Positions 1-64,000 of a stretch of 64,000 bases of DNA are shown one piece after another. Source of the stretch: Chytridium lagenaria (lineage: Eukaryota > Chytridiomycota > Chytridiomycetes > Chytridiales > Chytridiaceae); contig JAHLKC010000022.1 of the NCBI GenBank assembly GCA_025449115.1, positions 1-64,000 on the forward strand, in the 5' to 3' direction. The notes beneath the pieces were generated by a model. That model made no database searches, was not told the DNA's origin, and worked only from the letters and a program-made list of their open reading frames with translations. Each line of letters opens with the position of its first letter. The first letter of the stretch is position 1. A program made the translations under genes and the position numbers.

Positions 1-159
1 ATAGGTTTACCTTTGTGTTGTCTTTCCTCTTTACTTGTTCGTTTTGTTTCAGTATTTAAAGACTCGTGTTTTGAGTTGAAATAAATTAAGAACGTTGTTC
101 GAGTAAAAGTGCGTTTAACTTTGTTTTAATTGAGCCCCGTGAACAACAAGTATTCAACA
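1..159 (+). repeat. 5' LTR of copia A, 3' part only
   Basis: Matches the last 159 bp of the LTR at 4600-5103 with one difference. It ends in AACA directly before the primer-binding site. The rest of this LTR lies outside the window. Confidence 0.95.
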
Positions 160-160
160 G

Positions 161-172
161 TGGTAGCACTTC
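161..172 (+). other. Primer-binding site of copia A
   Basis: TGGTAGCACTTC begins two bases after the LTR. Its first seven bases match the complement of the 3' end of fungal initiator tRNA-Met (TGGTAGC, then normally GCC), the usual primer for copia elements. The same TGGTAGCACTTC is present in inverted copia B at 5934-5945. That is a shared, slightly divergent primer site. Confidence 0.75.
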
Positions 173-181
173 TCTGACGAC

Positions 182-960
182 ATGGGAAAGAAAGACGACT
201 CAGATGACGAGCGCAGCAAGCCAGTCAAGTTCGACGGGCAAGACTTTCACATCTGGAAACGTCGGATGACCACTTACCTCAAAGACAAGGGTCTTTGGGC
301 GATCACTGAGATAGGATTTACGCCGTACGTTAACGAGAACGCTCCAACCAAAGAAGAGAAGGATCTGCGGATCAAGGAGCAGTCGGCTAACGATCGTGCT
401 AAGAACCGGATAGAGTCTCGAGTGACTGATTCGGTCTTACACTTGATTGGCGAGGACTTCACGGCCAAGGAAGCGTGGGAGTGCCTCGTGTCATCATTTG
501 AGCGTAAATCCCAACCCAACCGCAACGCTCTCACACGCAAGCTCACGCGTCTCAGAATGAAGGAGGACGCGTCTTTACGCGTATTCGTTGCAGAACTTTC
601 GACAATGGTCAACCAACTCAAGGCAGCCGGCGAGGCTGTCTCCAACGAGCAACACATTGCTCACCTGCTCACCAAACTCCCGGAAGCTTACGACGTCGCA
701 GTTGCCAACATTGAAACGGACGACAAAGCGGTAAGGACTACAACCTGGTCGTTGCCAGGCTTCTCGACTGTGAAGAGAAGATCAAGGACCGCGTGGAGGC
801 ATCGGAGGGAAGCGGAGGCCTTCTTCACGAAAGAGCGCGTAAGGGGAAGAAACCAGCAGGAAGGACGCGTCGAAAGGTGGAGATAAAAGGTCAGTACTTG
901 TTTTAAGTGCAAGAAGATAGGACACTATGCGAACAAGTGTCGCTCTGGGAAGAAGAAGGA
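182..960 (+). pseudogene. Gag of copia A, frame broken
   Basis: Gag packages element RNA into virus-like particles in the cytoplasm. An ORF from 182 to 886 opens with acidic residues and the copia gag signature (FDG...FHIWK...M, then a lysine-rich helical region ending LTKLPEAYDV). The frame then breaks near 725-735: codons continuing the family sequence (DYNLVVARLLDCEEKIKDRV) sit in another frame. A CCHC zinc knuckle (CFKCKKIGHYANKC) is readable at about 899-940 in a third frame. At least two indels therefore separate the capsid and nucleocapsid parts. ATG 182 lies 10 bases after the primer-binding site and is the natural start. Confidence 0.85.
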
Positions 961-1084
961 CTCGGGGGAGTCAAGTGATGATACCTCAGAGAACGAGAGA
1001 GATGGTGGTGGTAGGAACCTCATCGTGGGAAGTGGTGGAAGAAGCGCGCCTCGGACAAGAAGAAGTCTGCAAACACGGCGCGTG

Positions 1085-4000
1085 CAAGTCCAATTGCCTT
1101 TATGGCTATTGTGCGTCAGGTTGACGCGGAGGCTGGGGAAGCCTTGTCGGTTAGCTGGAGAAGCGGGATAACCGATGGATTCTGGACTCTGGAGCCACTC
1201 CACCATATGACTTCTCGAAGGAAGGATTGCGGGGTTACCGCGCCGCGAGCAGCCGCGTAAAAACTGCAGAGCACGGCGAAGGAATACGCGTGGAGGAGTA
1301 GGAGATTTAACCCTCAGCATCAAGGTCGGGAAGGCCACGCAAACGATCACGCTCAAGAACGTACTCTATGTGCCGGAGCTCACGCGTAATCTCATCTCTC
1401 TGGGTGCAGCAGCGTCGCGTGGCGTTGTTTTGGAGTCATCCAGCGGCAAGTATCGCCTCAGACACGTCGGATCGAACGACGTGACGGCAGAGTTCAAGGT
1501 TGAGGACAACCTATTTTATCTGGTGCAGCCAGACACCGCAGCAAACACCACGATGGGTGTGAAAAGCCAGTCGCTCAACAGCGCGCAGATTTGGCATCGA
1601 CGGATGGGTCACATCTCGATGAAGGCAGTGAAGAAGCTTGAAAAATCGGCAACGGGTGTACGTATCACGTTGTATAACGACGACGACGACGTGCTGTGCA
1701 AGGGATGCATTGAGGGGAAGCTTACGCGCTCCTCTCACCCGGAGAGAGTTGAGAAGGACTACAAAGTCTTGGAACGCGTTCACGTGGATTTGGCGGGACC
1801 CATGAAGCGGAAGAGCTTGGGAGGGTCGCGTTACTTCATGGTGGTTGTGGACGCGTCAACAGGTTACTGCAACACGTACATGCTCAAGGAAAAGAAGCAA
1901 GCGGTTCAGTACATCAAGCAGTACAAGAGAGAGGCCGAGGCACTCACAGGTCGACGGATTGACGCGTTGAGATACTCGGAAAGGAACCCTGAGGAGATGG
2001 AACGACTTCGAGAAAAGCCGCATCTCCTGGAGATTGTTGCAGATAACGGGGGGAATTTAAGAACAAGCAGCTGGAGGCATGGTGCCTGGAGGAAGGCATC
2101 AAGCTCACGTTCACCATGCCCTACACGCCTCAGCAAAACGGTGTTGCGGAAAGAATGAATCGGTCGCTCATTGAGAAGGCAAAGTGCATGCTTAGCGACG
2201 CGAGTCTTGACGACAAATTCTGGGGAGAGGCGTTACGTGTGCCACGTACTTGTACAATCGATCTCCTCGTAAGGATGGGATTTCACCTCTGGAAGGCTTC
2301 ACGGGAAGGAAGCCTAACCTGAAACGCGTTCGAATCTTCGGTTGCGCATGTTACGCGCACGTCCCAAAGGAACGACGGAAGAAGATGGAGAAGAACGCGC
2401 GCAAATGCATTTTCTTGGGATATGAGGCAATGGGATATCGCCTTTATGACCCAGTCACGAAGAAAGTAGTGCGCAGCAAGACTGTTGTGTTTGACGAGTT
2501 GAACACTGGAGTGTGGGAAGGACACGACGCAGACGTGTCCACCTGGAAGGTACACAGGAAGCTGCTGGACAAGGTGGGAAGCGATTCAGGGAGTTGGGGG
2601 AGCGATGAAGACTCCGAGGATTCCGAAGATGAGTCATTGAGCTCTGAGGATGATGGAGATAACGCGTCAAGGTCAGTGAAGACAGCGAAGCGTTGGAGGA
2701 TGATGTCGAGGATGCTCAGGAAGAGAACGACGCGTCAGAAGAGTTCGAAGACGCGCCAACCTCGCCAAGAAGAACTCCTCAACGCGCTACACGCAGCGTT
2801 TCACGTCTCCCGGTACCAGCAACACCACCAGCAGAGGAAGGCACTCGTCGTTATTCCCTAGAGAGAGGAGGCCAGCAAACGCAGAATGGTTTAAGGCTCA
2901 AGTGCCAGGAAATCGCGCTCCTGCTCCACGTAAGCCTGCAGCACACACTGTTACCGTGATGAGTGACGAGGACGTGACAGATCCAGCAACCGTTGAGGAC
3001 GCGTTGGGACGCGTTGATTCAGAAGAATGGATGAAGGCTCTTCAGGAGGAGTACCAGTCGTTGCTGGAGCATCAGACGTGGCGTCTGGTGCCTCGACCAA
3101 AGGCAAGCACATCATCAAGAGTGGATGGGTGCTCCGTTACAAGCGAAAGGAAAACGGCTCCGTGAAAGAAGAAAAGCTCGATTCGTTGCGAAGGGATATT
3201 CGCAGAAAGAAGGCGTGACTACTTGGAGACTTACGCGCCAGTGATGAAAGGGGCGACCTTTCGGACAGCACTCGCGGTGGCAGCTCACGAGGGGATGGTG
3301 TTACGCCAATACGACGTCAAGACGGCGTTTCTCAACGGCAATCTCAAGGAGGAGATATACATCGAGCAACCAGAAGGTTTTGTGATTGTTGGGAAGGAAG
3401 ACTGGGTTTGTCTTCTCTTGAAGACCTTGTACGGTTTGAAGCAATCACCTCTTGGATGGAACGAGGTGTTGGATGAGTTTCTCATCTCGATAGGCTTCAC
3501 ACGTTCGCTCTCGGATCCCTGTCTTTACTACCGACGCAACGGCGAGAGGTTATCATTACTGGTTGTCTATGTTGACGACCTAGTGCACGCGTGTCCTGAT
3601 CAGGAAGAGGCAGACGCGTTTCAAGACGATCTCAAGCGTCGGTTTACGGTCACAAGCCAGGGGGAGCCAAGATACGCGGTCGGAACCCAAGTTCGCTACA
3701 ATCAACATGAGCGGCATGTGCGTATCAAGCAAGAGGCCTACATCATCTCAATGATGAAGAAGCTACGGGTGCCTGAAGGACATCTCAAGAAGCTTCCGCT
3801 AAGGCCAGGAACGCGTCTCAGACGCGTTGAAGACAACGAGACTCCATTGGAAGAAGTGGAGGGACTAGCCTATCGAACAGTGGTCGGTTCATTGATGTAC
3901 GCGATGGTTAATTCGCGTCCCGATGTGGCATTTGCAGTTGGAATGCTGGCGCGCTACCAGGCGCGTCCTGGACACGAGCACTGGGAGTGTGCTCGTGATT

Positions 4001-4575
4001 TAGTCGGGTATTTACAGTTGACGCGTAGCTTGGGTATAAGCTATTCGCGTCAAGGGAACAAGTTGAAGCTTGAAGGATTCAGCGACGCGGATCTTGGGAA
4101 CGATCCGGACGAGAAGAAGTCAATCAGTGGATTCGTCATCATGCTGAATGGAGGAGCTGTGATGTGGGGTGCGCGTAAACAAGCGTCAGTAGCTGTTTCC
4201 AGCGCAGAGGCCGAGTATGTCGCGTTGAGTGAGGCATCGTCGGAGCTCATCTGGTTGAAGCAGCTCCTGGAGGAGATAGGATACTCCTTTGACGATCCAC
4301 CAACGCTTTGGTGTGATAACACGGCAGCAGAGGCCATTGCAAAGAACCCCATCATCAGCTCGAGGACGCGACACGTGGATCTTCGGTTCCACGCGGTTAG
4401 AGATCGCGTTGCCAAGCGTTTGCTTCAGGTGGAGCACATTGGAACCAAGGAACAGCCTGCAGACATGCTCACGAAGGGGCTGGCGCGTAGAGACCTGGAG
4501 AGGTGTCGTGAACGCGTGGGGATGGTAGTCGTTGATGATGATGCTTCAGAGATGGGGGAGCCAGAGAAGTCGTGA
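1085..4575 (+). pseudogene. Pol of copia A: protease, integrase, RT and RNase H, frame broken
   Basis: The aspartic protease motif WILDSGAT is at about 1170-1193. Integrase follows, in frame from about 1370: an HHCC zinc site (WHRRMGH...CKGC), first catalytic Asp in HVDLAGPM, second Asp in IVADNGG, and the Glu block YTPQQNGVAERMNRS at about 2116 in a shifted frame. The C-terminal GYEAMGYRLYDP block is at about 2420-2450. Reverse transcriptase begins near 2990 and is intact from 3223: the polymerase motif YVDD is at about 3569-3580. The RNase H block runs to 4575 (FSDADLGNDPDEKKS..., VSSAEAEYVALSEA, and a TRHVDLRFH...DMLTKGL tail). At least four frame changes lie before 3223. The ORF from there to the stop is 450 codons and unbroken. 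Confidence 0.92.
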
Positions 4576-4586
4576 GTAAAGTTCAC

Positions 4587-4599
4587 GAAAGGGGGAGAA
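4587..4599 (+). other. Polypurine tract of copia A
   Basis: GAAAGGGGGAGAA directly precedes the 3' LTR at 4600. This is the expected plus-strand primer for LTR element reverse transcription. Confidence 0.8.
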
Positions 4600-5103
4600 T
4601 GTTGGGTTTCGCTCACTTGACTCACGAGGACGCGTCAGGATCACTCGCACCATTAGTCCGCGGCGTCGGGCGCAACACTAGAGTGCTCTGGAATTTACGC
4701 GTCGTTAGAGTTGAGCGCGAACGCGCCCACTGGACTTCTCATTTACATTCTGGACTCGTTCTGAATTTCTCACTTTGATTTACCTTCCTTGATTGGTTTA
4801 TTTTCTTTATGCCATTTAATTATAATCTACCTGTTTGTGATTGGATATTCCCTTCTAACCTTTATTCCCTTTGTTCCCGTCAAGGCTCTCTGATTTGTTT
4901 ATCTTTGTAGTGGAGAGTTTAACGCGTGAGTGTACACGTCTCCGATAGGTTTACCTTTGTGTTGTCTTTCCTCTTTACTTGTTCGTTTTGTTTCAGTATT
5001 TAAAGACTCGTGTTTTGAGTTGAAATAAATTAAGAACGTTGTTCGAGTAAAAGTGCGTTTATCTTTGTTTTAATTGAGCCCCGTGAACAACAAGTATTCA
5101 ACA
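4600..5103 (+). repeat. 3' LTR of copia A
   Basis: 504 bp, TG...CA ends. Its first 85 or so bases are closely similar to the start of the LTR of inverted element B (6423 downward), while the rest differs. It contains three ACGCGT hexamers (about 4629, 4697 and 4921) and an AT-rich stretch near 4795-4835. The flank after it begins AAACA. Confidence 0.93.
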
Positions 5104-5798
5104 AAACATTCGCGGTCTTCACCTCCGCGTTGCCGTTGCTGATTGTTATGTCTCCCTGCAGCATACGCTTGAGCACCTTCACTGTCCTCTGTTTCCTTCT
5201 TTCTTTCTTTAATTTTCGTTTCATGATCTAACAGTTTTCCCACCACATTGGCATAATGGGTCTCTGCTTTGGCGTCGTTCTCGAGGAGATTTACGATAAT
5301 ATCATACGCTTCTGGTAGGGTGGTCAGAAGGATAGAGATGGGCTGCGGGGTTCCAGTGTCCTCCCCCGCAGCCTTTAGTTGCTGGATTGTTAACGAGATC
5401 TCTGCAATGTAAGTCTTCAAGTCGTCCTCTTCTTTCATCTTCAAGTTGGTGAGCTTTCTTCTAATCGCGTTTCTGTTTGTCTGAGCCTTTCTCTCATAGG
5501 TCTCAACAGTTTTATCCCAAGTTGCTTTCGCCGTTATTTCATCCTGGATTAACGGTAAAATGATATCATGCACTCTTGATTCAATTCTCGCTTTTGCTTT
5601 CATATCCAGGTCTTCCTCTTCTAACCTAGTTTTCTTCTCGGCGTTTGTAGGCGTGTCAACGACTGCCTAGGGCGTCCAGCCCTTATCGACAATCTTCCAA
5701 AGGCCCTTGCCTTTGAGGTACCCGACCATGCGGTACTTCCAGATGTGGAACTGTGTGCCATCGAACATCACAGGTTTGTCGTCCTTTTCTTTCGTCAT
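5104..5798 (-). pseudogene. Gag of inverted copia B, disrupted by copia A
   Basis: Reading the minus strand from ATG 5798, the protein shows the same gag signature as element A (KPVMFDGTQFHIWKYRM, then a KARIESR...KLTNLKMKEEDDLKTYIAE region and LTTLPEAYDIIVNLLE). A TAG stop sits in frame at about 5670. The frame ends abruptly at 5104 in the first Cys of the zinc knuckle (RECF), exactly where the LTR of copia A begins. The downstream part of B is not in the window; it would lie left of coordinate 1. It is a paralogue of A's gag at moderate identity, hence an older, related family. Confidence 0.9.
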
Positions 5799-5947
5799 CT
5801 TCTCGTGTTGACTGGTTCCTTTCTTTGGTGACTTGGGACTGATTCTTTCTTTCTTGCGATACTCACACTCTTCTCTACTGTTCTCTACTCCTTAGTCCTC
5901 AAATGGATCAATCACTCCTTCTTCCAACCAGATGAAGTGCTACCACT

Positions 5948-6423
5948 TGTAGGGGTTTACGGGGCTCTTTGTAATTATAGTAATAAACTTAATAAACTAA
6001 TAAATGTATAATGAACTGGTGAACGAGGTCTCCAAAGGTGACGACTAACTAATACTGATGACAACTAACTTATTATTAGTATAGGTTAAAACAATACAAA
6101 AATGATATGTGGGTGGCACTCCTAGCTTTAAGGTCTTCTGACCGTGCATCCCTCATTGTCCCAAAACTAAACATAATAAATAAACTACGGGCGGGGTTTA
6201 AAACATATCAAACTGACAACTTTTAACTTAAGGAATGAAGGCAAGAATTTAGATGGGGGCAACAATAGACTTAGACAAATTTAAATGTGGGTGAGTAAAC
6301 AAACTAGAAAGATGAAACCCAACAGTGAATTCTAGAGCACTCTAGTGCTGCGCCCAGCGCCGCGGACTGATGGTCCAAGTGATCCTGACGCGTCCTTGTG
6401 AGTCAAGTGAGCGAAACCCAACA
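5948..6423 (-). repeat. 5' LTR of inverted copia B
   Basis: On the minus strand this begins TGTTGGGTTTCGCTCACTTG at 6423 and ends TACA near 5948. The primer-binding site TGGTAGCACT follows at 5936-5945 and gag begins at 5798. Length is about 476 bp, close to the 504 bp of LTR A, and the first 85 bp are shared with it. The middle and end are unrelated, suggesting a chimeric LTR pair or conservation of the U3 end. Confidence 0.85.
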
Positions 6424-6454
6424 ACCCTCTCACAATGTTTGTTTACAGCAAGAA

Positions 6455-7262
6455 AGAAAACCTACTTTATCTAAATCGGATAAAGATTCAATGCGCTGCA
6501 ACAGTAGAGGCTGCAAAAGCAGTGACTCCGCATAAGTGGCATCTAAGAATGAGTCATCTTGGAAAACAATGATCATTTTTGAAAAACTGAAGAGATAAGA
6601 GCGAATGATCCTCTCGAAAATCACGTTGATACTGTTAGACCCATGAAGAACGCGCCTAACAGAGGAGCGCAATATTTTCTCACAATAGTGGATAGCAACC
6701 AACTATGTCACCACTTATCTCTCCAAGAGAACGTCCAAGCTTGGTTAGGGGACGTTTAAAGAAATCATTGCAGATAACGGTGGAGACTTTGAAACAAAGA
6801 GCTGAAGGACTGGTGTGTGAAACATAGACTTTGAGTCACCTTCAACATACCTTTTACTCCAAAGTAAAACAGAATTGCAGAGAGAATGAATAGAAACCTG
6901 AATGAATGTTCAAAGAGCTACACACACACATAAACGGCACATATACGCGCCACCTCCTTCAATAAAAACCCTATAAAGTGGGAAAAAGAATATATAAAAA
7001 ACCCAGAGGGAAAAGAAGGGAGGATTCAATATGACGTGTAAATATATGCGTCGAAGTGGGAAATAATGGAACTCAACGGACTTAGGCAAAATGTCCTTAT
7101 GAGCTATAGGCCATGTGAATAATGTAATTCTTTACATTTGGGTGCGTTGCCTTAGTTTTGATCACAAAGGAGACTTAAACGCTCGTTGTTTTGTGCTTGT
7201 GCGATATGAGCCATTGGAATATTGCCTGTGGGATTTGAGAGAAAGTTGTGAGATTATAAGAT
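6455..7262 (+). pseudogene. Degenerate copia integrase remnant C
   Basis: Short collinear pieces of copia integrase remain on the plus strand despite stops and shifts: HKWHLRMSHLG (His of the zinc site), RPMKNAPNRGAQYFLTIVDS, EIIADNGGDFE (catalytic Asp), NRIAERMNRNLNE (catalytic Glu) and, near 7205, GYEPLEYCLWDLRES-like residues. It is an old copy, much more diverged than element A. The LTR of inverted element B abuts it at 6423, so B probably inserted in or next to it. Confidence 0.8.
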
Positions 7263-7529
7263 AACCTCACCAAGAGGAATGAACGCGTCGCTTATATAGA
7301 CGTCGTGCCTTTATCCTTATTTCCTTGTTCCCGTTCCATTCTTTTCCTCTCGGGGTTTTTCATAGTTTTTCCCCATAGATACCAGAGAGGTTTTTATAGA
7401 AGGAAGGGCGGTCGACGTGGTGTGCCAACTTATGCCATGCTACCACGTTGGTTGAGATGCCTGTTGTTGTTATTTGATTCCCTTTTTATGTATTGTTTTA
7501 TTATTTGTAGAAATTTGAATAGATTTATG
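7263..7529. other. No gene seen
   Basis: AT-rich filler between the integrase remnant and repeat R1. An 80-codon ORF here has no recognisable content and low-complexity composition. I see no promoter or RNA gene. Confidence 0.5.
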
Positions 7530-8538
7530 TTCACCCCACAGACCTAGAAGGCCCTCCTGCTTCAGGCCAGCCTCTGGCTGAGCTTTCACCAACCCCTTTT
7601 ATTATCTATAGTTTATTGAATGTTGCCAGCGGGTGCTCAGGTGATGGCGTCGCCGGGAGAGACCGCAACCCAGACCAAGATGAACTTCTAAGAAGGTATG
7701 AGCAGTAGAAATACGCCTTATTTGCATGATTCCTTCAAGGGTCTGGTCGGAGAACCACGCCTGTTGCTATATTGTTGACGACATATGCCATCCCGATATT
7801 TGGAGTGGGAGTAGCGGCACGTAAGAAGCCCGTGGATGGATGAGACAATAGAAACAACATGTTAAAACGGTTATAAGGAGCAGTAACGGAGACCTGACAC
7901 ATTCCTTGGAGCGGGATGGAATCCCTTCTCGTAAAACCCTTTCCCCTTGTCACTTTCGACCTAGTTATGAGGCATTTCCCTTCATTTTCCCCCTTCTACT
8001 AACCATCAGAACGGAACACAAACCACAGTTGAGTCTAAGAAGGCCTGAGCCCTGGATAGACGCCTCTGTGGCATGATTCCTTCGAAGGTTTGGGTAGTAT
8101 AACCACCTCTGTTCTTTTCTCGATTGCGATGACTGGCTATCTAGTTGCTTGTGAGTGGGAGTGCGGCATGAGCAGGGCCTTAGGTAGAAGAGATCAGATG
8201 AGAACATGTATAAACGGCTTATTGCGGCGATTACGAGGCCTTGTACACTACTAGGAGCGGGATGGACTCCCTCCTTGATGACCCTTCCACTCTGGCGCGT
8301 TGGATCTCCGCCTGAGTACCTTTTTCCTTCCTTTTCCTTCCTTTCTTTCATTTTGATTAGTTTTAGAGCAGAACCACAGCAACTTAAATCCCCGCTGTCA
8401 CTAAAGGCAGAATAGGGCTTGACTCTTGATCTAGGAGTACCTCCTAGACTCTAGTCTCGTCACCTATTATGTGGTTCTCTACCTCTGTATGCCGGGGCTT
8501 AGCAGAGGGGGCCATAGAGAGAACTTCACAATATGCCT
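7530..8538 (+). repeat. Dispersed repeat R1, copy 1, with two internal tandem units
   Basis: A non-coding repeat also seen at 24,280-25,925. Two diverged units of about 270-300 bp stand in tandem (about 7687-7950 and 8035-8310). Each runs from TCTAAGAAGG... through ATGATTCCTTC, a GAGTGGGAGT block and AAACGG to GGAGCGGGATGGA. Upstream is a block beginning GACCTAGAAGG and containing CAGGCCAGCCT. The 3' end is sharply defined: GTGGTTCTCTACCTCTGTAT...GAGAACTTCACA at about 8471-8533, also found at 22,558-22,620. After it, unrelated copia sequence starts. It could be a solo LTR or a SINE-like element; no coding capacity is visible. Confidence 0.65.
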
Positions 8539-9612
8539 TACAGCTTACTTGAAGGAAATTGGTTTCCTTCCAAGTTGCGCTGACCCTTGCCTCTTCATTC
8601 TGGACACACCTGGTGTTCTCATCGCCACATATGTCGACAACCTTTTCTTTTTTGGAACGGACAAAGTCGTTAAGGCGGCATTGGACTACTTACAAGCCCG
8701 CTTCGAGGTCAAGGTGATTGGATCTGCCAGCTTTGGTCTAGGTGTTGAATTCACCAAGGTGCCAGAAGGACTTCTGCTACACCAGCATAAGTACGTCAAC
8801 GAACTTAAACGATGTTTCTTCTCAGACACACACCTTACCCCCGAGTCCACTCCCATGAACCCCACAACCAAGATCTTCCGCAAGAAACAGAGCGAAGAAG
8901 CCTCCACCGGTCCATATGCTCAAGTTGTGGGTGCGTTGATGTACTTAGCAACCCAAACTTGACCCGACATAAGCTACTCCGTCTCCGTTGTGGCAAGACA
9001 CATGGGAAACCCTTCCCAAACACACTGGAAAACGGTTGAACGCATCTTCCATTACATCTGGAGCACTCGTGACTTAGGCATCCTTTATACAAATTAAGGA
9101 CACAATGCCATCGTCGGTTTCTGTGATGCATCATTTCAATCCGATCCAGACGACAGCAAGTCTCAAGTTGGGTACGCGTTCTTCTTTAGAGGAAACCTGG
9201 TTTCATGGCGAAGTTGGAAGTTAGGAACCATCTCTCTCTCAACCGCAGAAGCAGAATATCAAACCGTTTCTGAAAGTGCACGAGAGATTGTTTGGATCCT
9301 CAAGCTTCTTGAAGAACTTGGCGTCACGCTAAATACTGTTAACCTTTACAACGACAACAAATCAGCCATTCACCTCACGTACAATCCTGAACATCACAAG
9401 AAAACCAAGCATATTTGACGTTCCGTACACTATATACGCAAAATAGTTGAACAGAACTTCTTTCAAGTAAAGGCCGTCGGCACCACTAACAACATCGCTG
9501 ACATTTTCACCAAAGCACTCGCTCCCACCATTTTTCTCAAACATAGAGAATTCCTCGGTATGCGTCAACTTGCATCTTTGCAAGCTACCGAGCTTCCAAA
9601 CCTGGGGGGAAG
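8539..9612 (+). pseudogene. Copia D, RT C-terminus and RNase H, 5' truncated
   Basis: An intact-looking stretch (8539-8961) encodes the end of a copia reverse transcriptase: YLKEIGFLPSCADPCLF, then ATYVDNLFFFG, where the catalytic YVDD has become YVDN, and VVGALMYLATQT. It then meets a TGA. RNase H continues in the same frame with further stops: VGFCDASFQSDPDDSKSQVG, LSTAEAEYQTVSESAREIVW, and a tail HHKKTKHI followed by a stop, then ADIFTKAL. The 5' end is cut at repeat R1. YVDN and the internal stops show the copy is dead. Its LTR follows directly. Confidence 0.88.
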
Positions 9613-10009
9613 TGTTGGAAAACAGTGAGGTTCCGTTGCCGCCTTCAAAGGCCGACGGACTCCTGGGATACCAACCTTGGAGACAAAACAAATAAAGAAT
9701 CAAGTTACACAAGTATACAGGTTTATTGGGTTATAAACTGGTTACACTCATTGATTTGACTTTGACCTTTCAACTCACCAAAGTGGGTTAAGCTTCCCTT
9801 GAAGCAGCCCGCAGCAACTCTTAAGGGAACAGCGCTCGCATATAAAGGAGCACTCACCTCCTTTCCCTCACACTACCTTTTTGCACTTGCAAGCGCTTTC
9901 CCTCTAGTTGACACACTCCAACTTTTCACTCAACTTATATAATAAACCACTCTTTATTACACTTTTGGTGCAAACAAACTTCCTTTCGTGTTTTCCACAC
10001 AAAGTAACA
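9613..10009 (+). repeat. 3' LTR of copia D
   Basis: Begins TGTTGG at 9613 after a GGGGGGAAG purine tract and probably ends in GTAACA at 10,009 (an alternative end is TTCCACA at about 9998). It contains a TATA-like ATATAAAGGAGC at about 9840. No second copy of this LTR is in the window, so its exact end is uncertain. Confidence 0.7.
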
Positions 10010-10600
10010 TACTCCTACCTCAAACTAGATGGTAAGAGGCGCAGGGAAACCCTAACCCTTTATCATAAATCAATATGTTAGAGGGTTAAAATCCTAATAT
10101 TTCAACCAATAAGGCTGATACAAAAAATCCATATCACAGAAAGATGGGAATTAGCCTCATTTAGGCTCATGCAAAAGGCTGGGATGCTAGCTCAAAGGAA
10201 AAATTAAAAGGCTAAGGGAAACCCCCTCTGAGCTTAGGGTGGAAAGCAATATGAGCTAACCAAAATCTTATTTTTTATCAACAAATAAAGCTTATACCCA
10301 AAATCCCTTTGACTTAAAGGTTGGTTAGAATTACAAGAACACTCAAACTGCACAGTAAGGGGTGCAGGAAAACCCCACTAAGTTTTTGTTTAATTTTTGG
10401 GTAAATGGTTAAACTCTATATTATACAAATAAACTTTACAAGAAAATATGCACTTTTATTTCCCAAACCATACAACATATAATTCACTCATTTCCCCCCT
10501 TGGCTTTACCCTGCTTTCTGTCAACCTTCTACCTGTCACAGCCTTAGCCTCCTTCTTCTCCCTTTTTCTCTTATGGCGACCCATAATCTTCTCCAACTCT
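10010..10600. other. No gene seen
   Basis: AT-rich sequence. It contains an ATGAGCTAACCAAAA word at about 10,251 that recurs in the 186-bp tandem repeat at 13.9-14.5 kb and, inverted, near 13,458. The rest may be the 3' flank of the JmjC gene on the minus strand. Confidence 0.5.
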
Positions 10601-11905
10601 TCAACTCTCTGTTTGATCCTGGCTCATCCTCCAGAGCCAAGACCCTAACTTGTTGCAAAAGGGCTTTAAGTTCTTCCAATAAGGATGGGTCATCTTTAGG
10701 AAGACTACACTTCTCCCCATCTCATCACTCACACCACCCAAAAAACCATGATAAGCCTCCAGCCTTCCCCAAAATTCCCTTAGCTTAGTCCCTATCACCC
10801 CATGATCATCCCTAAACAAAACCCAAACCATCTGCCAAAGTTGCAACCAAGAAGACTTTAACCCTTTGCATTTCCCAATGGGAAAATTAATAAAGTTATG
10901 AAAGAGCCAGTCCAGATGATAACCAGTTCTGAAATGGCATAAAACACCAGTGAAAAAAATGGGAGGGAATGATGGGGTTGGGGTTAAAGGGGAATGGACA
11001 TGAAAGGTTACAACTGCATGAGCAAATCCATAAGGCACAATAATAACATCCCCTTCCTCCATAATCATAGCAAAACCCTTCTCAGATCCACTCTCCTCAC
11101 TCATACTCTCTAATGATTTAGCAAAACCTTCCAGGGTTTTTTAGGATCTGGGGCAATTCTGAGTTATGGACCTTAGCCCAATCCTTCTTAGCCCTAACTT
11201 TCCAGAAAACCCATAGCTTTGCAACCCAAATGAGAAGAATAGTGGGAACTAAAGTGGATATGGTGGTGGAAGGGTCAAAGTGAAGAGGAGTAAAAGATGG
11301 GACCTTTTGAACCCATACATCATGCTTAGCAAAAATGGGATGAGTGACCAAATAGGGGTTGGTATTGGGGTTGGAAGGGTTACAGATGGGGAGAGGAGTA
11401 AGATCAGAGGGGTAGTCAGGATTGGGATAAAAAGGGTTTTCAGGATTGAAGGGAAAGGATGGCATTCTTTCAATGCTGACATAACTTCTCTTATCAGGGC
11501 CCTGGTTATCATCAATGTAAGTATTCCAAGAGGTAGCCTTTAGATGGGGTTAGAAAGCAAATTATGTTATTTGTCATGGTTTAAAGCATAATAAAAAGTA
11601 AGATAAATAAACCTACCTCAAGGTCATAGGTCTTGAGCATTTTCTTCTGGTGACACTCCCCTCAGCACAAAGGGTGTATTATCCATGACCCAGTCTCTCT
11701 TGAGAATAATGGGATGGGGTAATGTGGACAGATTCTGGGGCTTTGGCCAGGCCTGAGGAGTGTCTTGAGAGGGACAGGCAGCAAGAAGCTCATTGACTTT
11801 AAAGATTAAATCATCCTCAAAGCCTGTATGGTCTTCTTTAAACCCTTTGAGTAGGTTTCCTGAAAGCTGTATGTACCATGGGTTAGAACTCACTCCTTCC
11901 AGTAT
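10601..11905 (-). pseudogene. JmjC-domain protein, frameshifted
   Basis: Jumonji-C proteins are Fe(II)/2-oxoglutarate oxygenases, typically histone or protein demethylases or hydroxylases. Reading leftward, exon 1 carries the family entry motif NTPFVLRGVSPEE. An intron follows (donor GTAGGT near 11,618, acceptor near 11,542). Exon 2 gives the iron-binding HxD (FTPLHFDPSTT) and the LWVFWKV strand, and the last part gives EEGDVIIVPYGFAHAVVTF with the second His. The C-terminus is helical and ends at 10,601. Two single-base frame breaks are visible, one at the end of exon 1 and one in an A6 run at about 11,142. The start is unclear (an upstream exon is likely). It sits alone in a transposon nest, so it may be element cargo or a degraded host gene. 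Family call firm, activity doubtful. Confidence 0.7.
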
Positions 11906-13940
11906 TATGATTAAGAGGAAAGAAAATAATGATGGTGAGGATGAGGGGTGTAGCTGCAGGGAATGGAGTTGTGCTATATACTGGATTACTGATATGACTT
12001 ACTGTTTGCATGGCAAAAGCTCCTGAGTGTGGAGGAAGAGAGAGAGAGTGTGTGATGATGGTGGTGGTGATGGTGGGAAGTGGAAGATAGAAGTGGAAGA
12101 TACTTTTTTGATTTCTGTGGAACTCTAATAATTTGTTGCTTTGTGGGAAAGTGACACCTGCCATTTGATCACCAGCTTTACAAAGCATGGATGGATTGAC
12201 TGATTAATATTAATTTTGCACTGGTCTTTGTACCCCCATGAAAGAGGGCAAAAAAAATAAAAAAATATCCCTGTTTCAGCTCATCTTGCTGAGTTTTGAA
12301 CTTCAGCAATTTCTTAGAGTCATCAGTGAGTCATATATTTTAAAAATTACAACAAGCTTGCCATCACTGGCATGCCATGTAGGTCTTTGGGGGTTTGAGT
12401 CCCTCTTATGACCATGTGTGTTTGGATATGACGGGAAACAGAGGAGCACCCATCAGCACAGTGGTCTACCATTTGCATTGCAAAAGGACAGGGCCCCTGG
12501 ACCTCATCTGGATGCTGGACAGCCTTCTCAGCCCTTCTCTGGACAATATGCTTCTGGATATAATATGAAATAAGAGCTCTGGGACTTAATAAGGTTACTG
12601 GAATGCTAGTGAGCCTTATACAGTGGCAAAGGAAGAATAGATGTATACCACACCTCCATTAGTCTTTGTCAGGCTGGACTTAATATGATGGCTCCCATAC
12701 TCATACTCAATTATTTCTAAAAAAATTTGTAAACACCCCCTGCTGCCCATAGCTCATCCGCAAACATTACTCCTGCCATTGCCTGTAGACCAACAGAACC
12801 TTTTTAACACAGAATCTCATATGCTGTACATGATATTCTTATGAATAAACCTTTTTCTTGATTATAATAATACCTAACAGTATTTTAAAATGTTATTATT
12901 ATGTATATATTACCTAGCCACACAGGAATCTTAATTTACAAATACATGAGTGATACACAAAGATCTTTCAGATATACTCTATAATGACTGATATAATCTT
13001 ACTTCAGCAAGCCTAACTCAGGAAGGGAGCATGTCAAGACCTTATCAAGCTACAAAGTATCATGAATTCCTCATTAAAGTATGTGGTTAAAATTTCAAGG
13101 GCCTGGGGCACAGTCTTGATACCCATACTCCATGCACATCTGAGACCAAACCTTTATAACCACCTAGAGAGTTTGGCTTTTAATTTTTTTGTCCAAAAAA
13201 AATTAGTAGGACAAAAAAAATTAGTATAAATGTTGAGAAACATCCTAAGAAGTCCCAACAAATCAACAAAAGCAAACAAGGGCAACACAACATTTATGTG
13301 TTGATAATGGTTGGGGGGTTTTTCAGCTACTGTTTGTGCAAACTTTGAGGTGGATTATGATAATTTGAGAGAGTGTTCATAAGTCTAATCCACATCTTTT
13401 TAGTCAAAGGGAGATTTTTGTAGTTTTCTTATTTGTTGAGTAAAAAGAGTTTTTGGTTAGCTCATATGTTTCTAGTTGTAAAGGTAGACCCCTTATGACC
13501 TCAATTTAAAACTGTTGCAAACAATACCATTTTTGGCTGCCGCAGGAGAATAAAGTGGTCATTGCGACCAACGGGGCAATGCGGCCCTACTTGGATGATA
13601 GTGGGCTAAGCCAACACAACCCCCTGTCCACAGACCAGTGCCCTAGGCAACGCCGCCATATGCTGGCGCTTGCCTCGGTACAACGCCAGGAAGCCGCAAC
13701 ATCCCCACGCAATAACCGGTTGCATCTGTCCACATTCACGCGGCCCACATGAACCATCTGCAATTGAAACTGGAAACCGAATGGCGGCCCCAACCATCTC
13801 CTGAACCAGACTTGACAGGATTGGAGTAGACCCATATCCCTTGTCAAACACCACCATATTTGTTCACATTATCTGAGTGCCACTGGATGCACTCCCCCAA
13901 TAATTCCCCCATAGCCCTCGCCAGGCCTGACGCGACAAGA
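11906..13940. other. No gene seen; AT-rich intergenic DNA
   Basis: No long ORF with recognisable content on either strand. The 13,555-13,857 interval has higher GC and short ORFs on both strands without known motifs. At about 13,439-13,486 lies an inverted copy of a word from the neighbouring tandem repeat (AAAGAGTTTTTGGTTAGCTC). Confidence 0.5.
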
Positions 13941-14560
13941 TGTTTGACTCCATAGATGCTCTTATACTACAGCAACACTCATTGTGAATGCTATAATGCC
14001 TACCAAAAAGAGGTGTTTTAGGGATTTGAAAAGCCCCCCACCTTTTTTAGTTGTAAAACTATATGAGCTAACCAAAAACTCTTTTTTTTTCACTTAAAAA
14101 AAGACAGCTAAAGAAACAGAAATTCTGTTTGACTCCATAGATACTAGTTTATTACAGCAACACTCATTGTGAATGCTATAATGCCTACCAAAAAGAGGTG
14201 TTTTAGGGATTTGAAAAGCCCCCCACCTTTTTTAGTTGTAAAACTATATGAGCTAACCAAAAACTCTTTTTTTTTTCACTTAAAAAAAGACAGCTAAAGA
14301 AACAGAAATTCTGTTTGACTCCATAGATACTAGTTTATTACAGCAACACTCATTGTGAATGCTATAATGCCTACCAAAAAGAGGTGTTTTAGGGACTTGA
14401 AAAGCCCCCCACCTTTTTAGTTGTAAAACTATATGAGCTAACCAAAAACTCTTTTTTTTTCACTTAAAAAAAAGACAGCTTAAAAAAAATGAAAATCTGT
14501 TTGACCGCTTAGATGTAATTACACTCTAGCAACACTCATTATGAATATGTGCAATGCAAG
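13941..14560 (+). repeat. Tandem repeat, unit about 186 bp, 3.3 copies
   Basis: Units start with TGTTTGACTCCATAGAT at 13,941, 14,126 and 14,312, with a diverged partial fourth from 14,498. Copies 2 and 3 are almost identical. Each unit holds CAGCAACACTCATTGTGAATG, a GAGGTGTTTTAGGGA block, GCCCCCCACC, ATATGAGCTAACCAAAAACTC and poly-T/poly-A. No coding sequence. It looks like a small satellite or the internal repeats of a non-autonomous element. Confidence 0.9.
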
Positions 14561-15332
14561 CGCAGTTTGAGCATGCAGTGCGGAACCCCGGCTCACATGC
14601 AATCCGGTAACATGGCATCGGCCCAATACCTTCCTGTTGTCCACCTTGGAGCACATGACCTCTGACAAGACAGCACACAAGTATAACGCCATCATCACCA
14701 TTGATAGTAGATCCGAGGGAGGCCTTAAGGAGTTCAAATAATAACTTACATTCTTTAATCAGTGTTCATTAAAGTCCTCCGCTCGCTACCTGGCTCAAGA
14801 GGTACTCTTGGCACCAGACGGCAGTTAGAATGGACCAACAGGAGCGTATTGTTTTTTCCTTTGCACCATCGTTATAAAGAGGGGAATAACCTGTATTTTG
14901 AATAGACTAACATCATAAAGCAATCACAACACTTACCTAATGTCCTGTATCCGCGAAGCTCCAGGCAAGAGACTTTGGTGACGATCACAATAGTCCGGCC
15001 CTGCGTACGCGACCTTTTCACCGTTGGCGTGTGCACCAATACTACTAAGCCTCATCCAACGGGAGGCTGTCTCGCCCTCGCTGCCTCAGCAAAAGTCGGA
15101 ATCATAGGGAGTTGGGAAGGGGAGTGACGACTGGCCCGCCCACATCGTGGCCAGCGACGTGATAATCGGGGGCTCGGGAGTAGACTTACCAAGGTGGAGG
15201 GGTTCCCGGGACCCAGACTGCAATAGTGGGGTAGATCCGGCTACCAAGGCGTCGCGTCCTCGGGTCTCTGACCCGTAAGTGGGGCTGCGAGAGGCTTAGT
15301 CCGGCGGTCACTACAGAGGCTAGGGCAGATTG
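14561..15332. other. No gene seen
   Basis: Mixed-composition DNA, rising in GC from 14,990 to 15,320. No ORF with a recognisable product and no tRNA or rRNA could be identified. Confidence 0.45.
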
Positions 15333-15731
15333 TCAATGATAAGACATGGGGATAATCCCAGCCCACCCCAAGGACAGGAAGTTGGCTCCAACTGAAGAAA
15401 GGCTAGGAATGGGGCCAAAATGAAGAGGAAAGAATTATCAAATTTATTCAAAACACCAAAATGTCTCCATTTATACTGGAGACAAACCAAAATAAAGAAC
15501 AAATAAACAGAAACAAAACACAGTCAAGGCACAAGTTGTATGAATTTCCCAAGAGTATGTTAGACTTTATTTCATCTATCAATAAAACATGCGGTGTCGC
15601 TTCCAACCATCCATCACCCACCTGTATGAATTTCACAAGAGTATGAAATTCACACAGTCGCACAGACTATCCGTCAAATATCCCCGTCACGCATCACCCC
15701 ATTATTGGGTTGATGATCACCATCCCAAACA
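15333..15731 (-). repeat. 3' LTR of inverted copia E
   Basis: On the minus strand a purine tract (GAAGGGGAG) is followed by TGTTTGGGATGG at 15,731. The likely end is ATTGACA at 15,333, giving TG...CA ends and about 399 bp. It directly follows the RNase H reading frame of copia E. No second copy in the window confirms the end. Confidence 0.65.
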
Positions 15732-15739
15732 CTCCCCTT

Positions 15740-15925
15740 CATCAACCCGAGCCCACTCCGGTGTATTTCGAACGCGGGCCGTTGTAATCCTTTGGTAAGA
15801 ATATCCGCCGTCATCCCCATCGTCCTCACATGCCTTATCTCCACTTCCTTTCTCTTCACGTGGTCCCGCAGGAACATGTACTTTACGTCCATGTGCCTTG
15901 TTTTATGCCATTGGGATAAATACCG
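15740..15925 (-). pseudogene. Copia E, last part of RNase H
   Basis: The minus strand encodes the conserved tail of copia RNase H (SQWHKTRHMDVKYMFLRDHV, then MTADILTKGLQRPAFE). Everything upstream of the SQW residues is replaced at 15,925-15,931 by the left end of the inverted-repeat element. At the far side of that element (22,515-22,540), minus-strand codons TPWVISQ could be the missing continuation, consistent with insertion into this gene. Confidence 0.8.
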
Positions 15926-15930
15926 GGGTG

Positions 15931-15968
15931 AAAACCGACGACTAGTAATAAAATTTCGTCGAATTTCA
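15931..15968 (+). repeat. Left terminal inverted repeat of the 6.6-kb element
   Basis: 38 bp starting AAAACCGACGACTAGTAATA. It is an exact reverse complement of 22,476-22,513. Similarity beyond the core on the outer side is weak and needs gaps. Confidence 0.9.
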
Positions 15969-16095
15969 AATATACACCGTTGTATACGTACGTTGATCAA
16001 TTTCAATACCGTTGCACAGAGAAAATTGACAATTCTTTTTCTGACAACGTTTACTACCGTATACGTCGGTACGTTGTGCTTTTTCTATTTTTTCA

Positions 16096-16494
16096 AAACG
16101 AGCGTCGCACCAAAAAATAAATCGGTCACCAAAGGTATGTCACCGCATACGTGGTATGCGTTGCCGTGATGGCATGCCTTCTTGACATTTCCGATACCAA
16201 GAGCAATGCCATTCACATCACATTTGTACATATGATACATAAACATATACCCTACAGCTCCTATTAATATCGCTGCAATATCGGGCTTCCCCAAGTCCCT
16301 GCAGCACTTGATGGAATCACATCGTAGAGGCCAACACATGAATTTACCAAAAAATGAGCGTCGCACCAAAATATAAATCGGTCACCAAAGGTATGTCACC
16401 GCATACGTTGGTATGCGTTGCCGTGATGGCATGCCTTCTTGACATTTCCGATACCAAGAGCATGATACATAAACGTATACCCTACAGCTCCTAG
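16096..16494. repeat. Direct duplication near the left end of the element
   Basis: The block at about 16,096-16,200 (GAGCGTCGCACCAAAA through TTCCGATACCAAGAGCA) recurs at about 16,354-16,460 with few changes. A second shared block (GATACATAAAC..TATACCCTACAGCTCCTA) lies at 16,230-16,264 and 16,463-16,494. The apparent 94-codon minus ORF across it comes from the repeat and shows no family motif. Confidence 0.85.
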
Positions 16495-16522
16495 GGTTTT
16501 TATTACAACAAATTCTAAAGTA

Positions 16523-19183
16523 TCAACGTCGGGATGTTGATTTCTTTAAAAACGCCTCGCTCCCTTTCTTCTCCAACTCTTTCCACACTATCCTATTTGC
16601 CATACAAATATACGTAAAAATTGTCATTATTGCATGCCCTTCAGTCATGTACGAGACCATCTGTCGTAGAACTCCCATGTTATGGTTGGCTGACTCTGTG
16701 TAGCTGGTATTAAGGTCTCCAACCCGCTCGTGCTGTCTGTAGTGTTTGGCGTGGGATGCAGCAGAGCAACCTTTGTAGGCATTGGAGTGAAAGTCGTCAA
16801 TAATAAAGCGGCAATTCTTGAAGAACCCATTCTTCTTGTCGTTACGTGTCTGGTAGAAGAGGAGGGACCAGCTGACAAATAAGCGTAAGCGTTACAAGTA
16901 AGGAAAAGAAAGGTGTTTCATAATATAATGAAGGTTTACCTTGTTGTGGTTCAACCTCTCGTTCTTTCAAAAATCGTTAACACTTACAACCTTAATATTA
17001 TATTAAATGTTCATACCTCTTTTTCTTGCCTTCGACGCGATAGACGGGATAGACACGTTCTTGGCTGCAATAAAAAAGGTTTTAGAAAAAAAATTATCCT
17101 AAGTATACGGCGTTAAGCGGGTATAGACAAAGGTATACGTCTAATTATAACAGTATACGATTGCATACGGCCGCAAGCCGTAACAAGTGTTAAATGTTAA
17201 AGTAGATGATAAAAGAAAATACAATAGAACTTTAAACCTACGCAACGTAACAGGATGTTTTGGCGTCTTTGGAGACTTGGGCGATTCTGTTGTTGGCGAC
17301 TTAGCTGCATTCAATTAGCGTAAGCAAAAGAATTGTAAATAAAACATAATAATTTACTTGGTTTTGCGGCGGGAACAGCCTCCTCTTCCTCCTCGTCTTA
17401 CATAGAAAAAAAATAATTATTAAAATCAGCATACTGTCGTAGACGGCAGCATATGCAAAATGCGGTTATAAACCAAGGTATACGGCTATTTATAGCAGTA
17501 TACCATCGCATACGGCCGCAAGCCGTAACAAGTGTTAAATGTTAAAAGTAGATGATAAAAGAAAATACAATAGAACTTTAAACCTACGCAACGTAACAGG
17601 ATGTTTTGGCGGCTTTGGAGACTTGGGCGATTGGGTTGTTGGCGACTTAGCTGCATTCAATTAGCGTAAGCAAAAGAATTGTAAATAATAAATATTGTAA
17701 ATCAAAAATACTTAAACTTACTCGGTTTTGCGGCCTCTTCCACCTCCGGTGCTTTAAATAAACATTTTTGTAAATTCGAAAATGCCGACATAATGCTGAA
17801 ACTTAACCGGGCTTTTAAGTCTTAGGCGAGGTAGACGTAGTACCCTTTTCTTAAATTAATGTTAGTCCAACGTTCAAATACCACATCTATACACAGTTTT
17901 TTAAAAAACTTTGAATATATAATCCATAGACTTACCCTTTCCCTTTGATGACGACGAGGTTATCGAACCTTTACCTAACAAAAACCTTGTGAGCGTACTT
18001 GGCGATGTATGGTTAACAGCAGCAGTACGTTTTGGAATACCGTGGTATACCCGTGGTATACCTAGTACGGTTAAACTCACCTTTTCCAGCGGTCGGCAAC
18101 GGCTCCTCCGTTATCTCCATCTCTTCTTTGACATGAGCCTTCTTACTTTTCGCGACGTCGATGCTCAATTTAGGCGGAACCTTCGCTGCTCAATATCACA
18201 CACAGAAGAAATTAGAAATCAACTCCGCATGACATAACGACGCTCAAAATACCTTTAACCGACCGTTCCTGTTTTGGCTTGACGACCTCTATCTCGTGCT
18301 CTATTCTTGTAAGTCCGATAAGATACTTTACATACCTTTGACGTAGGATACCACGGTCGGTTCATACCGTGACGTCGATTCCTCGACGTCACTTTCAACT
18401 TCCTCAGCAGGCTTGCCGATGAATCTAACTTTTCGTAAGGGGCAGGCTTTTACCGTGGCAGGGGCTCTTGCTTGCGTGGCTCATCAGGCTAATAACGATT
18501 ATCATTTAAATGATTCAAATTCAAATACCACAGCAACGACCTCCGATTCTTTGTCGGCCCATTCGATGATAACATGGTTATCTTCGTCGATGAGATAACC
18601 AGCAACTCGAGGGCTTTCCGGGGACCAGGTGTCCTGGAAGGCGCTGATGTATGCATTTTTGCCTAGTAGCGTCAATACATGAACTCGAGTGTATCCTACC
18701 TTTGCAATCTTTAAACGTAAACTTTCGGCAACGGCGGGATCAAACCCTAACTTTGGGAGGGAGTCCATCAATGCTGCAATCCTGACTTTCTCCGTGAGTA
18801 GCACATCCATGGCTTTCTTCTCCGCCTCAGTCAGGCGATATAATCGCGTTGTGACTCCTAATATACTTTTACCATAATAAGAATTTAACATCATAGCTAA
18901 CTTACTTTCGGGTTGCTGTGACCGTTTGCAAATGATAGTGGCCCTTCGCACCGCGTTTTTCTGTTGCTGTACTTCGTTGGGGTTGCTGAATGGTGGCGTG
19001 GGAACCGCCAAGTATCGAGGCCAGACCCTAGTATACGGATGCCGAGGAATCCAGTCTCATCATCATGGTAATGATAGGACCCCGCATTGCATGCCCATTG
19101 GCGCTAGTACTGCGCAAGTGGTCCTCCAAATGCCTTGCTGTTGTGATGGACTCCACCTCTTCGTCACAACATGGGCAATACAT
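16523..19183 (-). CDS. Element gene 1: zinc finger protein with DDE-like C-terminal block, many exons
   Basis: The start at 19,183 opens MYCPCCDEEV followed by TARHLEDHLRS, a Cys-Cys/His-His finger. Exons join in frame: 19,183-19,037, 18,960-18,906, 18,857-18,529 (GT-AG introns of 76, 48 and 40 nt), giving 177 codons including a helical domain (LTEAEKKAMDVLLTEKVRIA...). Further left are small exons coding acidic and Ser/Pro/Lys-rich linkers, two of them duplicated. The last exon (about 16,873-16,523) has an open frame reading FIIDDFHSNAYKGCSAAS... NTSYTESANHN...QMVSYMTEGHAIM. That resembles the FH...H...C, NTS/AEQxN and SYM signature at the Glu end of KDZ-associated DDE transposases. That last exon also has a second open frame that joins the linker exons, so which frame is used is unsettled. 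Function as transposase is inference. Confidence 0.5.
17155..17745 (-). repeat. Tandemly duplicated exon pair inside element gene 1
   Basis: About 230-250 bp at 17,155-17,385 recurs at 17,490-17,745, beginning in both with GCATACGGCCGCAAGCCGTAAC. Each copy holds, on the minus strand, a short acidic exon ending AAKP and a short exon coding KSPTTESPKSPKTPKHPVT (or TTQSPKSPKPPKH in the other copy), with splice signals conserved. Duplication has extended a disordered linker. Confidence 0.8.
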
Positions 19184-19619
19184 TTTTTGCAACAATTTTC
19201 TTTAGTGTTACTGTAGCAGTCATACGGATATTTGCTGTTGGACTTCAAATAAATCCGTTGAGCACAAGCATCTATCAGCGTATAAATTGCATACCATTAC
19301 ATACTGTTAAATATTATGACATACCATTGCATACTTTTAATGTAACATAATTCGCATGTTTGCTGTGAGTTATTCCCTAACCAGCCAACCCACTGAACTC
19401 TACGTAAACCACAGCATACAAGCGTATACCATGATTTTCTACTTTTTTTCAACAGATACGGTTTATTTTGGTACATATGCACCATGCAGCTAAACAATAT
19501 AAGGCCAACAAGCCGAACGTTTATATATGCTATGCAAAGACATAGAGGGTATTTAACAATAAACAGTTATATTAACATGCTTGACGCATTGACAACAAAT
19601 TTTTTTGGACTCAACGAAT
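19184..19619. promoter_or_regulatory. Divergent promoter region between the two element genes
   Basis: 436 bp separating the two start codons, AT-rich, with repeated CATACCATTACATAC / CATACCATTGCATAC words at about 19,289 and 19,321 matching the element's characteristic vocabulary. No TATA box is certain. Confidence 0.4.
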
Positions 19620-21452
19620 ATGGATAAGAACGGTGAAGTTCAACGGCAACAACTGCAGAACACATATGATGATGGTGAATACAGAATACATTGAATAATA
19701 AGCCTTTGAACGTTATTAACTTTGATCTTTATACACACAATCTATAGATTATGATGGCTCGGGAAGCCCTGAGGAGCCAACTTACAGTGACGATGATGAT
19801 GAGCCAACTCAGATTGAGGAGATGATGGAGGTTGATGCGTTGAATGAAGACTCGAATCGTAGTCAAAGACTCTCACGAAGATATGTTCGAATGGTTGATA
19901 GAAGTACCGCCGCACGGGGGGACACTTCAAATGAAAACAGTGAGTTCAATGCTGGTATATTGTTGACAACTCTGAACTTATAAGGACAACGTGAACAATC
20001 AGCAAACTACCAACATACAAATCAAAGCCGTAACAGATCCCATTCAGACTCTCTTCTGGCGGCTTCTCCTCCTCCTCCTCCTCTTCCTGTTCCTCTTCCT
20101 CTTCCCATTGAAGGTGCATACAAAATTAGAAGTGGCCAAGTTATACAGGATGGTACATTAACTTGAATATGGCAAACAATAGCTCACCTTTTTGTTTAAG
20201 TAAGTGTGAAGCAGTCCAACAACCGAAGAAACGCATTTCCCAATGTGAACTGCCCTGCACAAACTAGATCAATGACAAATTCCTTTTTTCGACGGCATTG
20301 GGAGCATCTCGTTCAAACGGTAAGTGCAGTTTAACATTTCATAAACATTCTTACCCCTGTATCTAGGCTGATAACATGAGTCGAAAAATCAACGCTGGAA
20401 TTCTCTTATTAGCTACTTACCCGGGGGCTATGGCAGCCAAGGCTTATACGTCACCAGGATTTCAGCGGCATGTTCCAGGTGAGAAACGGCTGCAAATTTA
20501 TTGCGTTATACACATCTACCAACGGAAACTGTGGTATGCCATAGTCTATCAACGCATACAGCAGTTGTACGTGGTATACCGCGACATACTGTGGTTACCA
20601 CAGTATACCGCAATATACAGCATTTTACTGCAGCAGTATGTTTAACCACGCGGCACAATGCTGTATATTAACGCATACCGTGAAATTCTTATCTGTTTAA
20701 TTTTTATAATGGTGATGGTTGTTAACGTTTAAATAGGCTTTGGGATTAGAGAGCTGAAAAGATTAAATGACCGCTACATTGTTGGCGTCGGAGGTTCAAA
20801 CCTACAGACCGCAGCTGCACAGAATGACAGTCTTCAATTAATGATGCACGAAAACAATGCGATACAGAGGACCATGATATCCAACTTCACGTTTTTACAC
20901 AAAGTGCAGGACGAAATGAAAGACAGCTTCGAAGCATCGCTTCTTTCATTTAAAAACATATTGGACGAATTCGACAAGAAGCTCACTGATATTGCCGAAA
21001 AGCTGGATTCGTCATTCGAAAGTGGCAGCGGTACGTCTTAATTTGAATATTGTTTTATTACATTTGATTCGGTTCGAGTCTGGAAAAAAATTAATCTAAC
21101 CATAATAAATTAAAAAGGGATACGTCCAAGGGTCAGGATTGCCCCCGTTGAACACCAAACTATTCCTGATAACAGCCGTACTTCATCACGTGTGTCAAGG
21201 CCATTACCTCGCTTTTCGGAAGACTCATCGCCGCCTCGCCGATCCGAACGCATTAGAAATCAGCAAGCTTTTCTCCCAAAAAACAAAGAAGGACTCGACG
21301 TACTTCTAGAGGTTACTCAAGGCCTTTGTCATCTAGAGGAACTGACCGATCAAGATCTCGAACTGATACAGCTCTTCAGAGCGGGGAGTTCACCTATGAA
21401 AATTAGTAGGTACAACTCCAGATCATCTCGGAGAAGCGACAGATATCGATAA
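19620..21452 (+). CDS. Element gene 2: unrecognised multi-exon protein
   Basis: ATG 19,620 and exons 19,620-19,674, 19,748-19,939 and 19,985-20,113 join in frame with GT-AG introns. They encode an acidic N-terminus (YDGSGSPEEPTYSDDDDEPT), a basic RSQRLSRRYVRM segment and a Pro-rich stretch (AASPPPPPLPVPLPLP). Later exons include one coding PAQTRSMTNSFFRRHWEHLV (about 20,220-20,322), one coding MSRKINAGILLLATYPGAMA (20,370-20,480), one with a coiled-coil look (DEMKDSFEASLLSFKNILDEF, 20,737-21,031) and the last (21,119-21,452), ending in a Ser/Arg tail. The exon between 20,113 and 20,220 is unresolved. I recognise no family. The acidic-proline N-terminus and helical middle suggest a DNA- or protein-bridging accessory factor, but that is guesswork. 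Confidence 0.5.
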
Positions 21453-21929
21453 TTATGTAAACTCAATCATATGAATAAATGCCGTAAAATTTTTTGTAAA
21501 ATAGTTAAGATATAATGTTAATGTACACAGCATTAGCACTTATATATAAGCAATGGCGCAAAAAAGCGTATGTCTACGCACGTAAATCAGCGATTCCGTA
21601 CGCTTGCGACTGTAAGCGCAAACGTTTGTATGCGTACGCATACGTCCGCACATACGTCTGCGAAAATGTATATATGAAGCAATGATAATTAAATTATCTC
21701 ACTTCCTCGATACTCCTTATGTGGCGCTCATAACTAGTACTGCTACTAATAACAGTTACTAAAAGAATAACTATACACTACTTAGATTTTTAAAGAAGAA
21801 GGAAATATATACCATGTTCTCCCTTTTTTATATCGAGCCCTTATGTGGCATAGAAAAAAACTAAATTGAGTGAATATTGCCTATTGATATCAGATGAATA
21901 CCTGATTGTCCATTTACATTGTTGGTAGA

Positions 21930-22475
21930 TCAGTGATATCTGCTATATATTCTACAAGGACTGACGCTATGGTCGCTTGCAGCACACGGTTAAAGTTGAC
22001 CATCATACAAGTTATAGTGTGAAGCCGTATACCGTGGTATACCGTTTTTATGATTCATTGACAAATCGGTTAGGATTATAAAATTGACAATTATATAGGC
22101 TAAAGTATGAGGCCGTACGCAGTGGTTATTTCCTAACCATAAATTATTTCATGAAAAGTAGTCATCTTTCCGGAATTGACAATTCTATAGTTCAAAGTTT
22201 AAAGCTGTATACGGTGGTATACCGTTTTATGAATTCGTTGACAATTTGCATTTGATAACGATTTGACAAAATTTAGGTACTAAGTTTCAAGCCGTATTAC
22301 GGTGGCCTGGGGCTAAAAAATATCCATTGACAATTTGTATTAAAGCTATAATTTTCACAACAGCATGGTATACACAGGTATACCGCGGTCAAAACAACCT
22401 ACTCGAAACATCATTTTACAACGAAAAATACTCCGTCATACCATGGTACACGTTTGTATGCGAACGTATATGATC
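21930..22475 (+). repeat. Subterminal repeats at the right end of the element
   Basis: Three to five diverged units of about 85-100 bp share TTGACAAT (about 22,063, 22,084, 22,176, 22,238, 22,262 and 22,327) and an AAGCCGTATACCGTGGTATACC-like palindromic block (22,024, 22,205 and 22,290, the last degenerate). AAATTGACAATTC also occurs inside the left end at about 16,024. Arrays like this near the ends commonly serve as transposase binding sites. Confidence 0.65.
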
Positions 22476-22513
22476 TGAAATTCGACGAAATTTTATTACT
22501 AGTCGTCGGTTTT
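22476..22513 (-). repeat. Right terminal inverted repeat of the 6.6-kb element
   Basis: 38-bp perfect reverse complement of 15,931-15,968. Confidence 0.9.
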
Positions 22514-22534
22514 GTACTATGGGATATAACCCAG

Positions 22535-23000
22535 GGAGTTAGTATCGTCACCTTCAATGTGGTTCTCTACCTCTGTATGTCAAGGCTGAGCAGAGGAGGC
22601 CACTGGAGAGAACTTCACAAAATATGCAGGTTACAAGTAGATGGGTGATTCTCAACGAAGACGTGCTTGAAGCAGAAGCAATTCGAAAGGAGTTTTCTGA
22701 ATGGAGGAGTCACTTGGATTTACCTGGTTATACAACAGATTCATCAATTTCTGGATGAAGTGAAGTTGAAACCGCCGTGAATGATTCAGAGTCTGAAGAA
22801 GACTAAGAGGATAAAGTCAGATTCTTAACTCTTGAAAAACTGGATAGAGAAACAGAAGAACGCTAACAACCATCCTCACCCATGGTGCGTCAAAGTGGTG
22901 GCGCAAGAGAATACCTAATTTCCATGAAAACGTGGAAGAACCATATCCTTGCTCGCTGAGAAGGTCAACTCGCGAGAAGAAGAAAGTGAATTTTGGACCG
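22535..23000 (+). pseudogene. R1 3' end fused to a copia linker remnant
   Basis: 22,558-22,620 matches the end of repeat R1 (GTGGTTCTCTACCTCTGTAT...GAGAACTTCACA). Directly after it, codons VTSRWVILNEDVLEAEAIRK and acidic residues, broken by stops, look like the linker between integrase and reverse transcriptase of a copia element. The same junction type (R1 end, then copia) occurs at 8533-8540. Confidence 0.4.
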
Positions 23001-24279
23001 TCAAATCATCTGCAAACGCTGCATCATGAGGGGGTGCAGACGAGTTAGATCAAATGAAGAAAACATTCTTCATTTCCTCGACTCGACAAGTGCTTTGTGC
23101 ACCTAATGTCCGACTTTCTCCAGACGTTAGGTAACACAAAGTACTTGTGGTGAGTAGAGTGAATTCAGGATATTAGGTGAATACTAGAGCAAAATTATAT
23201 GAGGTTGGCTGCCAGAACAATTGTCAAGGTCATTTCATTGACTAACTTTGAATTAGAATAAATGGTAGTCTTGGAACATAATAAGATAATCAAATCAAAA
23301 AGACTTTAGCAATGCACGCGGCACGACTGGGCTGGGCTGTAAGGTCTAATTTATTGTATCAATCATTGGTAACTTTTTAAACTAAAATGTAAATAAAATA
23401 AGCAAATTCTAAAATTTTAGTTCTGCATACAGCGCGGAAAGGCCGTCAGGAAGAATTGATAGTAATGAATGTTGCAGCATAGTACAGGTTGACATAGATT
23501 GCTTAATCGGTTATGAACGATAGTTGTCGTACGTTTTAATTGGAAACATTTAATGAGGGATGACAGAAAATTGTACAAGTAGCAGTCTACATACAAACAC
23601 TCAGGCCATGCGGTTTGCCAAAAGTAGTCAGTAAGGAGACAGACGTGGTGTTAGGAATTAGTAGAAAGGTACGCTTGGAACGCTGGCATCTGGCTATGAG
23701 AAGGCACCCAACACCGCTACAACATTGCTTTGGGAGAGTTGTGTTGAATTCAGCATATTTCCCAGCGGCAGGGAGGGGTTATGATCATAGTATCGCATAC
23801 AAGATGGCTTTTTCACGAACAGGTTCAGCGCGGTTCAATGACCTCAAGTGTGAGGGAAATGCACTACTGATGGCAGCAACTGGAACGTGTCCGAGGCACG
23901 TCTAGATGTCTAACTCATTTGCTTGCGTTTTACAGACGTGCTTTGTTCTCTGCACCCGGATGAGGTTTTGTACACCATCTGGTGGCATAAACATCGTAGA
24001 AATGTGGGCTTTGGTATGATGGGTTTTGGTTTCTAGAGGGGTTGGAGCTGGGGGTTTTGGCAGAGAGAGGGGCTCCGAATTGTGAAGTTATGAATTAAAT
24101 CCACTGAACAGGCACACATGCAGAAGTACTAGTGGCTCTTAGACTATTAGCATATTACCTCACGTCCTGTTATCTCTTATCTCTCCCCTTCTCATCTACC
24201 CCACATGAGCCCTTTTATTATATGCCTGGAGACCCATTATGTGCACAGAGTTGACAGCAGACTTGTGTTTATGTTGTTT
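23001..24279. other. No confident gene; one imperfect hairpin
   Basis: At 23,090-23,150 two arms of about 24 bp (CAAGTGCTTTGTG... and ...CACAAAGTACTTG) form an imperfect hairpin around a 12-nt loop. A 96-codon ORF at 23,615-23,905 has no recognisable motif and no splice context. The rest is AT-rich. Confidence 0.45.
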
Positions 24280-25925
24280 CTGTTTAGTTGTATGTGTATG
24301 TGTATTTTGTAGATATTTCCACATAATTTAATTTGTAAATTCCAGATTGAGCAAAAACAACACCCCAAAAAGACCTTGTTCTAGGCCAGCCTTGTGCTGT
24401 GCTCTCCCTACCTTTTTATTATATATTGTGTCTGAGTATTCAGTGAGGCCTTCAAGGATGAGACGTCGCTGGAGGGTGCTGCAATTCCAGGTCAAGACAA
24501 TTGAGTCTAAGCAAGGGTAAACAGAGTTATTACACCTTCATAGCACAACTCCTTACAAAGACCTGCTCAGGTAAATCACTTGATTACTGTTTTCTTTACA
24601 ATGACCTGGGCTATCTATTTGTCCTTGATGGGGAGTGCGACCAGAGAGGACCTGCAGACAGACAAGGGAGAAAGCATGAAAACGTTAAAACGGCTCACAG
24701 GTGATTGTGAAGGTCCAGGACACTCATTGGAGCAAAATAAACTCCCTTCTTGTTGTCCCTTCTACCTTGATAATGTGATCTCCAACTAGATTCTTTCTTT
24801 GCTTTATGATTTGTAATTTTCCCCTTTTTTATGATAACACTACGTGAACATTGAAGCTGTACAGCAACACAAATACTTGTCTCAGCAAATGAGGAGCAGC
24901 AGCCATAATTCTACCTTCTAGAACGTGTAAGATAGACAGTGTCACAGCATAGTGAACTCTCTCCCTACAATAATTGAGGCTTGAATAGTAGAGAGCAAAG
25001 GGGAGAACTTCACACAGTTGGTTGCCATTAATGGAGGGGAGCTTGAAGGTGGGGCGGCTTTGTTAAGAAGCGTTGAGGATGGGTTACAATGTGGAGGTGA
25101 CTATGGGTTATGGCCAGTAAGCGAGTGGGGGCACGTGAGGTCCCACAACTACCGTTGCAATTGTGGCTAAAGCATTAGCATCCATCAACAATGGGGATGT
25201 CTGAGTGCGGGTCAGGGTAGTGAGCTCCCAAGAGACGTACATACTGAGTGACCATCACACAATCTGTACCAATAGCTCCATTTTGGGAGACAGTAAGCCA
25301 GGTTCAACAATAGCAAAGTAAAGTTGGTGCCTCTCAGTTTTGGGCACAGCCATTGCATACAGGTTTTCCAAACGGTTGCGCACTTGTGTGTGTTGGTGTG
25401 TGTGTGCTACTTTAAAGATATGAAATAAAAATAATAGTTATGTGCCCCCATGCAATATGACGCAATCTTTTAACTCGTATTGTAGTTATCAACATTTAAT
25501 AAATACAGCAGTGTCCTCCGTTTTCTTCTTAGAGCTTTGTTGATGACGAATTTTTTTTGGAGGATGCCTTCCTTGAATGTGGAAGCTGACGTGACAATGA
25601 ATGGGGTTCTAGGAGCGCGTTGGTCGGATTGGGGGGGAGGGGTGTGGGGAAGTGTGGGGAGAACAGGTTAAAAGATGGTTAGGGCTGAGGGGAGGAGTGG
25701 GGTTATGGAGAGAATTATGAGTCCTCGTACACTCTTCTAACCAGGATAGAATCGTGTAAATATCTTTTTCTAACTACAGCAAACAAAAATCCTTGCCTCA
25801 GCAAAAGGAATTTTCACGTTTCAATTCTGGGAGTACATCCAAAGATAATTGAACGTGATTCTGCACCAATGGTGGTCAAGGCATGGACCACGGTCCGCCA
25901 GTAAGGGAGAACTTCACACAATGCA
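24280..25925 (+). repeat. Dispersed repeat R1, further diverged copies
   Basis: 24,383-24,780 follows the order of blocks in copy 1 (GACCT..., CAGCCTTGTGCTGTGCTCTC, TGAGACGTCGCTGG, GAGTCTAAGCAAGGG, GGGAGTGCGACCAG, GTTAAAACGGCTCA, CATTGGAGCAAAATAAACTC) at lower identity. One end-block GGGAGAACTTCACACAG is at about 25,000-25,016. Another lies at about 25,905-25,921, preceded by a second ACAGCAAACAAAAATCCTTGCCTCAGC block at about 25,778. At least two copies are therefore stacked here. A (TG)n stretch lies at about 25,386-25,408. Confidence 0.55.
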
Positions 25926-26450
25926 CTACGAAAGAATTTTCCTCACTCCTACATGAGAAGACAGTGCGCACGGCAACCGCACGGCAACAGTTAAAAATTA
26001 ACGAGTTGAGTGCCTTGAATACTACTTATGGAATGTTAAAGGTTCCCAACTTCCAATAAACAAAACTTTTTGGTATATGACGTCCAAATATGAATGACTG
26101 CCAAAAAAATAACCATCCAACCTTTTTCATCGGGAAGGGTCAAGCTCGTTTGCAGCCAAAATATGCGGTTCGGCTTGACCATAGTTAAAGCTTTGAATTG
26201 TTTACGGAAACTTTGAACTCAAAAAACCACGATGATGATAGAATCATTTCAGATCTGTAAACATAAAACTGACTCGTTCATAATAATTATGAATATGATA
26301 AATTCAATCTTTCATTTTTTGGTGAACCAATTCAAGATCTGGGTATAGGAGATATATTCCAACAAAAAAAGAAAAACACACTCGACACTACTTTCCGTCG
26401 CCTTCCGGCAATACCGCATCCCTTAAAACCAAAAAAATCTCTAAAAAATA
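25926..26450. other. No gene seen
   Basis: Transition from transposon nest to gene-dense DNA. AT-rich, no recognisable ORF. It may contain the 3' UTR of the cyclin gene to its right. Confidence 0.45.
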
Positions 26451-27470
26451 TCAAACAGGTAAGAAACGTCTTACAGGACTGTATGCACCTTCAATGACGT
26501 CCAATCCGATTTTATACTCTTTACAAAACGCCTTATCGACCTCAACACTGTCAAAATGCTCCCCCAGAAATATACACGCGATGTAAAGACACGCATAGGC
26601 GATCTCGTATTTGGTGAACCGAAGACAGAGCGATGGTTTCAGGCCTTCGTTTGCAAACGTCCATGCGTACTCTCGGACTTTAGACGAAACTAGGACATGT
26701 TAGGGAAAGGTATTTGAAAAAGGGGTTACATTTGAGGTCGCGGGAGATTTCAAGAATGGTTTGGTAGGGAAGGTCGACGGTCAAATCGAAACAGAGGGTG
26801 GCCATGATGTTTTCTTCGTAAAAGAGAATAGTGTCCCTCCATCGCCAGAACTCTATGAAGTGCTTAGGGGTAATACGGCTAACAGCTTTCACCTTTAGTG
26901 TTTTCGTCAATTTTCAGGCTATCGTTTTTGGCTGCTTTCTGAGCGCAAACGGTGATGACGGCGTTTAGTTGCGGCCGTGTTCTTCGATTTTAGCGGCCAA
27001 GAAAATGCATGTGCCGCCAACGTCCTGGACGGGAATGTGAGGAAAATGGTCTCTATCAGGATTCAGAGACATACGTAATAGTTATGAGCTTTTAAGGACT
27101 GCCGCATGTAGAACCGATGAAAGTAAACGCATGCTGTTGCCATTGCTGTTTGAGGCCTTCGGTTCAGTCAAAAACACTGGATAAGGTTGATTGTGCCAAC
27201 TTACAACTGCAGCGCCATCCCAACGGTAAAGATGAACTGGCATCCCTTTGCCCTGTCCGCAGTCTCCCTCGCCCATGAGATCCCATCCCTCGCGGAAGGG
27301 GTACTCCTCAACTCATCCTCATGGAAGATCCAATTATTCGATCTACTCCGTTCTACTCCACCACGCCAAAGGGACATCGTCAGCGCATCAACTTGAAGCT
27401 TGGGATGATGAAACCCCGTTACTTCCAACTCACCAGCACTCGGCAAAGAAGGGGACAATGACGAAGACAT
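26451..27470 (-). CDS. Cyclin K/Ctk2-type transcriptional cyclin
   Basis: Such cyclins activate CDK9/CDK12-class kinases that phosphorylate the RNA polymerase II tail in the nucleus. Exon 1 (27,470-27,205) carries the first cyclin-box helices: WIFHEDELRSTPSARDGI and CQFIFTVGMALQL. Next come MATACVYFHRFYMRQSLKAH, VQDVGGTCIFLAAKIEEHG, HFIEFWRWRDTILFYEENIM and LCFDLTVDLPY, then a second box (WTFANEGLKPSLCLRF...ACIFLGEHFDSVEVDKAF). Domain order and spacing fit cyclin K/T/Ctk2. Frame does not join cleanly at the first splice (one base off) nor after EEHG, where one base seems missing. The stop at 26,451 is provisional. Its ATG lies 3 nt after the WBP4-like stop codon; ATG 27,377 is an alternative start just before the conserved domain. 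Confidence 0.75.
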
Positions 27471-27473
27471 GTT

Positions 27474-28272
27474 CTATTTACGCTTTCGCCTTTTAAAAGT
27501 TGGTGCAACGGATGGTTGTTCCTCCTCTGGGTCCACAGCCAGCTCCTTCTCGCGAAGCTGGAATGAGTGGAGATTATCCCCCGCTTCATCAGGGGGGGCT
27601 GCTGGGAGGTTGGAGAGTTTCTCGGTATCCTGTTCTTCGTCGTCTTTGGCGGGTGTTGAGGTTGTTGAGGGAAGCCAGACTTCAGGTTTCAGCTTTTCTG
27701 TTGTCACCTCCCATTCACCCAATCCAGTGGTTGGAACAACTTTCTTGACGTTTGATATCTCGCTGATGGATCTTTTTGGAGCTGAGGAGGAGGAGGCGGC
27801 TGCGGCTCGGAGGTTTGTGTATGTGGGCATTTTGGGGACGTTGTTAACGGGTGCCATTATTGGTGCATTCATGTCAACGTTGAGCTTTTCTGCCATTTCC
27901 TTTGCGTACTGAGCCCCAGCTGTCTATCACCGCCCTTTTAGTATCCCCCTCATCAGCTCGATAAGTCAATTTACCTTTTCGATAGCCTTAAGGAGCATCT
28001 GCGTCTTTTGGTTCTCTCGTTGCTTGATGGCCTCATTCTTGTGAAGTGCTCGAAGATATTGGTCAATTTTCTCCTTGTGCTTTGCGCTGGTGTCGTGGGT
28101 TTGCTTGCTCTAGTGGGTTGAGGATGTGAGGTGTGAGTTCATCTGGAGGGGATGGGATGGGGTGGAGACGGCAGAAAGCAGGCCAGTTCCTCCTTACAAT
28201 CTTGTTGTCGACGACGAATATCTTGCAGTACTCGCACCAGTACTTTTTGTTGGACACCCATCGTTCAGTCAT
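27474..28272 (-). CDS. WBP4/FBP21-like spliceosomal zinc finger protein
   Basis: WBP4 (FBP21) is a component of activated spliceosomes that binds SmB and other splicing factors. Exons 28,272-28,198, 28,109-27,975 and 27,908-27,474 join in frame (introns of 88 and 66 nt) to give about 214 residues. The N-terminus is a U1-type matrin zinc finger: MTERWVSNKKYWCEYCKIFV, with Cys-x2-Cys, and the His pair in QTHDTSAKHKEK. A helix LRALHKNEAIKQRENQKTQM follows. The rest is low complexity, with the family motif GLGEWEVT near the middle of the last exon and a basic C-terminal KRRKRK likely to be a nuclear signal. No WW domain is visible, as in several fungal homologues. Start codons of this gene and WRAP53 are 56 bp apart. 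Confidence 0.8.
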
Positions 28273-28328
28273 TTTTTTGTGAGTGAGGGTTTGTCGCCTG
28301 GATTTTTAGTGACAGTGTGGTGGACACC
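28273..28328. promoter_or_regulatory. 56-bp divergent promoter, WBP4-like / WRAP53-like
   Basis: Only 56 bp separates the minus ATG (28,272) from the plus ATG (28,329). It holds a T-rich run and no TATA box. Both 5' UTRs must be very short or overlap. Confidence 0.5.
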
Positions 28329-29804
28329 ATGCAACTTCTCCAAACAACCAGCGACACCTTCCACTCAAAACGAATATCCAGCTTCCGCTCCATCATCAGC
28401 GACAGGCGAGATGAATCCTTTCACTTTAAAAATGTTCTCTGGAGTCCAGACGGTACATGCTTGTTGAGTAAGTTTTCACCAATACATGGATGGTGTTGAC
28501 AATTGGAATAAAGGTGGCTCCAACGATGACATTATCCGGATCTACGAAGTGTAAGACATCATGTGTATAGAGCTCATCCACTAATCCATTCAGCAAGATT
28601 CCTCAGAATGAAGATAAAGGTGTTGTATTATTGAGAATGATATGTGTTGAACAGGATTCGAATAGATCCAGCTCCAATGGTTGAATCCGTTTCATCCAAA
28701 GTCGGGTCCTCGATATACGATTATTGCTGGTACCCTCTCATGCATTCTCTCGGTAACGTCTCTTCTACCTTCCCTTTTAATAACTCTGATAGACCCGCCC
28801 TCATGTTGCTTTATCACAAGCTCGCGCGACCACCCTCTCCAACTTTGGGACGCCTACAACGGAACAGTAAATAGACCCCCCTTTTTTTCACGTCAACTAA
28901 AACCCATAGTTACGTGCATCATATGGCTCTTACTCGTCAGGGGATTATATCAAAGCCCCATATTCCGTCACATTCAGTCCAGACGGTTCGCAAGTGATCG
29001 GGGGTCTAGAGAGTCGAATTGTTCTCTTCGATATAAGCAGACCGGGATACGAGTATACAGAGATATTCACGGTAAAATCGAAACGCACAAAAGGAGGACA
29101 GAAAGGTATAAGGCATGATACTATTTTGATGTAACCGGTTGATAGGCATCGTATCTGCGCTCAGATATTCACCAGACAACAACGGCTTGATAGCAGCCGG
29201 AAACTTCCGTAATCAAATTGGATTATACGACACCCGAACCAGTGAGATGATATCAAAATGCCGTGCTCCAAACGCCGTCACCCAGGTACCAAGAATATAA
29301 GCCCGGTGCTTGAGTCTTAAACGTTTTCTAGCTCGAATTCTACGATTCCCTCACTCTGTACGCAGCCTCCCGAAAAAGCGATACCATCAGTTGCTTTGAT
29401 CTCCGAAACACTAAAGTCCCGTTCATGGAGTTGGAAAGGCCGGGAGACACAAATCAGCGAGTCTACTTCAGCCTCATTCAAACACTTAGTCTTCTTGCAA
29501 CCGGGGATACGGTAAGAGTTTTGCTATGATAACCGCATATTAATCTTCATTCCAGGAAGGAAATCTTCGCGTGTTTGATCTCCAAAACCCCAAGGACACG
29601 TTGGCGCCAATCCAAACAACGCCTATATCAAATTCTACCGTCTGCGGCGCAAGTTTTCACCCGTACTCTAACTACGTCGCCGTCGCATCCGGAGACCGTG
29701 GATTATCTCTTAACGACGACTACGAAGACCCCATCCCCTCCCTCTCAACTATCTCTGTCTATTCTCTACCCCCCATTGATCCCCTTCCGGACCTTGCGAT
29801 ATAA
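28329..29804 (+). CDS. WRAP53/TCAB1-like WD-repeat protein
   Basis: WRAP53 (TCAB1) binds the CAB box of scaRNAs and telomerase RNA and takes them to Cajal bodies. ATG 28,329 begins MQLLQTTSDTF; the first blade is VLWSPDGTCLL. About eight exons with GT-AG introns of 40-90 nt follow. Family landmarks in order: SNDDIIRIYE, SSIYDYCWYPLMHS, SCCFITSSRDHPLQLWDAYN, VTFSPDGSQVIGGLESRIVL, LRYSPDNNGLIAAGNFRNQI, TLYAASRKSDTISCFDLRNT, QRVYFSL and CGASFHPYSNYVAVASGD. DYCWYPLM and SRDHPxxLWDA are particularly characteristic. The reading frame is clean throughout. The last 39 coding bases overlap the 3' end of the helicase gene on the other strand. Confidence 0.88.
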
Positions 29805-31977
29805 GTCCTCAAATAACCTTTTTGAAACCTGATCCGCCGCATATCCTTTTGTCATCGTCTGTCCCTTAAACCGTAACCCTAACTTTTTTAATAACGTCAC
29901 CTGGGATTCCGTCGCCGGGGTATTGCGCCATGATGCGTTCTGTTTCAAAAGGTTCCGAGAGTGAGGATTTCGACGATTAATCCATGATTCAGAGGCGGAG
30001 ATGGCAGATGGGAGGGTATCGTGGCTGACGATGATATCGATTTTTAAGGGCCGGTGTTGAAGATGATAACCAACGAAGTCTGCGGAACCGCGTTGAGAGA
30101 TGCCGAAGTATCCATTGTTCTGAAGGGCTATGAAGACGCCTTGGGAGTGACGGATCCAGTGGAGACCGGAGGTAAGCCGGTTTTGAGGCTTCGCAGCAAA
30201 AAGATCGTCATATCGTTTGATAATGTTGGGATCCGATTTAGAAAACAACTTAAAAAGTTAAGATAAGTTCCTTATGGGATGATTTAGGTGGTACCTCTGC
30301 CATGAATTTACGTTCTTCTTCAGTGTTGCCAAAGGAGGCCGCCTTTCCAGTATCTTCCAGTCCATCTCCGTCTTTATCTTCCAACACAATACGTCTTTTC
30401 TTTTCTTCAATCCCCTCCACAACACCTTCCAAACAAAATATTATTTACTCTCATTAGCCAAAGCAGCAAACCTGTCAGATCCTCCCTCCTGGCCCCCTTC
30501 AAAGTGGGTATACTCGACAAAAAACTGTTGGCCGAAAATGAATTCGTGAGATCCACAATTAAACATCCATCTTGTCCTCCTCCCCGTAACGGTGTTGTCG
30601 CAGTCCACGACCTATCATTTGGATGATGAGAGGACTTGACCGCGTAAAACGGGCGAGAATAACACAGTCTATAGCAGGGATGTCGACGCCTTCCGTTAAA
30701 ACACCTTGAAGCGTGTAAGTCTCAGAATTAGAGAAAGCGATTTACCGCAATTGACGAGAACGTCAAAAGTCCCATACTTAAATTCATCCAAAACGTCATC
30801 GCGGTCGCTGCGTTTCATGGACGCATGGATGCCCTTCGCTATGATGCCATGTCGTCCGAGCAACTCACAGATTTCGTTAATGTGAGCGACGCTTTCCGCG
30901 AAAATCAGACAGCATCGACGTTGCCGTAATGTAACGGATTCAAACATAAAGTTGGATTCTTTTCAAGTAAGATGACGTTTGATGCAGAAGATTTACCAGA
31001 GTACTTTGTCCAAAAGTGAATGATGCCGCTGTTGATTGTTTGACGACGCACGTCCAGCAGGGATGTCGCGGCTAAAGGGTAGATTCGCAGATATGGTAGA
31101 AACCGACATAACTTGAGGATATTAGAATTGTTTCTAAAAAAAAACTGCTTACTGCCTGTCTTCAATCATTTTCAGAAAGGGTCGATCGTAGACGATCTTT
31201 TCAAAAACGTCGTTCAACGCATGCCGTCATGACGCCGTAAAGTGGCTGAACAACCCAAAGGAATATCGGTGATTCGGGATCCATCACGCCAAACTTATCA
31301 AAGACTCGATTATACATGCTGTTGAGACGTGGTGGCCTAAGTATGAGATAGAAAGGCGTGAAAAGAATTATATAGCCTTCACCTCATCTATTACTAATTA
31401 GAAAATGATACAAATAAAGCCTTGCTACGATGATGACTTGAAAAGCTTGGGATTGTAAACGTCAACCTCTGAGAATCCAGTCTAACCCAAGTCTGAACGC
31501 TGAAAAGGCGTCACTAAGCCAATGTAAAGATTCATTCTCACCTCGACAAAAATGACATCACTCTGTTCTAGCCTATCCTTAGTCAACTGCTGATTCGCCT
31601 GGTCCCCGATTCTCTACCCAAAAAATCAGCCCGTACAACGCCTTGAAAAGTCCTTACGAAGCTCGGATTCGCTCTCTTAATCTGAGCAAAGCTTGATCCA
31701 ACAACTCCCCACGATCGCCAACACTAATGTCTTTGTTGCAAGTGGCGATGGAGCTGGGATCCGCGGTATGAGGTTTGCAAAGATAACGGTCTTTCCTGAC
31801 CCCACGGAAGGGACACAGCCTGCCTCCTACACCAGCTTCCAATTCTGCAAGCATGTTGAGATGCATTCTTCTTGATATTCGCGAAGAACGTTGAATTCGT
31901 CTCCTCCACACAGTCAGAGTGTCCCAAACGATGTCGACATGCACAAGACAAGCTTTTCGTGCAGAGCATCTTTAAAA
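29766..31977 (-). pseudogene. IRC3-like mitochondrial DExH helicase, many frame breaks
   Basis: IRC3 is a superfamily 2 helicase that protects mitochondrial DNA. Pieces in order on the minus strand: LREYQEECI (Q-like start), [16 protein letters not shown] (Walker A), KTLVLA, YNPKLFK, CSATLRRHDG (motif III), NDVFEKIVYDRPFLKMIED, then domain 2: [54 protein letters not shown] and [12 protein letters not shown] (motif VI). The C-terminal part (30,248-29,766) is intact and ends KVRKGINGG. At least five single-base shifts interrupt it (near the Walker A segment, after NPKLFK, after RRHDG, after RGLRQHR), and no clear DEAH box is readable. Either a pseudogene or a badly assembled gene. The start is unresolved. 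Confidence 0.7.
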
Positions 31978-32041
31978 TGAAGATGGTGGTGCTACCATGC
32001 AAACGTTGGAAATTCTTTCAAGTTCTTTGATCGCAAAAAAT

Positions 32042-32434
32042 ATGACCCGTAAGTGTTTTTGGGCCCTGTCTCGGTGGTATGCAGGTGGAGAGATCTGACG
32101 AGGGTTTTTGGTGGAAACAGGCGGTAACCAGCGAGAGGAGGCCAGGAAGAAGGCTGCAAAGAAGGCCGGAGGGCAGACCAAGGTATGGGCATTTCCGGCT
32201 GTACGGCTGTCTGTGGAGTGGTTTTTGTTTGTTTCTGACTGGTTCCTTCTTGTTTTGTTTGGTGCAGCAACGGGACGACAATATGACCCCTCAGCAGCGT
32301 AGGGAGCAGTAAGAATCCTTTTTAGTAGTTGCAAAAATACTCAATCGATCAATAGCGATGCTGAGCAGCTCAGAAAGAAAACCGAGGCGAAAGCTGCTGC
32401 TGCAAAAGCTGCTGCTGAAGGTGGGGCCAAGTAG
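32042..32434 (+). CDS. SERF (4F5) family small protein
   Basis: SERF proteins are small, highly charged, disordered proteins that bind nucleic acids and modify amyloid aggregation. Four exons (32,042-32,048, 32,121-32,182, 32,268-32,308, 32,356-32,434) join in frame into 62 codons. The N-terminus MTRGNQREEARKKAAKKAG is diagnostic of the family. Then QRDDNMTPQQRRE and a Lys/Ala-rich tail ending AAAEGGAK. The first exon contributes just seven coding bases, so an ORF-only scan misses the gene. Its ATG is about 65 bp from the presumed helicase start on the opposite strand. Confidence 0.88.
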
Positions 32435-32443
32435 CGAACGGTA

Positions 32444-32477
32444 TATGGTAATGTGACCTTACGGCCACATTACCATA
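32444..32477. other. Perfect 12-bp-arm hairpin after SERF
   Basis: TATGGTAATGTG at 32,444-32,455 is the exact reverse complement of 32,466-32,477, with a 10-nt loop, 9 nt past the SERF stop. It lies between two convergent genes and may shape the 3' ends of either mRNA. Confidence 0.7.
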
Positions 32478-32557
32478 TTACCGCGCACGAATAATTTATT
32501 ACTCTGCGAATCATAGAGTCAACCCTACCCTCACACCTCAGCTTGCGGATTACGATT

Positions 32558-33512
32558 CTATGTGTTGAGAAAGTCGGAATATACCTCGTCCAAGTGGATA
32601 TTCGCTGTGTCCGTTTTTACTTTTTTCAAATGATTTAGTTCCCCCCACACTAGAAACGAAGCTATTCCTGGCGGCTGTTTCTCCAATTTCGGGTCTTCAT
32701 TGGAATCGTAGACAAAGGGCTCAAAGTCGGATGGAGGGTTGTATCCTAGACAGACGAGGAAATTTTCGGAGCTGGTGGGTCGAGAACTGGGGGGCTTGAC
32801 GATGTGGACTTTGTCAAAAAAGGCCTCCATTTGCATGCAAAGGAGGTCTGCGTCGCGGTGTTTGAAGATCTTGGCTGCAAAGTTGCCACCTTTTTTTAAG
32901 ACATGGGACGTGATGTTGAACGCCTGCATCGTGTTAAAATGATCGTTGAGGGCAATTGGAAAGTACCGCTAGGAGGAGTTGAGAATGTAGGTATTCGTCA
33001 ATTGCATGAAGTCCGGTTACATCGGGTGCACCATCGCTCACTACGAGGTCAGCGAGTTCTCCATCCATAAGCCGAATAATGTCCAGTGCTGTCGATTTTT
33101 TCGTGATATCTCCTTGTAGTTGCACAACGCCAGGTAATGGCGTCTTTTGAAGAAGGCAGGATTAGAGATAAAGCTTTTTGCTTAAGTCGCAGAACTAAAT
33201 ACCATTTGTTGAAGATCCACTGCAACGATCACAGGACGGTCAGCGTCGGTCGGTTGCAGACTATGCGACAGCACTTGACTCCAGCTCCCAGGTGCTGCAC
33301 AAAGATCAACGCATCTTTTAACTCCATCAAACAGGTGGAACTGCTCGTCTTGGGGAATGTTATTTTAAGTGTGAATGTCACTGGCATACAATAAATAACA
33401 AACTGAAAATCAACCCACCAAGATGAATGAGTTTGAATGCACTCCTTGCCCTATACCCTCTCTCCTTTGCTAGACGGTAAAAGACGTCAACACCTCCTGT
33501 CGAAGAAGCCAT
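32558..33512 (-). CDS. TRM7: tRNA 2'-O-ribose methyltransferase, Trm7/FTSJ1-like
   Basis: Trm7 uses SAM to methylate ribose 2'-OH of nucleotides 32 and 34 in tRNA anticodon loops in the cytoplasm. Four exons (33,512-33,419, 33,348-33,203, 33,143-32,967, 32,923-32,558) join in frame to 260 residues. The FtsJ/RrmJ K-D-K-E catalytic set is readable: Lys27 in ARSAFKL, Asp117 in [11 protein letters not shown], Lys157 in GGNFAAKIF, Glu192 in SSENF. The SAM-binding loop is [33 protein letters not shown] is typical for Trm7 rather than Spb1 or Mrm2, and the length fits. Divergent from eS27, start codons 219 bp apart. Confidence 0.92.
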
Positions 33513-33731
33513 GTGAAGGAGACAGGCAAGTTTGAGTATGGCGAGTTGGTGACGGTGGATAGGGCAGAACGATGTGGGTAGGACAAATGGCCCTGGTTGA
33601 ATAGAATTGTCAGGTCCTTTTTCTTTGATTTTGGAGGACACCGGAGGATCACACCGTCAACCGTCAACAGTCCCTCATCTCAACCATCCCATCACATCGC
33701 AACCATCTTATTACTTGAATTTTAGTCCATC

Positions 33732-34613
33732 ATGACTGTGAGTTCATCTGCGTCCTATCAATCCACTCGACCACAACAAGGATCAAACGAAAACAGGATG
33801 GGATGGATTGGATAGATTAGATATTGGATCGATTCGATTTCTGGTGTTAAGGAGGCTTTGCAAGTAGCATGGAGGGCATCAGCTGCGCTGGAATAAACCT
33901 TTCGGCTGTCAACGCTTGGTTGAACCTATGAACCTTGAGACTACGGCGGTGCGAGGTCGTTCAGGCCAAAGAGTGGCTGAAGTCGGAAGATGGTGACTAT
34001 ATATAGAGGACAGTGTATCGAAGCAACAAACTGAGTACCATTGTCTGGGCCTGGCTGCATATTGGGAAGCTAGGACGACTGAGGAAGGGTGGAGGAACGA
34101 AATCATCTTTATACGGAAGGAACCTATGCCCGTTTTTATCTCGCCATCGTCAAAGGCTATGTCTCATCGATTTCTCACCAACCTATTCTCCTTCAAACCA
34201 GCTTGCCGTCGACCTTCTTAACCCCCTCGAATCCAGCGAGAAGAGGAGCCACAAGCTCAAGAGGCTCGTACAGAGCCCCAACTCTTACTTCATGGACGTG
34301 AAGTGCCCTGGTATGGAACCAAACCGATTCTCTGTTTTTGACTCTACAATTATTGGAGCAGTTCTGGAAGGCTAACTCGGATGATTATAGGTTGCTTCAA
34401 CATCAACACCGTTTTCAGCCACGCCCAGACTGTCGTTCTCTGCGGCAGCTGCGCGACCGTCCTTTGCCAGCCCACCGGTGGCAAAGCCCGTCTCACTGGT
34501 AAGAGAACAAAAACAAACTTTAATCTTAAAACGACCTTGGGACACTGTTATCATTGCTCACATCTTGTTCTTTTTTAACAGAGGGCTGCTCCTTCCGCAA
34601 GAAGGCCAACTAA
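33732..34613 (+). CDS. RPS27: 40S ribosomal protein eS27
   Basis: A zinc-binding structural protein of the small ribosomal subunit. Four exons (33,732-33,737, 34,202-34,310, 34,391-34,498, 34,582-34,613) make 84 codons plus stop, the usual family length. MT is encoded by the first exon. Then [66 protein letters not shown]. The four zinc-ligand cysteines (KCPGC and CGSCATVLC) are all present. The first intron is long (464 nt) and sits after only two codons, an arrangement common for ribosomal protein genes, where 5' introns carry control elements. Confidence 0.95.
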
Positions 34614-34698
34614 AGTCACCCACCACCAAAGAGCTTTCTTTAATGGCAGGTTGATAGTAGCTGGTTCCGCGTGTGCGTGTGCGTTGAGGGTGTTTCTC

Positions 34699-37600
34699 AT
34701 GATGTTTATTGTAAATCGGCCAGTGGGCCACATTCATCTTCATGGGGTAATAAACGGTGCTGCTGGTTGGGACTTTACCAAATTATTTGACTATCACCGA
34801 ATTTCTGTTTGTTTCTGTTTGTCGGACTTTCATTGTCACTGCAGAGGAACGTAAATATAGATTCAGACTCACACTGGAAACGATGGGAGCTGGTACTGCG
34901 GATACTACGGCAATCACGGGAGGCTGCTACAAGTGGCAGATGGTGACGGGTGCTCCGAGTTGGAATGTAACGACGGATGGAATCGTGACTTCTCTTGTAC
35001 CTTCGTGGACAACTGGACTGCATGCCAGGCTATGGATTATTGATCCTTCAGAGACCTTTCTGCCTCTCCGCAAGACGCCATCACAGGTACGTTTTCCACC
35101 ATAGCCGTCATCACACTTTCCAAACTCTGATCGCAAAACAAAAACCAGCTCTCTGCAGATTTGTCATCATCCTACTCCAGTCTCGGCTTATTCCCATCCG
35201 TCACAACAGCTCCTCAAGTCAAGTTAGGTGAAGTCAACTTTAACGCCGAAGGAAGGTTTGTATTCATCCACGCAAAAATAACTAAATCCAGAAAAGTTAT
35301 TGGGAGCTCTTGTACAATACAACTTCTGCAGATGCCTTCACCTTTGCCATCACCAGTAACCACGTCTCCCTTATAAACTGCTTCGTCTCCGACACCACCA
35401 TCGAACTCGACGTCCAAAAATTCCCTCCGACCCTATTCACACTCCTTACACCAGCTCGTACTATCAACGGCCAAATCCTCAAAGTCTCTCGCGACGCATG
35501 CTCATCCAACGTCGGGTTAGCGTTAACTGACGCATACGGGTTAAACAATATAGTCATCACGCAATCATCGTTTTTGACGACGAGTGTCGGGAAAGGGTTG
35601 GCGACGAATGGCGGTGTGGAGGCGGTGGCTATTGTAGGGTTCAATGTCTCATACTCGATTCTACGGGGACTGTGTATGTGAATGGGACAGTGAAAGCAAC
35701 AGGACTTCCTATTTCACCCCCTGTGAGGCTCCTGAAAGGTGCGAGTTATTGTGACGCCACTATGGATACGTCCACAAACCGAACAAACCATGCGGTTGGG
35801 TGGAATGATGGAGTTGGTGCTGTTTTCTACGCGTCAACGGATGGGGGCTATCGTTCAAATCTGTATCACTTGCGACGCAATTGACGGCGACGAGTGCCGG
35901 GACGGCGAAACAAAGGATAAGAGATGTGGCTTTTTTGGCGACATATCAGCAGTATTGCGTGATGGCAACGGATGGAATGGGTGTTGATAGAATTTTATTC
36001 GTGGATCCTTATTCGGGATTCATCACTTCTGGATTCGCGTTCACCAATTTTTTTATCGACGGCGGCGTAAAGGTAATCATTTCCCACTATTCTACTTCTC
36101 ACAAACCCAGGGCTCTTCGCCAAAATATGGCCAGCAGTTCCGGGCTGGAGAGGTGTTGTTTTCGGGGGATGCGTTGTTTTATAGGTTAGCTTTATCTTCA
36201 GTGTAATTAAAAATAACTTTCTATGTAGTCCTAATGGAGGGAAGAATGTTTTGGGTTGACGTTTAGGGATGCGAATGGGGAGGTAGCGCTTGGGGAGAGG
36301 GAGTTTGTGAGACAAGTAGATTCAGATAAGAATGGAAAGATTGCGGCCATTACGAATCTGAATAGGTATGAATAATGTCTTTCTCGTCGAGTTTCCGACT
36401 TATTGTTGAAACTGACATTTATCGAACGTGTTAGAATTTTCTGGGGGAAAGCTGGTTTTCCAAACCTTCTTTTACAGAGTAATCCACTCTTGGAAAATGA
36501 ACGTGTGTATTTCTATCTTGATAATCGCTGACGCTTTTACATACAGCCGCTTATATCTTTTTCGACAAACTTGGGATACTCCAAATTTTGTCTCTTCCTC
36601 GCACTGAAACCACCTTTGACACTCTCTTGGTACGAAGATCAATCGAACCGACATTGGGGGTTCCAAATATCACGTGAGTTTAATACTTCCCTCTGTAATT
36701 GTTTCTTTGCTCGCAAATATTCAACGAACTCAAAGGTCTTGCCCGTTGAGAGAGTTTAACGTTGACTTGAATCCTCAATATATTTTAGATGTTGGTGAGT
36801 TTGAATTTCTATGACGTTATTTTGAACTGTATCAGGTGAGAACATGACGATCCACGGCGACATTGTCCCGAAATCCGGCACGGCAAACAGTTTTTCGGTA
36901 ACGCCCACTTCCCAACAGCATCATCTTCGACCTCCCAAATCTAACAAAAAATTCACACAGGTTATGTACACCAACTACAGCCTCCTAATCGCCAAAACCA
37001 CCGTCAACGATCGCTCCGACGGTACCACCCTCCTCCCCTCCATCCTCTCCTACACCCTTACAACAATCCTGCAACCCAAATCCCACACCCTCCGCGGAAA
37101 AACCGAAATCCTCATCCGTCCCATGTCCGCCAACCTCGCCTGCCCCACAACTCAAGCCACAACCTCCATCGTGATGGGTTGTCGAACATCCCGAAAACTC
37201 GTGTTCAGGTCAAGCATACAACCAACCCCCAAACCTGCTTTGCCCGCTCAAACCGTCGCAGCCGTAACAGGGGGTCATGGACCCGCTACTGCAGCTTCCA
37301 CGACACCAGCAACACCTGCGACAACGCTTGCACCGGTTGACTGTTCGTCCGCCCCGAAATCCATCACGCTGTCACCTGGTGAATGGATCCAGGATTTCCA
37401 AACATGGCTTCGTGGGAGTACCTCCAGGACGGTTGACTACGATTGCGCGAAGTACGGAAAGCCTATTTCCGCGTACTATGGGGCGGATTTTATCCCGTAT
37501 TTCGATCTATACGATGATGGGGTGTACACGAGGACGGTGAATGCGGACGTTGCGGTTTGGGAGAACAATGGACGGGAGAGTTATACTTATGCTTTAAATT

Positions 37601-38257
37601 CGGGAACGGTGTGTGGGTTTGATAGAGTCAACGTTTTGCTTATAAGGTTTTTAGGCTGGGTGTACGTCGAAACCGCAATCGTGGATTGAGATGGTGAAAG
37701 ACTTTGGGGGGGATCCTGTTGATGCTTTCGGGCCGTCGGTGGTGGCTTTGACCTTATTCCATAACGCTGGCCATATCTAACTGGAGTTGGTAGAATTATC
37801 AACCGTGTTATCTGGGTGCGAATACGACAAAAATTGATGGGAATATTCCGTATACTATTTTTAATACGACAAATGGGAATTACATTGTATGGCAGAACCG
37901 AGTTGATGGCTTATTCCTGTTCACCGCCAAAGTCCTTGACCCATCATACAGGTATTTTGTGTCTATAATCTATGTACATTCACACAAAACACTCTTCCCT
38001 CAAATAGCTACTGCGAGTTAACCACACATTTCGCCATCCAAGTGCAAGGCGCACCAATCAGTCTTGCAGAACAAATCGGCCTCGTATTTGGGCTGTTAGC
38101 GGGGATGGTTATATTGCTTGGATTATCGTATTTTGTGAGATTGAGGAGTCGAAAGATTGAGGCAAAGGTGAAAGAGGAGGAGGAGGAACGGAGTAGAGGC
38201 GAGACGGAGGAATCTGCAGAGGCGGATGCGTTGCTGTGGAAGGATAAGTTGGATTGA
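34699..38257 (+). CDS. CatSper auxiliary subunit-like membrane protein (CATSPERD/E type)
   Basis: CATSPERD and CATSPERE are single-pass ectodomain subunits of the CatSper calcium channel of flagella. About ten exons. Mid-region: AYIFFDKLGILQILSLPRTE; KTEILIRPMSANLACPTTQA followed by IVMGCRTSRKLVF, matching the family's VGCP cysteine block. Then the tail: VDYDCAKYGKPISAYYGADF, PYFDLYDDGVYTRTVNADVA, WENNGRESYTYAL, AGCTSKPQSWIEMV, DAFGP, NTTNGNYIVWQNRVDGLFL, VLDPSYSYCELTTHFAIQV. One membrane helix (IGLVFGLLAGMVILLGLSYF) and a short charged cytoplasmic tail finish it. These match the shared C-terminal domain of CATSPERD/E in order and spacing. The first exon and signal peptide are unclear. Frame slips at about 35,650 and 35,870 could be unseen introns or indels. 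Confidence 0.8.
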
Positions 38258-38297
38258 TTGTAGGGGAGCTTGCTGTGAAGGGGTGTGTAGAAAGCGA

Positions 38298-38986
38298 TTA
38301 TTCTTTGACGGTTGGTGGAGTTGTGGACCGAACAGAACCCTCCCGAAATCGTTTCTTAAAATCCTTGTATCCTTCCTGCAACTCCATAATTAAAAAAACA
38401 AATGACTAACTAAACCGTCTACCTGAAAGCTCTGCGGCACTTTTCTTAAGAACGATATATCCCCCTTTGATTCCCGATTAAACAAGACATTATATGGTTT
38501 CAGCGCTCGATTGCATTGAGATGTGAACCTGAATTTGCATTAATATTGTGGGATTTCAGGAAATGGACTACTTTGCGGGTGTTGAGAGTTTGGCCTTGTA
38601 GAGACCGCTTGCGAAGAAAATGAAGAGGATAGACGAGGATAGGATAAAACCAAAGAGGTGGTAAGGATTTGTAGGGTCTAAATTCACAATGTCGTCAGTC
38701 AGGTCAAACCGAATATAAGGTGCATGGTTTTACCTTCTCTCTTTGGTAGGTAAACGGTGAGGTATGCGAAGTAAGCAAACATTGCAACGAGACTAGCCAA
38801 TATCACTTTTGTTTGAAATTACATCGTTTTAGTCCTCAAAGTTTCAAGTGCACCTCCATCCATTCATGGATACATGGGCAACTCACATTCCCATCTCCTT
38901 CTCATCCGATTCAACCGTATCATGTTCTGTCGTAATCGTTCTTCAAAGATCATGACATCCCTAAACGTCTTCTCCTCTCCAGGCAT
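38298..38986 (-). CDS. SPO7: Spo7/CNEP1R1-like regulatory subunit of the Nem1 phosphatase
   Basis: Spo7 pairs with the phosphatase Nem1 in the ER/nuclear membrane to dephosphorylate lipin (Pah1) and so controls lipid synthesis and nuclear envelope growth. Five exons read from ATG 38,986: MPGEEKTFRDVMIFEERLRQ and NMIRLNRMRRRWE (the conserved coil before the first helix), membrane segment LILASLVAMFAYFAYLTVYL, then NPYHLFGFILSSSILFIFFA (second membrane segment), SGLYKAKLSTPAK, FTSQCNRALKPYNVLFNRES and a charged C-terminus ending PTVKE. All joins keep frame. The gene converges on the CatSper-like gene with 40 bp between stop codons. Confidence 0.85.
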
Positions 38987-39578
38987 TCTTCTCCCCAAAA
39001 TTCGTGAGTTTGTCGCTTAGACGCGAATAGCATATATTGACGATGGAACTGGGGCCTCACAGGTCCATCGCGAACCCTTCATAGCAGCTTCTTACCCCGC
39101 GGTACCTATTTAATTTCGTTTGTAATAAACAATCTTTGCAACATTATGTCGTAAAAAACAAGACACCTTTTTAATTATCACAGAAAGCACCAGAAAAAAC
39201 CAGACTTTAATTCAAAAATAGAGAAGTCCTCCAACATCACCGGATTTCGTTAAAAAAGTTTCTTCAATGGATGGTATATTATGGCTTGGTATACTATTAC
39301 GGGTCAAAAAAAGGTATAAAGAAGAAGCTGGGGAAAATTGGGGGGGAAAGGGAAGGGGTAAACTTAATGTGTAAAAAAAACTAAAAAGGGTAAACTCTGA
39401 GGGTAAATAATGGGGGTAAACAGAACAGGGTAAAGCAAAAACATAATACGGGATACATCCCCAAACTCCATAAAATAAAAAAGGAATATCCATCCATGGT
39501 TTTTTTTGAATATGGCAATCTCGTCGTCTATGTCTATAGGGTGTTGAACGGACGGAAAACAGGTTTTAGGGTCTCGCC
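38987..39578. other. No gene seen
   Basis: Spo7 promoter side on the right strand and the 3' flank of the KH/SAM gene. It contains an odd run of GGTAAA-type words (GGGTAAACTTAATG, GGGTAAACTCTG, GGGGGTAAACAG, GGGTAAAGC at about 39,356-39,435). Confidence 0.5.
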
Positions 39579-42500
39579 CTAGCCTGATTGGCGCGTCAAC
39601 GGAAAATTGATGGGATCCCGAAACGTAGCACTCGCCGGCCCCTTTGTAACCTCCGTCGCAGTCCCACTCGGCGCGAAATAATGACTGATCCCAATCGCCG
39701 AATTCGGTGCGGGGCTTCCCTTTCTCGGTGGGAACTGTCTCGGTTCCACCGCAGACATGAGGGAGCCGTTAGGAACGAGTCCTGGTGGTCGTTGCGCGAC
39801 GGGTGCAGAGTAAAGGGGTTGATCGAATGCGATGCCGCCTTTTCGAACCGTATTGAGTTCACGGATAGCGTTCATAATTTTCTTGCGGGGACCAAAGGTT
39901 TTTATGCCGAGTTCTTTCAAGTCGGCATCACCGAGGGTGAGGAAGGTGTTGAGATCTACTTCTTGTTCTTGGAAAACGGGGATGTGGGTGGAGAGGTCGA
40001 GGGATTCAAGAAGGACAGCGAGGGCGTGGGTGGTGTCATCCATTTGCAATATCTTGTCAATCAATTCTGCGGTGAAGGATTGAGTGGATTCGTCGTTATC
40101 GTCTGAGAAACCCGATTAGCTTACAATCAAGACATTTTAAAAAATGATATTACGGATAACTCACTTTGAAATTGACTCTCAATAACCAGATTCGACAACT
40201 TCTTTGGCCCCTTCCCAACCCTTTTAGAACTCTCATCCATCGCCGGCACACTCCTCGACATCGCCAACCCACAAAACTGATCATTCGGCACCTTAACCCC
40301 CCACTCTCCCTTCCTCATACCCCCTGAATCCAGCGGCACACTTGTGGAAACCCCATGATGTTCATCCATATGCGAGGTATGTGCAAACATGGGTCTTCCT
40401 TGGTGATTCTGATGCTGAGGTGACCCGTGTTTCATAAAATGATCAACGGAACCCCAGCCTTGTTCACCGGCGGAGAGGGCCATGGCGGAGAGGGTGGAGG
40501 TGAGGATGTTGGTGGGGCTGATGTCGGTTTGGATTTCAGAGTGGGAGCGTTGGAGGGGGGCGTGGTCAGGGGACATGTGACGGGAGTGTTCAAAGAGTTG
40601 GCGGAGGTTGGGGACGGAGTGGGCGCCTGGAGGTCGTTGACCCTGTTACAAACAATGCGTAAATAAAGTGCTAAAGAAAGTAGACAAATATTACCCTAAT
40701 GTTATTGTTATTGTTCTGATCATATGGAGATTGATGCCCGTCGAAGATATTATAGCTTTGTGATAGAATAGAAAGAGGGCTATCGGGAGCTATAAGAGGG
40801 GGGGGGAACGGTCAGACTACAGTAATTTGACAACACAAAATGTAATGAACTGACCAGAAGTGACAGGTGACAGTAGCTTGCTGTTAAAATGCTGAAACGA
40901 ATCATATGATTTCTGCGGAGCCAGATTCGCATACGATCCAGACCGTTGAACAGCAGGATGCGTGTATAGTGGAATCTACATAAAGCGCCTCGTCAACACT
41001 CAATTTTAAAAGAAAAGGGCCGCCCGACATTGAATCCATACCTGCTTTGATTTCAAAAACTCCAGAATAGCAATCTTGGCTCTCTCAATGTTGGTGTTTC
41101 CGCGGTGATAGTAGAGCATAAACAAGCAGTCATGACCATTGAAATCGTCAAGAGGAGGGGTCTGAACGTAGACTTGAATGTTGAATTCTCGTTGAATCCT
41201 TTGAACAAGTCCGTCGAGAAATTCGGGGGATTTGATGACATAGATTGCGACATGAGAGGCAGGGATAGCAAAGTCATGCACCTCTGGGATCAATTGCTAC
41301 AAAGCAAAATGATATCAGTGAAAACCCCTATCTGGAAAAAATCGGTAAAATGGGAGACAAACATGTAACTGTATCCTAGCCTGCTGCACTTGCGCCTCGG
41401 GTCCGGAAATGACAACCTCATCACTCCCCAAACACTTTTCTGGAAACACAATAGTCACCCTCAACCCCCTTTCAATCTCCTTGATATTCACCGCCCTCGG
41501 CCCCATCACGATCCTATGAAACTGCCAAGGAATCATCACCATAGCCGTAATCTCCGTCTTATCCTTGATATTAATCAACTCGAAAATGCTCTGCTTCAAG
41601 TGTTCCAAATTTATAGCATTCTTAGACGGCGTACGAGCGATGACGTTATCCATATTTTCAAAGTAACCGCCGAGCGTGGCGTATTCTTCAGCGTTGGAGA
41701 ATTTAACATAGACACCGTATTTCTTCATGATGCGTTGGATGTTCTTGCCGCCAACACCGATGATGCGTTTGTGGAAGGCTTCAGGGATGTAGAAACTCAT
41801 TTCTGCAGGGAATTCGTCCTGAAATACAATATCACGATCAGCATCGAATAATGACTTCAGGAATATAAGTATCCACCTCCAAAAGTCCAAGCCCTTCCAT
41901 AGATTTAACAGCGCGGGCATGTGCTACCTCGATTATCATGTTATAGTCATTAAAGTTTTCATGAAACTGAATCCTGCATCCACAAGTCTTCACAATCTTA
42001 TTAATCTTTCCGCTCTTCTTTCCGTTGATAAACTCCTTATGCTCCAATCCAAGTTCAACCTGAAACTTTGTTTCTCGAATAAGATTCTGCAAAGCCAAGT
42101 TAATACTCAAGTCCTGGCATTAATTACAAAACTCACTGTTAGAGACGGGAGATCCACTATCTGCTGGAATGCACTCTTGACAGACTCTTTAAGTCCGTAA
42201 ATTTCTATATTTCCACCGTAAATCACAACCTCTGCACGGGCAGTGTGGCAAATTTGCTTAACTGTAGCAGAAGTTTGAGCATCAACAGTTGCTGAATTAA
42301 GCGTATCGAGCTGAACGCTAGCAACGTAAAATTCACAAGACTGAAGAATGATATTAAGGTTAGAATGTATATCATTAATCAAACGGTGAAGGAAGGAAGA
42401 GGAAAACTCACCATGTTCATAACAGCCCTAACAGCTCTTTCAATATATACAGGATCATCGCCAGACACAGTGATAACATTAGCACCACTACCAACGGGAG

Positions 42501-44167
42501 GCATCGAGAGGAAAACCCCATTATCGATCATAATTTTCCTCAGCTGCTCCTTCCTACTGACCATCATCCAATCCAGCTTTTTCGGAAGGCATAACACCTG
42601 TTTCCGGACAATACTTGGCGCCTATATAATCCCGATCAGCATCTCTTTAAGAGATCCTTCAAGCCCTACCTTTGCAGCCACAATCCCTCTCATCCTCTCC
42701 TTTGTCTCTGCGACGGATGCAGAATTTCCAGTAATGTACACGGCGCTCAGTTCAACATCCTGATCGCCTCCGGTTGTCGACGTTGCATTTGATCCACTGC
42801 CAGTACGGAAAGGTGGTGACATGTAGATACTAGTGAGACTCTCTTGCATCAAGCTTTCAAGAAACGCCTTCTTCTTTCCAGCAATAACGGGTTGAAGTTC
42901 CAAATCAATGTCGACTTTATCACTTGCCATGCCAGCCTGACCACAATGTGAGTCGAAGCAAAAGATAAAAAAAAAGTCCTCACCATCTCGTCCAGCAGTA
43001 CAAGAACTTTAAGCCTCGCCCTTTCCACGCCATGCCAGTCTCCCATGATCTCCATATCCATTATATCTGGTGCGAGTCCTGGTGGAGCGAGCTGCTCTTC
43101 GAATGTGTGCCCTAGACAGGTGATTTGGGTCTGCGTTGACTTCATGATCTCGTTAATCCTTGATTTGACAACGCCCTTCATCTCCCCGTTCTTGTTGAGA
43201 ATAATCTTGCGGTTGGTTTTGATGGTGACCATGGCCTTTTCGATGTGCGATGTAGTGTTGAAGTGGGGTAGTTGGTATAATTATGATATGGATGCCGTAA
43301 ATGATGGGTATTTTTAAAAGTGTAAGTGAAAGATGTAGCAGTGCCAAGTAAGTAAGTTGGGATTAAGAGTGATGGATGATGGTTGATGGATGATGATGGA
43401 TGGTTTAAAGATGATGGATGGACTGGGTATGCAGAGTTGATGGGTTCTTTATGGTGTGGGTAGAAGGATATCCATGTCAGAGGAACCACGTTCCCACTAA
43501 AAATCTCTTCTCTCTCCACGTAGGAATAATACAAGAGCTACTGCGGTTCGTAATGCGTTGAATCTACGTCTTCAACGCAGGTACGTGCGTGTGTGTGTAG
43601 ATGTGTGGGTGTTGCTGATGGAAGTGGGTATCTTTTCCTCCTTGAATCCGTTGTAGTTCCAACAACTACTGGTGTGGTCTGGTCTGGTCTGATCGCCACC
43701 CTCTCCAAAGGTCGCCTCTTTTTTCTTTTTCTATGTGGCAGTATATACTGTTGCACCACCATTCCCCCAAGAGAAGCCTTTTGACAAACCCAACATTCCC
43801 ATCAACAACACCCCAATAAACACTCCATCCCACCTCTACGCAAAAGACTAGAAAAATATGTAAATGCTAAGAATCTACCTTCTCCAAGTTGTTCTGAGCA
43901 GGACCTCGAGCAGATGCACCTCTGCGCTCCCACCAGTGATCGCAACACTGAAACTAAACTCATGGGATTCTTCATCTGCACAGATACTTGACTCTCAGGT
44001 GTGCTCACCAGCACCTCGCATCCATACTGCGATCCTGCCTCATCACAGATCCTCCGCATCTGAGTTGATGCTGCTGTCTCGATCGTACGCGGGTTGGATT
44101 CGAGTCCATCAAAGCTCACCACGGACGTGCAAAGGGCTACCGTGATCGTCCTTGCTGCTTCAGCCAT
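39579..44167 (-). CDS. Bicaudal-C-like multi-KH and SAM RNA-binding protein
   Basis: BICC1-type proteins bind mRNA through KH domains and polymerise through a SAM domain to control translation. Reading leftward: N-terminal exon 44,167-43,879 (MAEAARTITVALCTSVV...), spliced over about 640 nt to AMVTIKTNRKIILNK at 43,235. Then about six to eight KH-like units: LELQPVIAGKKKAFLESLM; LEHKEFINGKKSGKINKIVK (the BICC1 GKKxGKINK signature); YIPEAFHKRIIGVGGKNIQR (GxxG loop intact); MVMIPWQFHRIVMGPRAVNI. A disordered Ser/His-rich region follows (40.1-40.6 kb). The C-terminal SAM domain runs LAVLLESLDLSTHIPVFQEQ to KTFGPRKKIMNAIREL. The frame at 43.95 kb may carry one indel. Well supported from 43,235 on; the N-terminal exon is less sure. 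Confidence 0.8.
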
Positions 44168-44184
44168 CGCTCGCAGTTGATCCT

Positions 44185-44195
44185 GTTTATATATT
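44185..44195 (-). promoter_or_regulatory. TATA-like box upstream of the KH/SAM gene
   Basis: AATATATAAAC on the minus strand, 18-28 bp before the ATG at 44,167. It is close for a TATA box, so transcription might start within or right at the ATG, or translation might start later. Confidence 0.35.
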
Positions 44196-44506
44196 TGCGG
44201 GGTGGAAGGTGATCAAGACGGAGAGAGTAACTTGAAGTGGAGCAGAGAGACTATTCCGTCTAGATTCCCAAAGGCACAGCGATACTCTGGCACTGGTGAC
44301 CTTGAGGCTTCAAAGGTGATGCCTTTTTTCGAGGTTTTACAAAATGACGAGACGAAATTTAATAATTATTTATGGAACTGCCACTGTAGAGGTAAATTGC
44401 AGCCCTGATTGGGCTCTTTCATTTGTACAAAGTAAACCGTCACGCTGACACCCACTCGTCAGCCTAGCTGAAGGTGATGGTTGCATCGACGGCGAGGGTG
44501 GGGTAA

Positions 44507-45697
44507 TCATGACGACTTGGAGACCAGCTCGTAGATGTCTTTCCAGTATCGGTTTTGAAGGGTTTTAAGGTCTTCGAGAACTACATTGAACACCATAAAA
44601 TAAAGAAATAAAGCAAATGATGTCAGCATCTTACTTCATACGATTTGAACATGTAAAAATTCAAACCTTGCCCCGCATACGGCGTATCGTAAGTAACAAG
44701 CAACTGCAAGAAATCAATCAAAGCACCCGCACTCACAACGCTTTCCTCAAGCGGCAACCCATCAAAGAACGCATGATGAACCGCAAATGGGTTCAAAGGA
44801 GCTGGAAGCAGCACCAAATTTAACACTTCTGATACAACGTGATGAAGTTTGACATCGCCTAAAACAAAGCCACTGTCAGGATATAAGGTTATGCATAAAT
44901 TCCTCTCACGTCCTTCCGCCCATCCATTTGTGGAATCGAGTTTTAAAGGCATGTCAGCTTCTAGTTCTTGATCTTCGGAAAGACGAACGAGTTTGCGGTG
45001 GTTGGAACGTAACTAAACAAAAAGGGCTTAGCATATCCCACCCCTGCCAAAATATATCAACTCACCCAAACGAAAGGTCTCTTGTATCTGGCGTAAGCCG
45101 CGATGAGGAATGCAGTAATGCTATCATCCTGAAACAAAGTTGAGATGTGTAGAACACATTCTATTGCTTACCCTCTCAAGTTCGCGGTCGCATGGACTTG
45201 CTGGAGGTAATCCTGTTCCAGCGCTCAACATCAACCTATTTTATGTATGTAAAAAAGTATCAGCGAGCCCCTTTGGTATTCGTAGGCGCAAAAGCAGAAG
45301 GCAACTTGGCAAACCCACTGACAATCGTTGAGTCTTTGATGACACCGTCAACCGTCCACTAATAACAAACCAAACACAAAACAAAAGCACACAAGATCAG
45401 TATGGAACTAAGACTGAAATATGTAAAACTTAATACACTTACAATTCCTTCACCAACTCTATCGAATTCGCCTGCTGCGACCGCGACGATACCATAGGCG
45501 TTTTGCGATCATTATAAACCCTCACAATCAACTCCTCGCGCCCCCTCAGATACGTCTCAAAGTACTTGAATCCCTACCAAAGTCATTAGCAAACATACTG
45601 CTAACAACATCTGTGATGAGGGTGGTGACCTTACCCTCAGACATCCAAACACCAAAAAGTCATCCAACACCTGCTCAAGTGGTGACTTTGTCGACAT
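44507..45697 (-). CDS. Unrecognised multi-exon protein
   Basis: Exons joined by clear GT-AG signals read: MSTKSPLEQVLDDFLVFGCL from 45,697; FKYFETYLRGREELIVRVYN with SSRSQQANSIELVKEL; WTVDGVIKDSTIVSGFAK; LMLSAGTGLPPASPCDREL; SITAFLIAAYARYKRPFVW; HRKLVRLSEDQELEADMPLK; ERNLCITLYPDSGFVLGDVK and LVLLPAPLNPFAVHHAFFDG; last LEDLKTLQNRYWKDIYELVS with the stop at 44,507. It is soluble-looking, about 280-300 residues, with no membrane segment or known motif. Codon-like conservation and clean splicing say it is a real gene, but I cannot assign a family. Its start is 27 nt from that of PRKRIP1 on the other strand. Confidence 0.65.
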
Positions 45698-45724
45698 CCT
45701 TGACAAATTTTCTATCACCGTACG
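45698..45724. promoter_or_regulatory. 27-bp divergent promoter
   Basis: The two start codons (45,697 minus and 45,725 plus) are separated by 27 bp, AT-rich, too short to hold two ordinary core promoters. Transcripts must start inside each other's 5' regions or be nearly leaderless. Confidence 0.5.
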
Positions 45725-46409
45725 ATGGGGAACAACAGCGATGATCCGTCAACGGATGAAGATGGGATGGGGCATTTGGCGGAAGGGAAGAACAAGCCTC
45801 GGTCAACGGTTGATGTATGTGTGTTTCTTATTTACTCATGTTTTACTTCAAGAGGAGCTCAACTTGACTCTGCCTTTCCAACAGCATACAAAACGACACA
45901 TTGACCGTCTCATGAGTCGCATTGATAAACCCATCAACATTCCCGGAAAAATGAACACAGATCCTAAAGCCCCAAAAGATTACATTCGCAACGTCCAAGG
46001 TTCAAGTGCAGGAGCCGGGTCCGGCGAATTCCACGTCTACAGAGCACTGAGGAGAAAAGAGTATGCAAGATTGAAGATGATGGAAACGAAATCTAAAGAG
46101 GTTTGTGATTTTTATTCGAATTATGGCTAATGGTGGGGTTAGGAAGAGGTGAAGAAGGAATATCAGGATCGGATTGATAAAATTAAAGCCGCTGAGGATG
46201 AGAAGACAGCAAAGAAACGGGAGAAACGAAAAAAGAGGAAACAGAAGGGGAAGGATGATGGGAAGAAGAGAAAGACAGGGAAGGCAGGAACTGAGAGTGA
46301 GGCGGATGGGTCACAGCAGGATAAGGAGGATGCGGATAGGGAGGATGAAGGAGAACCAAGAAAATCTCCAAAGAAGACGGACGGTTCGAATGCGTCGGAG
46401 GAGGAGTGA
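45725..46409 (+). CDS. PRKRIP1-like spliceosomal protein
   Basis: PRKRIP1 is a long-helix protein of the C* spliceosome that bridges U2 snRNP and the active site. Three exons (45,725-45,814, 45,855-46,100, 46,143-46,409) join in frame to 200 codons. An acidic N-terminus (NNSDDPSTDEDG), then KRHIDRLMSRIDKPINIPGK and the diagnostic block VQGSSAGAGSGEFHVYRALR. After RRKEYARLKMMETKSKE comes a Lys/Arg-rich helix (EDEKTAKKREKRKKRKQKG) and an acidic Ser-rich tail. Start ATG 45,725 gives a clean frame; ATG-containing ORFs in another frame at 45,741 are shadows. Confidence 0.88.
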
Positions 46410-46774
46410 ATGACTCTTTAATGAAGTTTCGGCTGCTTCTTTCTTCCTCTGGATAATAACGTCGCCGTTTATAACGCGTGATGACGACGCGCTTGTTCAA
46501 GAAATATACCATAATGTAGCCTTGAAAATAAAACTTTGGCCACACCAGAGCATACCTTCTATCACATACCTTACGCATAATCGCTTTCTTGAATGCGTTT
46601 GAATTCCTTTCATTCTTCAGGGCGAGTATCGCCTCTGGAGTGAGTGACGTCGACCTTACGTTTTCGGCACCATGTGAGCAAATTTCTCACCTTTTCCTCA
46701 AGAATCTCTTCAACAACAAACGATGCTCTCCATCTCTGCAAATCCCTCCTCAAGCCTATGGGCGCGAGGACCAT
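46183..46774 (-). CDS. Possible small basic protein, antisense to neighbours
   Basis: On the minus strand ATG 46,774 starts [20 protein letters not shown], then VEEILEEK. GT-AG introns (about 46,632-46,693 and 46,481-46,558) join this to AILALKNERNSNAFKKAIMR and VVITRYKRRRYYPEEERSSR. The joins keep frame and the composition is protein-like and very basic. Against it: no family is recognised, the frame has no stop until 46,183 and so runs antisense through the last PRKRIP1 exon, and its start lies inside the dehydrogenase gene's first exon. Confidence 0.3.
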
Positions 46775-48067
46775 GGCATCCGCTGTGGGTCCCATCAAGC
46801 ACATCACCGTCATTGGATCAGGTAAGGTTTCTCGTTCCGGCTCTTTTGCGATTTCGATTTGGGGTTGTGACTGACTTGCCATGTTCTTATAGGGTTAATG
46901 GGAGCTGGGATCGTTCAGGTAAGAAATGTGATGGTCTAATATGATTCACGTCGCGTTGAATGCGTTGTGAAATGCTTCGGAGAGAACTGTGAATGACTGA
47001 TGCCATCCGTCCTTTGATCGCAGGTTGCTGCGCAGAGCAAGCTTTCTGTCACCGTAAGTCCTCACTCATGTCACCGCTTTTCTAACTCTACGCCTTAGAT
47101 GGTCGACCTCTCTGACGAAGCCGTCACCAAGGGCAAAGCCATCATCACCTCCTCCCTTAAGCGCGTCGCCAAAAAGAAGTTTGACGGTGACGAAGCCTCT
47201 CAAAAGGCTTTCATCGACGACGTCTTTTCCAGAATCTCTACTTCTACTGACGCCGCAACCGCCGTCAAGTCCACCGATCTTGTTGTGGAGGCTATCGTTG
47301 AGAACCTTGCAACTAAGCAGACTCTTTTCAAGCATCTCGATGGGTAAAGTTCTTTTGATCATGGAGTAATACTAACACGAGAGTTAGCGTTGCACCCCAA
47401 TCCACCATCTTCGCCTCCAACACCTCTTCCCTCCCCATTGGCGACATTGCTTCCGTTACCCAACGCAAGGACCGTTTCGCCGGTCTCCACTACTTTAACC
47501 CGGTCCCTCAAATGAAGCTTGTGGAGATCATCCGTACCGACGACACCAGCAACGAGGTCTACCAATCCCTTGTAGAGTTGAGCAAGACCATGGGGAAAGT
47601 ACCTGTGGCTTGCAAGGATACGCCTGGATTCATTGTGAACCGTCTTCTTGTGCCTTATATGATGGAGGCGTTGAGGATTGTGGAGAGAGGTGACGCGACA
47701 AAGGAGGATGTGGATGTGGCAATGAAACTTGGAGCTGGATACCGTGAGTTTCTGTTTCTCGCTGCTAATTCGGCCTTATAATATTGACACATATTTATTT
47801 TATATAGCTATGGGTCCCTTTGAGTTGATGGACGTAAGTATTCATTTTCGACATCATTTGTTACGTATACGTATCCTAACTTTTTTTCTCACTTAGTACG
47901 TCGGCCTTGACACCGTTAAGTTCATTACTGACGGATGGTACAAGAGCGGTAAAGGGCTTGTTGGCGACAAGCTCGTGGGACCTTCTGAACTCCTTAACGA
48001 GACTGTTTCTGGAAAGAACCTTGGACGAAAGTCTGGGAAGGGATTCTACGATTACACCAAGAAGTAG
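46758..48067 (+). CDS. L-3-hydroxyacyl-CoA dehydrogenase
   Basis: Oxidises L-3-hydroxyacyl-CoA to 3-ketoacyl-CoA with NAD+ in fatty acid beta-oxidation, usually mitochondrial. Seven exons (46,758-46,821, 46,893-46,918, 47,024-47,053, 47,099-47,343, 47,388-47,743, 47,808-47,833, 47,897-48,067) give 305 residues, the family length. NAD-binding GSGLMGAG near the start, [21 protein letters not shown], catalytic His/Glu region [57 protein letters not shown], and C-terminal [11 protein letters not shown]. The short N-terminus ([10 protein letters not shown]) is a weak mitochondrial signal. An upstream in-frame open stretch rich in Arg/Ser (from 46,644) lacks an ATG. ATG 46,773 is an alternative start. 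Confidence 0.92.
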
Positions 48068-49117
48068 ATGGACGTAGTGATTCTAGATTTTTGTTTTGTG
48101 CTCTTTAGGAAAAAAAAACACGGTTAATTAAAAATAAAACGCGGGAGTTGTCCTCATTGCATTGTTATGACTGCGCGTATGTTGGTCTTTGATCTTATTA
48201 ATGACGAATTTTTATGGATTTGTGTTATGGCTGGACATCATAGCGCTATGGAGCTGAAGAGGATGATGCTTTGCATGTCGATGGTCATTTGACGACCCAA
48301 GACGATTAGACGAGCATTACTGAAAAAAGGGCGGGACGAAGTGATCCTTTTCAGGAAGGAAGCGGCCAGTACACGACGGGACAGCTACACGCACCATCAA
48401 CAAGCTTGGTCTTTCATAGCATTTAACGGTCACAATTTGGATCCGGATCTACTTAGAGTGGTTATGTGAAACGATATTAAAAACGCTCAAAAGCCTGTTT
48501 ACAGCGGTAGTTAAACTTGAATAATTCAGCGACCGAAAACTTCTAATAGAGTGTTTAAATGGCATATGTTTTAGGTCTTTTAGCCTGTTGCGTGGGATGA
48601 ATACCATTATGAATGAAAGAAGACCTGCAGTACGCAATGCTTGATGAGTCTTATCAAATTACAACAAACCACGCGCATTCCTCCTTATATTTTTACGCGT
48701 GTACCTCTACATCACGAAGAGAGATGTATTGCCTTTGTATTGCGTGGGGGCCTCCTAAAGGGAGAGGGCGTCGCCAATGTGAAAATTTTTCAAGGAACCA
48801 ATTTGGGTGAGTAACCATTGCATGTCTCAGAGGAGACGAAGGCCGTCATGTCATCTAAACCATCCCATCCCATTTACATCACATCACATCATATCACGAC
48901 GACATTTGATATCTCCATCCATCCATCGGTCGATTCCATGCAATCCATTCACGATTCCATCATCATTTCGGACATTTACCTTGAATGATCAACCCATGCC
49001 CCTCTCTTCGAACTCCTATTTGGAAACACAACGGGGAAAAAAACCGCACAGAACCACACGCACTTTTTTCACAACAAAAAGGAACTTTTCCCTTCCCCCG
49101 CCGCCCTTTAAGCCAGG
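48068..49117. other. No gene seen; Stm1-like promoter region at right
   Basis: Contains the dehydrogenase 3' UTR. At 48,850-48,930 are CCATCCCATCCCATTTACATC, an ACATCACATCACATCATATCAC array and CCATCCATCCATCGG repeats upstream of the highly expressed-looking Stm1-like gene. No convincing ORF. Confidence 0.5.
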
Positions 49118-50562
49118 ATGTCGTCCAAGAACTTTTTCGCCATCCTCGGGGAAGATGAAGAAGGGGTTAAGGTGGAGCAACCCAAGGTTGCGGCTGCTAA
49201 GAAGGAGGAGCCTGCTGCTGTTCAGCAAAAGAAGACCAGCAGGGGACCTAGAACGGATTACCCCAGGCGTGGAGGTGCCAGGAATGTTGTGGCCGGTGAT
49301 GGTGAGGATCACTCTTGTTTGATGGTTTCGTTTTTTTTTTTTGGTGTGTTTTGAGGAATGGATGTCGGTTATTGGGGACGAGAGGGATCTCAATGGAAGT
49401 TTATGGACGTCGTGTTTTTGTCGTTGGCGGGGAGATGCAATATTGTTACAATGTGGGCCTTTGGATGATGGGTGACATGACGGACCCGAGGTCATCGGAA
49501 TATTTCGTGACGGCACCGCAAGTGTATGACGAGGACTTGGAATTGTCAAGTCACGCGTACCATGATCGCTGGATCAACTTCCTCCGAGCAGATCGTCACG
49601 CCAAACTGACCCCTAATTCAACCCCCAAAACCCCCATTCTTTTGATCTCTAATAATATAAACAGCTCTTAAGGAGAGCAGCGGCCCCTTGAACGCTCCTC
49701 TCACCGACAGCCAGCTCCACGAGCTTAAGGAGGGTCGCCCCCGTGGTGGTCGTGGTGCTGCCCGTAGTGCCGCTGGTCGCGGTGGATACCGTGGTCGTGA
49801 GTTTGACCGTCACAGCTCCAACCCCCGCCACGATGGCGAGAAGAAGGATGTTGCTGGAAAGGGAAGCTGGGGTAACCCCGTTACTGCTGAGGGTGAGGCT
49901 GCCAAGGATGGCGAGACTCCCGCTGCCGACAAGTACGTTACATTGGACCCCTTTTAGTATTTGAAGTCATGATTCTTACTTTGAAATTTGTAGGGAGAAC
50001 GTTGAGGGTGCTGAGGGTGAGAAGGCTGAGGAGGTTGCTCCCGAGCCTGAGGAGAAGCTCAAGACTCTTGAGGAGTACCTTGCTGAGGTTGCGGCTGCCA
50101 AGCCGGTTGCTGCTGCCGCTGTCCGCAAGGCCAACGAGGGATCTGACGACTCTCAGTGGAAGGACGCTGTTGTGCTCGCCAAGGCCGAGGTTGAGGAGGA
50201 TTACTTCTCTGGCAACAAGGTATGTATTTTTTTTTTTTTGTCATTATTGAACGGAGAACTGACTTGACACATTATAGAGCAACAAGAGTGGCAAGAAGAC
50301 CACCAAGGAGGTGAAGACCAAGGTTGCTCTTGACATCGAGCAGAAGTTTGCTGACGAGCAGCCTGCCCGTGGTGAAGGATACCGTGGCGGACGTGGTGGT
50401 GCCCGTGGTGGACGTGGAGCTCCCGGAGGCGCCCGTGGTGGTGAGAGGGGATCCCGCCCCAGCACTGGACGTGGTGGCCCTAACAACCGTGGTGGACCCA
50501 AGCAAGGTGGTTTTGTCAACGTTGCTGACCCCAACGCTTTCCCCTCCCTCGGAGGAAAGTAA
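49118..50562 (+). CDS. Stm1/SERBP1 (HABP4 family) ribosome-binding protein
   Basis: Members clamp inactive 80S ribosomes and bind mRNA, preserving ribosomes in starvation. Four exons (49,118-49,301, 49,665-49,932, 49,994-50,219, 50,278-50,562) give 320 residues in one clean frame. The N-terminal Stm1 motif is MSSKNFFAILGEDEEG. Then SRGPRTDYPRRGGARNVVAG and an RGG-rich region (GGRGAARSAAGRGGYRGREF), KGSWGNPV, the family core KLKTLEEYLAE, and a second RGG array (EGYRGGRGGARGGRGAPGGA), ending FVNVADPNAFPSLGGK, the classic HABP4 C-terminus. The first intron is long (363 nt), matching the ribosomal-protein style. Confidence 0.92.
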
Positions 50563-51319
50563 GCTTTCTCTTTCCATATCCCTCATGGAATAGCGTTCTT
50601 TTTGGACGCGTCGGTTTTTTTTTGAGACAGACGACGACAGATATTCTTGTTTCTCAAAGTATTTCTGCAACACCCTTTTTTGTTGATTTGTTCTTTTCCA
50701 ATCCCCGAGGATGCCGCTTTATAGCCATAGAACGCCCTCTTGACGAGTTTCGTTTTTTTTTTTCCCTTCTTCTGTTATCCCCTTTCTTGACTCGCGTTAA
50801 GCTGTCTTGTTTTTTTCCTCTTGTTTCAGTTTGTTTTTTCGTTTTTTGTGATTTGTTGTGTGTGTGTGTGCGTGAAGAAGGGGGTGTGTTATGGGTGGTT
50901 AAAGGCCTTTAGAGCCTTGAGGAATTCTTTTGATGATTTGGAATATAAGAGGGACAGCTTATGATGGCAGTTTCTTGGATTGTTACGTCTACAGCCTTTT
51001 TGTGTTGTTTTATGAATTCTGTGTAGGTTTTTGATGTAGCGAGTTTTAGCATCAAGACAATCTTGTGATGATGGCAAGTCATGGCGTCTTTTGATGATCC
51101 CTATTACCTGCGTACTCGTATGAAATGTTAACGGATGTGATGCGTTGACGAGAATTGGTACGTGTTTAAAGACTTTGTAGTGGTGGGGTTTCATCTCAGC
51201 ACTGCTTTGCCAAATGTCACTTTTTGAGTGGTCCACTTCTGCCATCACCTCCCGTCAGCCTCAATCAGTATAAAAATAAACCACATACTGATGAGACTCG
51301 ATGTATACACACACATACG
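50563..51319. other. No gene seen; 3' flank of Stm1-like and F-box promoter
   Basis: T-rich runs at 50,610-50,870 suggest 3' UTR or terminator-like sequence. A 119-codon minus ORF overlapping 50,889-51,248 has no recognisable content. Confidence 0.5.
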
Positions 51320-52635
51320 ATGACTTCCACCTCTCATAGTTTGTCCGTCGACGTCTGGGCCATCATCTTGAGCCTCTTGCCTGTTCGAGAACTTCTTCGC
51401 CTCCGCTTCCTGTGCAGAACCTTCAACGACGACATCTTTCCACTTACATTGTTCCGCTGCCTAACGATGGACTCTGTGGGAGGTTGTGTACACGCCAAAC
51501 TCAAGGCTGCTGGATCCGCAGACCGTAGCCTTGGGGTGTTTACAATGAAGCCAACCCGTTATACCAGGAAAGATGGTGGACGCTATGTGTTTACAGCATC
51601 GCAGCGCCATATATCGCAAGAGTGGCTTCAAGTGGATGGGGGAGAGCCAATGCAGGGATCCCCGCATTTTGCTTTTTGGCTACCGTTCTGGCAGGATACG
51701 TGGAGTGATGATGATGCTGGTGTTCGATCAAGGCTGGATCTTATTAAAACACAGCTGTCGTCGGCGTCCACCAAGCCCCGACATCAAGAATCAGATCAGA
51801 TTGCTGCAGAGGCAAAACAACGATGGCTTCATTATTTTATGAACACCAAGTTGTCCATGAGTCGATGCTACTTTGTCCCTGTGTCGCAACTGCCCTCGGG
51901 AATTCATCATGTCGGGTGTGGAAGTTTAATCGCCACGTATGAGATTAGAACGTCTGAAGAAGGACCTGTGGCTGGTGGAAAGGAAGTGAGGCTTTTGAAC
52001 GTGACAGTGACTTTACGGTGGATTTTGGCTGGTTTGAAAAGTGGGTTGTCGCCGGATCTTGAGACGGAAAGGATGTCGGATGCCATGAAAACGGTCACCC
52101 TGATGGATCACCTCCCCAAACAAATCTTTCTGAACGTCTGGACTTTCTTCGGGAATGTTTTCTCAATGTCGTTGAAGACCCTGTACCCAGTTTTTTGGAT
52201 GTTGTGGACCCTGATGATCCTCGTGTCTTGTCTTTTCTTGATGCAGAGACCTCCTCCATGGATCGCTACAACGCCACTACCTTGATCCAATCTCTTTTAT
52301 CAGAATGGAGGGGGGAGGACTCGGTCGTGATCCCCGCCGACGTGATGATTTTACGCCGTCGACGTCTGCTTGAACGAGGGCTTGCTGCAAAGGGCATTAA
52401 CCCTGATTTTGTTTGGGCCCATGGTTTCAGTCGACGATGGATCGCGTCTGGAGATTTCAATGGACCTTGCTCTGATGGGAAAGCTGTTTTGGAACGACTT
52501 GTGGGTGTTGTTGTGGAGTTGGAGCGGTTGAGAGCTTTGGAGGGTGTTGGAATGAGTGAGAAGTCGTTGTTGCGGCCAAAGACGACAAAGACTTGGTGGA
52601 AGTGGGGTGGTCTCTTTTCTTTTTCAAACATGTAA
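51320..52635 (+). CDS. F-box protein with one frame break
   Basis: F-box proteins recruit substrates to SCF ubiquitin ligases through Skp1. ATG 51,320 gives MTSTSHSLSVDVWAIILSLL and LPVRELLRLRFLCRTFNDDI, an N-terminal F-box of about 40 residues. The rest has no clear repeat; it looks like a fungal F-box-only protein of about 435 residues. The frame from 51,320 runs on to 52,285, but after about 52,115 the protein-like sequence (LSERLDFLRECFLNVVEDPV, PSFLDVVDPDDPRVLSFLDA) moves to another frame that ends at 52,635. The break lies at CCCCAAAC, so a single-base indel is likely. No introns seen. Confidence 0.7.
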
Positions 52636-54100
52636 AGGAGGAGTATGTGTATGTGTATGTATTTTAATCAAATGAAAATATCCTGATATGCAGAAGAATA
52701 TATATGCGTATATTTTTAGATACGTCGAGCAGTACGTCTTTCAATACTCTACAAATACAGAATGTATTTTGCCTCTTTTTAAAACATTCGTGATGTTGTC
52801 CCGAATCCCTTTGCTTTCCTCTACAGCTTCTTTACTATAGAGAACCTGTTAGTACGTTTAATAATTTCTGTTGTAATTATTCTTTTGACTTTATTTCACG
52901 ATCATCCACGTAAATTAGATTTAAATGTCATAGGTTTTGCGCTTACTCAAAAAGGATTACAATTTGGGGGTCACAAAAAGAATTCTAGGCCCATGCGATA
53001 AGAGAAGACTATAAAGGATCAAGTAACAAAATAAAGATGTATTCTTTAGGCGTGTCATAAATGAATATTCATGTTGTCAAACAAAGTACGCAACAGCTTA
53101 TTCAGATATCAAACTCGTCCTCATCAAGATCAGAGTCGTAGAGATCCCTCACTCGCGCAATGCACCGAACCGAATCTTGATGGAGGAGGTATTGTGACAG
53201 CAGAAGCCATGGTGATTCTCCGCTATTAAAATTAAATGATCTCCCCGCACCAATAAATAATTATAAATATGATACACGGGCATGGTGGTGGTGGTAGTGG
53301 TGGGTTGTTGGATGCTGACGGCTGAGTACCTAGTGAGAATATCCAATTCCAAGCCTGGCAGGCAGGCAGGCAGGCAGGTAGGCAACTTTTGAAAAATTTT
53401 ATTTATATATTTATTTATTTCCTTATACATATAACTAATATTCAATATAGACAGGTAGAAAGGTAGGTAGGTAGCCTAGGCAAATAGTTACTAAGTAGGT
53501 TTATACCGCAGCCATATACCTATATAGGTAGGTACCCAGCCAGCCACAAATCCTATTATCCTGTTCATTCATTCATTCATTCATTCATTAATTAATTAAT
53601 TAAATTCCATCCAGTGTGTTTTGGACTTTTTGGTTAATTAAATACTTGGTCACTCAAAGGGGGGGCATCATCATCAGTATCAGTATCATCATCAGTAACC
53701 ATCAAATCATTTACAACAACGACTGAACTCTGTCACCACTGGATACCTCCTTCATACACAACCATCATCAGCAGCAGCTTCTTTGCATTGCATGCAGACT
53801 ATCCTTGATTCCTCTTCCATACCACTCTATACAGTTCATCTTGCATTTGGGATACATGCATACTCTACACTGCTGATCTGATACCAATCAACCAAACATC
53901 ATCATCACCAGCATCACCAGCATCAGCATTCACTGATAGAAATACCACATCACCTTGGAATTCCATCACGTAAAGAGGATCATCACTTGAGGCAGACATC
54001 TGGAAACCACCACTATACAGAGGAAACAACGACCCATCAAACGAAAAAAGACATACCCTTCTCTTTATCACCGTAACCTCCACCCAACCGACTTGAAACC
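52636..54100. other. No gene seen; microsatellite cluster
   Basis: Between 53,280 and 53,720 simple repeats follow one another: GGTGGTGGTAGTGG, (GGCA)n, GGTAGGTAGGTAG, (ATTC)n then (ATTA)n, and CATCATCATCAGTATC-type arrays. This is upstream of the RhoGAP gene and may include its promoter. The stretch 52,640-53,280 is AT-rich without ORFs. Confidence 0.6.
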
Positions 54101-57100
54101 ATGAAAGACGAAGAAAAACTCCGTGACACTCTCAGAGATAAGCTCTCTGCAGGCGATACCGCCATCAGCAATTTCATTGGCTTCTTTATCAAAACCGCTA
54201 AACTCGAAGATGACCATTCCAACCTCTGTCGTCGCATGTTTGATCAGACAAACCTCTTGGCGACCTCTACCGGCATTGAGAGACTCTGGACACCCTTTTC
54301 TCGATGTCTGCAAACGGGATGCCGAGCAGAGGAGTATGAAGGCCCAGATCATTATGACCCAGATTGTGGCCCCGTTGGAGAATTTTAGGAACAAGAGGAA
54401 TGCGATATCGAGAGGTTATTAAGTGAAATCATGGCCACCGAGGCTGCCGCTGCTTTGGCCCTGACTAGATCTAGGGATGGTGTTGAAAAGGTGAGTACAC
54501 ACTTTTATCTCTCTGAGCGAATCCGAGTGAACCTGAAGTGGAGTGAACCTGAGTGGAGTGAACCTGAGCGAAGTGAACCTGAGCGAAGCGAACCGAGCGA
54601 AGCGAGATATTCATTCTTAGTACATTGATGAATGAGTCGAGCGGAGTGAACTCTAGCGGAGCGAACCCGAGCGAAGCGAGGATAATATTCATTCTTAGTA
54701 CATTAATCAATTGAGCCGAGCAAAGTGAACCCGAGCGAAGCGAGGGTATTCATTCTTAGTATTGGTAAAGTGAGACGAGCGAAGCGAGGATAATATTCAT
54801 TCTTAGTACATTAATCAATTGAGCCGAGCGGAGCGAGGAATTTATTTATTTTAAAGCAAGTAACTAACAGCATATCACCTCCATTTCCTTTCATTCAAAT
54901 TTTAGCTCAAAGCCGTGTACAGAGACAGAGGACAGAAACTGAATCAACTGAACCAGAATAAAGAATCGAGTTTACCCAAGAGTCTGAAACTGCAAAAGGA
55001 GCTGACAGTAGCAGGTTAGAGTCGATAATCTTTTTCTTCTATACGATCCTCTGTATCCCGTTTTTTTACTGATTTTTCTACTCTGCTGCTCATAGAAATG
55101 GAATATAGACAGGCTGTTTGGAAGAGAGAGGAGGAGAAGATAAAATGGAGTGACAAGCGGAATGCTTTGATTCAGGTAAAAGCAATTGATGATGTTCTCT
55201 AGAAATCTCCCGAGACTGACGAATTTATTTTATGTTTTTAGAGCATTGCTAACATTTGAGAACCTAAGACACTTGTACATTGCCGAAATTGCCAAGGTTT
55301 TTGCGGATTTAGAACGACAGAATGCGCAACAGAGTGGAAAGGTACAAAAAACAAGTTATCATTTGGTTTTTAACAAAACTTTCTTGGAAAGACCTCACAA
55401 CTTTACGAGGGAAGCACTCAAAGCATTGTCGCAAACGTCGAAGTCGAGCGTGCCGCCTATCTCAACTTTCTCGGAGACATGTGGCAAGATTACCCACCCG
55501 TCTTTTACTGGCATGTCTCAGAAGGAGAATCCAAAGGTAAAAATATCCTGATCCCTCTTCTTCCGCTCAACCAGCATCCATTTTCTCATCCCCCGCCTTT
55601 TTTTTCCCGCAGATCTCGTCTTTGGCGTCCCCCTCGACGTCCACCTCAAAGCCACCGGCCGTCCCGTCCCTTACGTCCTCCAAAAATGCATCCGCGCCAT
55701 TGAATCCCGTGGTCTCAAAAAGGAAGGCATTTACCGCATCTCCGCCAAACATTCCGACATCATTGAACTCCGTCAGAAACTCGAAAAGGATATCGCCAAA
55801 GTCAATCTGGACGATGATGTCATTGACGTGCATGTCATCTGTGGGGTGGTGAAAATGTTTTTGAGGGAATTGCCGAAACCGTTGTTGGAGATTCCGGATA
55901 TTGAGAGGAAGGAGTATGTGAAAAAATCACCCGAGGATAGAGTTAGAAGTATACAGTTCTTTTTGAAGAATGAGAATAGGGCGACGCTTAAATATTTAAT
56001 CTATCATCTTGCAACGTGAGTCGTCCTCTCCCACCTGCCCTTCCTTTATATTATCTCCCTCCGCTGTTTCCCCATTTTAAATATCCCTCCCACGTCTAAC
56101 TTTCCCACCTAGCGTCGCCCAGTTCTGCGAGGACAACAAAATGACACCCCAGAACCTTGCCGTGGTGTTTGGTCCACCGATCTTGACCAACACACAAAAG
56201 GACAAGGATTGGTCGTCAGGCGATACAAAGACGAAAGCACAGCAGTTTTTGGATAAAATGCAGCAGAGCTTTCTTCCGGAATCGCAAAAGGCTTCGTCGC
56301 CTAGCGGCATGTCGCCTGCCAGTTCGGCGACAGAGTTGAATTTGGAGTTGGCAAAGAATGATATTGTAAGTTTAATTTTCTTATTTCTTTCGCTCTTGTG
56401 ATGTCCACCTTTTTTTTTTTTGAAAAAAAGGCGATTATACTGAAACTTCACTATTTTAGATCATTGAAGAGTTGATGCGCGAACGGGAGATCATTTTCCC
56501 TTCGGAAAAATCCTCTAAACGTGAAAAAAAGAGCCGCTCTACTGCCGAATTCCCCTCCCGTTTCGACAGTCTCCCTCTCAACGGTGTCGCCCCCGTCGTC
56601 GGAAACGTCACCACCCCTTCCACACCCCGTCCAACCCTTAGCGCCAGCGCCGACTCTGTCTCCTCCTCCCCTCTCTCTGCAGCCCTCAGCTACGTCCCTA
56701 CCCCCATTCAAATCCAAACCCCAAACCTCCAAACCGTCCCTAACCCCGTCCCTGTTGGGCTAGTCGGTCAACCCACTTCTGGATCAGCTTCACCTACCTC
56801 AACCTTTGTCGACAACCCCCTCCCCGTCACCCTGAGCACCCCCGCTGTCACAGCCTACCCCATCGCCGCCCCCGACGCCATCCCTCCACCCCCACCCACA
56901 AATCTCCCCCAACAGACCCCCTCATCGAAGCCGCCTGGAAACCCTCCATCTCTTTCCCCCAACCTCTATTACCGATCCTCACAATCCTCCATCCACCACA
57001 TCCCCGTCGTTAGCATCCATATTGCATCAGGTTGTGCCGCCCCCGCCAAACACCCCCCACCACCGCAGACGTTGTCAGCGTCGATGGCACCGTCGCAGGG

Positions 57101-57221
57101 GTCGTCGATGGCGTATCGGTCACCGAGTCAGGGGTTTGCGTTTTTGGCACCGTCTATGACACCTGCTGCGGCGTTTACGGGGGAGAAGAGGGCGGGTGAT
57201 GGAGCCAATGGGAACGCGTGA
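54101..57221 (+). CDS. F-BAR / RhoGAP protein
   Basis: F-BAR-RhoGAPs (Rgd1-type) bind curved membranes and switch off Rho GTPases in polarised growth and cell wall signalling. N-terminal FCH/F-BAR: EEKLRDTLRDKLSAGDTAIS, FIKTAKLEDDHSNLCRRMF, KAQIIMTQIVAPLENFRNKR, then coiled-coil exons (EMEYRQAVWKREEEKIKWSD; LYIAEIAKVFADLERQNAQQ). The RhoGAP domain starts DLVFGVPLDVHL: Arg finger in KKEGIYRISAKHSDI, then DVHVICGVVKMFLRELPKPL and NKMTPQNLAVVFGPPIL, split by one intron. A Ser/Pro-rich tail ends at 57,221. Frame changes within the first exon (about 54,280 and 54,390) suggest indels. The intron at about 54,492-54,904 carries a minisatellite. Confidence 0.82.
54515..54850 (+). repeat. Intronic minisatellite of GAGCGAAGCGAG words
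   Basis: Within the RhoGAP intron, 10-12-bp words (GAGTGAACCT, GAGCGAAGTGAACCT, GAGCGAAGCGAG) repeat. They are interleaved with longer units built of TATTCATTCTTAGTA, CATTAATCAATTGAGCCGAGC and a GAGCGAAGCGAGG core. At least four long units are visible at about 54,601, 54,680, 54,745 and 54,785. Confidence 0.8.
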
Positions 57222-57852
57222 GAGGGGAGTTTTTTTTGGATGGAGAGATTTGGATACGCTGGTCGAGATCCATGTAGTGTCTTTTTTTTTTTTGCATAGA
57301 ATGTTGCCAGAACTTTTTTGTTATTTGAAATCTCCATCAACCCCCTCCGTGCCTTTACCCTTTTCATTATAGAGTAAGAAAGGGTCAAGTTTAAATTTCT
57401 TGTTTTCCCCCGTGTTCTATTGCTCGCTTATTTCTTTTAAAAAAACATTTTTTCTTGATATCTCTCTCTCTTTTGACGACCCCATTTTATAATTTTTCAT
57501 ACGTTTGCTTATTTTTAAAATGGTTTTTCTTTTTATGTTCCTCTATGCCCAGCCTCGTTCTTCTTTTTTTTGTGTTGTTTTGTATTTACATCATGTCAAC
57601 AGAGTTTTTCATACACCTTTTGAAATGGAAGGATAAATCTTTCTTTTTACAAATAATATTAGGTAGAAAAAAACATACACAAAACGCAATAAAGCCAATC
57701 CAGTGGTCGTCCCCAAAAAAACAACAAATAAAACAAAAGACCCTACAGCACAGCGTGTCTTTTCGATAAATACACCAACAAAAGCGACAAAAACCCTTGA
57801 ATATAAAATTAAGCAGCACCCGCTCCCCCTTCCTCCACTCCCCCCGCACTCT
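57222..57852. other. No gene seen between convergent genes
   Basis: 3' flanks of RhoGAP and glutathione peroxidase, with T-rich runs. ORFs here are low-complexity. Confidence 0.5.
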
Positions 57853-58528
57853 TCAACCCAACTCCTCTACAATCCTCGGTTCCATAGCCTCTGGCGTCGT
57901 GGTCGGCATAAACCTCTCCACCACATTCCCCTCCCGATCCAACATGAATTTCTCAAAATTCCACTTCACCATCTGCAACCCCAACACCCCCGGTTTCCCG
58001 GCCTTGAGGAATTTATAGACTTCATGTTCATGAGACCCGTTGACGTGGACTCGTTCCATGATGGGGAAGGAGACGCCGTAGTACGCTGATGTAAGGAAAC
58101 CCAAATGGTTGATATACGATAAAATTGAAAAGAGGGGGTCACCTGACATGCTGTTATGCTAGAGTCAAGGGGTTCTTGGAAAAAATCGTTGGATGGGAAA
58201 CCTAGGATTTCTAGACCTGCGTCCTTGTATTTTTGGTATAGGGTTTCAAGGCCTTTATCTGTGGGTTTCGTTACTGGTTATTCTTTTTTTTTTTTTGCAA
58301 GGTGCTTACATTGAACGCTTAGACCACACTGTTTTGGAGGGTATTGTGAGATGATGAAGAATGGGATGGACTTACGAGAGATGCGACGTTGACGCAGATG
58401 ACGACCTGGGATTAAAGGGTTGAGGGACTTTTGAGATGCCTTTTGACCTTTACCTTTCCTTTAAGGGTGGAGAGGTCAAAGGGCTGTTTTTTGAAATCCT
58501 TGATTGCAATTTGGTAGAATTTCGACAT
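57853..58528 (-). CDS. Glutathione peroxidase (thioredoxin-dependent, Gpx/Hyr1 type)
   Basis: Reduces hydrogen and lipid peroxides. Five exons from ATG 58,528: [20 protein letters not shown] (58,528-58,454), [10 protein letters not shown] (58,405-58,376), CGLSVQ (58,328-58,310), then [34 protein letters not shown], and [20 protein letters not shown] to the end at 57,853. The peroxidatic Cys is in VASLCGL (Cys, not selenocysteine). The catalytic Gln is in FQEP, and Trp and Asn in KWNFEKF. The usual FPCNQF cysteine is Ser here. Whether the resolving Cys (TACQ...YYGV) is kept depends on the last splice site, where the consensus donor puts the next exon one base out of frame. About 160 residues, normal for the family. 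Confidence 0.87.
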
Positions 58529-61500
58529 TGTTGACGATGGATGGATGGATGACGGATGGACGAGTGATGGACGCTGGTCAACGGGATGGTTTGGTAAAGA
58601 CAAGTGAGCAGCAGCAGGCAGGGCAATTATTTTTTTTTTTTTTTGAGTGGCAAAGGACGATGATCGAAAAAGGGTAGGGCCGATGTCGTGCCGTGATGAG
58701 AATTGTCAGATTGCTAGCGGCAGAATAGCGGAGCCTGAAACGATTGTGGTGGGTGGTGGTGAGTGGGTTGGAGTCAGATCATCAGTGAGTGCATGCTCGT
58801 GGGAGGGTGACGTTGAAGAAATTGGGAGGTTAACAGAATTATCCGCATTTTCACCATAAGTTTATATGCGATGTGGTGTGGAACGTGCTTTGAGTACTGT
58901 GAGCCGCTTTTTCACACGGGAGGTAAGCGGCGGAATATTCTATTTAATGAACGCATGATTTGATGATGTACGGATGAAAGAGGTGAGAGAGACTTCGCAA
59001 TTTTACTGCGTGAATTGTGTCTAAAGAAAAACAAGTGGTGCTGGCAGTAATTTTAATGAGAAAAGTATATTTCGATAACTTTCAAAACTTCCCGAGTTGC
59101 ATTCTGACGTATCATTCTTGGATTGAAAAAGCGACTTTGGAAAAATACTTCTGTACATTCGGTAATTTTTGAAGCAAACGTTAGTTTATTATCAATTACG
59201 CACATACACCGGATCATTTCAGTGAATATCTTCATCGCGTGAAAAGAAATTCGGTAACTTTCAAAGAACGATAGTTGAGGCGAATAACTTATGCTCAACT
59301 TGCGTTTGTCATTAGCAGGATAATCTTTTTTGTCTTACAACACCGGTCGAAGTAGTAGAAGGATTAAACCAAATACAAAAACTCAAGAAACGAAGAGGGG
59401 AAAATGTGTTTTTAATAACCATTATAAAAAAAGATCGGTCAACACCATTTTTCCCAGAACAAGAAATTATGCTAAAAAGTAGTAGAGCCAGAAAAACCAT
59501 TCATTATTCATAAACTAGACTATTCCCACCCACGTACAAATGCGAAGAAGACAACGTTCACAACACAAATATATCAAAAATAAATAAAACATGCTCAGAG
59601 GCGCATGAATTGTATAAAACACATCACCACACTCCAATCACAAAACTCAAATGGTAGAAGTTTTTAAAAATTAAACTTACTTCAAGAAAGTGAGAAGAAA
59701 ACATCACAACATTTTTGTTTTGTAAAATGTCCCAACAAAATGGGCAGGTAAAGATAAGAGAAAAAAAAAGGTGCGAGTAACCTTTCAAGGTAAACCCGAA
59801 AAACATATTTAGTGACTCCGTCACTTCTTACCTTCACACCATCAGCACAAAAGGAGAACGGTCAGTGAATTCTAAGAAGTTACAAGGTGATGTACCCCTT
59901 CAAAGATCATGACACCATCATTACGGCAAACGACCATGCACCAACTCCTTTGAAAGTGCGTGACAGCGTTTGCAGATGAGCGGGCAACGTGTTTCACATC
60001 ATACCCGCCTCTGCGATGAGTGGCCTAATTAAAACAAGTGAGGGGCGGGGAATGGTATTGACGGATGCGTGCCACTGCACCGGGTTATGGAAGGAAAGAA
60101 GGCGACAGAAAAGGTCTGGAATGCGTGGTTACACATCGCCGAAGATAAGCTGGTGGTTGATAAACGAGAAAGGAAGGTGTTAAGAAGACTCTATGGAATA
60201 AAACTTCCTACCTTTTCCTAGCCAAACCCTGGGTCTTCTGCGCTAAGCATACGCAACATGGTGGATGGGCATCACCGCAGCGTTGTTCCCATGGGTGGAG
60301 GTAGATGCCAGCAATGTCGGAGTTCCTGTGCGTACTTGTAGCTGTACGCTAGAGACGGAGGTGTGTGCTGGAGCGTCGTGACCATGAGGGAATGCCGGGG
60401 CCAGATATGAGGCAAAGATGTTCAAGAGAGTAGTTGTAGTCGCCATGCACAGAGATAGAGGTGGGCAGTGGCAGTGAGATGTCTCGCTAATTGTGGTGAT
60501 TGGCGAAGCTCTAGCCGCTTATACTATCTAAACACTTCTACAGTGCTCATGTCTTCCCTTCATTGATAGTTTGCCTTCGGAAAAGGTGGTAACGAGAGGC
60601 ATGATGGATGTGAGGTTATGATGAAGAGGATGTTGTGGTGAAGAAAAACAGGGCGGAAGAGAGAGAGCGATGTCAATGAAGTACTGTAAACTTGTGATTT
60701 TGATGGGAGAAAAGGCCACGAACGACCATCTATTTATACTTTTTTTAAGTGGAGGATGGGAGGCTAAAGGAGGTGGAGATTCTGAGAGAGTCATCGGATA
60801 TCCCTTGAGGATGTGGAGGATAAAACATCCACCTCAATTTACTTTTGAACATTGTCGGCCTTCTCCTCACATCCATAACCTTCCATTGTACTTCGTTCTG
60901 GGGCGGGGGGGGGAGTTATCGATGCGCTTCCCCACCTCTTTGGAAGAGATATCTAAATTGAATAAACGTAATCAAAAAGCGTTGAATGAGCTCGCCACTT
61001 GATGGCTGACTTCCCCGCTCTTCCTTGTCTGCTCATCCTCTCTAATTTGTTTATTATTTTGATGGTGACAATTTGACAACGCTTTAACAAGTAAACTGGC
61101 GTTCAAGTGTTGTGGAGGAGTGGTGGCATGCTGTTGTCCCTCCATACAGTCCAGCCGCTCCTTTCTCTGCAGTTCCATATTCCCCCCCCCCAACAGAATG
61201 TAAACGCTCCTCCCACATTTACCCTCTAAGAACAAGATGGGAAGTGAATTGAATGAATAGGAAGGGTGGATTATGGACTTCGGGGGATGGACGTTGGATG
61301 TTGTTTGTTTTTATCGCTTCCTTCTCTCTGGTTCCTTCGCTCCAACCTCCACACTTCATTAATGCCATTAGTAGCTGTACCCTTGATTTATTTGCCAATT
61401 AGAACCGCGCCTTCCCAAAGTGGTTGAGTAGAAGTTTCATTGCCCCAGACCCTTTTGATCTTTGCCCGCTGCGGAATAGGGAGAGAGGGGGTGTTATGGC

Positions 61501-61970
61501 ACCACTTTACACATGCAGCTTCCGCATGGAGGGTAGTTCTCGCCTTGTGTGAACGAAGCAATTCTCAGCGGGATGGAAGGAGATTCTCAAGTACAGGGTC
61601 TCGGTGATTGGGGCTGTGACGGTGATGCTGGGGGTGAAGGATGGAAGTGACTTTCGCCTTATTTGAATAAATTCGCTTGAAAACCAATTACCTTGCTTTG
61701 TCTCTCACAGTTTGGAGTTAACCAGCGAGGGATGTCATTTTGCCTTGATCGTCAGCTTTTATCGGCAAAGATGACAAGGGGGAGTTTGATGTTCTCCAAA
61801 GGAACCAGAAGCGTATATAGAATTGGAAAACACTTTTGTGAATTAAAGTATTAGGGAAAAGGCTGTGATAAAGTGCCTTGAAATATTATAACACTTTAGA
61901 ATGTTGATAAGCAAAAGGAGTATACATCAACATACAGATTAGTTACGAATAACGTGGGGAGTAAATAGCT
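58529..61970. other. No confident gene in 3.4 kb
   Basis: Longest gap in the gene-dense half. 58,529-58,860 has GPx promoter and TGGATGGATGG repeats. 59,040-59,830 is AT-rich with short ORFs of no known type. A 67-codon minus ORF at 60,446-60,243 (MATTTTLLNIFASYLAPAFP) with a TATA-like TAGTATAAG upstream could be a small secreted protein but is unsupported. No RNA gene recognised. Confidence 0.5.
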
Positions 61971-64000
61971 TCACTCCAAAGGACTGAATTCTTTTTCCAG
62001 CTTCTCCAGCCCCCGACCACCCGGCCTCGCCATGTCGTAGACGAGACACGCCAGCGCCCCCAACAAATGCCCCTCATGCCCCCACATCCCCATCCCTCAC
62101 ATCGTCCCTTCATAATCTCACTAAACCCACGACTTTTTTCCGTCGCCTTCCCACCTGCCTCAACAACTTCCACCAAAGTCTCAGCCAACAATGCCAAGAC
62201 ATCTAAATGACACGACGGCGCCGACGTTCCTGTCAACCCACCGCCTCCTGTCTCCGGAATCCCATAAACCTTTCTAAAAAACTTGATAAAAGCTCTATGT
62301 TCCCCACATTTCCATTTCATCGATGCAACCGCAACTCCACGCTCCTCTCCAACCACAACTCCATCCACTCTATCCAAAATTGTCATCATCCCCAGAGTAA
62401 CCGTCGTCATAATGAGCATGAGGTTCGGAATTCCTCGATACCGCTTTGATTCCGCCACTAAAAGCTTCAACGGCGAGATATCAAATACCGTCGTGTACGC
62501 TTTCACAGCCGCGGTCAAATGATTCGACGCAGACAACACAAGAAAGTTGACTGCAGATGCAAGCATTTTTTGTCGTGTCAACCCCATTTGATCCAACTTT
62601 AACTTCACCTCTGTCCGCACCTGCGTCGTAAACTTGGATTCCGCTCCTTCCGAATTTTTCCCATCAAGCCCCGATATCCTTGCCCCAAACTCGCCTTTCG
62701 CTCCAACCTCCTTTTCGGATGCGCGTCGTTTCTTCGGGTCCGTGAATGCATCGGGCGATACTTTTCTTAACGACGGTTTGGACCCCATCTCGTTCGTCCA
62801 CGTATTTGTCGAGCTGGGACACATGAATTTAATGACAAGGTCCATGTGCATCCTGTAAGGCGATTCACCGGTACACGCTCCCAAAATTACATTCACGACA
62901 GTCGCTCCAAGCAGCACTCCAAGAACTTCATCCAAGTCAGTTTTTTTAACCTCTACAGCGGGTCCTAGCCGGAACAGAGCAATCCGCGGGTCTACAAGTT
63001 GATGGATGGGTGTGAAATCGCCGAGCAGAAGTGATGTGGTGATCAGACCTGTGCTTCCCTAAATATTGTTAATAAAAGTAGGAGATGATAGAATGTAAAC
63101 CTTTGCCCAAGTATTCCACCGATCAAAAACATCGGCGGCCTCTACCGCTGCTCGAAAGGCTATATTAGCTTCCCTCACAAACCCACTCTCCAAGAACCAT
63201 TGCCCAAACGTCACCCCAACTTCCATGCTCACAGGGCTAACACTCGGTTCCCTCTCCACCATCTCCACAATGACTTTCATCAACGTCGTTTCAAGGTCGG
63301 ACGATGTTGAAATCTCCCCGTCTTTGGATGCGCGCAGTCGTCGATGACGCTTCGATGCGTCAAGGGTGATGAGCCACGTGAAGGCTGGGAGTAAGTTTGT
63401 CACTGATACGTTGGGGCGTTGATGGGTGGGTTTAAGAGTGCTCGCGAGACCTTCGTAGGCTAACCATGAGTTTAACACTGGGTCTCCGCATAGCAGTGAG
63501 AGAGATTGTAGACCTTGGAACGCTCTTGCGGCTGTAGATGGGGGTGAGCAACGAGTTGTGTCGCTGATTTGTGGTATATGCGGGGTATCGATGAAGTAAA
63601 AGAGGATATCGGAGGGAGTATTAATGGGGACTTTTTTTGGCAGATGAGGAAGGCGGTGTGGTGAGGGTAGCGGAATGATTTATGGCGTGTTTTCATGCGG
63701 TTGAAGGAAGCCATCGATAGAATTTCCGGCCAAAAGGAGTTTTGGGGTAGTATATCTTCACAAGTTTGAAAACAGAGAGGATGGTTTCGTTTGCTTTCAT
63801 CGACTGATTAAGACAAATAGGTTTAGAATTTGCGTTTTAAGGAAAAAAGGTGAATGAAATGAGGCATAAACTCACATCCCCTTTCTCTATATATGCCTCC
63901 GCCAACATCATCAACCACTCCGCTCTTTGCCCCACATCCAAACTCCCCCATCCTCCTCCCGCAAGTCCCATCAGCTTCTGCAAAAATATTCTCATCTCTT
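61971..64000 (-). CDS. Large unrecognised protein, 5' end outside the window
   Basis: Coding blocks on the minus strand from the window edge: FLQKLMGLAGGGWGSLDVGQ, WLMMLAEAYIEKG; intron; ILSVFKLVKIYYPKN, MASFNRMKTRHKSFRYPHHT; a frame change in an A7 run at about 63,640; NTPSDILFYFIDTPHIPQIS, GLQSLSLLCGDPVLNSWLAY; intron (63,060-63,100); TGLITTSLLLGDFTPIHQLV, VLLGATVVNVILGACTGES; a 330-codon stretch with SAVNFLVLSASNHLTAAVKA, HRAFIKFFRKVYGIPETGGG and LDVLALLAETLVEVVEA; a second frame change near 62,090; and GHLLGALACLVYDMARPGGR ending at 61,971. Helical, repeat-like, soluble. A nucleolar Urb2/Npa2-type scaffold is one thought, but I have no decisive motif. Confidence 0.55.

Follow-up and report, generated by a model that had tools for sequence, protein, structure and literature searches.

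The question raised by this locus is whether a segment with clean inverted ends and an interior of its own is, as it appears to be, a single transposon. Within a window of 64,000 nucleotides of Chytridium lagenaria DNA (the whole stretch analysed here), the original prediction had recognized a mobile unit of 6.6 kb that was bounded by exact 38-bp inverted ends, carried two divergent intron-rich genes, interrupted a copia RNase H gene and belonged to no obvious superfamily. That the segment belongs to a mobile-element family has been borne out, but not its integrity and probably not its isolation from known superfamilies. The reading that we favor, and consider likely to be correct, is that the segment is a defective and rearranged copy of a Chytridium lagenaria family of DNA transposons of the Kyakuja-Dileera-Zisupton (KDZ) type, in its CxC4 branch, whose complete members measure 13-14 kb and have terminal inverted repeats (TIRs) of ~56 bp starting with GGG, and that this copy was formed by the joining of two insertions.

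Over 41 nt, the arms at 15931-15971 and 22473-22513 show 98% complementarity, and in the printed letters, read by eye, their outermost 38 nt pair perfectly. Probes from the two ends were compared with the host genome (41.9 Mb in 356 contigs). The left-end probe gave 48 matches: six other copies span the query from positions 13-15 to the probe end at 92-97% identity, one further copy is partial, and the remaining matches cover internal repeats or no more than the TIR. The right-end probe gave 41 matches, and at nine other loci (at least 380 bases, 85-99% identity) these stop at query positions 531-534. Because the outer limits of the matches are fixed genome-wide, we place the termini at 15913 and 22532, 18-19 bp outside the 38-bp core, which gives an element of 6,620 bp. 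The left terminus is 5'-GGGATAAATACC and the right one, reading inward, 5'-GGGTTATATCCC; the TIRs are 56-57 bp long and imperfect in the outer 18-19 bases around the perfect core (Table 1). When the genome was searched for the end patterns with up to three mismatches allowed, 39 right-type and 28 left-type places were found, against none for the reversed patterns that served as a control. The ends are thus not confined to this place, and the predicted mobile unit with recurring boundaries is upheld, as are its exact inverted ends, with the correction that the true TIRs extend further outward.

Table 1. Features of the window copy and its flanks (positions in the window; a dot marks features without strand).
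Feature	Position	Strand	Remarks
Left flank, copia RNase H	15663..15912	-	3' half, cut at element boundary
Left TIR	15913..15968	+	56 bp, imperfect; 38-bp core from 15931
256-bp tandem repeat by left end	16095..16493	+	Copy number varies between copies
Transposase last exon	16523..16825	-	Sole remnant of that gene in the window copy; DNA 75.9% identical to that of the C39 element
Blunt junction	16826..16827	.	7.27 kb of the C141 copy missing
Gene A	16842..19183	-	3' limit approximate; exon structure tentative
Gene B	19620..21452	+	7 exons, all introns GT-AG; 418 aa
Gene B exons	19620-19674, 19748-19939, 20003-20152, 20201-20319, 20367-20478, 20737-21030, 21118-21452	+	
Intronic array	20534..20678	.	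10-bp-phased GTATAC-like half-sites
Further phased arrays	~17103-17163, 17429-17508, 18035-18056, 19414-19424		
Right subterminal region	21994..22470	.	Repeated GTATACnnnnGTATAC sites at 22027, 22207, 22368
Right TIR	22476..22532	-	57 bp, imperfect
Right flank, unrelated repeat	22533..22619	+	Last 87 bases (3' end)

Both ends could be paired in three complete relatives of 13.2-14.0 kb (C39:63795-76956, C221:18133-31296 and C229:1377-15381), and the termini of the family start 5'-GGG. The C39 element is a diverged relative, 66-76% identical to the window copy over the stretches that can be aligned. It is flanked on both sides by a perfect 8-bp target duplication, ACCCATCC, as is the C221 element by AAATGTTG; the C229 element has the 8-bp duplication GAAAACAC on both sides, with four extra bases adjoining one end. 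The C39 element is inserted in a copia reading frame which, read by eye, is unbroken in other copia copies. It is the one complete member that was fully read, and it contains three genes: an intron-rich CxC4 transposase, gene A and gene B. The transposase would cut at the GGG ends and paste the element into a new site.

The assignment of this transposase starts from two Pfam domains. The KDZ-associated cysteine cluster CxC4 (PF18717, cut-off 26.9 bits) is matched in the C39 exons with 87.5 bits (E=8.5e-25) and in a 955-residue spliced model of the C141 copy with 81.1 bits (E=8.1e-23); it has 51 matches in the genome and is present within all three complete relatives. The KDZ catalytic domain (PF18758) is matched below its cut-off of 26.6 bits, with 16.0 bits in the C39 exons (E=0.0098), with 22.6 bits in the last exons of C141 when these were scanned apart (E=1e-4, profile positions 72-213 of 217) and with 14.5 bits in its last exon alone (E=0.029); the whole 955-residue model has no KDZ match at E<=0.05. 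The matches of C39 and C141 cover the same profile positions (141-142 of the 217), a reversed control of the C39 piece gave no match, and the CRH, D..C, H...H.GC and E positions line up with those of six canonical KDZ fragments found in this genome. A profile-profile comparison (hhalign) with the same six fragments, for which the profiles were shallow, was not significant (probability 0.2%), and searches of PDB and NCBIfam with the catalytic part returned chance-level matches or none. As no homologue was found at E<=0.001 among the 5,038 candidates of a protein database search with the transposase model, the kinship of the transposase rests on profiles. In the window itself, a Pfam scan of the transposase fragment alone gave no KDZ match, and scanning the exons present in the window for domains did not yield a useful family.

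From the CxC4 cluster, the KDZ matches below the cut-off, the motif alignment and the 8-bp duplications, a KDZ-type family of the CxC4 branch appears to be the most likely reading; membership in KDZ is likely, though unproved at the domain cut-off. The earlier view that no known superfamily applied was therefore probably wrong, the relatives having a KDZ-associated transposase and 8-bp duplications. It could still be argued that the family belongs to a separate, undescribed transposase superfamily that has a CxC4 domain without being KDZ. The KDZ scores of both C39 and C141 fall short, the whole C141 model is silent and the profile-profile comparison negative, and the genome does contain PF18758 matches above the cut-off (17, at ~15 loci), all of them elsewhere. 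Against this, two copies match the KDZ profile over the same large part of its length, motif positions coincide with those of canonical KDZ fragments, a CxC4 cluster is present, and the 8-bp duplications are as reported for Zisupton and Dileera in the available part of PMC12730594; a superfamily apart from KDZ is thus, in our judgment, rather improbable.

The available part of the same source reports 8-bp duplications for Zisupton and a Dileera-type element and 7-bp duplications for Kyakuja families, and it shows that TIRs are not universal in KDZ, two Kyakuja families being without them (PMC12730594, section 3.2.1). The KDZ elements described in the literature consulted (PMC12730594, in its available part, and other sources) come from mushrooms, rusts and fish, along with some further groups. 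The chytrid relatives share with those of fungi and fish a CxC-type cysteine cluster, combined with a catalytic core that is probably KDZ-like, the 8-bp duplication of Zisupton and Dileera, and a large size with extra genes. They differ in their host, in a KDZ domain that scores below the Pfam cut-off, and in having two accessory genes of no named family and 10-bp-phased motif arrays; the window copy is in addition broken, and has nothing of its own transposase gene beyond the last exon. Unlike the TET+ KDZ elements of Basidiomycota, the family shows no TET/JBP dioxygenase domain: Pfam detected none in either accessory gene or in the transposase exons scanned. A literature search returned nothing joining KDZ, chytrid and transposon, and nothing joining Chytridium lagenaria and transposable element, from which we claim no absence from print. 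With this family, a CxC4 branch with several genes would be represented in an early-diverging fungus, and whole elements become available, with ends, duplications and an associated accessory gene.

Two other kinds of element were considered and rejected. CACTA/En-Spm elements have 5'-CA(C) termini and a 2-5 bp duplication, and En/Spm has subterminal motif arrays and a second DNA-binding protein, TnpA. The chytrid family resembles these elements and hAT in its short repeated subterminal motifs and, in the case of En/Spm, in a possible counterpart of the second DNA-binding protein; it differs from both in transposase, termini and duplication length, and its motif is also intronic and 10-bp-phased. 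CACTA/En-Spm was rejected on the 5'-GGG termini and the 8-bp duplication. Among hAT elements, Hermes has BED domains and subterminal arrays of binding sites (PMC10368747, available part). The PHIS group (Harbinger/ISL2EU/Spy) is similar in that its elements have at least two genes, of which one may encode a DNA-binding protein, and its duplications are of 0-3 bp (PMC12730594, section 3.1.4, in the available part); it was rejected on the 8-bp duplication of the chytrid family and the lack of a matching transposase domain in the scanned exons.

How, then, does a family of 13-14 kb come to be represented by an element of half that size? Between the bases that are adjacent at 16826/16827 in the window, the C141 copy holds 7.27 kb, which is most of the transposase gene, and parts of this segment are retained in C353, C79, C338 and C99. 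A 30-mer across the join was found only in the window's own two loci among all the loci fetched. At its outer boundaries the copy is flanked by ATGCCATT (left) and AGGGAGTT (right), and hence there is no target duplication. The left flank is the predicted copia RNase H gene, whose relatives at three other loci continue across the insertion point. On the right the interruption of that gene did not hold up, since the flank there is a different repeat: it has at least 39 other copies, and in eight of the eight that were read the sequence runs upstream past the boundary, which makes them empty sites. The two flanks are unrelated. The upstream half of the RNase H gene was not found beside the right end in a search of low sensitivity with a diverged copia query. 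An Rfam scan of the window at gathering scores returned nothing, so the right-flank repeat matches no Rfam family. Lacking a duplication and its transposase, the segment cannot be taken as the single intact element of the original prediction, and we rejected that reading.

The lack of a duplication, the uniqueness of the junction among the fetched loci and the presence of two different target repeats indicate that the window copy probably joins two insertions. The left part of one insertion, in copia RNase H, would have been end-joined to the right part of another, in the different repeat, and this end-joining would have removed most of the transposase gene; one and the same event would account for the loss of 7.27 kb and for the absence of a duplication. 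A different history can be imagined, in which one KDZ insertion lost the 7.27 kb internally, internal deletion derivatives being common among DNA transposons, and the host DNA on its right was later rearranged exactly at the terminus. The two parts of the copy are indeed about equally young (97.9% identical to C79 and 98.2% to C99), as one insertion would have them. Such a history requires, however, a second event that broke precisely at the right terminus, the right flank looks like an ordinary target that is continuous in the eight other repeat copies read, and the one joining event already accounts for what the second would be invoked to explain; we hold it to be unlikely. The family is highly repeated and several of its copies are cut by contig ends, circumstances in which the assembly itself might have produced a chimera of two KDZ copies. 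Repeat-driven misjoins are usually located in shared sequence, whereas this join is blunt, connects places that lie 7.27 kb apart in C141 and does not fall in sequence common to its two sides, and an artifact of this kind strikes us as very improbable. On the preferred reading, a joining of two insertions, the window copy illustrates that two insertions can fuse into a seemingly single clean element. It would be incapable of making its own transposase; having kept both ends and an open reading frame of gene B, it might nonetheless be movable in trans.

The two divergent intron-rich genes that had been predicted are there, gene A on the minus strand and gene B on the plus strand with a seven-exon model whose introns are all GT-AG; the transposase remnant is to be added as a third. 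The first exon of gene A contains a CPCC...HLEDH stretch which is kept in P0015 and has, as judged by eye, the spacing of a C2H2-like finger; the predicted zinc finger is supported to this extent, and Pfam gave no match to it. The gene has a conserved middle exon at ~18505-18860 and a tail that is repeated and rich in S, P and K, and it has 32 matching stretches genome-wide, its own included. Gene B corresponds to the NCBI hypothetical protein BC829DRAFT_415293, with which its sequence agrees except for the choice of exons. The 14 relatives it has in the database are without exception Chytridium lagenaria entries annotated as hypothetical proteins, and it has no credible Pfam match. The product has an acidic N-terminus and a coiled coil, and its predicted structure, with a mean pLDDT of 44.8, is of low confidence outside one long helix at the C-terminus. 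Part of the last exon is in a different frame from that of the C99 copy, so the C-terminus may be damaged.

Gene B is associated with the right end of the family. At 29 of the 39 right ends it is found 1.3-2.4 kb to the inside, its 3' end facing the TIR, and of the 141 rows of gene B matches within 3.5 kb inside right ends none is on the opposite strand. Two rows, from one locus, fall outside the end C14:419640, and these belong inside the neighbouring end C14:415906. The ten right ends without gene B are those at C9, C123, C148, C155 (19400), C21, C24, C141, C178, C207 and C29 (315328).

The distinct word composition that had been noticed in the interior is confirmed by the motif GTATAC: the 6,620-bp element has 20 copies of it and the remaining 57,390 bp of the window have 10, while 500 first-order shuffles of the element contain 2.0 on average and 7 at most. 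With GTATAC, GTATGC and GCATAC counted as half-sites, the window element has 38, of which three fall in the listed exons (a third of the element, the small tail exons of gene A being unlisted). The half-sites are regularly spaced. Among pairs no more than 40 bp apart, those separated by an exact multiple of 10 bp number 17 of 20 in the window element, 14 of 15 in C39, which is diverged, and, in two close copies of the window element, 22 of 27 (C141) and 14 of 15 (the C99 part), so that C39 alone is fairly independent. Outside the element the window has 30 half-sites, no two of which come within 40 bp of each other. In averages taken over half-sites, C39 has its eight best offsets at -40, -30, -20, -10, 10, 20, 30 and 40; the top six of the window element are -10, 10, -20, 20, -30 and -40, with +40 outside the ten best, and those of the C141 segment missing from the window copy, with its 13 half-sites, are -30, -10, 10, -20, 20 and -40. 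In the transposase gene one of eight half-sites is exonic in C141 and 4 of 10 in C39, so the avoidance of exons is weaker in C39.

These regularities make the phased GTATAC sites a possible candidate array for a DNA-binding protein encoded by the element. Gene product A, B or both might bind the 10-bp-phased arrays in subterminal and intronic DNA, and such binding could help in the pairing of ends or in the control of expression. More speculatively, and we put this forward only as a tentative proposal, the helically phased half-sites might serve as a scaffold on which a protein of the element (A, B or the CxC4 transposase) lines up along a single helical face for kilobases; this would package the transposon and bring its ends together, and introns would be places where the array could be kept without harm to the proteins. 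A rival account, to which we give a less than even chance of being true, is that the arrays are decayed 10-bp minisatellites without a binding function. Any 10-bp tandem repeat gives rise to 10-bp phasing, some of the motif sites lie within longer tandem arrays (91-bp units, in C40 and C61), and in C39 the half-site columns, which are better kept than the 4-bp spacers at offset 10 (information ~0.23 vs 0.13), are not so at offset 20 (0.11 vs 0.13). In the window element, by contrast, the half-site columns are the more informative at both offsets (~0.34 vs 0.21 at 10 and 0.17 vs 0.08 at 20), the spacer sequences vary, and phased arrays are present in both this element and the diverged C39. If the phased arrays were binding sites, they would offer a testable system for the recognition and assembly of a large transposon by its own proteins, and would suggest a reason for the many introns in its genes.

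The sequences GTATACCRYGGTATAC and GTATACNNNNGTATAC were also counted genome-wide. There are 155 sites of GTATACNNNNGTATAC against 37 for its control; among the matches listed, 49 of 50 are, as judged by comparison with the other matches of the family, in or near an end of the family or a match of gene A or B, the exception being C61:136110. Many of these sites duplicate one another or belong to the repeat units of a 91-bp tandem array, and they are therefore not independent. GTATACCRYGGTATAC has 15 sites against none for its control, and all 15 are in or near places of this family.

In the three family members carried by contigs C141, C79 and C338 of the host genome (loci L046, L042 and L043, respectively), the reading frame of the transposase is broken between the last two exons, and the break is identical in 3/3. 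Because it is common to all of these copies, it suggests either that they descend from a common ancestor copy that was already defective or that a splice at this point was not recognised. Canonical KDZ domains are found elsewhere in the genome: the 17 matches counted above the Pfam cut-off fall in about 15 loci (e.g., C185:10206-10748), all of them outside the loci of the window element's family.

A block of 150 bp, a repeat of one exon from the S/P/K-rich tail of gene A, is present twice in the window copy (17199-17348 and 17545-17694, 97%). In the C141 element, a 332-bp unit is repeated 7.6 times at 99% identity (L046, about 5009-7544), with gene A on one side and the transposase on the other. 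Close to gene B of related elements, there are tandem units of 91 bp, each with one GTATACnnnnGTATAC site (C40:274624-275640 and C61:12383-12853).

Window positions of the repeat that forms the right flank of the element
Feature	Position	Other copies in the genome
3' end of the repeat	22533-22619	at least 39
Second, diverged copy of this 3' end	8452-8531
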